Below, piece after piece: positions 1 through 64,000 of a stretch of 64,000 nucleotides of DNA (positions are counted from its first letter, which is position 1; each line of letters starts with the position of its first letter). Source of the DNA: Methanosarcina barkeri str. Wiesmoor. GTDB lineage: Archaea; Halobacteriota; Methanosarcinia; Methanosarcinales; Methanosarcinaceae. The DNA is taken from NCBI RefSeq assembly GCF_000969985.1, contig NZ_CP009526.1:3658001-3722000 (forward strand), read 5' to 3'. Both the position numbers and the translations under genes were made by a program. The notes beneath the pieces are model-generated. The model was not told the origin of the DNA. It searched no databases and worked only from the letters and a program-made list of their open reading frames with translations.

Positions 1-2
1 CT

Positions 3-923
3 GGCACCTACACTGTTATATTAAGGGCAACTAACAGTACGTATGGAAATAGTACATATAGAAATAGTACCCGGACAAAAGCAGGATATATAACTGTAAC
101 CGAAAAATCTTCAAGTTCTGGAGAAAATGTGGGGAGTGAAGGAAGTAGCGGAGGAAGTAACGGAGGAAGTAACGGAGGAAGTAACGGAGGAAGTAGTGGA
201 GGAGGTGGGGGAGGTGCAGGCTCTCCAGAATCAACCAAGAATGTCGAACAGAAGGAAATTTCAAATGAACAGGTTTTCAAAGGCATTCACACATGTTTTA
301 CTTTTAAAGGCGAAGCAAATGAAATCGTCACCGTGGAGTTCGATCCGAAAAAGAATTTCGGAAAAACAACTGCTATTGTAGAAATACTAAAAAATACATC
401 CTCAATTGTTAAGGAACCTGCACCCGGAATTGTCTACAGGAACGTAAATATTTGGGTTGGGAATAGCGGCTTTTCAAGCCAGGAAAATTTTGAAAATGCC
501 CGCATAAATTTCAGGGTGAGCAGGGCCTGGACTACCGAACAGGGAGTCAGCAAAGATACTGTAACTCTTTATCGCTACAGTGAGGGGGTATGGAACTCAC
601 TGCCCACAACATTCAGTAGAGAAGATGAAGTTTACTTCTACTTTACCGCAGAAACTCCAGGCTTTTCTCCCTTTGCGATCTCAAGTATTAAAATAAATAC
701 CAGATCTATTGAATTCCCTCAAACTAAAAATGAAGAAAATGAGGTTAATAATAAAAGTGATCTGTCTGATGGAGAAAAACAAGAAAATATAACAAATATA
801 AACTTAGAGCTTGATAACGAAAATGATAACGAAAAGAAAGATGTTCCGAACCCTGGTGTTTTCTTGACTGCTATCGGATTTCTGACTTCGTATGTGATAT
901 TGAGTAAGAGGAAGCACAGGTAA
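3..923 (+). CDS. C-terminal part of a PKD-domain surface protein with PGF-pre-PGF region (5' truncated by window edge)
   Basis: The frame is open from the window edge, so the start lies upstream. It begins inside the last strand of a PKD repeat (GTYTVILRATNS...GYITVTE). A Gly/Ser/Asn-rich linker follows, with four repeats of GGSN/GGSS type. The next ~150 residues resemble the PGF-pre-PGF region of archaeal surface proteins (VEFDPKKNFGKTTAIVEIL...PGFSPFAIS). After an acidic, Asn-rich stretch comes NPGVFLTAIGFL, a hydrophobic segment and a basic KRKHR tail, the layout of an archaeosortase-processed C-terminus. Likely a cell-surface or S-layer-associated protein anchored after C-terminal processing. 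The repetitive linker produces spurious ORFs on both strands. Partner and ligand are unknown. Confidence 0.85.
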   Translation, partial: GTYTVILRATNSTYGNSTYRNSTRTKAGYITVTEKSSSSGENVGSEGSSGGSNGGSNGGSNGGSSGGGGGGAGSPESTKNVEQKEISNEQVFKGIHTCFTFKGEANEIVTVEFDPKKNFGKTTAIVEILKNTSSIVKEPAPGIVYRNVNIWVGNSGFSSQENFENARINFRVSRAWTTEQGVSKDTVTLYRYSEGVWNSLPTTFSREDEVYFYFTAETPGFSPFAISSIKINTRSIEFPQTKNEENEVNNKSDLSDGEKQENITNINLELDNENDNEKKDVPNPGVFLTAIGFLTSYVILSKRKHR

Positions 924-1005
924 TTATTGAAAAAGGACGGAATAAAAATAAAAGAAATGGGTAGGAAAGTAAAGGGCCAGGAAAGCAATAAAGACAGCCA
1001 TACTC

Positions 1006-1676
1006 TCAAGAGTCATGGCAGGAAATCAGCTCACCAGCAACCAGGCCAAGCAAACAATCTACATTCTCTTTCCGTATAGCAGGTTCATAATAACCTGCTG
1101 TAAGAGTAAGTGTTTCCTGGTAGGTTGAAATCCCAAGCATAAAAGCAGGGGTATGGAAAGCCGGAGTTACCAAGTAAGCGTCTTTGATAACTGTTTCTCC
1201 AAAAAGAAGGGGGTAAGGACTGATAACTCCTAAATTAGTGAGCATAGGAGAAGACCTTCCACTTGTTAGAGATCTTTCCCATTCTTTTTTGTTCATCTTA
1301 AGAACTTCCCGAAAACCCATACCGGACATTAATTCACAGGCAAAAGCGCTTTTTATTCCTGGAAAGCTAGTTTTAATGCTTTTCATGATGGATATGACTC
1401 TTTCCAGAGTGGCAACAAAAGGTTCACACTTGATTTCAGACAGTTTCAAACTTTCTATTCCAGATAAATTAGAAATAGCTATATTTTCTCCTTCCGGCAA
1501 ATAACGGCGTAAATCCACTGTAAACTGTATTTCCATAGGAGAATCAGATCCAGGTTTTATCATGTTAAATAACGCCCGAAAGAAAGCTGTCAGGATAACA
1601 TCGTTTATTGTTGCCCCGTGGGTTTTTGCATAGGCCGAAATACTTTGAAAATCTCGTTGGTATATTCTTTTTATAG
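1006..1676 (-). pseudogene. 3' half of IS-disrupted condensation-domain acyltransferase gene
   Basis: Minus-strand frame running from the IS edge to a stop at 1006. The first ATG is at 1563, but clear family sequence lies upstream of it (KRIYQRDFQSISAYAK, THGATINDVILTAFFRAL), so the ATG is internal. It carries the C-terminal half of a condensation/alcohol-acetyltransferase-like fold. Joining it to 2941-3559 across one copy of the 8-bp target duplication restores an uninterrupted 429-aa frame (430 codons with stop). Without the N-terminal half it lacks the HxxxD active site and is presumably inactive. Confidence 0.85.
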
Positions 1677-2940
1677 TAGTCCCCTCTTAATTTCTTCATT
1701 CAGAGAAGGCTTGCAATTCCTTCCTTTCATTAATACCGTAATTTACAGTTACCCCTACTAAAAGTACAGCTAAAGAACAGTACTTTTGGACAGAACTCCT
1801 TGTATATCTGTGTAAATTCTCCATAGAATATGCTTTCTTCGCTATTTTGAATACATCTTCTATGATTGACCTTACAGATCTGAGTTCTTTCCATTTGCTT
1901 ATTAACTCTTTAAACTTTGCAATTATTTCTTTGTAGAATTTAATTTCTTTTTCAGTATTTCTTCTTAAATCAAATATTTTCAGAGGATATCTAAACATAT
2001 TGAAAAGTTTCTTAAAATTACAGTTTTTCCTTGGAAAAATTAAAGGTACTACCTTAAAATTTCTTACAGATATAACGTAGTTTTCATAGGAATAGTACCC
2101 TCTATCAGCATAGATAACGTCACCTGCTTTTATTATTCTCTTTCTTTTAAGTTCTTTAAGTATTTCAGGATAAATTTTAGGTTCTGCTACATTTGCTTCA
2201 TTAATCAGAAACGCTAAAGGTTTTAATGTTTGAGAATCAAGTGCAAGAGTAAGTTTCATGCCAATGAAGAAACCTCTATGGGTTGAATGGCCCCACTTGT
2301 ATTCTTTGTTTTTTAGGCTTTCTTTGGTAATCTTTTTAGCGTGCCAGTTCAGGTTAAGGTTTATGTCAGTACTATCAATAATAATGTCTCTTGATCCATT
2401 TTTTTCTCTTAGGGCATAAATCATTCAATATTTCAAAAACAAAAGCAGTAAACTCTTGGGGTTCATACTTACTAAGAATGCCATAAACTTCCTTTTCAGT
2501 TGGTACTAAACTGATTTTTAAAAAGTTTCTCAAGCTTTCTCTTTCTTTTAATTCCTTTATAGAATAAGAGATTTCACAAGAAAAAAACATGCTTAGAAGA
2601 ACAATTTTTATAGTAGGTACTGATCTGTGGAGGGGCACAATGCCCCTCCTTGTAAGAGTTTGCTTACAGAATCTCAAATCAAAAACATTTAATATTTCGG
2701 ACAACAATTGCCATTTGAAATCTTCATTTAGTGGTATAAGTGGAGGTTTCGTAATAATCACCAGAGAAGGATTAAAAATCCTTCTCAATAAAATTTACGA
2801 TTTTTTATGACATTAATTAAAATTCAGACGAAAAATTGAATGTACTTTTTTGAGGGGAACTACTAATAACCTTAATTAATGGAACAAATAAGTAATAACC
2901 TCTAGTTTGAGAGTGAGTTTAAGAGGACCCTATTTTATAG
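1669..2940. mobile_element. Complete IS of about 1256 bp with 8-bp target site duplication
   Basis: The element spans about 1677-2932. Flanking direct repeats TTTTATAG lie at 1669-1676 and 2933-2940. Imperfect terminal inverted repeats of about 18 bp start TAGTCCCCTCTTAA on the left and TAGGGTCCTCTTAA on the right, 13 of 18 matching. It carries one DDE transposase in two overlapping frames. The intact duplication and clean reading-frame restoration suggest a recent insertion. Confidence 0.85.
1696..2788 (-). pseudogene. DDE transposase (IS4-like superfamily) in two frames
   Basis: The N-terminal part reads 2788-2375 (137 aa) and the catalytic part 2424-1696 (242 aa), overlapping by about 50 bp. 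The second frame shows the DDE triad context: DSTDINLN, then YADRGYYSY, then IIEDVFKIAKKAY. The natural protein reads through EILNDLCP...REKNGSRDIIIDST, so a +1 shift is needed, at an A7 tract around 2400-2406. This is either a disabling indel in the A-run or programmed/transcriptional slippage. Exact family not assigned. Confidence 0.75.
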
Positions 2941-3559
2941 AGAACCGTATCGATTCTGACTCTACAACAGATTGTTGCCAGGGAAAAGCCCATGTAGGCT
3001 CTGATTCTTCACTTTCAGAAGTGAAAAAAGACTTGAGGTCAGTTATTCCCAGGGCCTCAAGTACAGCACTCTGGTCTCTTTTTCCTTGTATGTTCGGTTC
3101 AGGTTCAAAAGAAGAATCTATACAAAGCTGAGTATATATACCGGCCAGTAGTTTAAGGTATTCTTTGGCACTCCGACCGTCGCAGCAGGCATGATTGAGT
3201 TTGATACATAGAGTATCTTCCTGACCACATCGCACCAGCAGTGCTAGCACCTGTGGGTCATGGTCCATGTTTAAAGGCTCCAGCAGGAATTTCATAATTG
3301 ATTCTTTCCTGTCCTGCGTTTCTTCCAGCCTGCACCATGAGATCTTTTCGGGATAAGCGAGGCGTTGCCAGAAAGGACTGTCGTCCCTTTCAACGAGCAG
3401 GCAGCCCAGTACAGGCTCGGCGTCAGTGGACAATCTTACGGCTCGAGCCAATTTCACCTCATCCAGCCTATTTCCTAAATGTATCACAGCTTGAAGTGTA
3501 TAATTTGAAATCCCATAGCGAGCCACATAATTGAATTGGTCTTGTAAGGTGGCAGGCAT
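2941..3559 (-). pseudogene. 5' half of IS-disrupted condensation-domain acyltransferase gene
   Basis: Starts at ATG 3559 (MPATLQDQFNYVARYG); an upstream TTG-initiated extension overlaps the neighbour and is less likely. It holds the NRPS condensation-type active-site motif NHACCDGRSAKEY, matching HHxxxDG-like signatures with one His (N-H-A-C-C-D-G). The frame stops just inside the IS at 2930. It lies 46 nt downstream of the nucleotidyltransferase-fold gene on the same strand, so the two were probably co-transcribed. By family, the intact protein would have been an acyl- or alcohol-transferase making a small metabolite or lipid ester; the substrate is unknown. Confidence 0.85.
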
Positions 3560-3605
3560 CGTTCGGGAAATTTTCTGAGATTTTATCCCCACAAATAGAC
3601 CTCTT

Positions 3606-4547
3606 TTATATATGCCCGCACCTCTCAAGCCAGGAAAGAGACTTTATCCATTCCCCTTTTGGTTCCCTTGAAGTGCCCACAACAAGCCGTTTAATGTCTC
3701 CGACTTCTTCAACGATGCCGCAAGCTTCTATTAACTCTCCTGGAAGTGCCTGGCCTGCATAGGTGTGGGTATATGAGAGCACATGGTCGATCTCATCATG
3801 ATCTACCTTGTAATACGCAGGGCTGTCAAAAGCAAAGTCGGCATTTGTAACTTTGGCTTCGATTTTCATTTTGACTGTATCCTTCCCGCGCAGAAGAGGT
3901 TCTTTTATCTGGTCCCATTCCCTTACGAAAAGAAGGTCAAAATAAGTGCCTTCGACCATGCCACGGTTACCTTTTCTCGATTCGTGCAGCATGAATTCAT
4001 CAAACGAAATCTCTGGAATTCTCTTAGTATAGATTCTCTGCCACATCTCCTCATCAATTTCTTCAATGGGCCCTTCCTGCTGTTTTGCAGCAGCTATTGA
4101 ATCCCTTGCCCTGAACCATGCAGGTCCGTACACAACAAAGTCAATATCCGAGCTCTCATTCTGTAGGCCTGCGAGCATTGAGCCAGTAACTCCCATACTT
4201 GTCCTGGGAATGCCTGCTAGGTCAAGGGTCTTTACGATTGCCCTGACGCGGCTGTCAGAATTTACAAGCCTGGGAATCGCATCCGAGGGGCGAAGTACCT
4301 GTTTTACCTCAGATTCAGGCACCACATGAACATCCTGAACCCATTCAGGCCTGTGCTTCCTCATGAACTCAAAAGCCGGACCAAAATCATATTTTTTATA
4401 TCGTATTCCGTTTAACTCCCTTTCCCCTTTCTCATCGGGCACGTAGCGGAGTGTGGCACGGATTCCATCGCTACGGAAATAGTCGGAAACCGCAAAAAGC
4501 CAGTTATCTTTCGTGACAAGAAAATCCCTCAAGCGTGTTTTTAGCAT
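3606..4547 (-). CDS. Nucleotidyltransferase-fold protein
   Basis: 313 aa. Around residues 119-139 it has TGSMLAGLQNESSDIDFVVYG, the GS...DxD signature of the polymerase-beta nucleotidyltransferase fold that binds two metals. The ~110 residues before it contain no domain I recognise. Many archaeal members are annotated as predicted nucleotidyltransferase or DNA polymerase beta-like proteins of unknown substrate. It lies directly upstream of the disrupted condensation gene, so a shared role in modifying a small molecule is possible but is inference. The ATG is preceded by a weak GATGG-like ribosome site. Confidence 0.75.
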   Translation of the reverse strand: MLKTRLRDFLVTKDNWLFAVSDYFRSDGIRATLRYVPDEKGERELNGIRYKKYDFGPAFEFMRKHRPEWVQDVHVVPESEVKQVLRPSDAIPRLVNSDSRVRAIVKTLDLAGIPRTSMGVTGSMLAGLQNESSDIDFVVYGPAWFRARDSIAAAKQQEGPIEEIDEEMWQRIYTKRIPEISFDEFMLHESRKGNRGMVEGTYFDLLFVREWDQIKEPLLRGKDTVKMKIEAKVTNADFAFDSPAYYKVDHDEIDHVLSYTHTYAGQALPGELIEACGIVEEVGDIKRLVVGTSREPKGEWIKSLSWLERCGHI

Positions 4548-5003
4548 TTATACCATCATCCCTGGAACTTATAGGAGCACTTCAGAGTACTCGGGTTTAA
4601 GGAACTTTAACGGTTGGGCTTTATAATAATTTATAATAAATAATGGGAAACGTATTGTGATATTCCTGTATATAATTAATCAGGTGTTTTAAAAAACCCT
4701 TTTGAAAAAACCTTTTTGAAAAAACCCTTTTGAAAAAACCCTTTTGAAAAAAGGCTTTAGCGAAAATTTCTGGAACAAATGTCATGTTCTGGAACAAACG
4801 GCATAGTAAAATGGATAATATACTTGGAGCTACAGATACTTAAGGGAAATATGCTGAAGGAATAAGATAGACACAAACAAAGTATATTAAAATAGAACAT
4901 CCTGAAGTAAAAAATATTTAATATTACGACCAGTCGATATAAAGACTATAAATATTATGGACCAGTAAGCGGAACAGACTGCAAATGCAGAACATCCGAG
5001 GGA
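4548..5003. other. Intergenic region with short tandem repeat
   Basis: At about 4688-4756 a 14-bp unit of type AAAAAACCCTTTTG is repeated about four to five times. Downstream are AT-rich stretches with TATA-like boxes (4899-4935) that could drive the M20 gene. No coding sequence seen. Confidence 0.5.
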
Positions 5004-6281
5004 ATGCTTTTGAGAGAAAATCCGAGTGCAGATGAGCTTGAAGCCTGGATTATACAGCTCAGGCGCGAATTTCACAGATACCCCGAACTCAGTTTTGGAG
5101 AATACGAGACCCAGAAGAAAATTCTGAAAATCCTTGGAGAACTGGGAGTAGAAGCCAGAAAAATTGCAGATACCGGTGTACTTGCAAGCATTCGGGGGAA
5201 GTTACCTGGGCCCTGTATCGCCCTTCGATCAGATACGGATGGGCTGCAGGTACAGGAAGAGTTGACTGAAAGAAATAGCGACTATATTTCCAGAAACGAT
5301 GGAGTAATGCACGCCTGCGGACATGACGGACATATGGCAATGCTTTTTGGGGCTGCACGGCTTTTTCAGGAGAACAGGAATTTTCCAGGGGAAGTTCGCC
5401 TTATCTTCCAGCCTGCCGAGGAAATCCCACCAGGAGGTTCGGAGAAGGTAATTGCAGAGGGAGGGCTTGAAGGTGTGGATGCAGTTATGGGCATACACAT
5501 CTTTACCAATCACGAATCAGGAAGTGTGGGTTTTCGTCCCGGACCTTTTATGGCAAGCACCAATCGGTTTGAAGTGATAGTTAAGGGAAAGGGAGGCCAT
5601 ATCTCAAAGCCTAAAAGCTGCATTGATCCCGTCCGAATAGTAACGGATTTTCTGAGCAACCTTTATCCAGCCCTGGAAAAACAGCTTGAACCGGATAAGT
5701 ATATCATTGGTGTGGGGAGGATTCGAGGAGGGGCCCAGTTCAACAGAATTCCTGATACTGTAGAGGTTCTTGGAAGTTATCGATCCTTTGACCGAGAGAC
5801 TACGGATATCATTGATAGGACAATGAAAGAGTGCCTGGATGAGGTAATAAAAAGATACGTAAAGCCGGGAGACGAATTTTCAGGCTTTCCGGACTACGAG
5901 CTTGATATACTGCACGGCTATCCTGTCCTTGTGAATGACCCTATGTTCACAAACGCTGTAAATTCAAAGATGCAGGAGAGTTTCCCGAAACTTACAATCT
6001 ACCCTGAACTCGAAAAAACCTTTGCCGCTGAAGATTTTGCAAGTTACCTGCAGAAAGTTCCAGGAATTTTTATTTCCCTGGGTGACCTAAACCCGGAAAA
6101 AAAGATAGTGGAAATCAATCACTCTTGCAAGTTTGATATTGATGAAGATATCCTGATTACCGGCACGGAGATATTTTACACTGTTTCCCTGGACTTTCTC
6201 AAAAACCCGGAAAAATATCTCAGTTCCCAGAGTTATTTGAATTCCGAATCCTTAAAAAAGAGCCTGAAAACCGACAAGTAA
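5004..6281 (+). CDS. M20-family amidohydrolase (M20D, N-acyl amino acid hydrolase type)
   Basis: 425 aa cytosolic metallo-hydrolase. Visible metal-site motifs: ALRSDTDGLQVQE (Asp ligand), MHACGHDGHMAMLFGAA, FQPAEEIPPGGS (catalytic Glu and second Glu), MGIHIF, and a late INHSCKFDID ligand His. The central insertion FEVIVKGKGGHISKPK is the dimerisation domain. The length fits IAA-amino-acid hydrolase/hippurate hydrolase relatives, which cleave N-acyl amino acids or aminobenzoyl conjugates. GAGGG lies just before the start. The GNAT gene begins 37 nt downstream, which suggests an operon that adds and removes acyl groups. Confidence 0.88.
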   Translation: MLLRENPSADELEAWIIQLRREFHRYPELSFGEYETQKKILKILGELGVEARKIADTGVLASIRGKLPGPCIALRSDTDGLQVQEELTERNSDYISRNDGVMHACGHDGHMAMLFGAARLFQENRNFPGEVRLIFQPAEEIPPGGSEKVIAEGGLEGVDAVMGIHIFTNHESGSVGFRPGPFMASTNRFEVIVKGKGGHISKPKSCIDPVRIVTDFLSNLYPALEKQLEPDKYIIGVGRIRGGAQFNRIPDTVEVLGSYRSFDRETTDIIDRTMKECLDEVIKRYVKPGDEFSGFPDYELDILHGYPVLVNDPMFTNAVNSKMQESFPKLTIYPELEKTFAAEDFASYLQKVPGIFISLGDLNPEKKIVEINHSCKFDIDEDILITGTEIFYTVSLDFLKNPEKYLSSQSYLNSESLKKSLKTDK

Positions 6282-6318
6282 ATAGGAAATGAACTGTACG
6301 GTTTGCAGAGTGAGTTAA

Positions 6319-6756
6319 ATGATAATCCAGAGATACGACAATTCCAGAAAGGAAGAAGTCCGTGACGTTGTGCTTGGAGTGTTGAAGGAGCACGGCTTTG
6401 AACCCGACAGGCTAAAAGATGCCGACCTCAATGATATAAACGGGTATTATTTTGGAAGTGGAGGTTCTTTCTTTGTGGGAATCATCGACGGCAAAGTCGT
6501 AGGCACTGCAGGTGTCCGAAAACTTAGCGGAAACCGGTGCGAAATCCGGCGTATTTATCTTAAAAAAGCCTTCAGGAACAAAGGCAACGGAAAACAGCTC
6601 TTCAGGACTGCTCTCGATTTTGCTGAGAAAAACTGCTCAGGTGTGTTTCTTAAAACCGATTCAACCCTCACGAAAGCTATAGACATGTACCTCAAGCACG
6701 GCTTTACTTTCAAGAAAGAAGAGACAGGGTACCTGTATTTCGAAAAAATGTTTTAA
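6319..6756 (+). CDS. GNAT family N-acetyltransferase
   Basis: 145 aa, a single GNAT domain. The acetyl-CoA-binding loop region is visible as RRIYLKKAFRNKGNGKQLFRTALDFAEK (Q/RxxGxG/A variant RNKGNGK), followed by the late strand DMYLKHGFTFKKEETGYLYFEK. Soluble, transferring an acetyl group to an unknown amine. Probably co-transcribed with the M20 hydrolase upstream. Confidence 0.85.
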   Translation: MIIQRYDNSRKEEVRDVVLGVLKEHGFEPDRLKDADLNDINGYYFGSGGSFFVGIIDGKVVGTAGVRKLSGNRCEIRRIYLKKAFRNKGNGKQLFRTALDFAEKNCSGVFLKTDSTLTKAIDMYLKHGFTFKKEETGYLYFEKMF

Positions 6757-6760
6757 CGCC

Positions 6761-6890
6761 CGAGTCCCGTCTCGGGAGGACGGAGACATTTTCGCTAACT
6801 TCGTTCGTTCAAGAGGGCTGAATTACTCGAGTCCCGTCTCGGGAGGACGGAGACATTTTCGCTGACTTTGTTCGCTCAAGAGGGCTGAAT
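6761..6890. repeat. 63-bp direct repeat, two copies, period 67
   Basis: Copies at 6761-6823 and 6828-6890 differ at a few bases. Each begins CGAGTCCCGTCTCGGGAGG, can pair GTCTC with GAGAC, and ends GAGGGCTGAAT. It follows the GNAT stop closely and could form a 3' end structure; it resembles a dispersed intergenic repeat rather than a gene. Confidence 0.75.
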
Positions 6891-7204
6891 CTGACTTTCC
6901 GCAGGTGCCTGATAAATTAATTTATTTCTCTGTTAATATATTAATATTAAAAATATCTTGTCTTTCTTCGGATTCATGCGTCTTCGATTAAGGAATCAGT
7001 TAACCATAACATGACTACTACATTTATCTATACATCTTGATTTACTTTACAGGTTTACATAAAAACACGATAATAGTAACATTTTTTTAACAGATCGTAT
7101 ATTACTAGATGACGAATGTATCCGAATTTAATTATGCTTGTTACAACACGTTCTCTTGCTCATCACTGAATCGTTTCTGGTATTTATGATGAACTTGATA
7201 TTGG
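6891..7204. other. AT-rich intergenic stretch
   Basis: About 300 bp between the direct repeat and the left inverted repeat of the polysaccharide cassette. No gene or clear motif recognised. Confidence 0.4.
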
Positions 7205-7416
7205 AAAGGTGATTGATGAGACTCAGTACCAAAATCCAGTGATAAATGTAAAATTCAAAATCACTGGATTTTATAAATGGTCATCATCCGTGTAATACAA
7301 CTTAGTGATTCAAGTCTTTAGATAGCGAATATCGATTTTGATAAAAACTGGATTCTTCTTGCTAATTCAGATTTTCTATCAAAAATGCAAAAATTACTGG
7401 ATTTTGGAACAGAGTC
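7205..7416. repeat. Left inverted repeat flanking the GT2-GH16 cassette
   Basis: The reverse complement of 7396-7416 is identical over 21 bp to 10668-10688, and similarity continues for about 105 bp (7310-7416 versus 10668-10780). A second block at 7205-7272 is an inverted match to about 10965-11025 (AAAATCCAGTGA / TCACTGGATTTTG elements). The inner edge coincides with the GH16 stop codon (TAG, 7416-7418). Confidence 0.8.
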
Positions 7417-8225
7417 TACTGGATGTGGATTTTATGCTTAATCGATGACCAGTGAAAGGAGCTTATAATCACTTCTACTGGTTTGTCATTACTTGGTGGT
7501 ACACTATGCTGCAACCAAAGGTTCATCATTACTTTTGCTTTTACTTTAGGAATATCTCTAGTATTTGTACAGTGCCAATTAGCAATGATTTTGCCATTTG
7601 ACGCTCTAGCAGTGTAATGTATGTAAGTTGGTCGCCAATCGAATGTATAAGTCACGTCAGTTGCGTTTATATAACTAGAAGTAGGTGACACAAATGTTAC
7701 TGTTTGGTCTGGTTGGCATGTGAAATGTAGATGGTCTGAGCTTGAGTTACCCCACTGACCTGATTCAATATCAATTTCATGATTGTCATCTGTATATGTG
7801 AAGAGTCCAAGTACTACATTTTTATCAAGATTTAATGATTGTGAAGATACTACCCATGTATATCTTCCATATTTAAAGTTTTTAACACTATCCAGCTCAG
7901 CACAATTCCAATGACCATCTTTATAGTTTATTTCAAGGTGTAGTTTACCATCTGAATCTACATATGTGTTATTTGGGTTCCAATAGTTTGATCCAGGACC
8001 TTTTATACCACTTTTAAGTGTCCAATCATATCCCGACCAACGAAGTACACTTGCATTTGATTGTAGTTTCTCTGAATCTGCATATGCGTCATTTGGGTTA
8101 CAATTATTTGATCCAGGATCTTTTATACCACTTTTATGTGTCAAATCATATCCCGACCAACCAAGGGCACTGGCATTTGATATAAGTAATATAATCCCAA
8201 TTAATATGAATATCGATTTTCGCAT
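7416..8225 (-). CDS. Secreted glycoside hydrolase family 16-like protein
   Basis: 269 aa. An N-terminal signal peptide (MRKSIFILIGIILLISNASA) is followed by a concanavalin-like hydrolase domain with the GH16 active-site motif HEIDIESGQWGN; Glu150 and Glu154 are the expected nucleophile and acid/base with Asp152 between. The N-terminal segment is tandemly duplicated with a 40-residue period: NASALGWSGYD at 17 and NASVLRWSGYD at 57, followed by similar GSN(N/Y)xNPN runs. GH16 enzymes cut beta-glucans, galactans and related polymers, so it may trim the polymer made by the neighbouring GT2. Its 1.2-kb upstream gap separates it from the GT2 gene. Confidence 0.82.
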   Translation of the reverse strand: MRKSIFILIGIILLISNASALGWSGYDLTHKSGIKDPGSNNCNPNDAYADSEKLQSNASVLRWSGYDWTLKSGIKGPGSNYWNPNNTYVDSDGKLHLEINYKDGHWNCAELDSVKNFKYGRYTWVVSSQSLNLDKNVVLGLFTYTDDNHEIDIESGQWGNSSSDHLHFTCQPDQTVTFVSPTSSYINATDVTYTFDWRPTYIHYTARASNGKIIANWHCTNTRDIPKVKAKVMMNLWLQHSVPPSNDKPVEVIISSFHWSSIKHKIHIQ

Positions 8226-9455
8226 ATTTTCACCATTATTATAAATCTTTTTTATTTTATATAAAGTTTTATTACAAATAGTCCATGACTAAAAATATAA
8301 ATTTACGTTTAATAAATAAAAACATATATATATCATATTAACGATAAAGTAGGATTTAAAATATTCAAATTAGCTATAATAACATCAAAAATCGTTTTTA
8401 TTAACACTGCATGAGTAAATTTTGATATTTTTTTAATTTTTTGATCTATGGATTTTTACTTAAAATCATGCCGAACAATAAAATTTTAATTTCACTGAAA
8501 TAAATTATTTTTTTACCTTAACTCTGTTACGAATAGGAAATTTCTTTTTCAATAACAATGCTCTAGATCATGTTTCACTCCGAATAATTAAAACACAGTA
8601 CCGAATTTTTCCGTGTATCGCCAGCGGAGAGAAAGATAACAAATTAATGTTTGGGCCTATAGGTCTCGAATTTAAAAATAAGTACTTTTTTATATCCTAT
8701 AGGAAATAAATTTTCTTCATATTTTTCAGTTTATTTCATATAAAATTATTGATATCTAAAAAATAAATAGCACTAAATGTATAAAAAATTTCTGGTAGAA
8801 TTGAAAGCAATAGGGAGGGAAAATGCAAAAATCCGTTAAAAAACAACACCAAAATGCACAATTCTTGAATTGGTTTATTCCTTACGCGAGGGAGAGTTAA
8901 GGTTTTTAATGAAAAAGAAAACAGTTTCATTACAAAATAATTATGAAACAAATGCATTGAAATAACTAGAAATTTAAGGGTATATATTATATCAGTCAAT
9001 CTTTTGGCAGTGTGCCTTAATTTCTGTAAAATAATAAATTTTGATAAGTTTGTGTTTTGGGAATTCGATAACAAGAGTACTTAATTATGCTCAGTATACA
9101 AAAATTTGACTTTGAATTTTCAGAAAATTTGCACACTGCCTGATGTTAGTGTACCAAAAGTTAATCTGTTGCACAAATTTTCGTCCCGTACTTTTAGGTT
9201 ATAATTGGTACTCTTATATATCAGTTGTGAAGTTTTTTAATTGTTTCGTAAAATAACACGATTTTTTGCAACGGAACCGATGAATATTATTCGGCCTTAC
9301 GCATTTGAAGTACAAAATCAAGCACTTTAGGCATTGTGACTTGTTTGATAATTTAAACAGTTGAAGGTTTGATGCTATTGATTTCTCAGTTCAACCGCGT
9401 AAGTCCTATATTATGATAAAACAGGCTATTCTGCATATTATTGAGTTGGAATCTC
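8226..9455. other. Long AT-rich gap between GT2 and GH16 genes
   Basis: No convincing gene. It contains an inverted pair GGCAGTGTGC (9004-9013) / GCACACTGCC (about 9130-9139) bounding roughly 140 bp, and a MITE-like copy at 9293-9408. A 112-codon frame on the minus strand (8736-9074) has no domain and is treated as chance. Confidence 0.5.
9293..9408. repeat. MITE-like element, AGGACTTACGC family
   Basis: About 116 bp, starting CCTTACGCATTTGAA and ending TTCAACCGCGTAAGTCCTA. The interior is nearly identical to the copy at 54098-54216 (CAAAATCAAGCACTTTAGGC, then GTTGAAGGTTTGATGCTATT). The left end is degenerate. Confidence 0.8.
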
Positions 9456-10667
9456 TCAGCGGCTTACAATGCCGGTCCGATCTAGCTTGTTCCATTTTGC
9501 CTCCTTTCTACGCAGCTCAACGATGATCGCCCATAGCATTACTACATCCATCATAAAGGAATATAGTACCCATAATGGTATCACGTAGAAGTATTTTAAA
9601 TCAAGCCAAGCTCGGTCAAGGGCAATAGAAAATAATAATGCAAAAATGGAAGAGAACATACCAAGCCAACCCATGATGCTTATCCAGCTTAAAGGAATGG
9701 GATTAATGTTGCGAAATAGCAAGATTGGCAACAGTATGATTGATATCAACTGTAGCAAAGGTATGATAATCATTGATGTTAAGTTAATAGGCAAATAAAA
9801 GGCAAAAAGGCCATACTTTGGATTGAATAACATATCTCGGTGAATATAAGCGGTCTTAAGTAACCCACGCGCCCATCGCACGCGCTGCTTCCACAGGCCC
9901 GTGATAGTTGAGGGTGCTTCTGCATACACTATGGCCCAAGGTTGAAACACTACTTTGTAACCTGCCTTGTGCACACGCCAGGTCAATTCCATATCTTCGC
10001 CTATAAATCCCTCTAAGAAGGGACCAGTCTTTTCAAGAGTGCTAGATCGGTAGGCGCCTATATTTCCAGACACGACAGGAAGGCAATCAATAGTAGACAG
10101 CGCTCTACGCACAAAGCCTGTGCCTACGTGAGTGAGCAAGTTCGCCAGTTGTGTCTGAAGCTTATCTAGGTTAATGGGAGCATCGTTGCCACATACTGCA
10201 CCTACATCTTCGCTGATAAAACCACTGAGCATCTTGCTTATGGTATCAGGAGCAAAGATGCCGTCAGCATCGACGAAGAATATTACTTCTCCTTTGGCTA
10301 GTTTTAGTCCCACGTTAAGAGCTGAGGCTTTGCCTCCATTTTTCTTGGTTACCACAATTACATGAGAGTTCGTTTCATAATGCTGCATCTCTTCAAGTGT
10401 ATTATCAGATGAACCATCATCTACTAGGATAACCTCATATTCTGAATAATTTGATTCTAGAATGGACTTTATACAATGGCCTATCACTTTTCCTTCATTA
10501 TAGGCTGGTACCACTATAGAGACAAAGGGATTCTTGCTGTTGAATATATTCTGTTTGCTTTTGCGCATTTCGAAAGCTAAAGATAGTGGATAATATGGAA
10601 TTGTCAGAATACCTACAGAAAAGCAGGTGAATCCTATAATATAGAAGAATAAAAGAAGTGGCTCCAT
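9456..10667 (-). CDS. Processive family 2 glycosyltransferase (PgaC/hyaluronan-synthase-like)
   Basis: 403 aa membrane protein. An N-terminal TM helix (about 5-30) is followed by a GT-A domain: VSIVVPAYNEGKVI, VDDGSSDNT, FFVDADGIF (metal-binding DxD), GEDMELTWRVHKAGY, and KQRVRWARGLL, which is the QxxRW processivity motif. Two to four C-terminal TM helices follow. This set marks synthases that polymerise and extrude beta-linked polymers such as poly-GlcNAc, cellulose or hyaluronan. The start at 10667 abuts the right inverted repeat. Probable partners: PIG-L deacetylase and ATP-grasp upstream, GH16 downstream. Confidence 0.9.
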   Translation of the reverse strand: MEPLLLFFYIIGFTCFSVGILTIPYYPLSLAFEMRKSKQNIFNSKNPFVSIVVPAYNEGKVIGHCIKSILESNYSEYEVILVDDGSSDNTLEEMQHYETNSHVIVVTKKNGGKASALNVGLKLAKGEVIFFVDADGIFAPDTISKMLSGFISEDVGAVCGNDAPINLDKLQTQLANLLTHVGTGFVRRALSTIDCLPVVSGNIGAYRSSTLEKTGPFLEGFIGEDMELTWRVHKAGYKVVFQPWAIVYAEAPSTITGLWKQRVRWARGLLKTAYIHRDMLFNPKYGLFAFYLPINLTSMIIIPLLQLISIILLPILLFRNINPIPLSWISIMGWLGMFSSIFALLFSIALDRAWLDLKYFYVIPLWVLYSFMMDVVMLWAIIVELRRKEAKWNKLDRTGIVSR

Positions 10668-11025
10668 GACTCTGTTCCAAAATCCAGTGATTTTTTCATT
10701 TCTTGATTGAAAATCTGAATTAGCAGAAAAATCCAGTTTTTGTCAAAATCAATATTCGATATCTAAAGACTTCAATCCCGAAGTGCCCGTAACAAAATAA
10801 CCTATGCAACATATAATTTCTTGTAACTTTGATTAGCGACCCTGATAGTGAAAATCAAAATGCCCAATCGGTAATATGCAGAGTTTATTATTCTATGCAG
10901 AGTTTATTCTATGCAGAGATTATTCTGTGACGAGGCCGAAGTTGTATCATAAGGCTTGTGATCAATTACAAAATCTAGTGATTTTGGATTTTACGTTCAT
11001 CACTGGATTTTGGTATTGAGTCGAC
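10668..11025. repeat. Right inverted repeat flanking the GT2-GH16 cassette
   Basis: Inverted match to 7205-7416 in two blocks, 10668-10780 and about 10965-11025. It occupies the whole gap between the GT2 start and the ATP-grasp stop, so it also serves as the GT2 upstream region. A short direct repeat TTATTCTATGCAGAG occurs near 10890-10920. Confidence 0.78.
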
Positions 11026-11029
11026 TCCA

Positions 11030-11884
11030 TTAGCAAACTCTAAAATCTTCCAAAACTGCATCCAGTACTTCTTTGGCTCGGGCAATATTTGCCCCAAACC
11101 TGGCATTGACCTCTAGAACTGCAGGATTGTGATCTTTTCGACGGCGAATATCTATGTCCATTGGGCCGGTCAGATTCATAGCCTTTGCTGCAGATATAGC
11201 TGTATCTGCCACGTCTGGAGCGTTTACGCGCTTCACTTCAGCTGCGTTGCCCACGATTCCTTCTTTTAGCTTAGTCTTTTCTAAAACTACGATAACAGAT
11301 TTTTTCCCAATATATACCTCAGGTGCGTAATCCGTTCCAGGGAGAAACTCCTGCAATATATATCTGTCATCAAGCATGGAGATTGCAGGCCAATCCTTTA
11401 TGTTTCTAATAACTACCTCTCTACCACCTCTACCTACTCGCGGCTTACTCAGGCATGGCCATCCCAAATTAAGCGAGATCTCTTCAGGCGAAGAGACCTG
11501 TGAAGGTAGTAAGTACCTGGGAACACATATTCCATGGCTCGAAAGCCGTTTATATGTCAGAAATTTATCATCTGCATCGGAGACTGCTTGATATTGGCCA
11601 ATTACCGCCGGTATGTCACTCCATTTTTTCCATTCTGAGGCTAAGATTGGCAATTCCTCACTCACAGTTGGAATCAGCAGTTGAATGCTCTCTTCGATCG
11701 TAAGAGTATATAGTTTTTCCAAAAACGATGGGTGTGAAGCAGGAGGAATCCTATGCACCTTGACCCCTGGAAGCGAGATCCTCTGCATATCAACGCCAAT
11801 GACGGTATGTCCTTTTTCTAAAAGGAGTAATGCAACATTACGACCGGCTGGGCCTCCAATACCAGTCACCATAATCTTTACCAT
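11030..11884 (-). CDS. ATP-grasp ligase
   Basis: 284 aa. Residues 1-35 form a Rossmann-like pre-ATP-grasp start (MVTGIGGPAGRNVALLLLEKGHTVIGVD). The ATP-grasp core shows PCLSKPRVGRGGREVV (ATP-binding loop), ILQEFLPGTDYAPEVY, and the metal-binding PAVLEVNARFGAN near the C-terminus. It resembles carbamoyl-phosphate-synthase-like ligases that form amide or carbamoyl bonds. It sits between PIG-L (77 nt upstream) and GT2, so it may add an amino-acid or similar group to the sugar or polymer; that role is inference. Confidence 0.85.
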   Translation of the reverse strand: MVKIMVTGIGGPAGRNVALLLLEKGHTVIGVDMQRISLPGVKVHRIPPASHPSFLEKLYTLTIEESIQLLIPTVSEELPILASEWKKWSDIPAVIGQYQAVSDADDKFLTYKRLSSHGICVPRYLLPSQVSSPEEISLNLGWPCLSKPRVGRGGREVVIRNIKDWPAISMLDDRYILQEFLPGTDYAPEVYIGKKSVIVVLEKTKLKEGIVGNAAEVKRVNAPDVADTAISAAKAMNLTGPMDIDIRRRKDHNPAVLEVNARFGANIARAKEVLDAVLEDFRVC

Positions 11885-11961
11885 AAATAATCCTTCTTGT
11901 CCAATCTATGATGGGTCCTTTTAAATTTATGATTGTTTATGTCATATGATCACAGATACAA

Positions 11962-12870
11962 TTAAATTTGTAAATTAATCCGAATCGCCTCAAAGCCTTC
12001 TGCTTCTTCCAATTTTGCTTGAGCACCTCGGAAGATGGCTTTTCCATAAACCTGCTTTGGCTGTACATATTTCTTTTTGTTTTGATCTTTATGTTCCTGG
12101 ATACTTTCTATTTTAATATCTATATACTGTTTGATATTTATAAAAACATTTGGTTGGAAGTCCTGGGTAGTAGAAGGGCTTTCATAGCATAATATAGTAC
12201 TCAGATTGCGGCAAGCACGCAGTGTTGCATCGTGAACCGCTCTATGATCCTGATGTATATCGTGAATTGAGTGTGTAAATACCATATCCGGTTTCAACTC
12301 GTTTACGATTATTTCGATTTGTTTGCTAATCTCCAAGATGAACTGATCCAGTCTAGTATCAGGAAAATCCATAATTTCGACCTTATTTATGCCTAAGAAT
12401 TCAGCGCCTTTCGTTGCTTCTATAAGCCTAGATGAACTATTACCCCCACGTTCCCCTTTGCTTACGATCAAGCTCATTATAGTGTGCCCTGCATCGGAAA
12501 GCTCTGCGATAGATCCTCCACAGGCGATCTCTATGTCATCTGGATGAGCTCCAAGCACCAAAATTTTCCTCGGTTTTGGACTCGGTTCAACTATCAATTT
12601 CATCCACACAATTCCTATCAGGAGTGTACTCTGTCCTATGATGCCCAGGCAATCAGCAACTAACTGGTACCATATAGTTGAATCTGGGTTTATTAGGCAG
12701 AATAATTGAAGGGTAGCTGAAAAGATATTGCTGATTAATACGATCCAAAAAATGATTCTAGACCTACGGACCGTTCTCCTCAACGGCAGCTTTTTCGTTA
12801 AAATGAATATAATTACTATAGTGAAAATTATGTAATTAATTAGATGTATAACTTCTGCCAAGTCAAACAT
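11962..12870 (-). CDS. Membrane-anchored PIG-L family deacetylase
   Basis: 302 aa. Three N-terminal TM helices (about 8-25, 40-58, 68-88) precede a PIG-L/LmbE domain with the zinc motif GAHPDDIEIACGG near residue 108 and a second motif HSIHDIHQDHRAVHD near 200. Family members remove acetyl groups from N-acetylglucosamine-type sugars. The fused TM anchor is not typical of soluble LmbE proteins and would place the enzyme next to the GT2 synthase. First gene of a probable operon with the ATP-grasp. Confidence 0.88.
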   Translation of the reverse strand: MFDLAEVIHLINYIIFTIVIIFILTKKLPLRRTVRRSRIIFWIVLISNIFSATLQLFCLINPDSTIWYQLVADCLGIIGQSTLLIGIVWMKLIVEPSPKPRKILVLGAHPDDIEIACGGSIAELSDAGHTIMSLIVSKGERGGNSSSRLIEATKGAEFLGINKVEIMDFPDTRLDQFILEISKQIEIIVNELKPDMVFTHSIHDIHQDHRAVHDATLRACRNLSTILCYESPSTTQDFQPNVFINIKQYIDIKIESIQEHKDQNKKKYVQPKQVYGKAIFRGAQAKLEEAEGFEAIRINLQI

Positions 12871-13071
12871 ATGCGCCCTCGAACTTCAATCTTATCTCTT
12901 GGTTGGGTTCCAATCTTTTAGAGCACTCTCTAAAATTTGGTGGTTTACTAATAATCAGTTGATATTTTCCAGAAGATACACACATTCGCATTCCGCTCTC
13001 TATTTTTTTTCATATACACTCAATTTTCCTGTATGTAGGCAAGCTTAAAAAACAAATGAAATTAAACAAAT

Positions 13072-13114
13072 AGGACTTATGCTATTCATTTTTCAGTTCA
13101 ACTGCTTATGTCCT
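13072..13114. repeat. Short inverted-repeat element, AGGACTTACGC family
   Basis: AGGACTTATGC at the left and GCTTATGTCCT at the right with only about 20 bp between; probably an internally deleted MITE. Confidence 0.55.
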
Positions 13115-13186
13115 AAAGCAAAGATGCTCTAAGACAAAATATCAATCATCCAATAACCCATATTAGACATAAATGGAAAATCTTAG

Positions 13187-13221
13187 AAATACAGTAGTTT
13201 TCCTATAAAACTACTGTATTT
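13187..13221. repeat. Perfect 15-bp palindrome arms (site A near integrase)
   Basis: Arms AAATACAGTAGTTTT and AAAACTACTGTATTT flank CCTAT. The core is the exact reverse complement of the 23-bp site at 14044-14066. Looks like a recombinase, IS-end or regulator site. Confidence 0.8.
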
Positions 13222-13384
13222 TCCCCCTTTATCTTAACATATATTTCTTAATAATAGTTTCATCCAACCAATAATACAGTAGTTTTAAGTAAATAACTTT
13301 ACTATAAACTATCTAAATTTATAAATTAAATTAAAATTTTTTGACTGATGATGTAATTTAAATAGTCACAGTTCATGACTCTCA

Positions 13385-13445
13385 TATTCGGCAGGTCGAC
13401 ATAAAAATCCATTTAATTTTTCTATTGATATCGTTTTTTTTTCAA
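13385..13445. repeat. Left-end remnant of the ATTCGGCAGGTCGACAT MITE
   Basis: ATATTCGGCAGGTCGACATA followed by about 40 bp similar to 38589-38640 (ending GATATCGTTTTT). No right end found nearby. Confidence 0.7.
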
Positions 13446-14043
13446 AACTTTTACAATTTTATTTAAATCAGAAATTACTAATTGTTAACTATAACATAAT
13501 TAATATATATTTATAATAAATGGGAAAAATGACAAATAAAATTATATGTATGATCTGCATGATATTGATTTAGAACTGCACCTACAAAAAAGAACAATCA
13601 TGAATATTTAAATGTTAAAATGTGCTTGCTGCCAAATGTAGGATTTTTAGAGATATCAAATATTTAAAAGTAAAATTTAAATATAATATATTCTATACTG
13701 TTATAAAAGTTCTGTAAAATCACAAGTGGAACTAAACTGAGAAAACGCAGAAGGTTTCAATAAACCTCTATGTATACTCAAATATTCTTAAAAATTTACT
13801 GCTAGAATTAGCATAAATAAGACTAAAGTGGATAGATTTTATGAAAATCGATGTAGAAAATGGTAATTATGGCCTACGAAGTGGATTTGCAAACAGGTTA
13901 CGCAGCATAATAAATATTTATTGTGCACTATAAAGAGACTAATATCAAATGGTTTTAATACAGTTATTTTCTTAACAATACTGTATTTTTACATTGATAT
14001 TTCATTTCAATGACAAAAATACCTAAGAATATATCGAATAACC

Positions 14044-14066
14044 AGTAGTTTTATAGGAAAACTACT
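14044..14066. repeat. 23-bp palindrome (site D near integrase)
   Basis: Arms AGTAGTTTT and AAAACTACT around ATAGG; an inverted copy of the core of 13187-13221. Confidence 0.75.
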
Positions 14067-14342
14067 ACATTTATCTACAAGATCATACAAAACCAATATC
14101 AGATAAGTAGATTAAGTTATGTAAGACAACAACTTTATAATCTCACATCTCATCAAACTATGACTTCTTTAGTTGTTGTCTTCTTAAATCTTAGTTAGTA
14201 TCCTTTTTCCGTATGTATTCCAAACCTAAAATTTGACTTTGAATTTATAGAAAATTAGAAACAATTCCTACAAATATAACTCATGCAGTTTATTGAAGGG
14301 CAAATATTAGAAAATTTTAGACTAGCTAGACTATTATTCATC

Positions 14343-14957
14343 TTAGCTATCTGTTCTAAGAATACCCCATTCCATTAATCTTTTTTTGATCTGGTGCATC
14401 TCTATATCTGTAAAGCTGAGTCCTTGATAATGATAAAGAGATGTCTGAGGATCGTGTCCCTGTCTTTGGTAAACTTTAAAAGGCGGTACTCCTGAACTTA
14501 GCATCCAAGATTCAATACTTTTTCTTGTAGTTTTTGCTGAGATTCCAAATGGATTAAAATCAGTTTTAACAGCCCATCTTTTAAGGTCTTGGTTCCAGGT
14601 GTCAATATCTGGAGGAGCGGGCCAGTTAAAAAATTGATCAAGAATATAGGGAAAAGTTGAGGGTAACAAATCAATGGTTCTCTCCTTCGCTTTTCGTTTC
14701 ACTTTCTTCTGTGCATCTTCATTAAGACGAATTTGGTTCCTGCTCTCAGAGTACCATTCAGGATGATCATATAGCCTTTGAATTTCAGCATACCTCATGC
14801 CAGTTATTGTTGATAGCTCAAAAAGAGTTTTATGTCTCTTTTTTGGAATTCCTGCCTTAAACTTATCATATTCTACAGGAACAAAGATACGGATTCCATT
14901 TACATAAATGGCTTCTTTGTCCCTTGTAAATCCTGAAACCGGATACTTTTCTTTCAT
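14343..14957 (-). CDS. Tyrosine recombinase/integrase, archaeal type
   Basis: 204 aa. Catalytic-domain signatures: STITGMRYAEIQRL (Arg I), KTTRKSIESWML (Arg II region), RQGHDPQTSLYHYQ (GH plus the Tyr nucleophile). The N-terminal arm/core-binding half is short, so this may be a minimal or partly truncated integrase of the SSV/plasmid type. It lies among several palindromic repeats that could be its sites. No attached mobile cargo or att tRNA is visible. No clear ribosome site at the ATG. Confidence 0.75.
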   Translation of the reverse strand: MKEKYPVSGFTRDKEAIYVNGIRIFVPVEYDKFKAGIPKKRHKTLFELSTITGMRYAEIQRLYDHPEWYSESRNQIRLNEDAQKKVKRKAKERTIDLLPSTFPYILDQFFNWPAPPDIDTWNQDLKRWAVKTDFNPFGISAKTTRKSIESWMLSSGVPPFKVYQRQGHDPQTSLYHYQGLSFTDIEMHQIKKRLMEWGILRTDS

Positions 14958-15046
14958 TTATTATTATACAGTTGTTTTTCATAAAAATACTTTATTATTG
15001 TTTGACTAAAATTTGTATCGGTGAACATCTGTTGAGATAATATGAA

Positions 15047-15079
15047 AAATACAGTATTTTGATAATAACTACTGCATTT
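15047..15079. repeat. Imperfect palindrome (site E) upstream of integrase
   Basis: AAATACAGTATTTT, then GATAAT, then AACTACTGCATTT; same family as 13187-13221. It lies about 90 bp upstream of the integrase start and could be an operator or recombination site. Confidence 0.6.
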
Positions 15080-15267
15080 AATTATTAATATTATGTTAAG
15101 ACATTGAGAGGAAAACCAATAAGTACTAACACCTATTAAAGTGAGATCACAGTAAATGGAAGTACTGTAAATGTTCAATATTATTTAAACTGTTTACCTA
15201 CATCTTCACTTGTCTTATTTGGAAATTCTTTCATTTTGGAACTCTTGTAAGTTTTATAAATCTATTT

Positions 15268-15397
15268 ATAAAATAGGACTTACGCAGTTGGACTGAAGAT
15301 CAATAGCATCAGACCATTTGCTGGTTAAAATACGACTTTGATCCGCAGGCTTTGTCGTAATGGGTTCTGTTCCTCAAGTGCGTAAGTCCTATAAAAT
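15268..15397. mobile_element. MITE, AGGACTTACGCA family, with 7-bp target duplication
   Basis: Element 15275-15390 (116 bp) has ends AGGACTTACGCA / TGCGTAAGTCCT and is flanked by ATAAAAT at 15268-15274 and 15391-15397. The interior differs from the 9293 and 54098 copies. No coding capacity. Confidence 0.85.
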
Positions 15398-15625
15398 ATA
15401 AACTATGGTATTTTTCGTCATCCAGAGACATTGAGAAAACTGTCTAAGTGTTTCTTATGCTTTTTTGATATTGGATGAGTTTATTAAAGGAAACAAGCGT
15501 ATTCTCTGATAGGATGTAACATTTGGATTTGTATAGCAGTATACGAATATTTTATGTCAAAAGGTTCGTATTCCAAAATATCCTGAAAAATTAGGTTTTT
15601 ACAACTGAACCAAAAAAAGTTTAAC

Positions 15626-15888
15626 TCCTGTGAAAGGAGCTTATAATCACATCTACTGGTCTGCCATTACTTGGTGGTACACCAATGCTGCAACCAAAGA
15701 TTTATCATTATTATTATGGGTAAAAATGGCAGAGAACATACCAAGTCAACTAATGATGCTTATCCAGTTCAAAGGGATGGGATTAATGTTGAGAAATAGC
15801 AAGATTGGCAGCAGTATGATTGATATCAACTGTAGCAAAGGTATGATAATCATTGATGTTATGTTAATTGGCAAATAGAAGGCAAAAA
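15626..15888 (-). pseudogene. Fused remnant of a second GH16-GT2 cassette
   Basis: 15630-15715 matches the GH16 3' coding region (7450-7535), and 15716-15888 matches an internal part of the GT2 gene (about 9640-9805), in the same order and strand as the intact locus but with everything between deleted. The match is about 85-90 percent by eye with indels. The plus-strand 82-codon frame across it is an artefact. Confidence 0.8.
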
Positions 15889-15979
15889 ACTAAAAATTTT
15901 AAGGCTAAAAATTTGGGAAACTTTCAAAAATACATATTTAAGTTATCAGAGAGTTTTTCAGGAAAATCGCTTATCGTTT

Positions 15980-17995
15980 TTATTTTTCCGAATAATTACA
16001 TGAACTACCTTCTTTTTTCTCAAGGGCCTGCAGGTATTCGAGGACTGCGAGGACGTAGGTTGAGTGGGACCAGGCCAGGGGGAGGACAGATACAGGGTTA
16101 CCTCTATCATCGATCTGTTCGGATAGGAGGCCGGTGGGGTGAGCGTGAGCTGCGCACCATTTTAGGAGTTCGAGAGCTCGGTCAAGGTTGCCAACTGCGG
16201 AATGCCACTGTGAGAGCCAGAGAGTGCAGAGAATCCAGCTGTTCATATAGCCAAAATAAGTATCGTGAAGGTACCTGGCAATCCCGCCTGAAGGGCGCTT
16301 AAGCTCGCGTTCAATAGCTTCCATTGTCCGGACGACCCTGGGGTCATCTGGGGGAAGAATCCCGAAGTACCAGACTGCAAAGACTGAGGAATCAAGTGTA
16401 GGGTCGTCAAGAGAACGGCGGAAACGTTTTAGTCGCTTATCGTAAAGTCTCTCCAGAATAGACTTCCGAATAAGGTCTGCAGCTTCCTTCCAGACATTTG
16501 CATTGTCATAATCGCCAAGAGAACGGGAGAGTTCATAGGCTCCGTTGAGGCCTGCATAGACCGTACACGCGCTGTAGGTGTGTATGCCTTTTCGTTCTTC
16601 CCAGAGGTCAAAACTCGAAATTGGAAGGCTTGTTTTCGTATCAATGGCTTTTATAAGATAGTTAGCTGTGGGAATCACAAGTCTTCTGTAGTACCTGCCT
16701 GTTGTCCAGACACTCTTTGCAATTTCCCAGTTGTTATAGAGGGTATAAAGAGGAAGCCCTGTTTCGTCGATTTGAATCATGGGGACAGGATGCCATGTGC
16801 TCCCAAAGTCTCCTGCAGGTGTGTACTTGTGAAGAAAGTTTCCTCTAGGGGTGATGGTTTTTGAAAAAAATTCAAAAGTTTCGGAAGTCAGATGGTGATA
16901 TCTCGCCCTGTCAAGAGCAATGCAGATCCAGGCTGCATCTCTTGGCCAGCAGTAGGTGTAAAGGTCTGCTCCAAATTGCTTTATATCCGAATCGCAAGAC
17001 GCAATTATCGAGCCCGTGATATCCATGTGGGCAACAACTGCAAGGAGACTCCTGTAAAAGCATTTTAAGACACTTTGAGGAAGTTCCGGCATTCGAGAAA
17101 ATTCCGGAAGGACGGATACTCTCTCAATAAACGAGTTCCAGAAATTGAAGCTATGATGGAAAAGGGTTTTTCTTCCGGCTTCCTTTTCCTGTTTATGAGT
17201 CTGAAGCACGCTGCAGTACTTTTTTCCGAGAACTATCCAGTAGTGTAACCTTGTCGATTCTCCAGGCTTCAGTTCGGGAAGGGTCCAGCCAAGGGTGGAA
17301 TCTACCGAGCCATGCGCTACAGGATTCCCGCTAAGAGATGCATCACTTTCCATATCTCTCCAGGTGCCTTCAAGCCCTCTCCACTCTGCAGTTCCAACTG
17401 CATACTGGTCAAACGCAGGGTCACTTGCGTGCAGGAAATATCGGTCGCGCTTGTAATGGATAAGTGTATGTTTATCGATTACAGCCGTTTCTCCGATTTT
17501 GGTCTCAAGAATTCGATAATTCTGGTTTGAGAAAAGACGCAAATGTTTGGGCTTATTAGATGTATTAGTGACCTTAAAAGTCCTGTAAAATATATTTACC
17601 GAGGGGTGAACAGCTTCCCATACAGTGATTCGGAGTCCGATCTCCGGATTTTCGAATACTGTTTCCCCTATATTAGAGACAACTCCCATACAGGCCTCAG
17701 GGATTTCCTGGTTGCCTTCTAGAATCTCGTATTTCCTTCTTACGCCTTTCCTGTTCTCTCCTGAGGTTTCAAGGATACGCTTACAGAACTCCTCCTTAAA
17801 CTCGGATTTATATCTCTGTCGAATCTTCCAGTTTTCAAGCCAGCTGCAATAAAGGGAGTCAAGATCGCATATGCCAACTTTTATAGAGTTTCCGTGATTC
17901 TCAAGTCCTACATATGGAAAATAGATATCCCTTATAGTTCCTTTTTCATCTTCGCAGATCAGGATTCTCCCATTTCCGAAAATTAGCGGCCTAAT
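15980..17995 (-). CDS. Glycoside hydrolase family 15 (glucoamylase-like), apparent ATT start
   Basis: The first ATG (17689) gives 569 aa but loses conserved sequence; the open frame continues upstream with RPLIFGNGRILICEDEKG and IRDIYFPYVGLENHGNS, typical of archaeal GH15 N-termini. AGGAGG lies at 18004-18009 on the minus strand, and exactly 8 nt later is ATT (17995-17993), giving 671 codons. C-terminal (alpha/alpha)6 barrel motifs: YTYCWPRDAAW, FDLWEERKG (catalytic Glu) and LLSEQIDDRGNP...PLAWSHS (second Glu). It probably hydrolyses alpha-glucans such as glycogen or trehalose in the cytosol. No signal peptide. Either a rare start codon or a recently lost ATG. Confidence 0.88.
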   Translation of the reverse strand: MRPLIFGNGRILICEDEKGTIRDIYFPYVGLENHGNSIKVGICDLDSLYCSWLENWKIRQRYKSEFKEEFCKRILETSGENRKGVRRKYEILEGNQEIPEACMGVVSNIGETVFENPEIGLRITVWEAVHPSVNIFYRTFKVTNTSNKPKHLRLFSNQNYRILETKIGETAVIDKHTLIHYKRDRYFLHASDPAFDQYAVGTAEWRGLEGTWRDMESDASLSGNPVAHGSVDSTLGWTLPELKPGESTRLHYWIVLGKKYCSVLQTHKQEKEAGRKTLFHHSFNFWNSFIERVSVLPEFSRMPELPQSVLKCFYRSLLAVVAHMDITGSIIASCDSDIKQFGADLYTYCWPRDAAWICIALDRARYHHLTSETFEFFSKTITPRGNFLHKYTPAGDFGSTWHPVPMIQIDETGLPLYTLYNNWEIAKSVWTTGRYYRRLVIPTANYLIKAIDTKTSLPISSFDLWEERKGIHTYSACTVYAGLNGAYELSRSLGDYDNANVWKEAADLIRKSILERLYDKRLKRFRRSLDDPTLDSSVFAVWYFGILPPDDPRVVRTMEAIERELKRPSGGIARYLHDTYFGYMNSWILCTLWLSQWHSAVGNLDRALELLKWCAAHAHPTGLLSEQIDDRGNPVSVLPLAWSHSTYVLAVLEYLQALEKKEGSSCNYSEK

Positions 17996-18253
17996 TCCGG
18001 ATACCTCCTGTTTTTTTAAATTTTTATGGCCCTACAAATAATACAACTCAGACATTTAAGCTTCAACTCAGGTTCCCAAAATATAGTGACATAATCTAGT
18101 TGAATTATTTTTTTGAATATATAACCCACTATAAAAAATGAATGTATTACCTCAAATAGCTTAGTACAAAATGTTTTTATATTTTAATAAGAGCTGGACT
18201 TTGGCTTTATATTTTGCTCATTTAGCCTTAAAATGTCTTGCTTATTTGCAGTT

Positions 18254-18460
18254 CTAAATATTATTTACAGTTCTAAATATTAGGATAATATCAAAAAGAT
18301 ACATTGTCAAAAATACCTTTTCCTGGTCTTTTTGCTGGCTGCGAATAATAAATTTAGTCTCCGATAAACTGCCATAACATGGGTCAGTGGAAGAGTTACT
18401 TTTATACGAATGTGTTATTTTTTTATGGAGTAACTTATCTAAGTTTTTACAGGTTTGCAA
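18254..18460 (-). pseudogene. Small remnant of an ISH3-type transposase
   Basis: The 68-codon frame reads STDPCYGSLSETKFIIRSQQ, which aligns with NDPYYGKTDLANEKYVIRSQ in the transposase fragment at 27176-27805, through to FLTMYLFDII versus SYISLYII. Heavily decayed on both sides. Confidence 0.5.
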
Positions 18461-18872
18461 AGGTCTTTGAATTAATCATTTTAAATAAGGATAAACTTTG
18501 TTTATTTCACTAATAAATATATATACAAAGTTTTTCTCTCAAAATTACACATTTAAAGTTCTATTTTTAAGAGAGTAGTCTCAATTAAGCTTTAAAATAA
18601 AATTTGAAGAAAATTAAAGTTTTGTATATTTAATTTATTTTTTTTACAATTGTGTCTCTTGAACATGTTTTTTCTATCAGACTACAATCAATGTTAAAAT
18701 ATGAGGTAATATGAATCTAAATTTAAATTAAACTCTCATTAATCTATTAAATAGTAAATAAATTAATTTTCTCATTTATTTTAATTGGAAAATCTACATT
18801 AATAAACTAATTTATTTTATAAGGCTAAATGCCCCCTAAAAAATAAATTCTTTTTTTAGGACTATAAAAAAT

Positions 18873-18935
18873 AACTTTATATACAAGTCTGTCGATTTTG
18901 TGACTGTCAAACGGCGGATAGCCGGCAGACAGTCA
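18873..18935 (+). promoter_or_regulatory. Promoter and 5'-end hairpin ahead of the PKD gene
   Basis: TTTATATA near 18873 is a candidate TATA box. About 25 bp on, GACTGTC (18902-18908) pairs with GACAGTC (18928-18934), and inside it CGGC pairs with GCCG. The hairpin would begin the transcript, leaving a leader of about 165 nt before the ATG at 19071. Confidence 0.45.
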
Positions 18936-19070
18936 AAAAAAATAGGACTTAAGCAACTGAGCTAAAAATAGCGGCATAAATCTTCAAGCTGCATGAACCC
19001 TAATGTTCAGGGTAAATTTGCTCTTGCTTTATTTGCACATCAAGTGCACTGGTCCTGAGGAGAATTCGAT

Positions 19071-20297
19071 ATGAAAAAAATTTTCTTGCCTATGGTTTTA
19101 TTAGTGCTGGTTATACTTCTAATGCCTACAGCTCTAGCAGCAGGCGATGTAACAGTTAATGATTTTTCCTCTAACGTTACAAATGGAAATGTTACGTTAT
19201 TTACCATGTTTACGAGTGACGTTACCGGTAATGTTACTCACTGGAAGTGGATATTTGAAAACGTAGAAACAGGGGCTACCACTTACAGCAGTATAGAAAC
19301 ATCAACTCATCATAATATTAAAAAGCCTGGCGTTTATGATGTTACGCTGTTAGTATGGGGGCCTGATGGAAACGACTCACTTACGAAAATAGCCTATGTA
19401 ACTGCCAATAGAAACAGTTCAAACCTGCCAGTTGCTGATTTCTCCACGTCTTCCACTTACGGAAGTGCACCATTGAATGTATCATTTACTGACAACAGTA
19501 CAAATGCTACTTCCTGGTACTGGAAATTTGGAGACGGAGATATTTCAAAAGAGATGAATCCAACTCATAATTACTCTACTGAAGGAGACTATACTGCTCT
19601 TCTGGTAGTAGAAAATGAGAATGGCTGGAGCACAAAAACTCAAGAAATATCTGTACACAATGGTCTTCCTATAGTTGATTTTAGTGCAGATAACTCCAGT
19701 GGCTCTGTGAAATTTACAGATTTATCCCAAAATGCAACCGGATGGGACTGGGACTTTGGAGATGGAGATACTTCCGATGATGAAAGTCCAACACACATCT
19801 ATTCCGAAGCAGGAAACTATACAGTAACACTCACGGCAAGCAACGAAGCTGGATCTCTCTCAAAAGTTAGTTTAGTAAACGTAACGGAAGAAGCTATAGC
19901 CAACGAAGAGAGCAGTAGTAGCAGTCACCACCACCACCACAGCAGTAGTACTGGCAGTATCAATGTCAGTAGCGCCAATACTTCTAATGCAATAATATAT
20001 TTGAATGGAACAGAGTCTGAATCTACTGGTATTGACCAAAATTATAGTACAGAAACAAGCGTTAGCGATAACATCAGTGCTTCTTCTGAACTTCAAAGTA
20101 GTGTAACAGAAGCTATGAATGAAACGCAATCCGAACCTGACACTCAGGACCTTGAACAGGATAACGAAAGTACAGCAGATTCTGAGCAGACACAAAGTTC
20201 AGATGCTTCTGAAAGTGGAAGCGCAAAGTCGCCTGGATTTGAAGTGATTTATGGAGTAATCGGACTTCTTGGAGTGTCACTCTGTAGAAGAAGATAA
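19071..20297 (+). CDS. PKD-repeat surface protein with PGF-CTERM tail
   Basis: 408 aa. A signal peptide (MKKIFLPMVLLVLVILLMPTALA) is followed by two clear PKD domains (about 123-200 and 204-275) with WYWKFGDGD and WDWDFGDGDTSDDESPTH signatures, plus a diverged PKD-like domain at about 26-115 (HWKWIFENVETG). A Ser-His run (SSSSHHHHHSSS) comes next, then an acidic Ser/Thr/Asn-rich stalk with many NxS/T sites. The C-terminus is PGFEVIYGVIGLLGVSLCRRR, a classic archaeosortase A substrate tail. It should be exported, N-glycosylated and lipid-anchored after tail processing. GAGGAG-like ribosome site upstream. Monocistronic. Confidence 0.92.
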   Translation: MKKIFLPMVLLVLVILLMPTALAAGDVTVNDFSSNVTNGNVTLFTMFTSDVTGNVTHWKWIFENVETGATTYSSIETSTHHNIKKPGVYDVTLLVWGPDGNDSLTKIAYVTANRNSSNLPVADFSTSSTYGSAPLNVSFTDNSTNATSWYWKFGDGDISKEMNPTHNYSTEGDYTALLVVENENGWSTKTQEISVHNGLPIVDFSADNSSGSVKFTDLSQNATGWDWDFGDGDTSDDESPTHIYSEAGNYTVTLTASNEAGSLSKVSLVNVTEEAIANEESSSSSHHHHHSSSTGSINVSSANTSNAIIYLNGTESESTGIDQNYSTETSVSDNISASSELQSSVTEAMNETQSEPDTQDLEQDNESTADSEQTQSSDASESGSAKSPGFEVIYGVIGLLGVSLCRRR

Positions 20298-20483
20298 AGC
20301 ATAGTCGATCGTAGCCAAGTACGGAAATGATTATAGCTATATCGAGTAAAGGCTTATATAAAAATTTAAGTAAGAAATTAACATAAGTTAGAGCAAGGAA
20401 GAAGACAAAAGAAAGAGGATATATTCAATCCTACTAAAACCCTATATTTTTGGTTCTTTCCATAAACCAAATATAAATATTTA

Positions 20484-20560
20484 CGGTAGAACAGAACCAA
20501 ATCTGGCAAAAAGGGCATAGTCGCCTTATTTTGTCAGATTTGAAGGTTATTTTTTCTTAT
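20484..20560 (+). terminator. Long stem-loop followed by T-rich tract
   Basis: AAATCTGGCAAAA pairs with TTTTGTCAGATTT (13 bp with one wobble), extended by AACC/GGTT outside and AGGC/GCCT inside, then TTATTTTTTCTTATTTT. It could end the PKD transcript about 200 nt past its stop, or be a small RNA in its own right. Confidence 0.5.
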
Positions 20561-20814
20561 TTTCAAGAACTTCTTTAGTTTATGATTTTGGCGTGATGGC
20601 CTAAAATTGTTGCATACGACTCTGGTTCTCTGCCATTTTCAATCCTCAGTTTATTTCTTGGTACAGTACTTATGATCTTATGATCTGATTCTAAAGATTA
20701 TTTAATTTTAAGACAGACTCTAACTGAAAATTGTTTTCTCCATATAACGATTTTGATTCTCTATACGGTGATTTTGATAAAGATCTCTTAACCCATCCAG
20801 TATATCAACTTTAA

Positions 20815-20850
20815 TTTCTTATTAAAGATATATATACTCTTAATAAGAAA
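20815..20850. repeat. Perfect 11-bp inverted repeat TTTCTTATTAA / TTAATAAGAAA
   Basis: Loop 20826-20839 is ATATATAC-rich. It overlaps the likely promoter of the 20936 gene, so an operator is possible. Confidence 0.5.
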
Positions 20851-20935
20851 GTTTATATTTTATTGTGCTATCATAGTAAACACCTTAAAAACGAATATTA
20901 AAAAAATCACTCACTACTGAGAATGCGTGTTTACA

Positions 20936-21091
20936 ATGTCTTACGTAAAAAAAACATGCCCTATATGTGGGAAAGAATTCTTTGTCCTTAAAAAGGCGGA
21001 GGAAAAAGCAACTTACTGTACTCTGGCATGCCTAATAAAAGCTCAAGGTAAAGTTGAATCCAGAGGTATGACTTTCCCGAGTCTTGGTTGA
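20936..21091 (+). CDS. Small zinc-finger protein, 51 aa
   Basis: ATG to TGA encodes a 51-aa protein starting MSYVKKTCPICGKEFFVLKK, with a second pair YCTLACL. The C-x2-C ... C-x3-C spacing suggests one structural zinc. It has no neighbours within an operon. Function unknown; such small archaeal zinc proteins may bind RNA or ribosomes. Clear codon structure and Lys/Glu composition support a real gene. Confidence 0.7.
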   Translation: MSYVKKTCPICGKEFFVLKKAEEKATYCTLACLIKAQGKVESRGMTFPSLG

Positions 21092-21178
21092 GTATTTGTA
21101 AGATGAAAAAATTAAAAATGCGGAGAACATCTTTAAAAGGAGAACGTTTTCCAACCTTTTTTATTTTTACGTTTCCTT

Positions 21179-21805
21179 TTATCCAATGAGTTTTTTGGCA
21201 ATCTGGGTTACATGTCTCCCCTGATAGCGGGCCATTGCAAGTTCGTTTTCAGAAGGCTGGCGATTTTCTTCTGCTCCTGCAATTGTTGAAGCTCCGTATG
21301 GGCTACCGCCTGTGATTTCATCCATCCTTCTTTGTCGGGTTTCTGAATATGGAAGCCCGACAATGATCATTCCAAGATGTAGAAGGGTAACATGCGTTGT
21401 GAGGATTGTAGATTCCTGGCCTCCATGCTGTGTTCCACTTGAAGTAAAGACGCTTCCTACCTTTCCAACAAGAGCGTCTCGACTCCAGAGTCCTCCAAGG
21501 CCGTCAAAAACGGTACGCATCTGAGCGGTCATATTTCCGTAACGCGTAGGTGTCCCGAAAATAAGGGCATCTGCTCCTGCGAATACATCTTCATACATGC
21601 TCCTGGTCACTACAGGAATATGTGCAAAAAGATTTTTTGTTTCAATTGCCCCCATTTTTTCCAGAACTTCGTAAGGCAGGGTTTCAGGAACCTGATAGAT
21701 TTCTACTTCAGCTCCTTCTACTTCTCTCGCTCCTTCAGCTATAGCTTCTGCCATTTTGTAAGTGTGACCATGAATACTATGGAATATCACGTTTACCTTA
21801 ACCAT
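21179..21805 (-). CDS. wrbA: WrbA-like NAD(P)H:quinone oxidoreductase (flavodoxin fold)
   Basis: 208 aa from ATG 21805, chosen because AAGGAGG lies 7 nt upstream; the in-frame ATG 7 codons earlier lacks a site. Flavodoxin fold: VNVIFHSIHGHTYKMAEAIAEG (FMN phosphate loop), FGTPTRYGNMTAQMRTVFDGLGGLW and SSGTQHGGQESTILTTH are WrbA hallmarks. It reduces quinones by two electrons, typically as an FMN tetramer in oxidative-stress defence. Stands alone, divergent from the GT2 operon. Confidence 0.92.
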   Translation of the reverse strand: MVKVNVIFHSIHGHTYKMAEAIAEGAREVEGAEVEIYQVPETLPYEVLEKMGAIETKNLFAHIPVVTRSMYEDVFAGADALIFGTPTRYGNMTAQMRTVFDGLGGLWSRDALVGKVGSVFTSSGTQHGGQESTILTTHVTLLHLGMIIVGLPYSETRQRRMDEITGGSPYGASTIAGAEENRQPSENELAMARYQGRHVTQIAKKLIG

Positions 21806-22090
21806 TCGAATCCTCCTTAAAACCAATTGAAAAGTAAGTAAAGCGGTTCCAACTATACATAAAATGAATTAATGATCCCCGGAAAAATCCGGATCCCTTC
21901 TTAAAATTAGTTTTCTGATGCCTTATATAGCTTGTTAGCAAGAGTTGAGTTTCTCTTTCTATCCCTGTACTCTTGATTTCCTGGTTCGATTTCTGATTTT
22001 ATTTTTTATCTTTTTGGGAGTACTTTGAAAAGTAAAGAGGACTACAAATTCCTGATAAATAAAACGTATCAAAATAGTTATTAGGCTATA

Positions 22091-23239
22091 ATGCTTTATA
22101 AGCTGGACATGCCTTCTCTTTCTATCGTAATGCCTTCTATGAATGAAGAAGAAACCATCCGAATTTGCATAGAGAAAGCTCAGTCTATATTCAAAAAATA
22201 TGGTATAGAAGGGGAGATAATAGTTGCTGACAACTCGTCAGACAGGACTGCAGAGATCGCAGCGTCAATGGGTGCAAAGGTAATAGGCCCTATAAAGGGC
22301 TATGGAAACGCTTACCTCAAAGGGCTGGCCGAAGCAAAAGGAGACTATATTGCTATTGCCGATGCCGATAATACCTATGACCTGCTTGAGCTTGATAAGT
22401 TCCTGGACCCTCTTATGGCAGGAGAAGCGGATTTTATAATGGGTACCAGGCTTAAAGGTGATATCAAAAAAGGAGCTATGCCCTGGCTGCATCAATATAT
22501 AGGCAACCCTTTCCTGACGGGAATGCTGAATCTTCTTTTTGGGACGAAAATTTCGGACGCTCATTGTGGGATGCGAGCTTTCACAAAAGAAGCCCTTGAG
22601 AAAATGGACCTTAAAACTCACGGCATGGAACTTGCGTCCGAGATGATAATTGAAGCCGCGAAATGCGGGTTGAGAATAAAAGAAGTCCCCATAACCTATT
22701 ACTCTCGCCGGGCTCCCTCCAAACTTCGCTCATTTCAAGATGGCTGGCGGCATATAAGGTTTATGATGCTATACCGTCCTTTGCCTTTTCTTTTTCTACC
22801 TGGAGCTGTGGTTTTCGTCCTTGGAGCTCTGATAATCGGTTCTCTTCTTCTTACTGGAGATATGGCAGAAAACAGGCTTCATTCTTTCATTTTGGGTTGT
22901 ATGCTTTTGATTCTCGGAGGACAGACGCTATCTACCGGTGGTTATTTGAAAACATATGGTCTTATTCGCGGCATGTACCCCAATAATAAGGGAAACACTG
23001 CAAAATGGCTGAATTATCATTCTCTTGAAAAAGAACTGTTTGCAGGTTCAATCATACTTATCGCAGGCCTCCTGCTCGGGCTAAAAGTAGTATACACTTG
23101 GATCAGCTCAGGATATGGCTCTCTCTCGGAAGTGAAAAGTGCAGTTATTTCAATGGTATTTGCCTTTATCGGCCTTCAGATGATTTTCTCGGCAATTGTC
23201 CTAAGCGTAATGCTCCTTGAAGTGGACACTGACTGGTAA
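22091..23239 (+). CDS. Family 2 glycosyltransferase with C-terminal membrane domain (DPM1-like)
   Basis: 382 aa. GT-A domain: LSIVMPSMNEEETIRICI, VADNSSDRTAEIA, IADADNTYD (DxD), then DAHCGMRAFTKEAL and ITYYSRRAPSKLRSFQDGWRH typical of dolichyl-phosphate sugar synthases. About four TM helices follow from residue ~232 to the end. It probably transfers a sugar to a polyprenyl phosphate on the inner membrane face. ATG 22109 (MPSLSIV) is an alternative start. The GT4 gene begins 8 nt after the stop, so they form an operon, perhaps for glycan or glycolipid assembly. Confidence 0.88.
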   Translation: MLYKLDMPSLSIVMPSMNEEETIRICIEKAQSIFKKYGIEGEIIVADNSSDRTAEIAASMGAKVIGPIKGYGNAYLKGLAEAKGDYIAIADADNTYDLLELDKFLDPLMAGEADFIMGTRLKGDIKKGAMPWLHQYIGNPFLTGMLNLLFGTKISDAHCGMRAFTKEALEKMDLKTHGMELASEMIIEAAKCGLRIKEVPITYYSRRAPSKLRSFQDGWRHIRFMMLYRPLPFLFLPGAVVFVLGALIIGSLLLTGDMAENRLHSFILGCMLLILGGQTLSTGGYLKTYGLIRGMYPNNKGNTAKWLNYHSLEKELFAGSIILIAGLLLGLKVVYTWISSGYGSLSEVKSAVISMVFAFIGLQMIFSAIVLSVMLLEVDTDW

Positions 23240-23247
23240 GTGGTTCA

Positions 23248-24417
23248 ATGAAAATCGCCTTTGTGTACGATGCTGTTTATCCATGGGTCAAGGGCGGCGC
23301 AGAAATGCGCATACATGAGCTGGGAAAGCGGCTCTCAGCTAGGGGACACGAAGTACACATTTTCGGAGTCAAATGGTGGGAAGGAGAAGATACTTTTGAG
23401 TATGATGGCATGACTCTTCACGGCGTCTGTAAAGCTCGAAACCTTTATGTTAATGGTAGACGCTCGATTTCCGAGGCAATAATCTTCGCTGCGAAACTAT
23501 TCCCTGAGCTCAGGAAAGAAAATTTTGACCTTATAGATGTGAGTGTCTTTCCCTATTTTTCCTGTTTTTCCGTAAAAGCGGTTTCAATTCTGAAAAAAGT
23601 ACCTTCAGTACTTACCTGGCACGAGGTATGGGGTGATTACTGGTATGAATATTTAGGAAGAGCAGGAATTTTCGGGTTGCTGGTCGAGAAGGTGGTCTCG
23701 AAGTTATCAGAAAATAATATTGCGGTCTCGAAATGGACAAAAGATAAACTTGAGGGACTAGGGGTGCCTGGAGATAAGATCGCGGTTATTCCTAACGGGA
23801 TCGATCTTAAAAGAATCTCTGGGATTGAGCCTAACTGGGAAATGAACCCTGTTAGCCCTGAAAATAAGGCCTATGACATCATTTTTGCAGGCCGGCTCAT
23901 AAAGGAAAAAAACGTTGACCTGCTGATTAAAGCTGTAGCTCTTCTTAAAGCCGATTTTCCAGGTCTCAAGTGCTGTATTGTTGGGGACGGACCTGAAAAG
24001 GCAGCCCTGGAGAAACTTGCAAGGAGAAGCGGGGTTTGCGAGAATGTAGAATTTGCAGGCTTTCAGGAATACGGAGCATTGATCGGAAAAATTAAGGCTT
24101 CAAAGGTGTTTGTGCTGCCTTCAAGCCGAGAAGGATTCGGGATGGTAGTTATCGAGGCTTTTGCCTGCGGAGTGCCTGTGGTGACGGTTAGAGCAAAGTA
24201 TAATGCCGCACAGGGGCTTGTTGAAGATGGAGTTGACGGGTTTATTGTGGGGATTGAGGAGAGGGAGATTGCAAAAGCCGTGGTAAAAATAATTGGGAAG
24301 GCCTCAAGGAATAGAAAAGCTTCAGAAGCCGCATTGAGCAAAGCTGAAAACTATGACTGGGAAGAAATAATTAAAAATGTTCAGTTAATGTTTGAAGCTT
24401 GTATAAAAAGAAATTAA
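23248..24417 (+). CDS. GT4 family glycosyltransferase (GT-B fold)
   Basis: 389 aa. N-terminal acceptor domain starts MKIAFVYDAVYPWVKGGAEMRIHELGKRL; the C-terminal donor domain has DIIFAGRLIKEKNVDLLIKA, VGDGPEKAALE and SSREGFGMVVIEAFACGVPVV, the E-x7-E motif of retaining GT4 enzymes. Soluble or peripheral. Translationally close to the GT2 upstream, so the pair likely acts on one lipid-linked glycan. Confidence 0.92.
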   Translation: MKIAFVYDAVYPWVKGGAEMRIHELGKRLSARGHEVHIFGVKWWEGEDTFEYDGMTLHGVCKARNLYVNGRRSISEAIIFAAKLFPELRKENFDLIDVSVFPYFSCFSVKAVSILKKVPSVLTWHEVWGDYWYEYLGRAGIFGLLVEKVVSKLSENNIAVSKWTKDKLEGLGVPGDKIAVIPNGIDLKRISGIEPNWEMNPVSPENKAYDIIFAGRLIKEKNVDLLIKAVALLKADFPGLKCCIVGDGPEKAALEKLARRSGVCENVEFAGFQEYGALIGKIKASKVFVLPSSREGFGMVVIEAFACGVPVVTVRAKYNAAQGLVEDGVDGFIVGIEEREIAKAVVKIIGKASRNRKASEAALSKAENYDWEEIIKNVQLMFEACIKRN

Positions 24418-24948
24418 CGCTGAGTTTATCTGCATTACTAGATTGGAGATACCTGTTTAAAATGCAGGCATGAGTATTTCCTATTCAGTACTTTTCTATT
24501 CAGTACTTTTCTATTCAGTACTTTTCTATTCAGGTACTTCTAACATGGGCGAGTTGCTCAAATAATCTTATAACATTTCTATTTAATAGTATCACTATTT
24601 TAAAATGTTTATACTTTTTACTATTTATATTCTCTAATACTTATCTTTTATACTATTTCTGTTTTATACTATTTCTGTTTTAGAACATCTTTGTTTTAGA
24701 ATATATCCATCTTCTAAAGAGCCTTTGAAATAAATTAATGATACTCTTCATTTTATGTACGGTTTTTAAGGGCTCCGATAAGTTTTAATTTTGTTTTTTA
24801 AGGTTTATTCTGAATTTAAATGTATAATAAAGCTTCTTTGTAAAAATTATTCCCTTTAATATCTTTATCGTGAGAAGTAAACTTATATTTAAGCCAGCTA
24901 ATTTCAAGGCTGTCAACAGGTTGAAGAGCCTGCAAGAAAAATGGAATA
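24418..24948. other. AT-rich gap with 15-bp tandem repeat
   Basis: CTATTCAGTACTTTT occurs about four times at 24479-24535; TTATACTATTTCTGTTT is doubled near 24650-24680. No gene seen. Confidence 0.5.
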
Positions 24949-25911
24949 ATGAATAAGTCAAGAATGGATGAGAATATGAAAATGACAAAATCATTGAAAT
25001 CAATTTCCCGTTTTGCAACGGTACTAATGGTGTTATGTATTCTCCCTTCAGGAGTCTATGCTGCAGAAAACAGTTCAAAATTTGTTCCTGCGCAAAACAT
25101 AACTGAAGAAAATTTCACCGACGTTAGGGCCGACATACTTGATTCTATCAGTGAACAAATTACTGAGCTTCAAAGTTTCTATACTAATGTAAGTGAAACA
25201 TCCAGTGCCTCTGAGCTTCAGGAAGTTCTGCTCAATCAGGTGCCAGCGAAAGGATGCGGTGGACCGAATGGGAAGCACAGAGGGCCTGAGGGGATGAATC
25301 AGGGACCTTGTGGAGTGCCTGGATTATTTAATCTTGATCAGGTTGAAAACATAACTGATGACAATTACACTGATGTACAGACTAAAATCGTCAACTCAAT
25401 CGGAAATATGACTGAGATGCTTAACAAGCAGCTGGAAAACACTACTGATGAAAACAGGACCGAGATGATCAATGAGCAGATAACTGAGCTTGAGGACTTA
25501 TCCACTAATGTGAGTGCAGCTTCAAGTGCAACAGAACTGCAAGAAGTTGTATTAACTCATATGAAGACTCAGGCTGTTGATTCAATTGAAATAGAAATCG
25601 AACACATTCAAGCTAGAGTGAGCGAAAGTGAAAACAGAACCGATGATAGCAATGAGAATGCCACAGAACTCAACGACAAAATCACGGAACTTACCACTCT
25701 AATGGATAATATCGACGCAGCTGAGTCCCTTGAAGATCTTGAAGAGATTATGTCTTCTTCACAGGGAATGCCGAGAATGGGTCCTAGAATAGGTCCTGGA
25801 ATGGGTTACGGAATGGGCCCCGAACAAAATCCGATGCAGCGCGAAGGTAACTTCCCAATGTGCCCCGGAAGAATGCCTGAAAACAGTACCGATAATAGTA
25901 CTGAAGCTTAA
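24949..25911 (+). CDS. Secreted helical repeat protein with Met/Gly/Pro-rich tail
   Basis: 320 aa from the first ATG; ATGs at codons 6, 10 and 12 are alternatives. A signal peptide ends near GVYAAE. Two related blocks follow: AQNITEENFTDVRADILDSI...SSASELQEVLLNQ (about 45-90) and VENITDDNYTDVQTKIVNSI...SSATELQEVVLTHM (about 127-205). A third weaker helical block is at about 215-265, and a tail with MGPRIGPGMGYGMGP and Cys-containing MCPGRMPEN closes the protein. Predicted coiled-coil and N-glycosylated. A Cys/Gly/His insert sits between blocks. Role unknown; the Met-rich tail could bind metal. Confidence 0.75.
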   Translation: MNKSRMDENMKMTKSLKSISRFATVLMVLCILPSGVYAAENSSKFVPAQNITEENFTDVRADILDSISEQITELQSFYTNVSETSSASELQEVLLNQVPAKGCGGPNGKHRGPEGMNQGPCGVPGLFNLDQVENITDDNYTDVQTKIVNSIGNMTEMLNKQLENTTDENRTEMINEQITELEDLSTNVSAASSATELQEVVLTHMKTQAVDSIEIEIEHIQARVSESENRTDDSNENATELNDKITELTTLMDNIDAAESLEDLEEIMSSSQGMPRMGPRIGPGMGYGMGPEQNPMQREGNFPMCPGRMPENSTDNSTEA

Positions 25912-26040
25912 ATTTTGGCAGATTTAAAGCTTGATTAAAGTGAGATGGGAAATTAACAAGGAAAAGAGACGGGAAGCTAAAAAAGGAGTATATTAAAATT
26001 TATATTTCCATCTTTTTTCCAGATGTCTGGAAAAACGAAT

Positions 26041-26290
26041 GCTAAACCAAAATCCACTTCAGACCAAACACCTTAAACCAAAATCCACTTCAAACCAAAA
26101 CACACCTTAAACCAAAATCCACTTCAAACCAAAACACACCTTAAACCAAAATCCACTTCAAACCAAAACACACCTTAAACCAAAATCCACTTCAAACCAA
26201 AACACACCTTAAACCAAAATCCACTTCAAACCAAAACACACCTTAAACCAAAATCCACTTCAAACCAAAACACACCTTCAAACTAAAATC
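26041..26290. repeat. Tandem array of a 34-bp unit, about seven copies
   Basis: Units contain TTAAACCAAAATCCACTTC then AAACCAAAACACACC. They are contiguous with no spacers, so this is not CRISPR. First and last copies are degenerate. Confidence 0.85.
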
Positions 26291-26448
26291 CACCTCTCAA
26301 AAAATAGACACCTAGTGCATCGATTCTCAAATATATACATAATAAGTAAATAACTATAGTCTGCGATGTCAATATTATATTAAAGTCACATGGAGTTCTT
26401 TAACACGAAAAACGCAATCTGTCGAAGAGTGATTCGATCTGGATATTA

Positions 26449-26532
26449 CAACCACGGAAAACACGGAAAGCACGGAAGAACCACGCCTTTACTACTTATT
26501 TCCGTGTCTTCCGTGCTTTCAGTGGTTTTCAA
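26449..26532. repeat. Inverted repeat of CACGGAA motifs
   Basis: ACCACGGAAAACACGGAAAG and CACGGAAGAACC on the left; TTCCGTGTCTTCCGTGCTTT and GTGGTTTT on the right. Forms a long imperfect hairpin; a MITE-like dispersed type. Confidence 0.65.
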
Positions 26533-26750
26533 AAAATTCATTTTTTTACATACTTTGGAATCAATGCACTAAATTGTATAGCACCTGTTGAATGTCAAAT
26601 TACCTTCATTGTAGGTTCAGCCGAATTCATAGACAATTTCTCTATGAACTATTAAAAATCTATGATGGCTGAACCACCTATGTAATTCAAAATTTATAAC
26701 AAGTTCTGAATTAATCTTATCTATATCTTTGGAAAACAGGAGATTACTAT

Positions 26751-26888
26751 ATGTTGTTACAAAAATGTCCAAAGTGTGGCTCCAAGCTTGAAAATGATAC
26801 TTTCAGGGATTTTCAGTATTGCTCTGTGTGTGGGTACTGGACAAGGAAAGATACTGCAAGGCTTGAACCATTGTTAATCCTGGAGTAA
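26751..26888 (+). CDS. Zinc-ribbon microprotein, 45 aa
   Basis: A 45-aa protein starting MLLQKCPKCGSKLENDT, then YCSVCGYW. Two CxxC knuckles 16 residues apart define a complete zinc ribbon. A ribosome site (CAGGAGA) lies 8-10 nt upstream. Followed 7 nt later by a related small gene, so likely one transcript. Function unknown. Confidence 0.65.
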   Translation: MLLQKCPKCGSKLENDTFRDFQYCSVCGYWTRKDTARLEPLLILE

Positions 26889-26895
26889 TTATAAT

Positions 26896-27060
26896 ATGTT
26901 TGAATTCTCTTTGGAGTTTACTCGTTGTGGTACACTTCTCAAAAAGCAGTTACCTGGCTCAAATAAGTTTTATTACTGTAGAAAGTGTAGATCTATATCC
27001 TCAGTTGCGTCCATAAGAGTGCCTGCTTATCTGCGAATCCGCAGATTAATGTTTAGCTGA
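26896..27060 (+). CDS. Degenerate zinc-ribbon microprotein, 54 aa
   Basis: Shares the layout of its neighbour: FTRCGTLLKKQLPGSNKF then YYCRKCRSIS. The first knuckle has only one Cys where the family pattern needs two (KCPKCG versus FTRCG). The tail is Arg-rich (RVPAYLRIRRLMFS). It could be a decaying paralogue or a protein with altered metal binding. Confidence 0.45.
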   Translation: MFEFSLEFTRCGTLLKKQLPGSNKFYYCRKCRSISSVASIRVPAYLRIRRLMFS

Positions 27061-27175
27061 CCAAAAAACAAAAGTTGTTTCTGTGAATTTGGTGTTATAA
27101 ACAACCAGTAAAGTTTCTGATCCTGAAAAATGGTCCTGATATGCTCCTTAAAATCTTACTGAGTGAGAATCAAAT

Positions 27176-27805
27176 TCAGTAATTCGCTAAAATCTTTGAA
27201 GTCCATCTGACTCCAAAAACAGCAAAACCAAGGTTCTCACATCCCTTTTTATCTCTTTTTCCTTTCAGATACTTGACATTAATAATAATGTCCAGAGAAA
27301 TCATTTCCTTGGAGTTCTTCATGACATATTGAGTGCTCTTGTTAATGATGTAAAGAGAAATGTATGAGTAAAAAGAGTTTGTTGATTTTTTAGCCTGGCT
27401 ACGGATTACATATTTTTCGTTAGCCAAGTCTGTTTTTCCATAATAAGGATCGTTGGTAAGATCAACAGCGAATTCATAGTACTTACCTGTTTTTAGCGTT
27501 TTTAGAGGATTTTGAAGGAGTATATTTTCATTGGATGGGATCAATTCGTCCATGTTTAGTTTATTAAGATGGTAGCGGAGAGATGTTTCACAAGTAACAG
27601 CAGAATACTGTTTTGAGATAGAATGGATGGAATTCTTATCAACTGCCAAACTAACAACAGTACGAATAATGTCTTCACTTGTAAGTGAACCCTTGATCTT
27701 GAGAGTTACATGGAATTTAAGAGGTTGTAGTACCAAATCAATACAGTATTTTGACTTTAATTCAATTTTAGATCTATATCCATATTTATGTGATAAAAGA
27801 AACAC
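27176..27805 (-). pseudogene. Truncated ISH3-type transposase
   Basis: The N-terminal ~170 residues contain YEFAVDLTNDPYYGKTD (first catalytic Asp region), then NEKYVIRSQAKKSTNSFYSYIS. The end (FAVFGVRWTSKILANY) does not continue into the rest of a DDE domain, so the catalytic C-terminus is lost. No terminal repeats found. A smaller relative lies at 18254-18460. Confidence 0.65.
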
Positions 27806-28575
27806 AATAAGGCATTTTTATCACATATTAAGGTATTGAAAAGCCTCCTTAACGAAAAAATGAAAATTAGAGAAGTACTGAATTTGTCACGATTCTTCAC
27901 TTAATCGAAGACGAATGGAGATTGTTTCAGAAAGTTTTCTGCATAGCCGGAGAAATAACCAGCAAAAATAGCAAATTTATCACAAAAGGATAGAGATTTA
28001 CTTCTGACTCTCAGCAGTATCTGGACTACTTACTTAACATTACTCCTAAAATTCTATACAAAATAAGAATAAAAACAAGGATTAAAACAAGCTGTCTCAA
28101 ACTCAAGTCATTTCTACAATTGATTATGGAAAATGTTTACTTTAAATATACAAAAGATATTTTTTCAAACTTTAGGTACAAATTAACCTCATAGTCGAAT
28201 AAAATATCCCATTTGTAAAATCAAGTTTACTTTTTAAACAACCTGAAAAAGAAATATTAAAAAGGATTAAAATGATTAAAAAAGAAAAATTAAAAAAGAG
28301 AAATTAAAAAAGAGAAATTAAAAAAGAGAAATTAAAAAAGAGAAATTAAAAAAGAAAAATTAAAAAGGATTAAAATGATTAAAAATGAAAAATTAATAAA
28401 GAAAAATTAAAAAAGAGAAATTAAAAATGAAAAATTAAAAAATACTAAAAAAATTAATAAAGACCTAATAACATATAATATTAATTAATTAAGTAACTGG
28501 TTAGAGGCTGATCCTAAATAAACTTAAAAAATAACTGGGTAAACTGATAATCAAGTTTTACCTCTGAGAGATACA
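27806..28575. other. AT-rich gap with purine-rich repeats
   Basis: 28255-28445 is built of AAATTAAAAAAGAG-type units repeated many times with variants. The upstream part shows nothing recognisable; possible promoter sequence for the 28576 gene near 28455-28500. Confidence 0.5.
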
Positions 28576-30786
28576 ATGACATCGGGTACACAGAAATGGC
28601 TAAAAAGACACTTAATTGATAGCCAGATATTGAATTTTCAGAAAAAAAGTTTGAAAGAACACACCAGTGTCTTAATACTATACACTTTACTAACTTTTAT
28701 ACTCACTTATCCTGTAGTTTTCAAGATACGCAATTATATTCCGGGAAGCGGAGACGCATTTCAGTGGATAAGGATACTCTGGTATACTCCAGTAGCCATA
28801 TTTAACTCTGGCCTAACAAAATTAACACACGACTATTTCATATTTTATCCGTATGGAATCCCAGCTTCCCCATTTCAGTCGGCATTTAATCAACTCTTAT
28901 CATACGTGTTATCCAGTATAATGGAAATTCACGTAGCGTACACTATACTATGGTTATTCTCATTTATTTTTGGTGCATATGGCACATATTTGCTTGTAAG
29001 ATATCTGACAGGTGATAGAACCTCTTCTTTCATTGCCGGAATTGTGTTTGCTTTTTCACCTTATCATTTTGTACATGCACTTGGCCATTTTGGGGCAACC
29101 AGTATTGAGTGGATACCTTTCTGCGCCCTGTACTTGATGAAAATGTTTAAAGAAGGTGGAGTTCGAAACAGTTTTTTTGCAGGCATATTCTTTATTCTCG
29201 TAGCCATGAGCGACCTTCAATATATGGTGTTTATGGGAATTTTTGTGATGTTACTGTTTGTATATGAAATATATGTTTTTTTAAGAATAGAGAAAATAGG
29301 TTATAAAGAGATGCTGAAAAGAATCCTTTATAAGTACACTTTATTTGGATTTGTTTCATTTATAGGTATAATACCTCTCACCTTTGAAAACATTCTAACA
29401 GCAACATCCAGTAATAACTTTTTAAAATTAAATCCCTCTGAAACGGTTAGGTATTCAGCTGATTTACTGAGCTTTTTTATTCCTTCGGTTTTGCATCCCG
29501 TTTTTGGGAATATTACGACAGCGATTTATAATAATTTTTCAGGAAATATCAGTGAAAACACGATGTTTATCGGATACGCTGTGATTTTACTCTCTTTGTT
29601 TGCAGTTCATAGATTGAAAGGAAACAAATATGTAAAATTCTGGCTGATAGCTGCCCTGTCTTTTTCGATAATCAGCCTTGGCCCACTTCTTCATGTAAAC
29701 GGTAAGACCTCGTTTACAGAATTCAATACTACTGTTCCTCTTCCGTATTTAGTTTTGTATAATTTGATTCCATTTCTGGACAATTGCCGGACAACCGGCA
29801 GATTTTTTGTAATTGGTTCGCTCTCATTCGCAGTTTTAATGGGTTATGGGGCGTCAGAACTGCTAAAATCTAACAGGATTACTAATAACAGGATTAATAA
29901 AAGGGTGGCCGCAATTGTAATAACCAGTTTGATAATTTTCGAATATCTGGCAGTTCCTGTATCTTTATCAACTGTCGATGAACCTTCATTTTATAAAGAA
30001 ATTTCACAAGATAGAGATAGCTACGCATTGCTTGAAATCCCAGCAACTAAGGATTATGTAGCAGGTTCAACCATTATTTATTACCAGACAATACATGGAA
30101 AGCCTGTTATAGGTAACTGGGCTGCCAGGTATCCATCTACTGCGAGAAATTTTGAATTAAATACACCTGTGGTAAGGGAATTAACCTATTTGCAACCTTT
30201 TACTGATGATATCCTGGACCAAGATATCGATAAAGTCGGAACATCCATTTTAAATTATTATAATATCTCGTATATTGTTTTGCATACAAATTATATGAAT
30301 GACAGAGAAATTGACTTTACCGAGAAACTAATCCAAACGAATCTCGACGCGGAACGAAAAACCTATGAACAGGACTCTCTTATTGTGTATCACGTCAAAA
30401 AAGAGCCTCTAAAATCATTTATGATTTTAAAAGGCGGATGGAACTCACTGGAAAAATTCGATCTAGAACCCACTCGATGGATATCAAATAATGCTACAAT
30501 ATCAATTTGTTCAAATAGTTCTAGAAACGCTACACTAAATTTTAATGCATGCAGTTTTCACCGTCCAAGAACTCTCGAGGTTTATAATGGCAAAGTTCTT
30601 CAAGATAGGCAAACTATCAGTACAGTTTTTTCCAGGACATCTATTCCAATTAGCTTAAAGAAAGGCGAAAATCTCATTCTTCTGCATGTGCCAGAAGGGT
30701 CTGAAATTCCAAGTGAGATTCCAGAGTTAAAAAGCGAAGACAGCAGGGAACTGAGCATAGCAGTTCAACAGGTTCAATTAACCTGA
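28576..30786 (+). CDS. Large polytopic membrane protein, GT-C glycosyltransferase-like
   Basis: 736 aa. A short cytosolic N-terminus is followed by TM1 (about 31-50) and a loop GSGDAFQWIRILWYTP whose acidic residue is placed as in GT-C enzymes, which use lipid-linked sugars. About ten more TM helices run to residue ~465 (for example FGAYGTYLLVRYL, SFIAGIVFAFSPYHFVHALGH). A soluble C-terminal region of about 270 residues follows (YKEISQDRDSYALLEIP...). Likely transfers a sugar on the outer face of the membrane. Alone in its region; substrate unknown. The assignment rests on topology and loop position, not on a full motif. Confidence 0.7.
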   Translation: MTSGTQKWLKRHLIDSQILNFQKKSLKEHTSVLILYTLLTFILTYPVVFKIRNYIPGSGDAFQWIRILWYTPVAIFNSGLTKLTHDYFIFYPYGIPASPFQSAFNQLLSYVLSSIMEIHVAYTILWLFSFIFGAYGTYLLVRYLTGDRTSSFIAGIVFAFSPYHFVHALGHFGATSIEWIPFCALYLMKMFKEGGVRNSFFAGIFFILVAMSDLQYMVFMGIFVMLLFVYEIYVFLRIEKIGYKEMLKRILYKYTLFGFVSFIGIIPLTFENILTATSSNNFLKLNPSETVRYSADLLSFFIPSVLHPVFGNITTAIYNNFSGNISENTMFIGYAVILLSLFAVHRLKGNKYVKFWLIAALSFSIISLGPLLHVNGKTSFTEFNTTVPLPYLVLYNLIPFLDNCRTTGRFFVIGSLSFAVLMGYGASELLKSNRITNNRINKRVAAIVITSLIIFEYLAVPVSLSTVDEPSFYKEISQDRDSYALLEIPATKDYVAGSTIIYYQTIHGKPVIGNWAARYPSTARNFELNTPVVRELTYLQPFTDDILDQDIDKVGTSILNYYNISYIVLHTNYMNDREIDFTEKLIQTNLDAERKTYEQDSLIVYHVKKEPLKSFMILKGGWNSLEKFDLEPTRWISNNATISICSNSSRNATLNFNACSFHRPRTLEVYNGKVLQDRQTISTVFSRTSIPISLKKGENLILLHVPEGSEIPSEIPELKSEDSRELSIAVQQVQLT

Positions 30787-30788
30787 CC

Positions 30789-30938
30789 ATGGCAGCGTCA
30801 AGTGAACGGAAGCGCAAGATTAAAAGAAGAATAAGTCGAAGACCAAAAAGAAGGTTAAAAGCAAGAAGTCGAAGACCAAAAAGAAGGTTAAAAGCAAGAC
30901 CGAAAATGAGACTAAAAAGAGGACAAAAAGAAAGCTGA
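30789..30938 (+). other. Possible 49-codon Arg/Lys-rich ORF on a purine repeat
   Basis: ATG lies 2 nt after the stop of the membrane-protein gene. The frame encodes SRRPKRRLKAR twice and is about half Arg plus Lys. The underlying DNA is a 33-bp purine-rich tandem repeat (30830-30897), so the frame may be chance. Confidence 0.25.
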
Positions 30939-31126
30939 AGTGTAGTGAAGATACATCAAGGCAGCCTGTAACAAGGCTTACCGGATGATTTATGTTCTTT
31001 TATTTTTTTACAGCATAAAAAGAATTACGTTCACCAGAACATGTTTTCAGAATTAAATCTGAAAACAAGTCTTTTGAGAAAAGGCTTGCGGGCAAGCAGT
31101 TTTTTGAGAAGACTTGGAGGTAAAAA

Positions 31127-31756
31127 ATGGAAACCAGTAAGACTGCAGCTGAAAGCGGGGTAAGTTTTGAGATTATCTTTGTAGGCCGTTCAAACGTGGG
31201 CAAATCCTCGTTACTAAGGGAACTCTTCGGAGCAAAAGTAAGGGTTGGAAAACGCCCTGGGGTTACCTTACGCCCTGCGCACGTCCAGGTCTCGGATCTG
31301 CTTATCACGGATATGCCTGGCTTCGGCTTCATGAGTGGAGTAAAAGACCGAAAGCAGGACATAGTAAAAGACAAAACCGTGCACTATATCGAAGAGAATG
31401 CCGAAAGGATCAAGCTAGGAGTGCTTGTAATAGACAGCCCGGCTTTCCCGCAGATAGTAGACCGATGGGACTCAAAGGACCAGATCCCGATAGACGTTGA
31501 AATGTTCGATTTCCTGAGGGAAGTCGGGATTGATACCATTATTGCTGCAAACAAGATGGATAAGGTAAAAGAAAGCGAGTACGGTTCCCTTCTTGACGAG
31601 ATTGCAATTCGACTCGGGCTTGAGTCTCCCTGGCAGAACTGGAAGCATATAATAGCTCCTATCAGCGCCAAAAAAGGAGACATAAAAGCTTTAAAAGGTC
31701 TGCTTCGGGACAGGCTGCACGAAATGAAGAGGGATGACCTGTTCAAGTATGTTTGA
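31127..31756 (+). CDS. engB: GTP-binding protein EngB
   Basis: 209 aa TRAFAC GTPase: G1 VGRSNVGKSSLLREL, G3 ITDMPGFGFM, G4 AANKMDKV, G5 ISAKKGD. GGAGGT lies 6 nt upstream of the ATG. EngB/YihA proteins assist ribosome (large-subunit) assembly and cell division in bacteria; archaeal members are common. Length and motifs are complete. Confidence 0.92.
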   Translation: METSKTAAESGVSFEIIFVGRSNVGKSSLLRELFGAKVRVGKRPGVTLRPAHVQVSDLLITDMPGFGFMSGVKDRKQDIVKDKTVHYIEENAERIKLGVLVIDSPAFPQIVDRWDSKDQIPIDVEMFDFLREVGIDTIIAANKMDKVKESEYGSLLDEIAIRLGLESPWQNWKHIIAPISAKKGDIKALKGLLRDRLHEMKRDDLFKYV

Positions 31757-31770
31757 TCTGAAAAAACTCG

Positions 31771-32598
31771 TCATAAGGCATAATTGCCATGTAAATTCGC
31801 GTCCGAGTGGATCTTATAATACTCAAAAAGCCTTTCTCCCCATTCAATAGCCTTTGGATCAGAGCTAAACAAACCTGTAGTTATGTCATATTCAGTGCCG
31901 CTTTTCTTGTATAGGCTTAAGACCAGGCATTTATCCGTAACAATTAGGCCTATTCTAAGGTCTTCAGTCTTAGATTTTAACTGAAAATTTTTATAACTTT
32001 TCAGTACCTGCAGTTTCTCTACATAAGGCGACTGTTTTAATTCTTCTGCAACATTAAGAGGAACTATAAGCTCAACAGAGGTTTCTTCTTTAACTTTTTC
32101 CAAGATGGAATCAGCATATTCTTCAGTTATTACGGATGATATGCCGTAGATATGATCTGCGTTTTTAATTATTTTTAACTGGTTGCTGTAGACACTAAGA
32201 ATTTTTGTTCTTTTGTCATAGAGAACTTCAGAATTATAAAGACATCCAATTTCTTTTAGCAATGGAGTGGGAATTCCCTCTATGTAATGCGTAGACCAGA
32301 AATATTTGAATTTGCTGACGGTCCCAACTGTTGCAAAAGAGTCCGCCACTCCTAAAGCCACAATTTTTCCTACAGGAGTTAGGCAGTACTCACGTTCTTT
32401 TGTTTCTATTAGATGATCTTCTTCCAGTTTTCTTAGCTTTGGAATTATTGCCTGGGATGTACTTCCGGTAATTTCACGCAGTTGGGAAAGTTTTCTGCTG
32501 CTTTCGTTCAATGATAGAAGTATCTCGGTTAGAAGTCTTGACCTGTATATGGCCTGGAGATTATCTTCCATTTCATAATAAATTTCAAAGCTATTCAT
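31771..32598 (-). CDS. Winged-helix regulator with FilR1 (DUF1724) domain
   Basis: 275 aa. The N-terminal ArsR/MarR-like winged helix (about 15-85) contains SRKLSQLREITGSTSQAIIPKLRKLEEDHLI. The rest matches methanogen FilR1-domain regulators, ending AIEWGERLFEYYKIHSDANL. Convergent with engB. FilR1 is named for regulation of filament/morphology genes in Methanothrix; the target here is unknown. Part of its 3' end is repeated at 34577-34638. Confidence 0.85.
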   Translation of the reverse strand: MNSFEIYYEMEDNLQAIYRSRLLTEILLSLNESSRKLSQLREITGSTSQAIIPKLRKLEEDHLIETKEREYCLTPVGKIVALGVADSFATVGTVSKFKYFWSTHYIEGIPTPLLKEIGCLYNSEVLYDKRTKILSVYSNQLKIIKNADHIYGISSVITEEYADSILEKVKEETSVELIVPLNVAEELKQSPYVEKLQVLKSYKNFQLKSKTEDLRIGLIVTDKCLVLSLYKKSGTEYDITTGLFSSDPKAIEWGERLFEYYKIHSDANLHGNYAL

Positions 32599-33030
32599 TT
32601 CCGTCGCCGCATCTACAGATTTTTTCTTCTTTCTTATTGAATTCCTCTAATACAATATATGTTTTTATTTCCTGTTGAGTCACTTATCTTGGTATTTGTT
32701 TTGCTAATTTCCTTGCTTAGTGAATAGACAAACAGTGTTATTTTTGTTAAAACGTAAGTCAAAATTACTCTGTCAGTTCAAACCCTGAAACTTCATAATT
32801 TTTGATGAAAAAAAGTGTCGGTTTAATGAATGTTAATCAGATCGATTAAGATTCGTCAACGTAATAAATGTATAGAAGAAGATTAAAACTGCTTTTGAAT
32901 GTGGAGTTCAAACAAACCTTCCAGAGTAGATTTGAACTCCACGTGCCTTGAGGCAAGGAAATGATAGCTTTAAGAATTCTTAAGGTTTGCCGGATCCTGC
33001 CTCGGGAGTAAAGAGAAGAGGCAAAAATAA
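32599..33030. other. Intergenic gap with perfect 12-bp hairpin
   Basis: GTGGAGTTCAAA (32901-32912) and TTTGAACTCCAC (32931-32942) flank an 18-nt loop. The rest is AT-rich promoter-like DNA for the divergent regulator and protease genes. Confidence 0.55.
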
Positions 33031-33930
33031 GTGACAATAAAGAAGTTCAAAGCAGAAACAATTCTTTTGGCGATAATGCTGGTGAACGTGATACTTGTAC
33101 CAGCTGTGAGTGCAACAAATAGTACTGCAAAAGAATGTCAAGATGAATCTGTTGGAGACCCTTGGTTCGAGAAGGGTGACGAATTAAATCGGCTTAGTGG
33201 TGATGAACGTCGTGCCCTCGCTGAGAAAAACGAAACAGTAAGAAAAATGATAGAGGAAGATCTAAAGATTAAACCTGTGAAAATTGAAAACTCCAAGGAC
33301 TTGGAAAATCTTCCTGCTAATTATCCTGAGGACGTAAAGAAAATAATAATAGGAAATATCTCATCAAAAAATGTTAATCTACAATCATCAATTGCACAAA
33401 CAACGACTACAAATACAGTTAATGTTTGGATAATCGCAGATGAAGAATATCGGAGCACTTTTGGAAGTAATTGGCAAACTAAAGCATACAACACCATTGA
33501 AGGTGCCGATGATGCATTCTATAATGATCATAATATAAATTTTGTGGTAGGTAAATACTCAACATGGGATAGTACTGACAGTGAGGATAGTAGTAGCGCA
33601 CTTCTCGCTGAAGCACAAAGTGAATCAGGGTGGAATTCTAACCATCAAGGCATGGATATGCTTGCTATTTTTACCGATCAAAGTATGGATAAAAGAGGTC
33701 TAAGTGAATCGATGAATTACAATGGAGGAGATGCATGGATAATGAAACATCAGATCACTGCAGACTGGGATTGGCATCTTGGGCAACATGAAGCATCACA
33801 TAATTATAATTGTCCAGATCATGGGTATACTGGTCCTGTCTGTATAATGACTTACGCTAATATGATGATAACAGCTAACTGGTGTGTAGACTGCGATCAA
33901 ACCATCGAAACCAATAGAAATCATTTTTAA
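33031..33930 (+). CDS. Secreted zinc metalloprotease (metzincin-like)
   Basis: 299 aa from a GTG start. Signal peptide about 1-28 (ILLAIMLVNVILVPAVSA). A propeptide-like charged region follows, then a catalytic domain with LGQHEASHNYNCPDHG (HExxH; third ligand could be Asp or His at +10/+11) and PVCIMTYANM, which fits a metzincin Met-turn. Cys pairs (NCPDH, VCIM, CVDCD) suggest disulfides. No membrane anchor, so probably secreted. Nearest established comparison is the archaemetzincin/snapalysin-type fold; exact family not assigned. Confidence 0.72.
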   Translation: MTIKKFKAETILLAIMLVNVILVPAVSATNSTAKECQDESVGDPWFEKGDELNRLSGDERRALAEKNETVRKMIEEDLKIKPVKIENSKDLENLPANYPEDVKKIIIGNISSKNVNLQSSIAQTTTTNTVNVWIIADEEYRSTFGSNWQTKAYNTIEGADDAFYNDHNINFVVGKYSTWDSTDSEDSSSALLAEAQSESGWNSNHQGMDMLAIFTDQSMDKRGLSESMNYNGGDAWIMKHQITADWDWHLGQHEASHNYNCPDHGYTGPVCIMTYANMMITANWCVDCDQTIETNRNHF

Positions 33931-33986
33931 ATTGTTTGTGTAGGATTTAATCCTACATTTTATTTTGTTATGTACTTGGAGAGAGT

Positions 33987-34325
33987 ATGGAAACGAAAAC
34001 AAAACCCTTAATCGCAGCTTTTCTTGTGGTTTTAGCAATAGTTCTAATCTTCTTTTTAATGATTTATCAGCCCGGTGCAGGTATGTATATCAGGGCAGAT
34101 AAACTTCAGGATCCACCAGAGAGATATATAGAGTTCAATTTAGAAGACCTTGAGAAATATCCCTGTGTTAAAGAAGCGGTGATGAATCCAGGAAAAAATA
34201 TTAAAGTTCCTTCCAACTATCATGAAAATGTATCGGAGTTTGGGAAAATATCATCCAATAACGGAACTAACTATATAAAAGTTAATAATGAGTATTATGA
34301 TATGCATTATGAATCTGCTGACTAA
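33987..34325 (+). CDS. Small single-TM exported protein
   Basis: 112 aa. N-terminal TM/signal anchor (IAAFLVVLAIVLIFFLMIYQPG), then a ~78-residue extracytoplasmic part containing LEDLEKYPCVKEAVMNPGKNI. Starts 57 nt after the protease stop with a GGAGAG ribosome site, so it may be co-expressed with it. The sequence EDLEKYP resembles the DLENLPANYP stretch of the protease propeptide region, which could mean a shared partner. No known domain recognised. Confidence 0.6.
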   Translation: METKTKPLIAAFLVVLAIVLIFFLMIYQPGAGMYIRADKLQDPPERYIEFNLEDLEKYPCVKEAVMNPGKNIKVPSNYHENVSEFGKISSNNGTNYIKVNNEYYDMHYESAD

Positions 34326-34658
34326 TCAGTAAATATAGAATATAAGATTTTGATGTTTTTCTTAAATTGGTATGGGCTATAACTTTGTAGCACAGAAACT
34401 AGATCATTTGGTGTTTATACAGTTAAAGCACTTAGTGTTGACTACTTTGGAAAAATAAGATAGGCATGGAAACGAGCATGTCTTTGAATTTTTAGACTAG
34501 TTTGTATATTTCAATAATATATTCATCTATTTTCACTGACGTACTCGGAGCCTATTATATTTTGTGAACCCTGTCTCCCTTTTATAATACCCAAAAAGCC
34601 TCTCTCTCCTCACTCAATAGCCTTTGGATCAGAGCTAAGGAATGCTTGAAATATAAGT
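34326..34658. other. Gap ending in a remnant of the FilR1 regulator 3' end
   Basis: 34577-34638 closely matches 31812-31873 (3' end of the FilR1 gene and its stop-proximal codons, minus strand). The rest shows no gene. Confidence 0.5.
34577..34638 (-). pseudogene. Fragment of a second FilR1 regulator
   Basis: TATAATACCCAAAAAGCCTC and CAATAGCCTTTGGATCAGAG match the 3' coding part of the 31771-32598 gene with a few differences. Truncated on both sides. Confidence 0.65.
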
Positions 34659-34781
34659 TCAAATTTTTATCTCTGGAATTGCTCTATAATTCCATTTTCC
34701 CAGATAATCATCAAATACAATTTTCATATTTTCCTTGAAGTTTTCACTTACTTTTCTTGCTGTTGCATAAACTTTCTTCAC
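34659..34781 (-). pseudogene. C-terminal fragment of an unidentified gene
   Basis: Minus-strand open frame of about 40 codons ending NVKKVYATARKVSENFKENM... and FDDYLGKWNYRAIPEIKI then TGA. Protein-like composition, cut off exactly where the IS1634-like fragment begins, so it probably represents another gene or IS broken by rearrangement. Confidence 0.4.
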
Positions 34782-34784
34782 ATT

Positions 34785-36038
34785 ATGGCTCGTCTACCGA
34801 TTCCTGTCCATCGTTTACACGCTGACACTACAAGTGTCAGCGTTTTTGGGGATTATGATAACGAGGAAACTGAGTCTATTGATATTACTTTTGGAATTCC
34901 CAAAAATGGAAGATGGGACCTGAAACAATTTGTATTGAGCTTGATTGTTAATCAGCATGGGATACCACTTTTCATGAACACACATTCAGGGAATGCTTCA
35001 GACAAAAACACAATTCTGGAAGCAATCAAGTCTCTCAAATCGTCTTTAAGACCTGAAAGCAAAGTGTACTATGTAGCTGATAGTTCCTTTTACACTGACA
35101 ATAATATCAAGAATATAGGAAAGTCATTCTGGATAAGTCGTGTTCCTGCAACAATTACTGAGGCAAAGGAGCTGCTAAATACAAACTTGAATCTGAAGCC
35201 ACTGAAAAGCGACGATAGATACTCATTTTATCAAACCTTTGTGGATTATGGTGGAGTCAAACAAAAGTGGGTTTTGTTACTCTCTCATAAAATGAAAGAA
35301 AAGAAAGAGGTAACTCTCAGAAGGAAGCTTGAAAAAGAGCTGGAAAAAGCAGAAAAGTCGCTTAAAAAGCTGGCAGGAGATGACTTTTTCTGTGAAGAAG
35401 ATGCATTAAAAGCAGCAGAAAAATGGATTGCAGATTTTCCTTCCGTTCTTTTTGAAAAAGTAGATTTGAAAACCATTAAAAAACGTGAAAAAGGTAAAAG
35501 AGGCAGACTTCTGAAAAATGAGAAATTAAAGACATATTACAGGATTGATGGGATTATAAAGGTTAATGATGCTTTTGTTTTAAAAGAAATGGAAAAAATG
35601 GGACTTTTCATTCTTGCAAGTAATGATATCAGTCTTTCTCCTGAAGAGATGCTGAAGTATTACAAAGGACAGGATAGAGTAGAAAAAGGATTCCGATTTT
35701 TGAAAAGTGATACCTTTAGCGTATCGAAGGTGTACCTCAAGAATAAATCAAGAATTGAAGCGTTGACAATGGTAATGGTTCTATGCTTAATGATTTATTC
35801 TATTGCAGAATGGAAATTAAGGACAAAATTAGAAGAAAAAAATGAAACGGTTCCAGATCAGAAAGGAAAACCAACAAAAAGACCAACAATGAGATGGATA
35901 TTTTTCAAGTTTCAGGGAATTACAGAACTTATAACGCAGAAAAAAGGGAAAACAAAGTCAGAAATACTGAATATGGAAGAAATTCACTGGAAAATATTGA
36001 GTCTCATGGGAGGGGAATATGAAAATATATATCTCTAG
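34785..36038 (+). pseudogene. IS1634-family transposase lacking its N-terminus
   Basis: 417 codons starting inside the protein: VHRLHADTTSVSVFGDYDNEE holds the first catalytic Asp; YYVADSSFYTDNNIKNI is the second-Asp region; KGQDRVEKGFRFLKSDTFSVSKVYL holds the catalytic Glu. The family normally has another 100-200 residues before HADTTS. The frame itself is intact, so truncation was probably recent or selection is weak. Could still bind ends in trans only if the missing domain is dispensable, which is doubtful. Confidence 0.8.
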
Positions 36039-36062
36039 TTGCGCTAACCTGCCGAATAGAGG
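34785..36062 (+). mobile_element. 5'-truncated IS1634-like element
   Basis: The transposase fragment (34785-36038) is followed by the element's right end AACCTGCCGAATAGAGG (36046-36062). No left end is present. The terminal sequence matches that of the MITE at 38585-38862. Confidence 0.75.
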
Positions 36063-36267
36063 TAATATGTCAAATGATTGTTAATATTAAGTAATACTAT
36101 GCTAAAATGAAATCATAAATTAAGCATCTAGTTTGATAGTTTAATAATCTGGTTAAAACCTTTACAGTTTATATAATTTGTTTTAATAGTAATTAATGGA
36201 GTTCAAATTTACTCTACAAGATCCATTTAAACTATATATGCCCGGAGGTATAGGTGGGAAATTTTTC

Positions 36268-36867
36268 ATGATGAAAAAATCAATTTATAAAATATTGTTT
36301 ATTGTCGTTATTATTGTTTTTCTGATCATCGTAGTACCCTCAGTACTGTTTACACCTGCACACGTCAAGTCGAATATGTCAATTGATAATGAAACACCTG
36401 TTAAAGAACAACAGATAGCTGGTTTATTTATTGAATTTGAAAATGGGACTACTGAGCAGGAAGTTAAAACTATTCTTGAAGATTCCAATATACCTGTAAA
36501 CTATAGTATAGATTACAATACTAACCTTAGCTCAGGAAGGAACTATGCAAAAGTAGATAAAGACAAAAAAACGGCTGTAGTAGATGAATTTAAGAAAGGA
36601 GAAAAAATTCCTGAACCTGGATTTCCTCCTGATATCAAAAAAGGAGATTATTACATAATTGTATCCGAACAAGGTTTTGAAAACGATAATTTTCTTAATG
36701 TGATGAAAAGAAATAATCTTCAGGTGAAAATGACAACTATATGTTATGTTTCTTTTGGAAATGAACCAAAAAATTGGATTCCAGAGAGTGACGCAACCAG
36801 GATAAGAAATGAGCTTGAAGCAAATGAAAAAGTCTTTATCGTAAACTTTGACGGTGTTGTATATTAA
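36268..36867 (+). CDS. UPF0228 family protein
   Basis: 199 aa from ATG 36268 (MMKKSIYKILFIVVIIV); the 24 upstream codons are not family-like. N-terminal signal anchor, then the UPF0228 domain: IAGLFIEFENGTTEQEVKTILEDSNI, YAKVDKDKKTAVVDEFKKGE, PPDIKKGDYYIIVSEQ, NWIPESDATRIRNELEANEKV. Known mainly from Methanosarcina, often in several copies, function unknown. Predicted outside the membrane. Confidence 0.88.
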   Translation: MMKKSIYKILFIVVIIVFLIIVVPSVLFTPAHVKSNMSIDNETPVKEQQIAGLFIEFENGTTEQEVKTILEDSNIPVNYSIDYNTNLSSGRNYAKVDKDKKTAVVDEFKKGEKIPEPGFPPDIKKGDYYIIVSEQGFENDNFLNVMKRNNLQVKMTTICYVSFGNEPKNWIPESDATRIRNELEANEKVFIVNFDGVVY

Positions 36868-37037
36868 AAAGATAAGTAATGATTTGACTTCTAGAATGAA
36901 AACTAAAGCGCTGGACTAAGGATGACCTCTTTCTGCGAGGTGTAGTACAGATTATAAACAGAACTAAACATGAGGAATAAAGACTTCCTTTTAATTTTTT
37001 ACTGTAGAAATTATTTGATTTTTGTGGGGGTATAAAT

Positions 37038-37484
37038 ATTAAAAATCGCCAAAAAATATTCATCTTTTTAGGAATTCTAATACTGATTTTGCTGAATTAT
37101 TTCGTCGTTTTCCCATATTTGTTAGTTGGCTCTCCTGATCCTTTATTTTATATATATAATAATGATCTCCAGAATCATGAGGTAACAGTTGAAGTATTTG
37201 ATTCGTATAATGAATCTATATTCAAAGAAACTTATGAACTATCTCCTGACGAGCACATCGCACAGCCGAAATCATTATGGCTATTGCTGAGATGGTCAAT
37301 GCCATGGTCTAAAGGAAAATATACATATTTTGCAGAGGGGGAATATGAGTTTAAAGTTATTTTAGATGGCGAAACTACGGACACCTGCAGAACACTGCCA
37401 CATGCCTGGAGTTCTGTAGTGATAGATATAGATAAAACAAATAATTCTGACTCTCCAATGCGTATAGGAGTAATAACTGTGTAA
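37038..37484 (+). CDS. Small membrane-anchored protein, paralogue of 37765-38217, apparent ATT start
   Basis: The first conventional start (TTG 37089) would cut the TM helix. The frame opens upstream as KNRQKIFIFLGILILILLNYF, matching the paralogue's NVRKKLLIIGFLLVTILFSY. ATT at 37038 lies 6 nt after GTGGGGGT and gives 148 aa versus 150 for the paralogue. The extracytoplasmic part shares HEVTVEVFDSYNESIFKETYEL with the paralogue (ESHEVTVEVFDKNNNSVINET). Beta-rich, possibly an Ig-like fold. Function unknown. Confidence 0.72.
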   Translation: MKNRQKIFIFLGILILILLNYFVVFPYLLVGSPDPLFYIYNNDLQNHEVTVEVFDSYNESIFKETYELSPDEHIAQPKSLWLLLRWSMPWSKGKYTYFAEGEYEFKVILDGETTDTCRTLPHAWSSVVIDIDKTNNSDSPMRIGVITV

Positions 37485-37764
37485 TCTGTTTTGTGACAAG
37501 TTGTATGTATAAGAAGTTCCTCGTCATTATTATCGGTTACAATGAACACAAAAAAGTAAAAGGGATAAAGTTAAGCGTTTTAGTAGGTTTGTAAGAATCT
37601 ACCTTTCTATTTCTTCCATAAAATGTCAGTTAAGAGACTGCCTTAGAAGCAATGTGTAAAAGAGTCTTGGGGTGGACTATTAGAGTCAAAACTTTGAAAG
37701 GGTTGAAGAAAAGGAAAAGCCGTGAAAGAACTATTTTTAAGTGAACAGTAGAGATTGAATTTTC

Positions 37765-38217
37765 TCACATCGATTGTCTAGTCTCTATGAGAATAGGGAT
37801 AGTTTCACCGGATTCAGATTTATAGAGAACAGTTTTACCTAATTCAGCGTACAGATATATAACTACTGTAGTTTTACGATCTGGAATTTCTACTTTAGTT
37901 GTATTTGTAATTTGTTTATCCATAGTTACCTTGAATGTATATTCTACATTTCCCCCACGGAGCCGTACACCAAAAGGACGACGTTTCACCAAATCACTTT
38001 TACGCTCCAGAGTATGTGTTTCATTTATTACTGAGTTGTTATTTTTATCAAATACTTCAACTGTCACCTCATGACTCTCCATGTCATGGTTTTTTATTAC
38101 AAAAAATGATGCTGCAGGTCCCATACACATTAATAAGCAAAGAGAAATATAGCTGAATAAAATAGTTACTAGTAGAAATCCTATAATAAGTAATTTTTTT
38201 CTTACGTTACTGACCAA
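37765..38217 (-). CDS. Small membrane-anchored beta-rich protein
   Basis: 150 aa. N-terminal TM (LLIIGFLLVTILFSYISLCLL), then ESHEVTVEVFDKNNNSVINETHTL and EYTFKVTMDKQITNTTKVEI, an Ig-like beta pattern. Convergent with its paralogue at 37038-37484. Function unknown; the pair arose by duplication with inversion. Confidence 0.65.
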   Translation of the reverse strand: MVSNVRKKLLIIGFLLVTILFSYISLCLLMCMGPAASFFVIKNHDMESHEVTVEVFDKNNNSVINETHTLERKSDLVKRRPFGVRLRGGNVEYTFKVTMDKQITNTTKVEIPDRKTTVVIYLYAELGKTVLYKSESGETIPILIETRQSM

Positions 38218-38323
38218 TTAAACCATCTCTGCAATCTTGTATTTCTACTAAACACTACAGAATTTTCAAAAACCTGATATTCTTCGCAGTTTCTCAGCAG
38301 TTTAAATTCAACTTGCTGAATTA

Positions 38324-38473
38324 TTAACTGAAATATACATAGTTTTCAGAATGAAGGGATGATCTATAATTATTAATTGTAGTCACAGAATAGGAGTAGG
38401 CACTTGCAGTTTGTATTGCAAAAGCACAAACGAATACAAAAATTACTACTTTGTAACTAATTTTGTGTTTATC
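38324..38473 (-). CDS. Short signal-peptide-bearing ORF, probably a truncated secreted protein
   Basis: TTG at 38473 follows GAGG by 8 nt and starts MDKHKISYKVVIFVFVCAFA, then IQTASA, a good signal peptide. Only 24 residues follow (YSYSVTTINNYRSS...). Most likely the 5' end of a larger secreted protein whose body was lost. Confidence 0.4.
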   Translation of the reverse strand, partial: DKHKISYKVVIFVFVCAFAIQTASAYSYSVTTINNYRSSLHSENYVYFS

Positions 38474-39284
38474 CAACTGTTTCGCCTCATTTAAATTTTG
38501 GCTCTTTGTGAAAATCTTCAAAGATTGTTATTCACAATTAAGAAAGTGCCAATAACTTTATATAAAAGTTTACAAAGGCATAATCCTATATTCGGCAGGT
38601 CGACATAAGGAATTTAAATATTTTTCCTGATATCGTTTTTGAATATTTGATAAATATACATTAGATTTAAAGCTGGTTAACATGTGGCTCAACTCCCACG
38701 ACACATATAAACACTGAATCATTTTTCCATTAAAGTTTAGTATGAGATATTATGTTTGGAGCATATGTAAACCTCACAACTACAAACAATAAGGGATCAT
38801 CATTTCAAAATCGCCATCAACAAAAAGTATCGAAAATGAAATGTCGACCTGCCGAATATAGGATAATAATATAAACTGCATTCTTTTTAATAAATTTTAT
38901 TTTTTTAAAAATTATTAATTTCTAAAAAATGTTTTTTACCTAAACGCATATGATATTCTTCGAATAATAGACACAAAGAAATGAAAGTACTCTACTTTAC
39001 CCTTTTTTGACTATTGATCTCGTCATTACCCTGGGTAGTAAAGTTGCTCTAATTTTGGTTTTTCAAACCATCGCTAAACTAATCAGTGAATTGCCATACA
39101 AGACTTAAATATGATAAGGAGCAGAAAATCAAAAGGAGCATTGGGGGCCAGTTTTGGTCCTTAATTTCATGCTAAAGAAAAGATATTTGTTTCCGGCCAA
39201 AAAAGACAAAGACTTTAAACTGTACTAAAAAGAATCTTTAAAATTTCGTGTGATTGCCGCAAAAAGAAACGGCAGCCACCACTA
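38474..39284. other. Gap containing a perfect MITE
   Basis: MITE at 38585-38862. The remaining ~420 bp before the ligase stop is AT-rich with no gene seen. Confidence 0.5.
38580..38867. mobile_element. 278-bp MITE with perfect 22-bp terminal repeats and 5-bp target duplication
   Basis: Ends CCTATATTCGGCAGGTCGAC and its exact complement (38585-38606 and 38841-38862); direct repeats ATAAT at 38580-38584 and 38863-38867. No coding capacity. Terminal bases match the right end of the IS1634-like element at 36046-36062, and 5-bp duplications fit that family. Confidence 0.9.
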
Positions 39285-40991
39285 TTACAACCTTTTCAAC
39301 TGCTGGCTATATACCTTTCCAATTCTCTGTATCGTATCGGCTTCTTCGGGGTCTTTATCGTCCCGGATGCGGATAAAGCGTGGAAAACGAAGCGCAAAGC
39401 CTGAATCATAATTGGGGCTTTTCTGGATTTCCTCAAAGGCGATTTCAAGGACTATTTTCGGCCGGATTGCAAATATACCGCCTGCCTCTCCACCTTCCAT
39501 GAGCCCGGAAAGTATCTCTGTGAGTTCCTTTAACTGATCGTCGGTTAGGCCCGTACCCACTTTACCGACTTGGAGAAAACGCAGGGTTTTTGGGTCATAA
39601 CAGGCAACCGTATAAGAACCCAGGAGGTTTGCACGCCTGCCAAATCCCCATTCGGCTCCAACAACTACAAGGTCAAGGGTTTCCATAAGAGGCTTTTTCT
39701 TAAGCCAGTTTTTGCCGCGTTTGCCAGGGGAATAAAACGAATTCGGGTTTTTGACCATAACTCCTTCGTGCCCGGCGTCTAAAGCCTCCTTATAGATCTT
39801 CTCTATAAGATCGAGGTCTCCGGTTATCACCTGTTTGTCCACGGAGATGGACTTTGAATCCTCAACCGAGCTTTCCACGCAGGACTCAAGCGCTTTTCGC
39901 CGTTCAATCAGAGGCAGGTCTATCAGCGTTTTTCCGTTTAAGTACATTATGTCAAAAAGGTTTAGCTGAATAGGGATGCCAAGGGCTTTTTCTTCCACAT
40001 CGTACTTGCGCCGGAAACGTTTAAGGATCTCTTGAAATGCCCTGGGCCTTCCATTTTCGTCCACTGCGACGGCTTCTCCATCAAGAATTGCAGATTCGGC
40101 CTTTACATGTTTGCGGATTATCTCTACAAGGTCAGGGAGGGAATTTGTGACATTTTCAAGCTTTCGTGAAAAAAGCATAACCGAATCTCCAGCCTTATGG
40201 ACCTGGACTCTTGCCCCATCGAATTTCCATTCGATTGCAGCCTCCTTCATTTCCTTTATGTCAGCAACTATGTCAGGGCTGATCTGTGAGAGCATCATCT
40301 TGATCGGGCGGTTGATCTCAATCCCGAGACTCTCTAGGGCTTCCACCCCGCCGTCCTTGGCAGTTGCAGCGACTATCCCCAGGTCATTCGTAACCATAAA
40401 GGCGTGCTCAACCACATCCACAGGCACGGAAAAAGCTTTTGCAATTGCATCTCTTACAACGCCTTCTCCGACGCCTATGCGGAGTTCCTCAAGCGCAAGC
40501 CTGGAGATATATTTTGCTTCCCTTGGAGTTGAGGAAGTAAAGAGGAACTGAAGATTCTTTATCTTAATGTCCTGTGAACCTTTTCCTGAGGCTTCGGAGG
40601 CAATTTTAAAACGGTTATAAACTTCGGTTATTGAGAGTTCGGGCTGTTCTTCGAAAAAAGAGGAAAAAGTAACCTGATTTTTCCTTTTCTCCTTGAGGAT
40701 CAGAAGGGCTGTGTCCCCTATATCTCCGGTAGTCCGAATAAGAGATTCTATACTTTTTACTGGCATTCCGGAGGCTTTGGAAAGGGAAACATACAGCAGG
40801 CTAGTGCCAATTCCCAATTGTTCTCCACTCCAGGCAGGAAAAACCTCACTCATAATAAAATGAGTTGCAATGGGCAGCTCTTCAACATCAACCTTTTTAA
40901 GAAGGTCAGCAACCCGACTTGTAGTATCAATTGTACTCGAGATTTTTTCAATCGCCTGGCAGGTTTCTGCAAATTCCCTGAAACTTGTCAT
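39285..40991 (-). CDS. lig: ATP-dependent DNA ligase
   Basis: 568 aa from ATG 40991 ([14 protein letters not shown]). N-terminal DNA-binding domain, then the adenylation domain with [13 protein letters not shown] (motif I, catalytic Lys), [14 protein letters not shown] (motif III), [25 protein letters not shown] (motif IV) and LKKKPL (motif V), and a C-terminal OB fold ending with [17 protein letters not shown]. Joins Okazaki fragments and seals nicks. Complete archaeal-type length. Downstream of hom on the same strand by 89 nt. Confidence 0.96.
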
Positions 40992-41080
40992 GATCAACGC
41001 AGCTTTTTAATTTTATTTTTCCGAATTCAGGGCAAAACCTGAATTCTTAACCTGAATTCTTAATCTGAATTCTTAACCTA

Positions 41081-42076
41081 TTAATCTCCATAAATTGCGA
41101 TCAGATCGCTAAGAATCGCACTCGCAGTTTCAATCGGGCCTGCACCCTTACCCGTAACCGTAATTTCTCCTGCAAGTTCGGTTTCTACTGACGCCACATT
41201 CAGCGTCCCTCCGACTGCAAGGGGATGGTTGATAGGTACGAGCCTGGGGGCTACATGAATTCTTTCCCTGCTAACTTCACCTATAAGTTTGATAACATGC
41301 CCTTTTTCATAAGCCATCTCAAGAGCTTCAGGCGTAACTTTCGTGATTCCCGTTACCTCAACGTTGTTATAAGTAGCATCAATTCCGAAAATTGCGTTGG
41401 CAAGAATAACGAGTTTGCAGGCTGTATCAATTCCTTCCACGTCATATGTAGGATCGGTTTCAGCAATACCGAGCTGCATGGATTCGGCAAGAATGTCGTT
41501 GTAACTTGCTCTTTCCTCCAGCATTCTTGTCAGGATATAATTACAGGTCCCATTTAGAATTCCTTTGATACTTTTAACCTTATTGCCTGCAAGCACCTCG
41601 TTTACCAGGTTGATAATAGGCATTGACCCACCGACAGTCGCTTCGAACCTGAAATGAGAGCCTGCTGCCTTTGCGGCTTCCATGAGTTCTCTGTACTTAA
41701 GGGTAAGAGGGCCTTTATTGGAGGTAATAACATCTTTTCCGGTTTTGAAGGCCGCAAACATATTCTGCATACCTGCCCCGCCAGTTAGTATATTTGTCGG
41801 GGTAGTCTCGATTACAAGATCATGAGCTACAGATTGGATAACCTCGACTCCAGAGATATTCTCAAGAGCTACCGTTCTGTCTCTCCTCTTCCTGACAAGG
41901 CAGTCGGCAAGATCCACCCCTTCAGGATTAACAGTTGCACCCTTTGAGTCCACAACGGCAACTACTTTTACTTCCAGCCCGATACTTTCCAGATACTCTT
42001 TTTTCATAAGGAATACTTCAGCCACGCCCTGTCCGATTGCACCGAACCCGAGAATGGAGCAGCACACTGTTTTCAT
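41081..42076 (-). CDS. hom: Homoserine dehydrogenase
   Basis: 331 aa. Rossmann motif GFGAIGQGVAEVF, catalytic-region SNKGPLTLKYRELMEAA, LNGTCNYILTRMLE and DPTYDVEGIDTACKLVILAN. Reduces aspartate semialdehyde to homoserine for Thr and Met synthesis. No ACT domain of its own; a separate ACT protein precedes it by 26 nt. Ribosome site AGGAG before the ATG. The 41037-41075 gap after it has a 13-bp repeat CCTGAATTCTTAA three times. Confidence 0.95.
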   Translation of the reverse strand: MKTVCCSILGFGAIGQGVAEVFLMKKEYLESIGLEVKVVAVVDSKGATVNPEGVDLADCLVRKRRDRTVALENISGVEVIQSVAHDLVIETTPTNILTGGAGMQNMFAAFKTGKDVITSNKGPLTLKYRELMEAAKAAGSHFRFEATVGGSMPIINLVNEVLAGNKVKSIKGILNGTCNYILTRMLEERASYNDILAESMQLGIAETDPTYDVEGIDTACKLVILANAIFGIDATYNNVEVTGITKVTPEALEMAYEKGHVIKLIGEVSRERIHVAPRLVPINHPLAVGGTLNVASVETELAGEITVTGKGAGPIETASAILSDLIAIYGD

Positions 42077-42102
42077 GTTTTCAAATCTCCTAAATCTATT
42101 TT

Positions 42103-42606
42103 TCAGGCCTGGATATCAATTGGAAGAACCATAAGCAGGTCTTTTTTTGCCGAGACTTCTTTGAGAATAGCGAGTGCCTTGTGCAAGTCCTCTTTACCGA
42201 CAGCATCGATTTTCATGAGGGCTGAAGAAAGCATATTGATACCTGGCATAGAAAGGGAAAGGTCTACAACCTCAGCAAACCCTGTTCTGTCAATCTCATC
42301 AATAGTATCCTGGATCCCGGTATGGACCACGTGCCCTATGAGTACTACATTTATGCTTTCCCTGAAACGGTGTTCACCGACTCTTACAACTCGAATTCCG
42401 TTTTCTTCAAGTTTAGCCTTTATTGTCTCAATGCTTTCAGGCCTGGTTTCAAGTACAAGCTTTACAGGTACTGTTTTTCTGGGGGTTCTCTTCTGATGAT
42501 GATGTACTACTGTTATCAGGTTAGCCTTACATTCCGAAAGTGGCTGGAGGGCTAAAAGCATCTGCCCGGGTACATCTTTTAATTCAATGTCCATGGAAAC
42601 TCGCAT
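42103..42606 (-). CDS. ACT-domain regulatory protein linked to homoserine dehydrogenase
   Basis: 167 aa with two ACT-like halves: MRVSMDIELKDVPGQMLLALQPLSECKANLITVVHH at the N-terminus and a second module from about residue 85 (INVVLIGHVVHTGIQDTIDEID). ACT domains bind amino acids, so it probably confers Thr feedback on hom. Immediately upstream in the same operon. Confidence 0.85.
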   Translation of the reverse strand: MRVSMDIELKDVPGQMLLALQPLSECKANLITVVHHHQKRTPRKTVPVKLVLETRPESIETIKAKLEENGIRVVRVGEHRFRESINVVLIGHVVHTGIQDTIDEIDRTGFAEVVDLSLSMPGINMLSSALMKIDAVGKEDLHKALAILKEVSAKKDLLMVLPIDIQA

Positions 42607-42998
42607 GTTGTCCCTCGTACATTTTTTAATAATCTCTTGTGCGATTTAAATACTAATTTTACCAGTATACAATGTTCATTCACGCATTATTAAACAGCTT
42701 ACTGTCGGGTTGAGGTGGTATATCGGGATATCCGGCTTTAATCAAGCTATCTAGCCTCTTGAACCTGAATTTCATAACCTGAGTTTCAAATCCGTTCCCG
42801 CGGAGCGGGGTCTTATTACTCAGGTTTGTGATTAGGACATTCATATCGGTAAGCAATTTTGGGCATAAGAGATCGAAAAGAGTGCTCAAATATACCGCGT
42901 ACTCTATTGTTAACTGTTTCTGCTGCTTAGTCAATGAATTCAGTTATATAGTTTACTGTTTATTACCTTACAGTAAAACTTTAGGGTACGGTATCTGC
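42607..42998. other. Intergenic, opposing short frames only
   Basis: An 84-codon minus frame (42680-42934, TTG start) and overlapping plus frames lack any domain or ribosome site. Promoter of the ACT-hom operon must lie in the right part (42607-42670). Confidence 0.4.
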
Positions 42999-44039
42999 TT
43001 ACTCCTTCTTGCTTTCATGTTTGGTCTGTTTGGATATATGTACATCCGGGATACGGATTATATTTCCTCTTCCTCTTTTGAATTTTTCAATTAGACCGCG
43101 CTCCTCAAGGTCCGAGAGCATAAGACTGACTTTGGACTCCGAATAAGGGGATTTTTTTCGCAGTTCTCTCTGGGTGATTCGGTTTCCACTAGCTCGTATC
43201 ATTTCAAGAAGTTCCTTGAGATCCTCAGGAAGATTGAGCTTTGAATGTTCCTTAATTTCTAAATTCGATTTATTAGGTTCATTCTCATGGACAGGATAAC
43301 TCGAGATATTCTGAGCCTCTTCTGTAAGCCTGTTCTGCTGTATATATTTGTCAGTATTGGATGTTTCGGATTTTTCGGCAAACTGCTCAGCGCTCAGTTC
43401 CGAAGTTTCAAGAATGTTTGTGGAGGAATCGATTTCGGCCTCTTCAGAAAATATTTCATTCTTTATGGGGCTTTCAGACTTCGACAGATATGGTTCTTGG
43501 CATTCTTCAGGAAAAGAAGTCTTTGCCGATTTTTGATGCTTCTTTCCTAAAAGATAGGCTGCCAGCAGCAGGGCTAACAGCAGGACTATAAGAACCAGGA
43601 AAGCAGGAGCTAAAACGGCATAGTTAGAGTTTGCCTGAGATACGGGCTCTGTCTCTTCATAATCCAGATAAGGGGCTTCAAAGTTATCCTGGTCCAGAAG
43701 CTCTTCATGAGAAGGTGGGAAAAGGAGGAGATCATGTATATACTCTCCTTCGCCTGAGACCTCAACCTTTTCCTGAGCTGTATAAACTATCTTGTTTCCT
43801 TCAAGATAGCTGGCATTTATTGTATAGATTCCGGGGGTGAGGTTGAAAGAGTACTCCGAATCCGTTGCAATAACATTCTGTTCCGGGGTAGAATTGATCT
43901 CTACAACTGAGTTATTAAGAGGCTTGAAAGTATCCCACTCATAAACTGTCCCGTGAATTGTGGCCGCGATTGCATTTCCCTGAAAGACCATAATGAGAAA
44001 GAAAATAAGTGAGAAACTGCATAGCTTTCTAAAATTCAC
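42999..44039 (-). CDS. Membrane-spanning one-component regulator (exported beta-sandwich domain, TM, cytosolic winged helix)
   Basis: 346 aa. Signal peptide, then a CarboxypepD_reg-like beta domain outside the cell (IHGTVYEWDTFKPLNNSVVEINSTPEQ, about 27-100). TM helix about 141-166 (YAVLAPAFLVLIVLLLALLLAAYLLG). A long acidic linker follows, and a C-terminal winged helix (about 270-335: ITQRELRKKSPYSESKVSLMLSDLEERGLIEKFKRGRGNII). The architecture senses an outside signal and binds DNA inside without a kinase. Divergent from the 44256 secreted protein, a candidate target. Confidence 0.85.
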   Translation of the reverse strand: MNFRKLCSFSLIFFLIMVFQGNAIAATIHGTVYEWDTFKPLNNSVVEINSTPEQNVIATDSEYSFNLTPGIYTINASYLEGNKIVYTAQEKVEVSGEGEYIHDLLLFPPSHEELLDQDNFEAPYLDYEETEPVSQANSNYAVLAPAFLVLIVLLLALLLAAYLLGKKHQKSAKTSFPEECQEPYLSKSESPIKNEIFSEEAEIDSSTNILETSELSAEQFAEKSETSNTDKYIQQNRLTEEAQNISSYPVHENEPNKSNLEIKEHSKLNLPEDLKELLEMIRASGNRITQRELRKKSPYSESKVSLMLSDLEERGLIEKFKRGRGNIIRIPDVHISKQTKHESKKE

Positions 44040-44255
44040 GAAATGTTAAATGGGTTTTTAGCATAAATCTTTTACTTTTCTTTGTAAAGAGATCGTAAAA
44101 ATAACGCACGCCTATTAAAGCTTTGTAAAGGAGTCAAGAAATGTATCAAGCTTGAAAGCTCATATATACCTGTTAATAAGATAAATTCCGAAAAGAATAA
44201 TTATATTTACCTGATCCTTATAAAGTTGTAGTAACTTATAAAGGGAGGCAGTCAG

Positions 44256-45284
44256 ATGAAAAAGTCAAGAATTGTTCAAGATCTGGCTTGTTTTACGATT
44301 ATATTAACCTTGCTCAGTTTGCTGCCAGGAGGCTCCCTCGCTGCCAGAATCTCTTCTGATCATGGAAACGGCAATCAGAACCAGTATATTGAAGGTGCCT
44401 TCGTTTCATACAATGAAACTGATAATGTGGGTGAGAAAAACAGTTCTGAATCCGATGTGAAACAAGAACGGAAGAATCTCAGCACAAAGAACCAAAATAA
44501 TGTTTCAGATTACAAGCAGGAAAGAAAACAATTAGAGGAAGAACTTCAGCTTCATAAGCAAGAGTACAATGAAGCAAAAGAAGATTTTCTCAAAATAAAG
44601 GACCGTATTCGGGCAAAAGAACTTGACCCTAACTCCGAAGAGGCCCTAAATGCCACAAAGTTCTACCTTAATGCAAGTATTAACTATATGATATCTCACC
44701 TTTCAATTGTAGAGAGTAATATGGAATACTCAAGCGGGAACAGAACTGACGAAAAAGTTAGTGCTATAGATGAAAAGATAAAACTGCTTGAAGTTGAAAA
44801 GGCAAACGCTGCAAACGCATCAAGCCAGAAAGAGCTTTTGGTCGTGGTCAGGTCCGTACGCGAAGTATGGAATGATGCTGAGAAAATCAGCCTTTCAAGC
44901 GCAGGACAGACTGTAAGTGAGAAAATTGGAGAATTTCTTGAAAAATCCGAAAATCTCTCTGAAAGACTTGATGTAAAAGTTGAGAACCTGAAAGAGACCG
45001 ACGTTGATACATCTGAAATTGAGGTCAAACTTGCCAGTTACATTTCTTACATTAAATCCGCGCAGGAGAAAAAAGTAATGGCAGATTCCCTATACAGCGG
45101 TGAGAATGTAACCCGGGAAGATATGCGAACTGCGAATAATTACCTTCGTCAGTCCCTCAATGATATCAGTAAAGCTAACAAGTTACTCAGAGAAATTTTC
45201 GGCGAGCTCAAAAATTGCGAAACCGAAGTGGATAATGGAACTGAGGCTAGAAACCTAACAAAAATTAGGGAAAAAAGAGGATAA
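44256..45284 (+). CDS. Secreted coiled-coil protein
   Basis: 342 aa. Signal peptide MKKSRIVQDLACFTIILTLL...LAAR. Strongly charged helical segments follow, including YKQERKQLEEELQLHKQEYN and KIKDRIRAKELDPNSEEALN, with several N-glycosylation sites. GGGAGG ribosome site upstream. Divergent from the membrane-spanning regulator. The last codons lie in the first copy of a 49-bp duplication, which may have changed the C-terminus. No known family recognised. Confidence 0.75.
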   Translation: MKKSRIVQDLACFTIILTLLSLLPGGSLAARISSDHGNGNQNQYIEGAFVSYNETDNVGEKNSSESDVKQERKNLSTKNQNNVSDYKQERKQLEEELQLHKQEYNEAKEDFLKIKDRIRAKELDPNSEEALNATKFYLNASINYMISHLSIVESNMEYSSGNRTDEKVSAIDEKIKLLEVEKANAANASSQKELLVVVRSVREVWNDAEKISLSSAGQTVSEKIGEFLEKSENLSERLDVKVENLKETDVDTSEIEVKLASYISYIKSAQEKKVMADSLYSGENVTREDMRTANNYLRQSLNDISKANKLLREIFGELKNCETEVDNGTEARNLTKIREKRG

Positions 45285-45318
45285 TGGAACTGAGGCTAGA
45301 AACCTAACAAAAATTAGG
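45231..45318. repeat. 39-bp direct repeat with 49-bp period over a gene 3' end
   Basis: GATAATGGAACTGAGGCTAG... ending AAAAATTAGG at 45231-45269 and again at 45280-45318. A weaker third copy plus flank is at 45376-45450. The gene stop (TAA 45282-45284) lies in the second copy. Confidence 0.75.
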
Positions 45319-45795
45319 AAAAAACGACTGAAAAATTACAATTAGTATTGAAAATATAGCAGAGGTAATTAATAGCTAGAAACCTATAAAAAATTAGGTA
45401 TAAGATACTGAAAAACTACAATTAGTACTAAAAATATCGTAGAGATAGTTAATATTTAAATATAATATCATTGGTATTATAGATGTAACGCCGTTAATTT
45501 CCAATTTAACATGATTAATATTAAATACAACATCTTTAGCATTAAAAGTAATAGGATTAATAACCAAATATAACACCTTTAGTTCTAAAGGTAATACATT
45601 TAGTTTTAAGTATGACCTTTTAATTCTAAATGCTTTTAGTACTAAATGTAATATAAGTATTATTTAAGAGATTTAGTTAAGATTAAGTGTTATTCCCCCA
45701 AAATAATTACGAGTTTTAATAAAAGAATAAATCTAGCTCAGGGGATGAGACTGGAAAATTTATTGAAAAAAATTACAGAATTGAGGAGGTAGAAA
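45319..45795. other. AT-rich gap with degenerate repeats
   Basis: Several diverged copies of TTTAGTTCTAAAGGTAATA-like units between 45450 and 45660. The region before 45796 has GAGGAGG as the ribosome site of the lipoprotein gene. Confidence 0.45.
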
Positions 45796-46062
45796 ATGGT
45801 TAAATTCGTTCACCTGCTTGTACTTTTAGCTTTAATTATCTGGCTTGCAGGGTCCGGTTGTGTTGAGAATAGTAAGTCTGAAATAGAGAAGTCAGAAGTA
45901 AACTCAAACGTCGTCGGGGCAGGGAATGGGGTACCAGCTACAGATATGGAAATGGGACTTACACAGGCAGAAATCCAAGAGGTTGATTCTAATATGGCAG
46001 AGCTTGAAGACTTGCTTAAAGAAGCAAGCCCTGAAGAAGAGATAGAAATTGAAGAGTTGTGA
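45796..46062 (+). CDS. Small acidic lipoprotein
   Basis: 88 aa. Hydrophobic leader MVKFVHLLVLLALIIWLAGSGC with a lipobox (AGSGC), so Cys22 is the likely lipidated residue. The mature part is acidic and helical (EVDSNMAELEDLLKEASPEEEIEIEEL). Strong GAGGAGG ribosome site. Function unknown. Confidence 0.75.
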   Translation: MVKFVHLLVLLALIIWLAGSGCVENSKSEIEKSEVNSNVVGAGNGVPATDMEMGLTQAEIQEVDSNMAELEDLLKEASPEEEIEIEEL

Positions 46063-46102
46063 AATAGAAAGAAAATAAGTGAAAAGCTGCTAAAAACCGT
46101 TT

Positions 46103-46429
46103 TCACTTGAAAAACATCTTTTCTTTGTTTTTAACTCTTTGAATTTCTTCTTCCAGTGTTTCTATTCTGGACTCAAGTTCATGCATATCTTTTTTAGTAA
46201 AAATGTCGGTTTTTGATATAGATTCCTGAATCTTCTCAGAGATTTTCTTCTCAAGATCAAGCTTCTGTTTTTTTCTTTCTTCAAGCATGTCCTGGACAGC
46301 TTTTTTGCCTTCTTCCTTACTGATGTCCCCTTTATCAACAAGTTCCTTTACAAGGTCGTTTACCTTATCTTCGGTTATTGCCCAGAGGCCGGCTCCTATA
46401 AGCCCGAGTTTTCTGACGGATTCCCTCAT
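46103..46429 (-). CDS. Phasin/PhaF-like coiled-coil protein
   Basis: 108 aa. N-terminal LGLIGAGLWAITEDKVNDLVKELVDKGDISKEEGKKAVQDML resembles the phasin-family/PhaF-like pattern, followed by a long coiled coil (ESRIETLEEEIQRVKNKEK). In archaea without PHA granules these are uncharacterised. Cytosolic. Convergent with the lipoprotein gene. Confidence 0.7.
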   Translation of the reverse strand: MRESVRKLGLIGAGLWAITEDKVNDLVKELVDKGDISKEEGKKAVQDMLEERKKQKLDLEKKISEKIQESISKTDIFTKKDMHELESRIETLEEEIQRVKNKEKMFFK

Positions 46430-47034
46430 TTATAAACACTCGCTTTTAAATTATCAATCTGGAAAAAACTCACATGAAATAATTCTACATGAAAATAGTT
46501 AATTAATAGATCCAGGGATGTATTAAATACTCCCTATCTAAGAAGTAGGTAATGTCTGGCTTTGGTTGAGATGTCTTGTGCGATCTACTTTCGATGACAA
46601 TTTTCTATTTTGATCCGCACTATGTAACAGTTTTGGGTTTCGATCTACATCATATGAAAGTTTTCTGTTCTTACATTAGTTGTCTGTGTTTTATATAAAT
46701 GTTTTCTGAGTATAGTTATTAGGCTTCTGACTTTATATGACCTGGGCTTGGGTTTTCTTTAAATTAATATTTTCAGAATAACAGGGTTATCATCAAGGAA
46801 ACTATGTATCGAGTTATTTCTGAACTTATTTGCACTTGTATCCGATTAAAACCCAGAGAAAAAAAATTGCCTAAACACTCTTGTTTGCATTAATTTGTAC
46901 TCAAACCCGGTCAAAATTCTGAAAGCAGGCATGATAAAATACCGCTGCATTTGCGTGTTTAACGTTAATAAATTACTTAACCGAATGAAAATATATAAAT
47001 ATATTAATTGATAATGTTACTTGGGGGTAATTCT
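46430..47034. other. Intergenic with Hsp20 promoter
   Basis: AATATATAAATATATT near 46990-47004 is a strong TATA box; GGGGGT (47023-47028) is the ribosome site for the ATG at 47035. Upstream, GATCTAC-containing imperfect repeats near 46570-46660. No gene. Confidence 0.6.
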
Positions 47035-47334
47035 ATGGCAGGAGTTTTAAAAGTTTCACCATCTATATGTGCATATCCTGACGACAAATACGAAAATCTT
47101 GAAATTGAAGTAGTTCTTCCAGGAGTGGATAAAAAAGACATTTCTTTTAAAATTACCGAGGACGGCTTTTACGTAAGAGCCACCAAGGAAGGGGTTGAAT
47201 ATGCGGACAGTTACGCAGTCTGCTGCCCGATAGTCCCGGAAAAAGCAGTAGCCAAGTACTCAAATGGTGTACTTAAAGTTTCAGTACCTTATCAGCAGCC
47301 ATTTGAGAACGCGGTGGATGTAAAAATTGATTAA
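47035..47334 (+). CDS. Small heat-shock protein, Hsp20/alpha-crystallin type
   Basis: 99 aa from ATG 47035, preferred over ATG 47008 because GGGGGT lies 6 nt before it. A minimal alpha-crystallin/CS beta-sandwich: NLEIEVVLPGVDKKDISFKI, YVRATKEGVEY, KYSNGVLKVSVPYQ (GVLxxxxP motif). It lacks the usual long N-terminal arm and IxI tail, so it may be a diverged member with altered oligomerisation. Upstream of rubrerythrin, consistent with a stress role. Confidence 0.8.
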   Translation: MAGVLKVSPSICAYPDDKYENLEIEVVLPGVDKKDISFKITEDGFYVRATKEGVEYADSYAVCCPIVPEKAVAKYSNGVLKVSVPYQQPFENAVDVKID

Positions 47335-47342
47335 GGAAATTT

Positions 47343-47450
47343 AGACTCATGCAGTTGAGCCGAGAAATCAATTGAATTAAACCTCAAACAATTTAAACCA
47401 AGATATTTTTGACATATGTTTTATAATTGATTTTTCAACTGCGTGAGACC
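47343..47450. repeat. MITE-like element related to the AGGACTTACGCA family
   Basis: Ends GACTCATGCAGTTGA and TCAACTGCGTGAGACC; inside, ATCAATTG near the left mirrors ATAATTGAT near the right. It occupies the hsp20-rbr gap and so forms part of the rubrerythrin leader. Confidence 0.7.
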
Positions 47451-47491
47451 AAAAACATAATGTTCAGTTTCATAAAAAAAGAGGTTTTTAA

Positions 47492-48040
47492 ATGAAGAAA
47501 ATAACAGAACAGAATCTTATCAATGCATTTGGAGGAGAAAGCCAGGCACATATGAGATATTTACATTTCGGAAACAAAGCAGAAAAAGAAAAATATTATA
47601 ATGTAGCTCGCTTATTTCGGGCAATTGCCCATGCAGAATATGTGCATGCAGGAGATCATTACCGGGAATTAAGACACCTCGAAGGAGGATTTGTTGCAAA
47701 TAGCATGGCGGCTTTTGGCCCTGGCGATTCCGTAAAAAATCTTAAGCTGGCCATTGATGGCGAAACATATGAGATTGAAGAAATGTATCCTACATACATT
47801 GAAGTTGCAAAATTCCAGGGCGAAAAAGGAGCACAAAGAAGCTTTGAATGGTCATATGCCAGTGAAAAAATGCATAAACAACTTTTTGAAAGGGCATTAG
47901 ACTCGGTTAACTCAGGAAAAGACATTGATCTCGGTCCTGTCCAAGTTTGCGAGGTATGCGGATATACCTTTGAAGGAGAAGCACCCGACAGGTGTCCTAT
48001 TTGTGGTGCCCCAATCAACAAATTTACTGCGTTTAAATAA
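47492..48040 (+). CDS. rbr: Rubrerythrin
   Basis: 182 aa. Four-helix diiron domain with GGESQAHMRYLHFG, IAHAEYVHAGDHYR and YASEKMHKQLFERAL (Glu/His ligands), then a rubredoxin-like C-terminal centre CEVCGY...CPICGAP. Reduces hydrogen peroxide in anaerobes. Leader has GAGG 6-9 nt before the ATG. Next to the Hsp20 gene. Confidence 0.95.
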   Translation: MKKITEQNLINAFGGESQAHMRYLHFGNKAEKEKYYNVARLFRAIAHAEYVHAGDHYRELRHLEGGFVANSMAAFGPGDSVKNLKLAIDGETYEIEEMYPTYIEVAKFQGEKGAQRSFEWSYASEKMHKQLFERALDSVNSGKDIDLGPVQVCEVCGYTFEGEAPDRCPICGAPINKFTAFK

Positions 48041-48274
48041 ACTACTGATAGTCGCTTATCCTGTATCGATTAATTCTTATCAAGCTAGTTGTCAATTAAA
48101 TCCCAGCTAATAAGGTAAATTTTTCCAATGCAAGATATGTATGATTTCTTAAGAGTTCGTTGTCTGTACCAGTTTTTCTTACTGGAAGTGCATACACGTC
48201 CCGGAATAAGCTCTGTTCCACTTCTGTACTGAGAGGCATCTATTCTGGAACCTAAACTGCACTACCAGAATGAA

Positions 48275-48535
48275 TTAATCTGGGATTTTATTTTTCTCCC
48301 TGTTTTCAATCCAGTCTGCAACTCTGGGCCAGAGCGACAGTGAGATTATCAGGGAAATTACAAAAACAAAAATCGAACCTGCGGTCATGTCTACATGGGT
48401 GTAAGCCATCTCTCCTCTTGAGATATTGGTCAAAAGAGCCCCGGAAAGGAATAAAATATCAAGCACTATCGAAGTGGCAAGACTTAGCAGAAGTACTACT
48501 TTTGGCCTGTTATCTGCGGAACTGAGTTTTACCAT
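48275..48535 (-). CDS. Small membrane protein with two TM helices
   Basis: 86 aa: helix about 13-37 (VVLLLSLATSIVLDILFLSGALL) and about 50-68 (SIFVFVISLIISLSLW), with a charged C-terminal tail (ENREKNKIPD). Upstream lies a doubled TCCTGTTTTAAT ribosome-side repeat (48544-48566). Downstream of copA on the same strand, but 117 nt away. No known family recognised. Confidence 0.6.
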   Translation of the reverse strand: MVKLSSADNRPKVVLLLSLATSIVLDILFLSGALLTNISRGEMAYTHVDMTAGSIFVFVISLIISLSLWPRVADWIENREKNKIPD

Positions 48536-48651
48536 ATCATTCTCCTGTTTTAATTCTCCTGTTTTAATTCTTCTGTTTTAGCCATTGGTTTAATTGTTCT
48601 ATTAAAATTTCTTTGTTAAATATTTAAACTGAAACTATCTACCCCATTTGC

Positions 48652-51516
48652 TTAAAGCTTACTTCTTTTCATTAACAGGGAATTGGTAGTCACTGAGACC
48701 GAACTTAGAGCCATGAAAGCGGCAGCAAATTCAGGTGTAATCAGGACCCTGTGAATAAAGGGATAAAGAATTCCGGCTGCAATTGGAATTCCTATCGTAT
48801 TATATCCAAAAGCCCATAGCAGGTTCTGTTTAATTTTGTTTATGGTAAGCCGGCTCAGCTTAATGGCTGAGACCACATCTCTTGGGTCATTTTTGATAAG
48901 CACAATTTTTGCGGATTCCATTGCTACATCTGTACCTGCTCCCATTGCAATTCCGACATCGGACTGAATTAACGCAGGGGCATCATTAATGCCGTCACCC
49001 ACCATTCCGACAAGCTTGCCCTCTTCCTGAAGCTTCTTAATTTCACTTGCTTTGTCTTCAGGAAGCACCTCGGCCAGCACTCTTGGAATACCTACCTCTT
49101 TTGCTATTGCATTAGCTGTAACGGCATTATCACCTGTGATCATAACTACTTCTAGATCCATTTTGTTAAGAGTTTCAATAGCTTCTATGGAGTTTTCCTT
49201 CAGGATATCAGCAACTGCAACAAGACCAATAATTTCTTCCCCGAAAGCTACGAGCATTGCAGTTTTTCCGCTCTCTTCAAAAGCTCGCATTTCAGCTTCT
49301 AATTCTTTAAAGGAAAATCCTTCTTCTTCCATAAGTTTGCGCGTGCCAAGCAAAATTCTTTTTTCTTCAAAATAGGCTTCTACTCCTTTTCCGGGAATCG
49401 AATGGAAATTTTCTGCTTTTCCTGGCCTGATCCCCTGTTCTTCGGCCCCGTTTACAATAGCTTCCCCAAGGGGATGCTCGGAGCCTCTCTCAGCCGTTGC
49501 TGCAATAAAAAGTACGTCTTTTTCCTCGTGACCGGAAACGGCAACTAAATCTGTCAGCTTCGGAGTACCTGCCGTAAGCGTGCCTGTTTTGTCAAAAACG
49601 ATAGTATCAAGTTTATGCGCTCTTTCAAGAGCTTCCCCACCTTTTATAAGGACCCCGTTTTCCGCACCTCGACCGGTACCGACCATAATAGCGGCAGGAG
49701 TTGCAAGCCCGACTGCACATGGGCACGAGATTACAAGCACAGTAATGGCTATAAGCAAGGAAAACAGGAATGGGCTGATTCCACCTAGAGTTACGGATTC
49801 CCCGACTCCATAGCGCCAGTAACCTATGAAGAACCAGAAGAAAAATGCCAGAAGCGCAATAATATGTACGGTTACTATGAAGTTTCCGGCAACAACATCT
49901 GCAACTCTCTGAATGGGAGCTTTTGTAGTCTGCGCAGTCTCAACAAGCCTGATTATCTGAGCAAGGGCAGTATCAGCCCCGACTTTTGTAGCTCGAAAAT
50001 TAAAAGATCCTGTCTTGTTAAGAGTAGCTCCTATAACGGTATCACCCGGAAATTTTTCTACAGGAATGCTTTCTCCAGTGAGCATGGACTCATCTACTGC
50101 AGAGCCTCCCTCAACTATAATTCCATCAACAGGAATTTTTTCTCCAGGCCTTACAACAACAATGTCGCCAACTGCTACTTCTTCGACAGGAATCTCTTTT
50201 TCAATGCCATTTACAAGGATTCTGGAAGTTTTTGCCCTGAGGCCCATCAGTTTTCTAATTGCTTCAGAGGTTTGACCCCTTGCCCTTGCCTCGAGATACC
50301 TGCCAAGGACAATGAAGATGATCAGGAAAGCTACGGTGTCATAATACAGACTATTATACCCAGGGCCAAGATCAAGAAATGTGGCTGCTACACTGATAAG
50401 ATAGGCTGATCCTGTCCCTGCTGCGATCAGCAGGTTCATGTCAGTTACGCCATATTTGAACCCCCTAATAGTCCCTACAAAAAATTGTCTGCCAGGGAAA
50501 AGGAGGACAAGAGTAGATAGTATAAAAAGGACGATATGATTGGAAAGGAAATCAGGTACAAAAGACAGGAAAGGAAACATCATACTCATGTTTCCCAGCC
50601 CTATTGGAATTCCCAGAACAAGAGCAATTATCAGGTTATTTCTCTGCCTCCTGATTTCAGCGTCTCTGGACATCTGCTCTCTGTCTTCATACTCAACAGC
50701 TTCGGTTTTAACAAATGCTCCATAGCCAATTCCCTGAACTGCAGCAATTATTTCTCTGACAGAGACGCGGGAGGAGTCAAACTCTACAACTGCCTTTTCA
50801 AGCGGGAAATTTACAGACGCTGAAATCACGCCTTCAGTCCTGTTAAGGACTTTCTCGATATTTGCAGCACAAGAGGCACAGCTCATACCTTCAAGACTCA
50901 GAGTTACGGAATCTTTTTCTACCTTATATCCGATAGACTCGATGGTTTCCCCTATTTCTTTCGGAGAGATAAGTGAGGGATCAAAACTAACATTTGCCCT
51001 TCCAAGTTCAAGGTTGACAACTGCTGAGTCCACGCCTGCTTTTTTCTTCAGTACTCTCTCAATATTTGAGGCGCAGGCCGAACAGGTCATACCGGACACT
51101 CCAAGCGTTATTTCTTTTCGACCGGTTTTCAGGCCTAAGGTTTGAGGTTCCTCTTCAGGCAGTGCGCAAGTTTCAGTCAGGGGACAGGTTTTAGGAGCTT
51201 CTTCAGGTTCCTTTGGTTCCTTTAAAGTTGGCTCCGCAGTTTTTGAAGTCTCCCCTTCGGCCTCTGTTATTTCGGGAACTTCTGCCCCGGCCTCTTCCTG
51301 AACCTCGTTTTCACTTTCTGTTGGGTATCCTGCCTTCTGAATAGCTGCCTTTATGTCATCAAGGCTTACTTTTTCAGAATCAAAGCTAACCGTTGCACTT
51401 TCGGATTCAAGGTTTACGTCAACGGATTCTACCCCCTCAAGAGATGAAATGGCATCTGCCACTCTTTTTTGGCAGTGACCACAGGTCATGTCATAAACTT
51501 TTATAGTAACTTCCAT
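48652..51516 (-). CDS. copA: Copper-translocating P1B-type ATPase with three N-terminal HMA domains
   Basis: 954 aa. HMA1 has MTCGHCQ (residues 10-16); a long Pro/Glu linker with extra Cys ([10 protein letters not shown]) separates it from HMA2 (GMTCSACAS) and HMA3 ([10 protein letters not shown]). Eight TM helices, TGESIPVEK, the transport motif [11 protein letters not shown], phosphorylation site [16 protein letters not shown], and [16 protein letters not shown]. The CPC motif indicates Cu(I) export. The linker after HMA1 is unusual, as adjacent HMAs are normally closely spaced. Followed upstream by HMA and copZ genes in the same direction. Confidence 0.97.
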
Positions 51517-51574
51517 CGGATCTGCCGCCTATTCAGATTTTTCAGGACTGCCCGGTGTTTAATAGATTCTTCCG

Positions 51575-51760
51575 AGCTCTTCCACAGTTTTATATTCAGT
51601 TTTAAGCAAAGTCATCTGTATGAAATACGCATCAGTTATCCGGCTCCATAGGCTACATTTATGGGTACTTCAGGACTATTGGCATTTACTCTGAAAACCC
51701 CATTGATAGAGGTAACCTGTATTGCGATCTTATCCTTGCAATACCTTCATGAATGTTTAG
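51575..51760 (-). pseudogene. Decayed HMA protein, paralogue of 55842-56051
   Basis: Matches the intact gene codon by codon: RITDAYFIQMTLLKTEYK near the end and VTSINGVFRVNANSPEVP in the middle. A one-base deletion shifts frame at about 51642, and a deletion removes the second Cys of the metal site, leaving CYR-stop. Confidence 0.8.
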
Positions 51761-51777
51761 TCTATTATAAACGCAGT

Positions 51778-52016
51778 CTTTCCTATACGTTTACCCCCAA
51801 AGCACAATTACGTTTTTCAAACGGGCTTTCCTATACGTTTACCCCCAAAGCACAATTACGTTTTTCAAACGGGCTTTCCTATACGTTTACCCCCAAAGCA
51901 CAATTACGTTTTTCAAACGGGCTTTCCTATACGTTTACCCCCAAAGCGCAATTACGTTTTTCAAACGGGCTTTCCTATACGTTTACCCCAAAGCGCAATT
52001 ACGTTTTTCAAACGGG
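51778..52016. repeat. Five-copy tandem array of a 48-bp unit
   Basis: Each unit holds CTTTCCTATACGTTTACCCC then CAATTACGTTTTTCAAACGGG. Units start at 51778, 51826, 51874, 51922 and 51970; the last lacks one C. The single-copy equivalent lies at about 56040-56095 in the paralogous operon, in the HMA leader, so the array amplifies the HMA ribosome-site/leader segment. Confidence 0.9.
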
Positions 52017-52114
52017 CACTTCACCCATATGTAAAAGCTTGTATCTTTTAATAACTTTTTAGTATAAAAATCTTTGAGACCGGTAAGAGAGATTACTTGC
52101 GCAAGACTATAATA

Positions 52115-52321
52115 TTAAGCGGGCTCATACCCCGCTTCTCTGACTGCATCTTTGACCTTCTCAAGATTTACCTTCCCTTCTTCATAATCAACAGTTACCT
52201 GCTTGGTCTGAAGATTTACGTCAGCTTTCTGTACACCTTCTACAGCTTCAACTGCCTTTTTAACTCTCATCTGACAGTGCATACAGGACATGCCTTCAAC
52301 TTTTATGGTTTCTTGAGTCAC
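52115..52321 (-). CDS. copZ: CopZ-like copper chaperone (copy 1)
   Basis: 68 aa from GTG 52321 (VTQETIKVEGMSCMHCQMRV), preferred because GGAG lies 9 nt upstream and copy 2 starts at the equivalent ATG. Single HMA domain, metal site MSCMHC, ending VREAGYEPA. Delivers Cu(I) to CopA. Differs from copy 2 at about ten residues. Confidence 0.88.
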   Translation of the reverse strand: MTQETIKVEGMSCMHCQMRVKKAVEAVEGVQKADVNLQTKQVTVDYEEGKVNLEKVKDAVREAGYEPA

Positions 52322-52894
52322 GGTTTCAATCTCCAACTATAAATTTAAAATGTTTTTAATATAAATCAATCTATTGAACTTAGAACTTTCAAGTATTAAA
52401 TTTATATGTATAATTATACAACTCACTCAAGCATTATACACATCACTCAAGCCGGATCATTATGGTTTCAAAATTGATCCTTTAGTCAGTATGCTTAAGT
52501 TTAAGCACATAATTAGTTATTTTAGCTATTAATAGATCAATGTACCTGAGAACGCTGTTTATTCAGTTGAACTGTGCAGTACTGACTGAGAAAACAATAA
52601 TAGAGATAACAATAATATTAGACTTTCATATTAAACTCTCAGCAGTTAAAAACACGAGCTTAGATTACAACATTATCTGTACTTGATTTTGCACCTTGGG
52701 TACATAAGTTCTAGTTGTTTAATAGGCAAAAATATTTGGCTTTGTAGAATGCCTACCCGAACCAACTCCTTGGAGTCGAAAACAAACAAAAAGACATCAT
52801 ACTATTTAGCTCAAGTTGATGAATAATTAGTATAGAGGAACATTTACAAAGTCAAAAATTCAGAGCAACACAGCTGTTTCCTAAGTTTTCTACT
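52322..52894. other. Intergenic, nothing strong
   Basis: Small direct repeat with TCACTCAAGC at 52423-52432 and 52443-52452. The copZ promoter is expected near 52360-52400. No gene seen. Confidence 0.4.
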
Positions 52895-53440
52895 TCACTC
52901 CATTCTGCAGTTCCAGTCATAGGGAATGATATCATTGTCAATAGGATTTACTCGTCTTTCGTCCACGTCTTCGGGATTGTAAAATAGGGAAGGCATCCCT
53001 ATAACCACAGATATATCATTTCCTACGTTTTTTGTACCATGGAATATTCCCGGGGGGATGTAAATAGTACGGGGATATTTTTCGCCCATAAAAATTTCAT
53101 TAATAACTTTGTAAGTGGGAGAATCTTCTCTATAATCGTATAATGCAACTTTTACCATTCCAGTAGCACAAAATAGATGATCTTCTTGTTTTGAATGGAG
53201 ATGCCAACCTTTGATCATTCCAGGATATGAATATGATGCAATTATCTGCTTGATATTTTGTGCTTTCAGATTTTCATCGTCTAAACGTATGACCTCGGTT
53301 AATAACCCTCTTTCATCGCTGAACAATTTCATATCCCTTATAAAAACTCCTTCAATAAGTTTTTCACCGTAAAATCCTGGAATTTTTTGAACTCGTGGTT
53401 TTTCTAGTTCATTAAAATCTTCCATACTCATTACTTGCAT
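52895..53440 (-). CDS. RmlC-like cupin, dTDP-4-dehydrorhamnose 3,5-epimerase family
   Basis: 181 aa. Cupin with [49 protein letters not shown] and [15 protein letters not shown], all typical of the RmlC fold. The family catalytic His is present in the WHLHSKQ stretch. Overlaps the flavoredoxin gene by 10 bp (start ATGCAAGTAATG), so translation is coupled. No other rhamnose genes are near, so it may act on another nucleotide sugar or be a relative with a different role. Confidence 0.85.
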
Positions 53441-54075
53441 TCTTGACCCTCCTCTTTTTTATATATCCTTTCTAGAGGATCTTTACCGTTCTTGAACATA
53501 GCTCCATAAGGCTCAAATTTACCAATATCGTTGACAGTACAGAAATGCATACCATCGTCTGACCCTGTCATCATTAATGGTTTAGCTTTTTCTAAGTCCC
53601 AGGAACCACTTTCTTTGTTGTAGACGCTATCTTCTATCTCAAGATACACTACTTTACCAAGAATCAATGCGTAAGGAAAGCCATTGTATACTTCATCAAT
53701 TATGTGATCCAGTTTACATTCCATCCATGCGTAGCATCCTTCAATTCCTGGAGCCTTGATCTTTTTTGAAGGTTTCTCCTTTAGACCAGCTAATTCGAAT
53801 TCGTCAACGTCGGGAGGGACGTGTGAAGCCGTTGGTATCACTTTATCTGCCATATCAGTAACAGGCATGTTAATAACGAATTCCCCTGTGCTTTTTAAAT
53901 TATCTAATGTATCTCTCCTTTTTGCTGAAGCTACACAAACCAAATCAAATGGACGTAAAACAGGCATAAAACAAGAATATGGAGCTATATTTCTAATTCC
54001 ATTTTCACTGATTGTTGATATGAATGCCACTGGCAAGGGTACTATTGACTCTCTTTTGAAATTTTCTAATATCAT
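53431..54075 (-). CDS. Flavoredoxin-type flavin reductase
   Basis: 214 aa flavin-reductase-like split barrel: [28 protein letters not shown] binds FMN, then [22 protein letters not shown] and [14 protein letters not shown]. Archaeal relatives move electrons through FMN. Translationally coupled to the RmlC-like gene, an unusual partner. Confidence 0.88.
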
Positions 54076-54097
54076 ATTACCACTACTCTATTTACAA

Positions 54098-54216
54098 TAG
54101 GACTTACACACTTGAATTACAAAATCAAGCACTTTAGGCGTTGTGACTTGTTTTGTGGCTTAGACAGTTGAAGGTTTGATGCTATTGATTTTCTCAGTTC
54201 AACCGCGTAAGTCCTG
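54098..54216. repeat. MITE-like element, AGGACTTACGC family
   Basis: 119 bp, TAGGACTTACAC to GCGTAAGTCCTG; interior nearly identical to 9293-9408. Sits between flavoredoxin and the CooC-like gene and could carry the flavoredoxin promoter. Confidence 0.85.
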
Positions 54217-54237
54217 TACAATTCTCATATTTCGATC

Positions 54238-55002
54238 TCAAGAATGAATTCCTGAGATTAGAAAATCAGCAACTGACTCAATTTCTGGAAGTTCCACTTT
54301 TAGCTCGTCTCCTTCAAACCCTGCTATAAATACCTCCGAGTTTGAAGGAACTGAAGTCAGAATACGATTTTTATCCACGGTTTCCATCATTAACTGAGTC
54401 CCTATTTTGTCTGCACGGTTAAGAATAAAATATAGAGGCTTACCGGCTTTCTCAGCAAGTTCGTTTATTTTTTCAGAAAGCCTTATGGATTCATAAGATG
54501 GATCAAGCACCATTAACACAATGTCGCAGCCTTCTTCAACTCCTCTTCCAAAATGTTCAATACCAGCTTCAGTATCCACAAATACAACATCTTCAGGGGT
54601 AGTTTCTGTGTTTATCAGAAAATTCTTTGCAAGAGCTCCCATCGGACAGGCACATCCTTCTCCGAAATCATGGATCTTGCCTATGGTTATCATTTTAATG
54701 TTATCTTTTTCTACAGTATAATCTTCAGGAATATCAGACATTTGCCATTTATTATCAAAAATACTGGCAGTGTCTCCTGTCTTATACGCCTGCATTAGTT
54801 TTTCTCCAAGTGTTTTTTTCCCTCCAAGATAATTCATGAAATCTTCGGGCATTTCAAGGCCTAGCTGTTTATGAAGCCCGAAATTTGACTCATCACTGTC
54901 AACAACAAGCACGTTGTAACCTTTTTTAGCCATGGATTTTGCAAGCAGAGCAGTGATGGTACTCTTACCGCTTCCACCTTTTCCACATATAAGAACTTTC
55001 AT
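54238..55002 (-). CDS. cooC: CooC-type nickel-insertion ATPase
   Basis: 254 aa MinD/NifH-like P-loop ATPase: CGKGGSGKSTITALLAKSM (Walker A with signature Lys), VDSDESNFGLHKQLGLEMP, FGEGCACPMGALAKNFL (CxC metal site), VFVDTEAGIEHFGRG. CooC proteins load nickel into carbon-monoxide dehydrogenase. No CODH gene is in the window. Divergent from an HxlR regulator 117 bp away. Confidence 0.88.
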   Translation of the reverse strand: MKVLICGKGGSGKSTITALLAKSMAKKGYNVLVVDSDESNFGLHKQLGLEMPEDFMNYLGGKKTLGEKLMQAYKTGDTASIFDNKWQMSDIPEDYTVEKDNIKMITIGKIHDFGEGCACPMGALAKNFLINTETTPEDVVFVDTEAGIEHFGRGVEEGCDIVLMVLDPSYESIRLSEKINELAEKAGKPLYFILNRADKIGTQLMMETVDKNRILTSVPSNSEVFIAGFEGDELKVELPEIESVADFLISGIHS

Positions 55003-55125
55003 CTTTTTACCTCTGTTTAATAATATTTAATATTAAAAAAAAATTAAATGGTAACATAAAATATTAATAACTAGAATACTTTTCTATAGTATTTAAACTA
55101 TAAAGTTAATAGTGATAAAGTGACT

Positions 55126-55503
55126 ATGAAAAAGAATAGTAATGGGATTTGTTTGTGCCCTCTCGAAGGGATTATCACCATAATATCCAAAAAATGGGCC
55201 ATCCAGGCTATCAGTGCTCTTGGGCATCACAGTAGATTACGATTCAATGATCTCATGAATGCCCTTGAGGGTATCAGCCCAAAGTCACTTACCGACCTGT
55301 TAAAAGAACTCCAAAAAGAAGGTCTGATCCAACGAGAAGCATTTCCCGAGATACCTCCGAGGGTTGAATACTTTTTGACAGACGATGGAAAAGAGCTTTG
55401 TGAAGTAATAATTCCTTTAATACAATGGGCAGAGAAAAGGAATAATCTGCATCAGGAAATCTGTAATTCCACCTGCAAAAGCACAGTTTTTCCCTCTAAA
55501 TAA
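55126..55503 (+). CDS. HxlR-family transcription regulator
   Basis: 125 aa. Winged helix with CLCPLEGIITIISKKWAIQAISAL, LMNALEGISPKSLTDLLKELQKEGL and VEYFLTDDGKEL. Cys near the N-terminus and the C-terminus (CNSTCKS) could sense redox or metal. No ribosome site; TATA-like AAACTATAAAG at 55097-55107 is about 25 bp before the start, so a leaderless message from GTG 55120 or ATG 55126 is likely. Probably regulates the divergent cooC-like gene. Confidence 0.88.
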   Translation: MKKNSNGICLCPLEGIITIISKKWAIQAISALGHHSRLRFNDLMNALEGISPKSLTDLLKELQKEGLIQREAFPEIPPRVEYFLTDDGKELCEVIIPLIQWAEKRNNLHQEICNSTCKSTVFPSK

Positions 55504-55705
55504 CTGTGTGTATGAAAGAGAAAACGTAACTGCTTGATCATATGGATAATATCTTTCAGAACCTGTACTTTTTAAGTTTAAAATCCCTTCAAAAGTCAAT
55601 TTGTTTAAAAATACCTTTAAAAGTACAGTTAGAACTTAAGCAGTTTTCATTTTATCAAGAGAAAAAAATAGCATTTGCTATTCTGTTCTAAATAGCGTTA
55701 GCTAT
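55504..55705. other. Intergenic, nothing recognised
   Basis: AT-rich; a small repeat AAATAGC(A/G)TTxGCTATTC at 55665-55705 forms a weak hairpin. Confidence 0.4.
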
Positions 55706-55841
55706 TCATTTATGGCAATGACCGCAGGTCATGTTGTAGATTTTAATAGTACCTTCTATCGAATCTGTCACTATCCAGATATCGGATCTGTCACTATCCT
55801 AATTTTTCAGGATTGCTCGGCGCTTAAATGATTCTTCCGGA
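55706..55841 (-). pseudogene. copA: Remnant of a second copA 5' end plus leader
   Basis: Minus-strand codons read (I)EGTIKIYNMTCGHCHK then stop, aligned with Cop[18 protein letters not shown]. The start is ATA, not ATG. The adjoining sequence (AGGATTGCTCGGCGCTTAAA) matches the copA leader at 51545-51565. All of copA beyond the first metal site is gone. Confidence 0.8.
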
Positions 55842-56051
55842 CTATTCTACGATTTTATAGCCAGCTTTAAGCAAAGTCATCTGTATAACGTACGCATCAG
55901 TTATCCGGCTATCATAGGCTACATTTACAGTTCTTTTAGGAATATTAATGTTTACTCTGGAAACCCCGTTGATAGAGGTAACGAGTCTTGTGACCATATC
56001 CTTGCAGTACCTGCATACCATATCATCTACTATGAATGTTGTCTCCCCGAT
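55842..56051 (-). CDS. HMA-domain metal-binding protein (copy 2, intact), apparent ATC start
   Basis: About 69 aa: GETTFIVDDMVCRYCKDMVT, then RVNINIPKRTVNVAYDS and a final LLKAGYKIVE. The metal site is MVCRYC. The only conventional start in frame (TTG 56072) has no ribosome site and would place the G-run in the coding region. ATC at 56049-56051 is 7 nt after GGGGGGG. The decayed paralogue has ATA at the equivalent spot. It lies between a copA remnant and copZ2; a chaperone or sensor role is inferred. Confidence 0.68.
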   Translation of the reverse strand: MGETTFIVDDMVCRYCKDMVTRLVTSINGVSRVNINIPKRTVNVAYDSRITDAYVIQMTLLKAGYKIVE

Positions 56052-56220
56052 GTGTTCACCCCCCCAACACAACTGTATTTTTCAAACAGGCGCTTCACCC
56101 ACATGTAAAATTTGTACCTTTTACGATAGATTCTTTGAAACCAATACTAGATATTATTTGCATTTGTACCTTTTATATATATTCTTTGAAACCAGTAACA
56201 GTTATTTGCGTGAGACTACA

Positions 56221-56427
56221 TTAAATAGGCTCATACCCGGTTTCGCGAATTGCAGCCTTGACCTTTTTGAGGTTTTCTTTCCCTTCTTCAAAATCAATAG
56301 TTACCTGTTTGGTCTGAAGGTTTACGTCTGCCCTCTGTACACCTTCTACAGCTTCAACAGCCTTTTTAACCCTCAACTGGCAGTGCATACAGGACATGCC
56401 TTCAACTTTTATGATTTCTTGGGTCAT
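56221..56427 (-). CDS. copZ: CopZ-like copper chaperone (copy 2)
   Basis: 68 aa: MTQEIIKVEGMSCMHCQLRV, then VQRADVNLQTKQVTIDFEEG and IRETGYEPI. Single HMA domain with MSCMHC. GGAG is 9 nt before the ATG. Followed downstream by the intact HMA gene. Paralogue of 52115-52321. Confidence 0.9.
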   Translation of the reverse strand: MTQEIIKVEGMSCMHCQLRVKKAVEAVEGVQRADVNLQTKQVTIDFEEGKENLKKVKAAIRETGYEPI

Positions 56428-56782
56428 GGTTTCAATCTCCGTAACTTTATCTGGTAATTTAACATAATAAATTAATATAATAATTTCCTGAAATATTGTA
56501 GGATTGAATAATAATATGTCCTATTTGCCACAAATTCTTTGCGCAAATTCAGGTTAATGAGACTGAGTTTATCACTACATTAGATAATTCCACCGAAAAG
56601 GTTTCATTAAGCCATATTAAGAAGAATTATGGCTATGATGCTGATAGATTTTTTCGCTCAAGCCTTTTTTAAAAAAGATTGCGATTCACCACATTCTTTG
56701 TTTGATATTTAGTCCCTGTGGATATCTTTAACAAAAATGGAAACAAGTTGGAAGATGTTCCTGATCAGCAGGTTGAAGGCTT
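56428..56782. other. Gap with a short zinc-knuckle-like frame
   Basis: An open frame at 56508-56672 reads CPICHKFFAQIQVNETEF then KNYGYDADRFFRSSLF and a stop, but has only ATA codons where a start should be. It may be a broken or non-canonical small gene. Confidence 0.3.
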
Positions 56783-57031
56783 TCACATCAAGCGTTTTTT
56801 CATTTCTTCAAATTCTTCTTCAGTAATTTCGCCTTTCGCGTATCTTTCCTTTGCAATATCCAGCGCAGACTTCTCTGCACCTCCTCTAGTTTTATTTTGC
56901 TCAACAAACCACCTAATTAGCAAATAAGCTAGCACAATTATGAGAATCCAGAAAAGTAGTCCGAAAAATATACCTCCATACCCCATCATGCCGTAACCGT
57001 AATGATCCATAAATCCATCCATTGTCACCAC
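56783..57031 (-). CDS. Small membrane protein with SHOCT domain
   Basis: 82 aa from GTG 57031; ATG 57022 is an alternative. Gly/Met/Tyr-rich N-terminus (HYGYGMMGYGG), TM about 20-44 (IFFGLLFWILIIVLAYLLIRWF), then a C-terminal SHOCT motif (SALDIAKERYAKGEITEEEFEEMKKRL), an oligomerisation helix pair. Common beside copper genes in archaea and bacteria. Confidence 0.85.
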   Translation of the reverse strand: MVTMDGFMDHYGYGMMGYGGIFFGLLFWILIIVLAYLLIRWFVEQNKTRGGAEKSALDIAKERYAKGEITEEEFEEMKKRLM

Positions 57032-57128
57032 ATTCCCCTTATAGCAGTTAATCTATTGTTTCATCATTTCTATCTGTACTATTGAATGCAAAAGCTTACA
57101 TTTGAATCAGTTAGACTATAAATGGAAT

Positions 57129-57869
57129 TTAGCCTGTTATGTTTGTCTCGCCTAGGTAAGGCCCGTGCCAGGTATGCACCCAGATCTGACCACTGTAGGC
57201 ATTTACGCTCAACATCCCTTCAATATCTTGTCTTCCAAAATCAAAAGTGTAATAACCGGGCATTTCATTAGATCCAAGGACCTGCGCTCCCGGTAGGTAG
57301 CCTGTTAAGAAATCTCCTGCCAGCTTTTTAGCCTCATTTATATCATACTCAGGCCCTCCGGTCGTTGTTCTGCCAGCTCCAAAGCGTGTGTTCCACATCA
57401 TGTTCGGTCCTGGTTCAGAATAGGCTAACCCTGAATAGCGATCCACCAGCACTTCAGCTATATCCTGACTACTGTTTGTGTCCTTTAAAACAGCATAATA
57501 ATTGCCACTAAATATCATGAAGTCCTCGACCTGAATATTCGAGCCATACTGGCTGGCGAAGTTCTCCAGACTTTTCAAAGCCTCATCCTGGGTTACAGGT
57601 TTTGACTCAGGATAATATATTGCCATCATATTGCCCATCATTCCCGGTCCATAGCCATATTTATGGCCTGAATTATTATTCATCATTCCCGGTCCATAGC
57701 TATAATTATAGCCTGGATTGTTCATCATCCCTGGCCCCATCTGCCCTGGTTGATAATCTCCCTGGCTATAGGTTGAATTGTATGTCATTGGCCTGAAAGC
57801 CAAAAAAACAAGAAGTACTATTACTGCCAGTACTAATAGACCAATTATGATATTTTTGCTGTCTGCCAT
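57129..57869 (-). CDS. Membrane-anchored Met-rich protein with PepSY-like domains
   Basis: 246 aa. N-terminal TM (IIIGLLVLAVIVLLVFLAF). A repeat region follows with YGPGMM/GPGMMNN (three to four times, residues ~40-80), able to bind Cu(I) by Met. Two PepSY-like halves come next: KPVTQDEALKSLENFASQYG...EVLVDRYSGLAYSEPG and YDINEAKKLAGDFLTGYLPG...LSVNAYSGQIWVHTWHG. Neighbour of the SHOCT and CopZ genes, so an extracellular copper buffer or sensor is plausible inference. Confidence 0.78.
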   Translation of the reverse strand: MADSKNIIIGLLVLAVIVLLVFLAFRPMTYNSTYSQGDYQPGQMGPGMMNNPGYNYSYGPGMMNNNSGHKYGYGPGMMGNMMAIYYPESKPVTQDEALKSLENFASQYGSNIQVEDFMIFSGNYYAVLKDTNSSQDIAEVLVDRYSGLAYSEPGPNMMWNTRFGAGRTTTGGPEYDINEAKKLAGDFLTGYLPGAQVLGSNEMPGYYTFDFGRQDIEGMLSVNAYSGQIWVHTWHGPYLGETNITG

Positions 57870-58089
57870 GATCGCTTCTAATTAAATTCTGCATCGGATT
57901 AAGTTCTAATAGTTAAATCAGCAGCTAACCGGACTTTTCATTTGAATATCAAATATTTTTATCAAATTTTAGTAAGTAACTCTGATTTAACTATATTTTT
58001 GGACGAAAAAATACAATCAAACTCCGGCAATTAAATTAAAACTGGGTGTTTTGAACAATTGAATGAGCTTGTTCAATTTTTGGTGTATT

Positions 58090-58190
58090 CTTACGTAAAC
58101 TCTCAGCCAAGTTTCTGTACTTCATTTTGGAACTCTAAACCTCAGCTTTTAACCACAACGGTTAATGTCTCACCTTGCAGACAAAAAAAT
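58090..58190 (-). pseudogene. Remnant of a TnpB (IS605/IS1341-type) 3' end
   Basis: Minus-strand frame reads ETLTVVVKS, stop, GLEFQNEVQKLG, stop, resembling the C-terminal tail typical of Methanosarcina TnpB proteins (GLEFQNEA...). Only about 35 codons survive. From memory of the family, not from a search. Confidence 0.4.
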
Positions 58191-58264
58191 CAACGACCGC
58201 CATAATATCCCCATAATTAAAGATATGTTAATTTATTTATAATTATCATCTGATACTTTAAGAT

Positions 58265-58350
58265 AGCTTGCTATCCTCGCCCTGGAGAGTAACCTGTTGG
58301 GGTACAGCACTTCCAGAAGAACCCAGACCATAGCAAGGGCAGCGAGGTCT
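58265..58350. ncRNA. GC-rich block with interleaved complementary segments
   Basis: CTTGCTAT (58267-58274) can pair ATAGCAAG (58330-58337); CCTCGCCCT (58275-58283) can pair AGGGC-GCGAGG (58336-58347); CTGGAGAG can pair CTTCCAG; TTGGGGT can pair ACCCAG. Pairs interleave, pseudoknot-like. Much richer in G+C than flanks. No open frame fits. Could be a small RNA, a leader of the TauE gene, or a group II intron/IS remnant. Confidence 0.35.
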
Positions 58351-58432
58351 CAAGATGTCGAATGCAAGAAAAATTGAGTCTGATTACGTCTGATTACGTC
58401 TGATTTAATCCGCTTTAATATGGTTGTGTAGT

Positions 58433-59164
58433 ATGGTTGTCTATGAAGAAATTATCTATATAGCCCTGCTTACACTGCTGGCAAGCCTGATCGGGAATAT
58501 GGCCGGATTTGGAATATCCACAATTATGGTGCCTGTCCTGCTGATTATCCTTCCTCTGCCTCAGACTTTACTCCTGGTGGGCATAGTTCACTGGTTTAAT
58601 GATATTTGGAAGATACTCTTATTTCGGAAGGGAATAAGATGGAAACTTCTTCTTGCCTTCGGGCTTCCAGGAATCTTTGCCAGTTTCCTGGGATCATCCC
58701 TATCCTTGAGAATCTCAAGGGAAATTCTTTCAAGAGCTTTAGGGGTGTTCCTTATAGCCTACGTTATCTTCATCATTTTCAACCGAACTTTCAAACTGAG
58801 CCAGAAGTTATCAGTAGCAATATCCAGTGGAACCCTTACCGGATTTTTTGCAGGTATATTTGGCATAGGCGGGGAGATAAATGCCGTAACCTTGAGTGCT
58901 TTCAACCTGGAAAAAGCTGTTTATGTTGCAACTGCTGGCGCTATAGCTTTTATGATCGACTCTACAAGGATAGTGACGTATATCCTGGGAGGTACGAGAC
59001 TTGACCCTATCCTTATATCAGGCTTTTTGATCTTCATACCTATCTCTTTAATTGGGGCAATGATCGGGAAAAGAGAAATTGAAAAAATACCCCAGGAAAA
59101 ATTCAGGACTTTTGTGGCAGTTTTCATATTTCTATTCGGTTTGAAACTGGTGTTATTCCCTTAA
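58433..59164 (+). CDS. TauE/SafE family sulfite/anion exporter
   Basis: 243 aa from ATG 58433 (MVVYEEIIYIALL). Seven to eight TM helices. Family motifs: NMAGFGISTIMVPVLLI near the N-terminus and TGFFAGIFGIGGEINAV in the second half, an internal duplication of the family. Exports sulfite, sulfonates or related anions. Monocistronic after a repeat-rich leader. Confidence 0.9.
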   Translation: MVVYEEIIYIALLTLLASLIGNMAGFGISTIMVPVLLIILPLPQTLLLVGIVHWFNDIWKILLFRKGIRWKLLLAFGLPGIFASFLGSSLSLRISREILSRALGVFLIAYVIFIIFNRTFKLSQKLSVAISSGTLTGFFAGIFGIGGEINAVTLSAFNLEKAVYVATAGAIAFMIDSTRIVTYILGGTRLDPILISGFLIFIPISLIGAMIGKREIEKIPQEKFRTFVAVFIFLFGLKLVLFP

Positions 59165-59323
59165 CTTAACGACAGCCTTTCTTCTGATGAATGCAGATCA
59201 GGTATGACAAAAAAAATTTTCCTGCAGTTTTCAGTCGTTAGCTACCAAATTAAGTAATTAACCATTAAGACCTTGACCATTAAGACCTGAGTTTGCTGAA
59301 AAATTTTTGATTTTTATTTACCT

Positions 59324-60979
59324 TTATTTACCTCGAAATGCGAGGAGAAGTGCTATCAGAACCGAACCTGCAAATCCAGCCAGTCCTACCCAGGAAAAAA
59401 CACCTCCATTTAACAGTATGTAAGTTGAGACAATAAGCAGGACAGCCAGATAGAGTTCTTTTGAAAAAGTAGTTTTCCTTGTTTCCTTCTGCTTTAAGAA
59501 AAGAAACTTATCCCCCATTCCTTCCATTTTATCGGTGACTTCTCGAATTGCATCTCTCAATTCAGCCTTTTCGTCCATAGGCTCGGTGGAAAATTCGATG
59601 TGAAGAGCGGTACCTTTTGGAGTATTAAGCTTTTTATAAGCGTCCATCAGCACAGGAATAGCAATGGTTTTAATATTGTATTTTGGATCCAGTTCCAGGC
59701 AGACTCCTTCGATTAGCAGGATCGCCCTCTGCAGAGTTGAGAATTCTCCCGGCAACCGAATATCGTATTTCAAACCGAGCTTTGCATAATTGTCACTCTG
59801 CCTGCCTTCAAGCCCGTAGTTCTGGTTTGCAATCAGGCTATCCATATCTTTCCTGAGCCTGCGAATATCCACATCTCGCACATCGGCGCCCCCTATTTTC
59901 AGGAAACCCTGGGTTGCTCCTTCCACATCCCTGTTATTGATGGCATAGTAAAACTTCAGCATATTTTTTTTGAGCTCATCATCGATGCTGCCTACAGCCC
60001 CGAAATCGATGAAAGCAATGGTATTATTTTCCTGAACCAGCATATTGCCACCGTGAGGGTCAGCATGGTAAAAGCCGTCTATATAAACTTGTTTAAGATA
60101 ACTTTTAGTGATGATACGCGTATATTCAGATTTCTTGCTCTGGGGCACAGGCATATTGGTTATATCCTTAATCTGAGTTCCCTTTATGAACTCCATTGTA
60201 AGGACATTGGCTGAACAGTAGTCGGGATAGATCCTGGGCACAGACACGTTTTTTACGTTTTTGAAATTGTCCTCAAAACGCCGCATATTGACGGCTTCGG
60301 TTCTCAGGTCAACTTCGCGGGTAAGCATCTCCCTGATCTCCAGCGAGAAAGCATCGATATCAAAATTACTTCCGAGGCCGAGAACCTTTATCATAACCGG
60401 CCTGAAATCATCCAGGATAGAAAGGTCGATATTTATAATATCAATTAGATTCGGGCGAAGGATCTTTACAGCAACAGTTTTGCCTTCCAGAACTCCTTTA
60501 TAAACCTGCGCAATCGAGCCACTGGCAATGGGCTCCGGATCAAAGCTGTCAAAGATTTCAATAAAAGCTTTTGCTTTTCTCTCCCGGGAAGCTTTAAGCT
60601 CTGCATCTGTTTTTTTTCGTTTTCGTTCCTCAAGTGTCTCAAATTCGCAAACACAGGCAAGGTCAAGGGATTCAGCCATCTCCTCAAAAGGTATCGGCTT
60701 AACCTTGTCCTGAAGGTTTGACATTTCTATAACATAAGGATGCGGAACAAGATCAGGCCGCTTGCTCATGGTCTGTCCAATTTTGATAAAAGTAGGCCCA
60801 AGATCTTCGAAAGCTTTCCTGAGTTTTATAGCCGTCTGCCTGTTTTCTAGATCAAAAGTACAGGTGCACTCAGGATTTGAAATATAATCTGTGCGTAGAT
60901 CTCGGTAGAGTTCCGGAATAAGGTTGTACTTTAAAAGAACCCTCATAACCTCAAGGTAACGCTTTGTTTTCCCCAGCAT
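59324..60979 (-). CDS. ABC1/UbiB-family atypical kinase
   Basis: 551 aa. The KxGQ motif (FIKIGQTMSKRPDLVP) and the family A-rich-loop equivalent (ASGSIAQVYKGVLEGKTVAVKILRP) are visible, then DGFYHADPHGGNMLV and IAFIDFGAVGSID (catalytic-loop and DFG analogues). Two C-terminal TM helices (about 500-548). A Lys/Arg/Glu insertion (EERKRKKTDAELKASRERKAK) near residue 115-140 is longer than usual. Relatives support isoprenoid quinone or lipid metabolism; Methanosarcina has methanophenazine instead of ubiquinone, a possible target. Confidence 0.92.
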   Translation of the reverse strand: MLGKTKRYLEVMRVLLKYNLIPELYRDLRTDYISNPECTCTFDLENRQTAIKLRKAFEDLGPTFIKIGQTMSKRPDLVPHPYVIEMSNLQDKVKPIPFEEMAESLDLACVCEFETLEERKRKKTDAELKASRERKAKAFIEIFDSFDPEPIASGSIAQVYKGVLEGKTVAVKILRPNLIDIINIDLSILDDFRPVMIKVLGLGSNFDIDAFSLEIREMLTREVDLRTEAVNMRRFEDNFKNVKNVSVPRIYPDYCSANVLTMEFIKGTQIKDITNMPVPQSKKSEYTRIITKSYLKQVYIDGFYHADPHGGNMLVQENNTIAFIDFGAVGSIDDELKKNMLKFYYAINNRDVEGATQGFLKIGGADVRDVDIRRLRKDMDSLIANQNYGLEGRQSDNYAKLGLKYDIRLPGEFSTLQRAILLIEGVCLELDPKYNIKTIAIPVLMDAYKKLNTPKGTALHIEFSTEPMDEKAELRDAIREVTDKMEGMGDKFLFLKQKETRKTTFSKELYLAVLLIVSTYILLNGGVFSWVGLAGFAGSVLIALLLAFRGK

Positions 60980-61495
60980 CCATTTATAAATGGTATTATT
61001 GCTTAAGAGAGTTTCTTTAAAGTTATTGTCTCCTGAGCTGATTTCGCAGACTCAAAACTATTTGAGAGTCCAATACATAACACAACAGCAAGCGACGCAA
61101 AAGAGTAAACCTATAGCAACTTCCAGAAAGATACGTAGACATAATTTACAGATATTTTGTTAGATAGCCTCCTATGATTATATATGATTATTACAGGACC
61201 TTTATTACTCTAATTTATCAATTGTTTAGATCCATTTTAATATATCAGGAATTGGTTTTTGCAGTCTCAGTAGTTCCTGTCTCAGTAGTTCCTGTCTCAG
61301 TAGTTCCTATTTGTTAACCTTTAACAGGCAATAAATTTTTTATACTGTGTTCAACTAAGTTCATTATTCACGAAATTCTAAATTTCTAGGAGTTCAGGTT
61401 GGGATACAACAGCTAACACAGCTAGAATAGAATTCTTTGGTCAAGATTTCTTTTTAAGAGAAGTTGGGGGACAGTTTACGGTTACTAAATCTACA
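60980..61495. other. Gap with 14-bp repeats
   Basis: CTCAGTAGTTCCTGT occurs three times at about 61266-61308. About 61433-61465 is a direct copy of the start of the next gene (TTCTTTGGTCAAG.TTTC), in the same frame 69 bp upstream. No other gene. Confidence 0.5.
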
Positions 61496-62032
61496 ATGGA
61501 CTTCTTTGGTCAAGCTTTCTTTTTAAGAAAAGTCGCGGCTAACAAAGCTCCAGAACCTGTCAGTCCGATTAAAACTGACGAATCCGCAGTTATTTCTCTT
61601 CCTTTCAGGCTCACGGTTTCAGGTATCCTTTTTGCTGTAATTTTACTTCTTTCCTTCGTTTATCTCTATGATTTTCTGGACGAGGCAAAGGAAAAAGCAG
61701 CTCTGGACGAAATTTCAAGGCTTACGGTTGCTGCCGAACAGCTCTCCTTGCGTGGGAAAGGAAGTGAAATTTCCCTGGAGCTCATGCTGCCTGAAGGTGT
61801 GAACGTGGATTTAGGGGCTCTTCCTGGCAGACAGGACAAATGGCCTGCAGATGCGAACAATTACTGCATCCACACGGGAGAGAAAAGCACTTTCTATTAT
61901 TCGGATGCCTCTTTCTCAAACCCTGAACTTAATGGATCCGTATTCCTTGGTTCAGGCAGGCACAGGCTTTTGCTCTCAACAAAGCTTGAACCAAAGTCCG
62001 AAAGGCTATTCGTGATTATTTCCGAGAAATAA
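61496..62032 (+). CDS. Pilin-like/type IV secretion-system-associated membrane protein 1
   Basis: 178 aa. A Pro-rich N-terminal segment precedes a TM helix (FRLTVSGILFAVILLLSFVYLYDFLDEA, about 47-74), then a beta-rich outer domain. DESAVISLPFRLTVSG has the layout of archaeal pilin-like or pseudopilin N-termini, though no class III leader is clear. First of four similarly built genes that run rightward with short gaps. No ribosome site before the ATG. Confidence 0.6.
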   Translation: MDFFGQAFFLRKVAANKAPEPVSPIKTDESAVISLPFRLTVSGILFAVILLLSFVYLYDFLDEAKEKAALDEISRLTVAAEQLSLRGKGSEISLELMLPEGVNVDLGALPGRQDKWPADANNYCIHTGEKSTFYYSDASFSNPELNGSVFLGSGRHRLLLSTKLEPKSERLFVIISEK

Positions 62033-62070
62033 AATCTTAATAAAATTTGATACTTAGGAGAAGATCTTCT

Positions 62071-62784
62071 GTGAGAGATTTTGCTCGCGATGACTCTGCA
62101 TGGGCCGACTTTTTGATTTCAAAAGCGGCTCTAATTCTTGCAAGCGTTGTCCTTTTTGCGGCACTCTTTAATCTGGTTGCCAGTTTCAAGGAGCTTGAAA
62201 CCCGGGAGAAGCTTGATTTTCTGGCCCTGGACTTTAAAACTGCAGTAGATGAGGTGGGATCGGGCAATTCAGGGTCAGGTAATTCAGGAACAGGTAGTTT
62301 AGGATCAAAAGGTTCAGGATCAGGTAATTCCCTGGCCGGAGCTCAAGAGGAATTTCAGGGGGAATTTCAGAACGGGTCCCAAGATGAATCTCACGAATCT
62401 TCCTATTGTTTCAGTGAACAGGAAATTTTCAGGGATTTGCCTTTTGCGGGAGATATAAAGGTAAAGGTTTCGGGAGAATACGTCTGTCTGGAAGCCGAGT
62501 CCGAGGAACAGAGTTTCAGGGCTGTAAAACCCTTCGCCTTCAAGGTTTTACCTCTTAACGAATCTAGTCTACACGAAAAACTCAGTGTGGAATTTGGGCC
62601 TCCAGGTGACGAGGAAACTCCCCTTATAGCCAATTATTCTGAAATTGGGGCTTTCCTCCAGGCATTGGGGATTGAAGAAGCAGTCCTGAACCCGAGTGAA
62701 AATATCTCATTAAAGAAAGAATTCATTTATGTGAGGGATGAGGAGGGGGTATCTTCTTTTGGCTGCGTTCTTGTTTATCAATAA
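62071..62784 (+). CDS. Pilin-like membrane protein 2
   Basis: 237 aa from GTG 62071, chosen because AGGAG lies 9-13 nt upstream (the TTG eight codons earlier is in the ribosome site). TM about 14-40 (SKAALILASVVLFAALFNLVASF). A Gly/Ser-rich linker (GSGNSGSGNSGTGSLGSKGS) follows, then a beta-rich domain with YCFSEQEIF and EYVCLEAE, possibly a disulfide pair. Confidence 0.6.
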   Translation: MRDFARDDSAWADFLISKAALILASVVLFAALFNLVASFKELETREKLDFLALDFKTAVDEVGSGNSGSGNSGTGSLGSKGSGSGNSLAGAQEEFQGEFQNGSQDESHESSYCFSEQEIFRDLPFAGDIKVKVSGEYVCLEAESEEQSFRAVKPFAFKVLPLNESSLHEKLSVEFGPPGDEETPLIANYSEIGAFLQALGIEEAVLNPSENISLKKEFIYVRDEEGVSSFGCVLVYQ

Positions 62785-62890
62785 CTCATTATTTATCAGT
62801 GATCTGCTCGAAGCTCTACTCAAAAAGCGGCTCACAGCTACAGCTCGGCTCAAAGATACTTTAAAACCTGTGAAAAAAACGTGTGTGTTA

Positions 62891-63388
62891 ATGTCCAGAG
62901 ACGAAAGTGGGGTGCTTGAACCTCATACCGATCTACTCTCCGTAGCCCTTGCAGTGATAGGTTTTATGGTTTTCGCAGCCCTGATGTCACAGACCTACCT
63001 TGGATATGAAGACCGTTCATTTGCTCTTGAAAATTACGAGACCGCGTCTCTTCTTGCCGAAAACCTGGCAGATGCTCCTGCCCTGGAAGCCGAAAACTCA
63101 GGCTTGCTTTCGGCAGCTTCCCTTGACACACTTTCGGGCCCGAATGGGGCTAGTGAAAGAGCAAAGCTTTTTGCAGCTTTTTCAGGAAATTACCAGTTTC
63201 TGGTCGAGGTCCGGACAAAAGACGGTCAGTGGCACTGGCGGATCAAACCGGAAAATGCCGAGTCTGATGCTTTTGCCGATGACCTGGAAAAAGTTGCAGC
63301 CTCTGTGCCAGTCGTTATTGAACTGAATCCTGCTGAATCGATCACTGGAACCCTTACTGTCGTGATTTATAAGACAAAATGGAACTGA
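62891..63388 (+). CDS. Pilin-like membrane protein 3
   Basis: 165 aa from ATG 62891 (MSRDESGVLEPHTDLLSVALAV); the longer frame from 62738 overlaps gene 2 heavily and is less likely. TM about 17-36 (LSVALAVIGFMVFAALMSQTY). Then AEDL-like helical and beta parts. RDESGVLEPHTDLLSVALAVIGF resembles the N-terminus of proteins found in archaeal pilus operons. Confidence 0.6.
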   Translation: MSRDESGVLEPHTDLLSVALAVIGFMVFAALMSQTYLGYEDRSFALENYETASLLAENLADAPALEAENSGLLSAASLDTLSGPNGASERAKLFAAFSGNYQFLVEVRTKDGQWHWRIKPENAESDAFADDLEKVAASVPVVIELNPAESITGTLTVVIYKTKWN

Positions 63389-63600
63389 AAAAGAGATCTG
63401 TAAATGAGAAAAACTGGATCGAAGTTAGAATAATCGCATAGAAATTAAAGATCCAGATAACATTTTGAAAAGTTATTTGGAAGTTGAAGAATCACATAGA
63501 AGTTCAAAAAGCCTCGTGAAAGCTCAAAAAACTGGATAGAAGATGGAAATTAGAATAAACCTGAAAATGAGAAATACGGCACAAAAGTGAGATAAATTGC

Positions 63601-64000
63601 ATGAAAGAGAAGAGAACCGGAGAGTCCATAAAGAGGAGCAGAGAATTAAGAGTAAGAGAACAGGATCAGGTAAGATATCCAATAGTTCCTGAAATCCCCT
63701 GGCAATTCCCAAAGAAAAAAGGTACGCTGATTGCGGAATGCTCTGGTTATTTCACGGTTTTTGATGCCCTTTTTTTACTTGTCCTTATTTCACTTGCAGG
63801 TATCCTGTTAATGCCTTCCATGCAGGCAGAAAAACAATATTGTGCATCCGGATATGTTACTTCTTCGGAATTTGATGTTTATCTGCTTGAGTCGTTGCTT
63901 TCCTGTAAACTTGAGGACTTCGAATACGAAATCTCTCCTCTTGCAGCTCTTAATATCTCAATACCTGAAAACTCGGTTGTGGAAAATTCTTCTCATACTC
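63601..64000 (+). CDS. Pilin-like membrane protein 4 (3' truncated by window edge)
   Basis: At least 133 codons, open to the edge. Basic N-terminus, then a TM helix around 58-77 (FDALFLLVLISLAGILLMPSM). Cys residues (KQYCASGYV, SCKLEDF) suggest a disulfide in the outer domain. ISPLAALNISIPENSVV follows. Completes a run of four. Confidence 0.6.
   Translation, partial: MKEKRTGESIKRSRELRVREQDQVRYPIVPEIPWQFPKKKGTLIAECSGYFTVFDALFLLVLISLAGILLMPSMQAEKQYCASGYVTSSEFDVYLLESLLSCKLEDFEYEISPLAALNISIPENSVVENSSHT

Follow-up and report, generated by a model that had tools for sequence, protein, structure and literature searches.

The bacterial gene infC starts with AUU and is autoregulated by IF3; as it encodes the very factor that reads its own start codon, an autoregulatory loop results. 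In Streptomyces, sigR begins with GTC behind an extended Shine-Dalgarno (SD) sequence, AGGAGGTG; IF3 represses the gene, which becomes deregulated once it is provided with a canonical start and which has been misannotated in genomes to an upstream canonical start (PMC5472188). In archaea, aIF1 is described in PMC6237735 as destabilising wrong initiation complexes, and work on Sulfolobus cited there assigns to aIF1 a role favouring discrimination against non-canonical starts. For Methanosarcina mazei, Ribo-seq has added new small open reading frames (ORFs) with ATG, TTG, GTG and CTG starts (PMC11456600). In the open-access literature, we found no report of AUH starts in Methanosarcina or of conserved non-canonical starts in archaea.

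The window, a stretch of 64,000 nucleotides from Methanosarcina barkeri str. Wiesmoor, carries on its minus strand a coding sequence for a GH15 (glucoamylase-like) protein of 671 residues (15980..17995), identified by a PF00723 match, by its orthologues and by dN values much lower than dS, and closed by a TAA stop at 15980-15982. The motif AGGAGG (18004..18009, minus strand) lies 8 nt 5' of an ATT codon (17993..17995, minus strand), the spacer being TATCCGGA (18003-17996), so that direct reading of the minus strand gives CAGGAGGTATCCGGA, ATT, and then AGG CCG CTA ATT TTC GGA AAT GGG, which encodes RPLIFGNG. The initial annotation had proposed this ATT as the start codon on the basis of the same order of elements, and its coordinates are exact. 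An in-frame TAG is found upstream (18032..18034, minus strand); the 12 codons separating it from ATT were read directly and contain no ATG, GTG or TTG, and none occurs in the GH15 frame from this TAG down to codon 103, the first downstream in-frame ATG (17687..17689, minus strand), which bears out the earlier claim that no usable canonical codon is available. A mechanical ORF list places the start at this ATG (17689) and thereby drops 102 conserved residues of the protein. The host's own 16S genes, whose 3' terminal sequence GCTGGATCACCTCCT was found three times, end in GGATCACCTCCT, which is complementary to the SD of the GH15 gene. The GH15 gene stands alone between unrelated neighbours, which makes coupling to an upstream gene unlikely, and a search for inverted repeats 5' of it returned only A+T-rich pairs of the kind expected by chance.

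The protein matches Glyco_hydro_15 (PF00723) with 94.1 bits against a gathering cut-off of 22 over residues 418-661, in its C-terminal part. It scored 338.2 bits with the oligosaccharide amylase equivalog TIGR01577, for which 820.7 are needed, and is therefore not that equivalog. For the candidate catalytic Glu residues, LWEER can be aligned with the IWEDM segment of a GH15-related enzyme of known structure, and LSEQID, placed by eye, holds a candidate for the second catalytic Glu. The protein resembles archaeal GH15 glucoamylase-like enzymes (PF00723, TIGR01577-like) in its C-terminal glucoamylase domain and in an N-terminal strand that follows the start directly and ends in GN. The archaeal GH15 paralogues mostly have ATG starts, whereas the subfamily found in the window as a rule has none. 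Among paralogues of the normally ATG-started kind, some carry ATT GTC CGA or ATA CCA AAA instead (L082 and L085 in G029 and G005, L075 in G105). Three orthologues of the gene itself are interrupted by in-frame stops or frameshifts (L013 in G029, L069 in G019 and L067 in G017); this may mean that some lineages can do without the gene, or it may reflect errors in draft assemblies.

Orthologues with 61-96% identity were found in 40 genomes from six genera of Methanosarcinaceae, and none was detected elsewhere in the order at E 1e-110. In the 39 genomes with a readable start region, the aligned start codon was ATT in 25, ATA in seven, ATC in four, and GTT, ACG and ATG in one each; it was thus non-canonical in 38 of 39 and ATT, ATA or ATC in 36. 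All 39 have GGAGG, GGGGG or GAGGG ending 6-9 nt 5' of this codon, and RPL[IV]F[GS]NG comes straight after it, so that the comparison with sister strains upholds the proposed start and no homologue with a different N-terminus, which the initial annotation had named as a possible refutation, was encountered. Since both the codon and the SD are conserved in 39 orthologues, chance can be ruled out as their origin; a sequencing error at ATT, for which resequencing had been advised, is likewise ruled out, as independent genomes carry the same kind of start codon. The lone ATG (G036) occupies exactly the aligned codon behind the same kind of SD, which marks the site as a start. In a tree of 37 GH15 proteins, seven changes suffice to explain the start codon: ATA or ATC is found in the outlying genera and, for the most part, ATT in Methanosarcina, with ATG confined to one tip. 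In paralogous GH15 genes, ATG mostly stands one codon 5' of the aligned position (MTRHIVLGN, MPKPLVVGN), and a Met within one codon of the site indicates that the family begins here. Comparison with thirteen relatives gave dN of 0-0.03 and dS of 0.17-1.7 for codons 2-30; strong purifying selection covers codons 2-110, is still stronger over codons 2-30 and sets in at codon 2. Use of AUU as the translation start of the GH15 gene is therefore well supported by comparative sequence evidence, and we put its probability at roughly 0.85.

Similar starts were sought in 1.2 Mb of the same genome (G000) by screening for coding frames that run 5' of the first ATG, GTG or TTG and begin behind an SD, and the candidates were compared across the genus Methanosarcina. 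The first screen, based on coding potential, was swamped by antisense artefacts in repetitive genes, and anchoring by SD and relatives cleaned the results. A flavodoxin-like gene (L191, G000:C2:284725, + strand; orthologues L192-L218), whose product begins I/M-KILGLVGSPNINGNT, has GGGGG, 7 nt and ATT or ATC, with ATT at 27 and ATC at three of 30 loci; these represent 28 genomes, as L219 and L220 overlap adjoining loci. Among the 28 readable Methanosarcina sequences of a glycosyltransferase gene (L221, G000:C2:584812, - strand; orthologues L222-L248), 16 carry ATA and 12 carry ATT at the start position, mostly behind GRGGT, and none carries ATG, GTG or TTG. At the start site of a NifH-like/NifD-like fusion gene (L150-L160, G000:C2:2596720, + strand), the codon differs by species, being ATA at three loci, GTG at five, TTG at two and ATG at one, and as ATA is swapped there with GTG, TTG and ATG, it evidently takes the place of ordinary starts. 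The CbiG-like gene (L161, G000:C2:440309, - strand) has ATA behind AGGAGG in 30 of 30 sequences, but it overlaps, in another frame, the end of the upstream gene (C-terminus YRRSYLYGVAQEPL), which constrains the bases, so that this conservation is confounded and carries little weight; the gene may have an ATA start or may yield a coupled or frameshifted product. The gene at 339565 has mixed start codons, ATA, GTA, TTG and ATG. Two single candidates were also recorded: an ACG behind AGGAGG (G000:C2:380045, + strand) that is ATG in G004, and a candidate CTG start in the G000 sequence of a metallo-beta-lactamase/CPSF-like gene (G000:C2:2721865, + strand).

When 400 kb were set separately against the syntenic stretches from two relatives, 185 genes proved assessable. 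A canonical start was common to 174 of them, and about five had a near-cognate codon at an SD-spaced site, namely ATA/ATG/TTG, ATT/ATT/ATA, ATA three times, ACG/ATG and ATA/ATA. This suggests such starts in roughly 2-3% of genes, though with n = 185 the sample is small and the value approximate. The GH15 gene is a member of a wider Methanosarcina set with AUH-type starts; this, together with the spread of the start throughout the family, had been missed by the initial annotation.

Regarding the mechanism, the strong SD (AGGAGG at 8 nt spacing) would position the small subunit at AUU, where the initiator Met-tRNA would pair with the near-cognate codon despite a third-base mismatch for which the SD compensates. 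The protein would then begin Met-Arg-Pro-Leu, with Met rather than Ile. Output from such a start is expected to be low and sensitive to the stringency of initiation set by aIF1, aIF1A and aIF2, and the non-AUG codon could keep translation of the GH15 enzyme low in the way that IF3 acts on bacterial infC and sigR. We infer decoding as Met, a low or regulated output and an involvement of aIF1 at this start. Since the codon is kept non-AUG throughout Methanosarcinaceae, its most likely role would be to hold translation low and sensitive to stringency. Taken together, the sequences of the GH15, flavodoxin-like and glycosyltransferase genes show ATG, GTG or TTG in only one of 97 cases, while 79% of the longer M. 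mazei genes start with ATG (PMC11456600), which argues for selection keeping the start weak. Nevertheless, because the independent codon changes are few, we consider a regulatory purpose of the GH15 start to stand at about even odds.

The most serious alternative shares this account's view of the start and parts from it over purpose alone: ATT would be the true start, AUH behind a strong SD would initiate well enough in Methanosarcinaceae, and the codon would simply drift. That roughly 2-3% of the 185 compared genes look alike and that the NifH-like gene trades ATA with GTG, TTG and ATG are both in line with such drift, and a mildly weak start may be under little selection. The difficulty is that under drift ATG would be expected to return more often: a canonical codon stands in one of the 97 sequences, against the 79% share of ATG among the longer M. 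mazei genes. With so few independent changes, this counterargument is not strong, and we regard drift as a reading with a chance somewhat short of one half.

The remaining alternatives concern the position of the start. It is very improbable that translation begins further 5', in which case the protein would be slightly longer and ATT would code for an internal Ile. ATT, ATC and ATA are all Ile codons, GTT, ACG and ATG also fit such a position, and the codon pattern taken by itself is compatible with this reading; its exclusion rests on the upstream stops and on indels. In about ten species an in-frame GTG is present three to five codons 5', in most of them within reach of the SD so that the two overlap (GGAGGTG); other in-frame candidates lie upstream of the aligned codon in a few species, and it is these species alone that could start elsewhere. 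The window's genome and most orthologues, however, have no ATG, GTG or TTG between the upstream stop and ATT, and in three species (G005, G018 and G029) an in-frame TGA abuts ATT on its 5' side, which rules out a start further 5' in that frame. Furthermore, the length of the spacer between SD and ATT is shifted by single bases in G030 and G011, which indicates that the spacer is not coding. The GTG at codon -3 sits within the SD in some Methanosarcina and is GTA in the window's clade; limited as it is to some species and lying inside the SD, it was rejected as a start.

Programmed frameshifting, by which an out-of-frame start would feed the GH15 frame with no initiation at AUU, appears hardly more credible. 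In some species a short out-of-frame ORF beginning with ATG does close at the TAG within ATTAGG (in G004, ATG AAA ACT ... AAT TAG), but such an ATG is missing beside the site in the window's species and in many others, inspection by eye revealed no slippery site, and the SD spacing suits initiation at the aligned codon in 39 of 39 orthologues. Least probable of all is a start at a downstream canonical codon (here ATG 17689) with the first 102 codons untranslated, which is what standard ORF listing gives, as it is excluded by purifying selection that acts from codon 2, the first canonical codon varies between species from codon 4 to codon 218, and the RPLIFGNG-type N-terminal strand is common to paralogues and orthologues.

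AUH starts are probably a wider habit of Methanosarcinaceae. We tentatively propose, at something below even confidence, that a standing class of genes in this family, perhaps 1-3% of the genome, starts with AUU, AUA or AUC (also ACG, GUA and GUU) behind strong SDs, and that some of these starts are kept family-wide as translational dampers acting via proofreading of the aIF1 type, an archaeal counterpart of the non-AUG starts controlled by IF3. Standard annotation misplaces the starts of such genes, and if AUH starts are normal and selected in Methanosarcina, each genome would contain dozens of proteins with a misannotated 5' end. Methanosarcinaceae would then also offer a genetically tractable system for the study of start-codon stringency by aIF1, aIF1A and aIF2 and of any regulatory use of it.

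Of the described systems, Streptomyces sigR is similar to the GH15 gene in having a conserved non-canonical start (genus-wide in sigR), a strong SD, and a systematic misannotation to a canonical codon. The two differ in that sigR is a bacterial, IF3-dependent regulator gene with a GTC start that has been tested experimentally, whereas the GH15 gene is archaeal, encodes an enzyme, uses AUH and is known from sequence; archaeal initiation, moreover, proceeds without IF3 and relies on aIF1, aIF1A and aIF2. With bacterial infC and pcnB the GH15 gene shares an AUH codon, mismatched at the third base, that has been kept non-AUG over long evolution, but unlike infC it shows no obvious connection with initiation factors. 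Conserved non-canonical starts are already known for a few bacterial genes, and what appears to be new here, judged by the open-access literature, is a family-wide AUH start in archaea.
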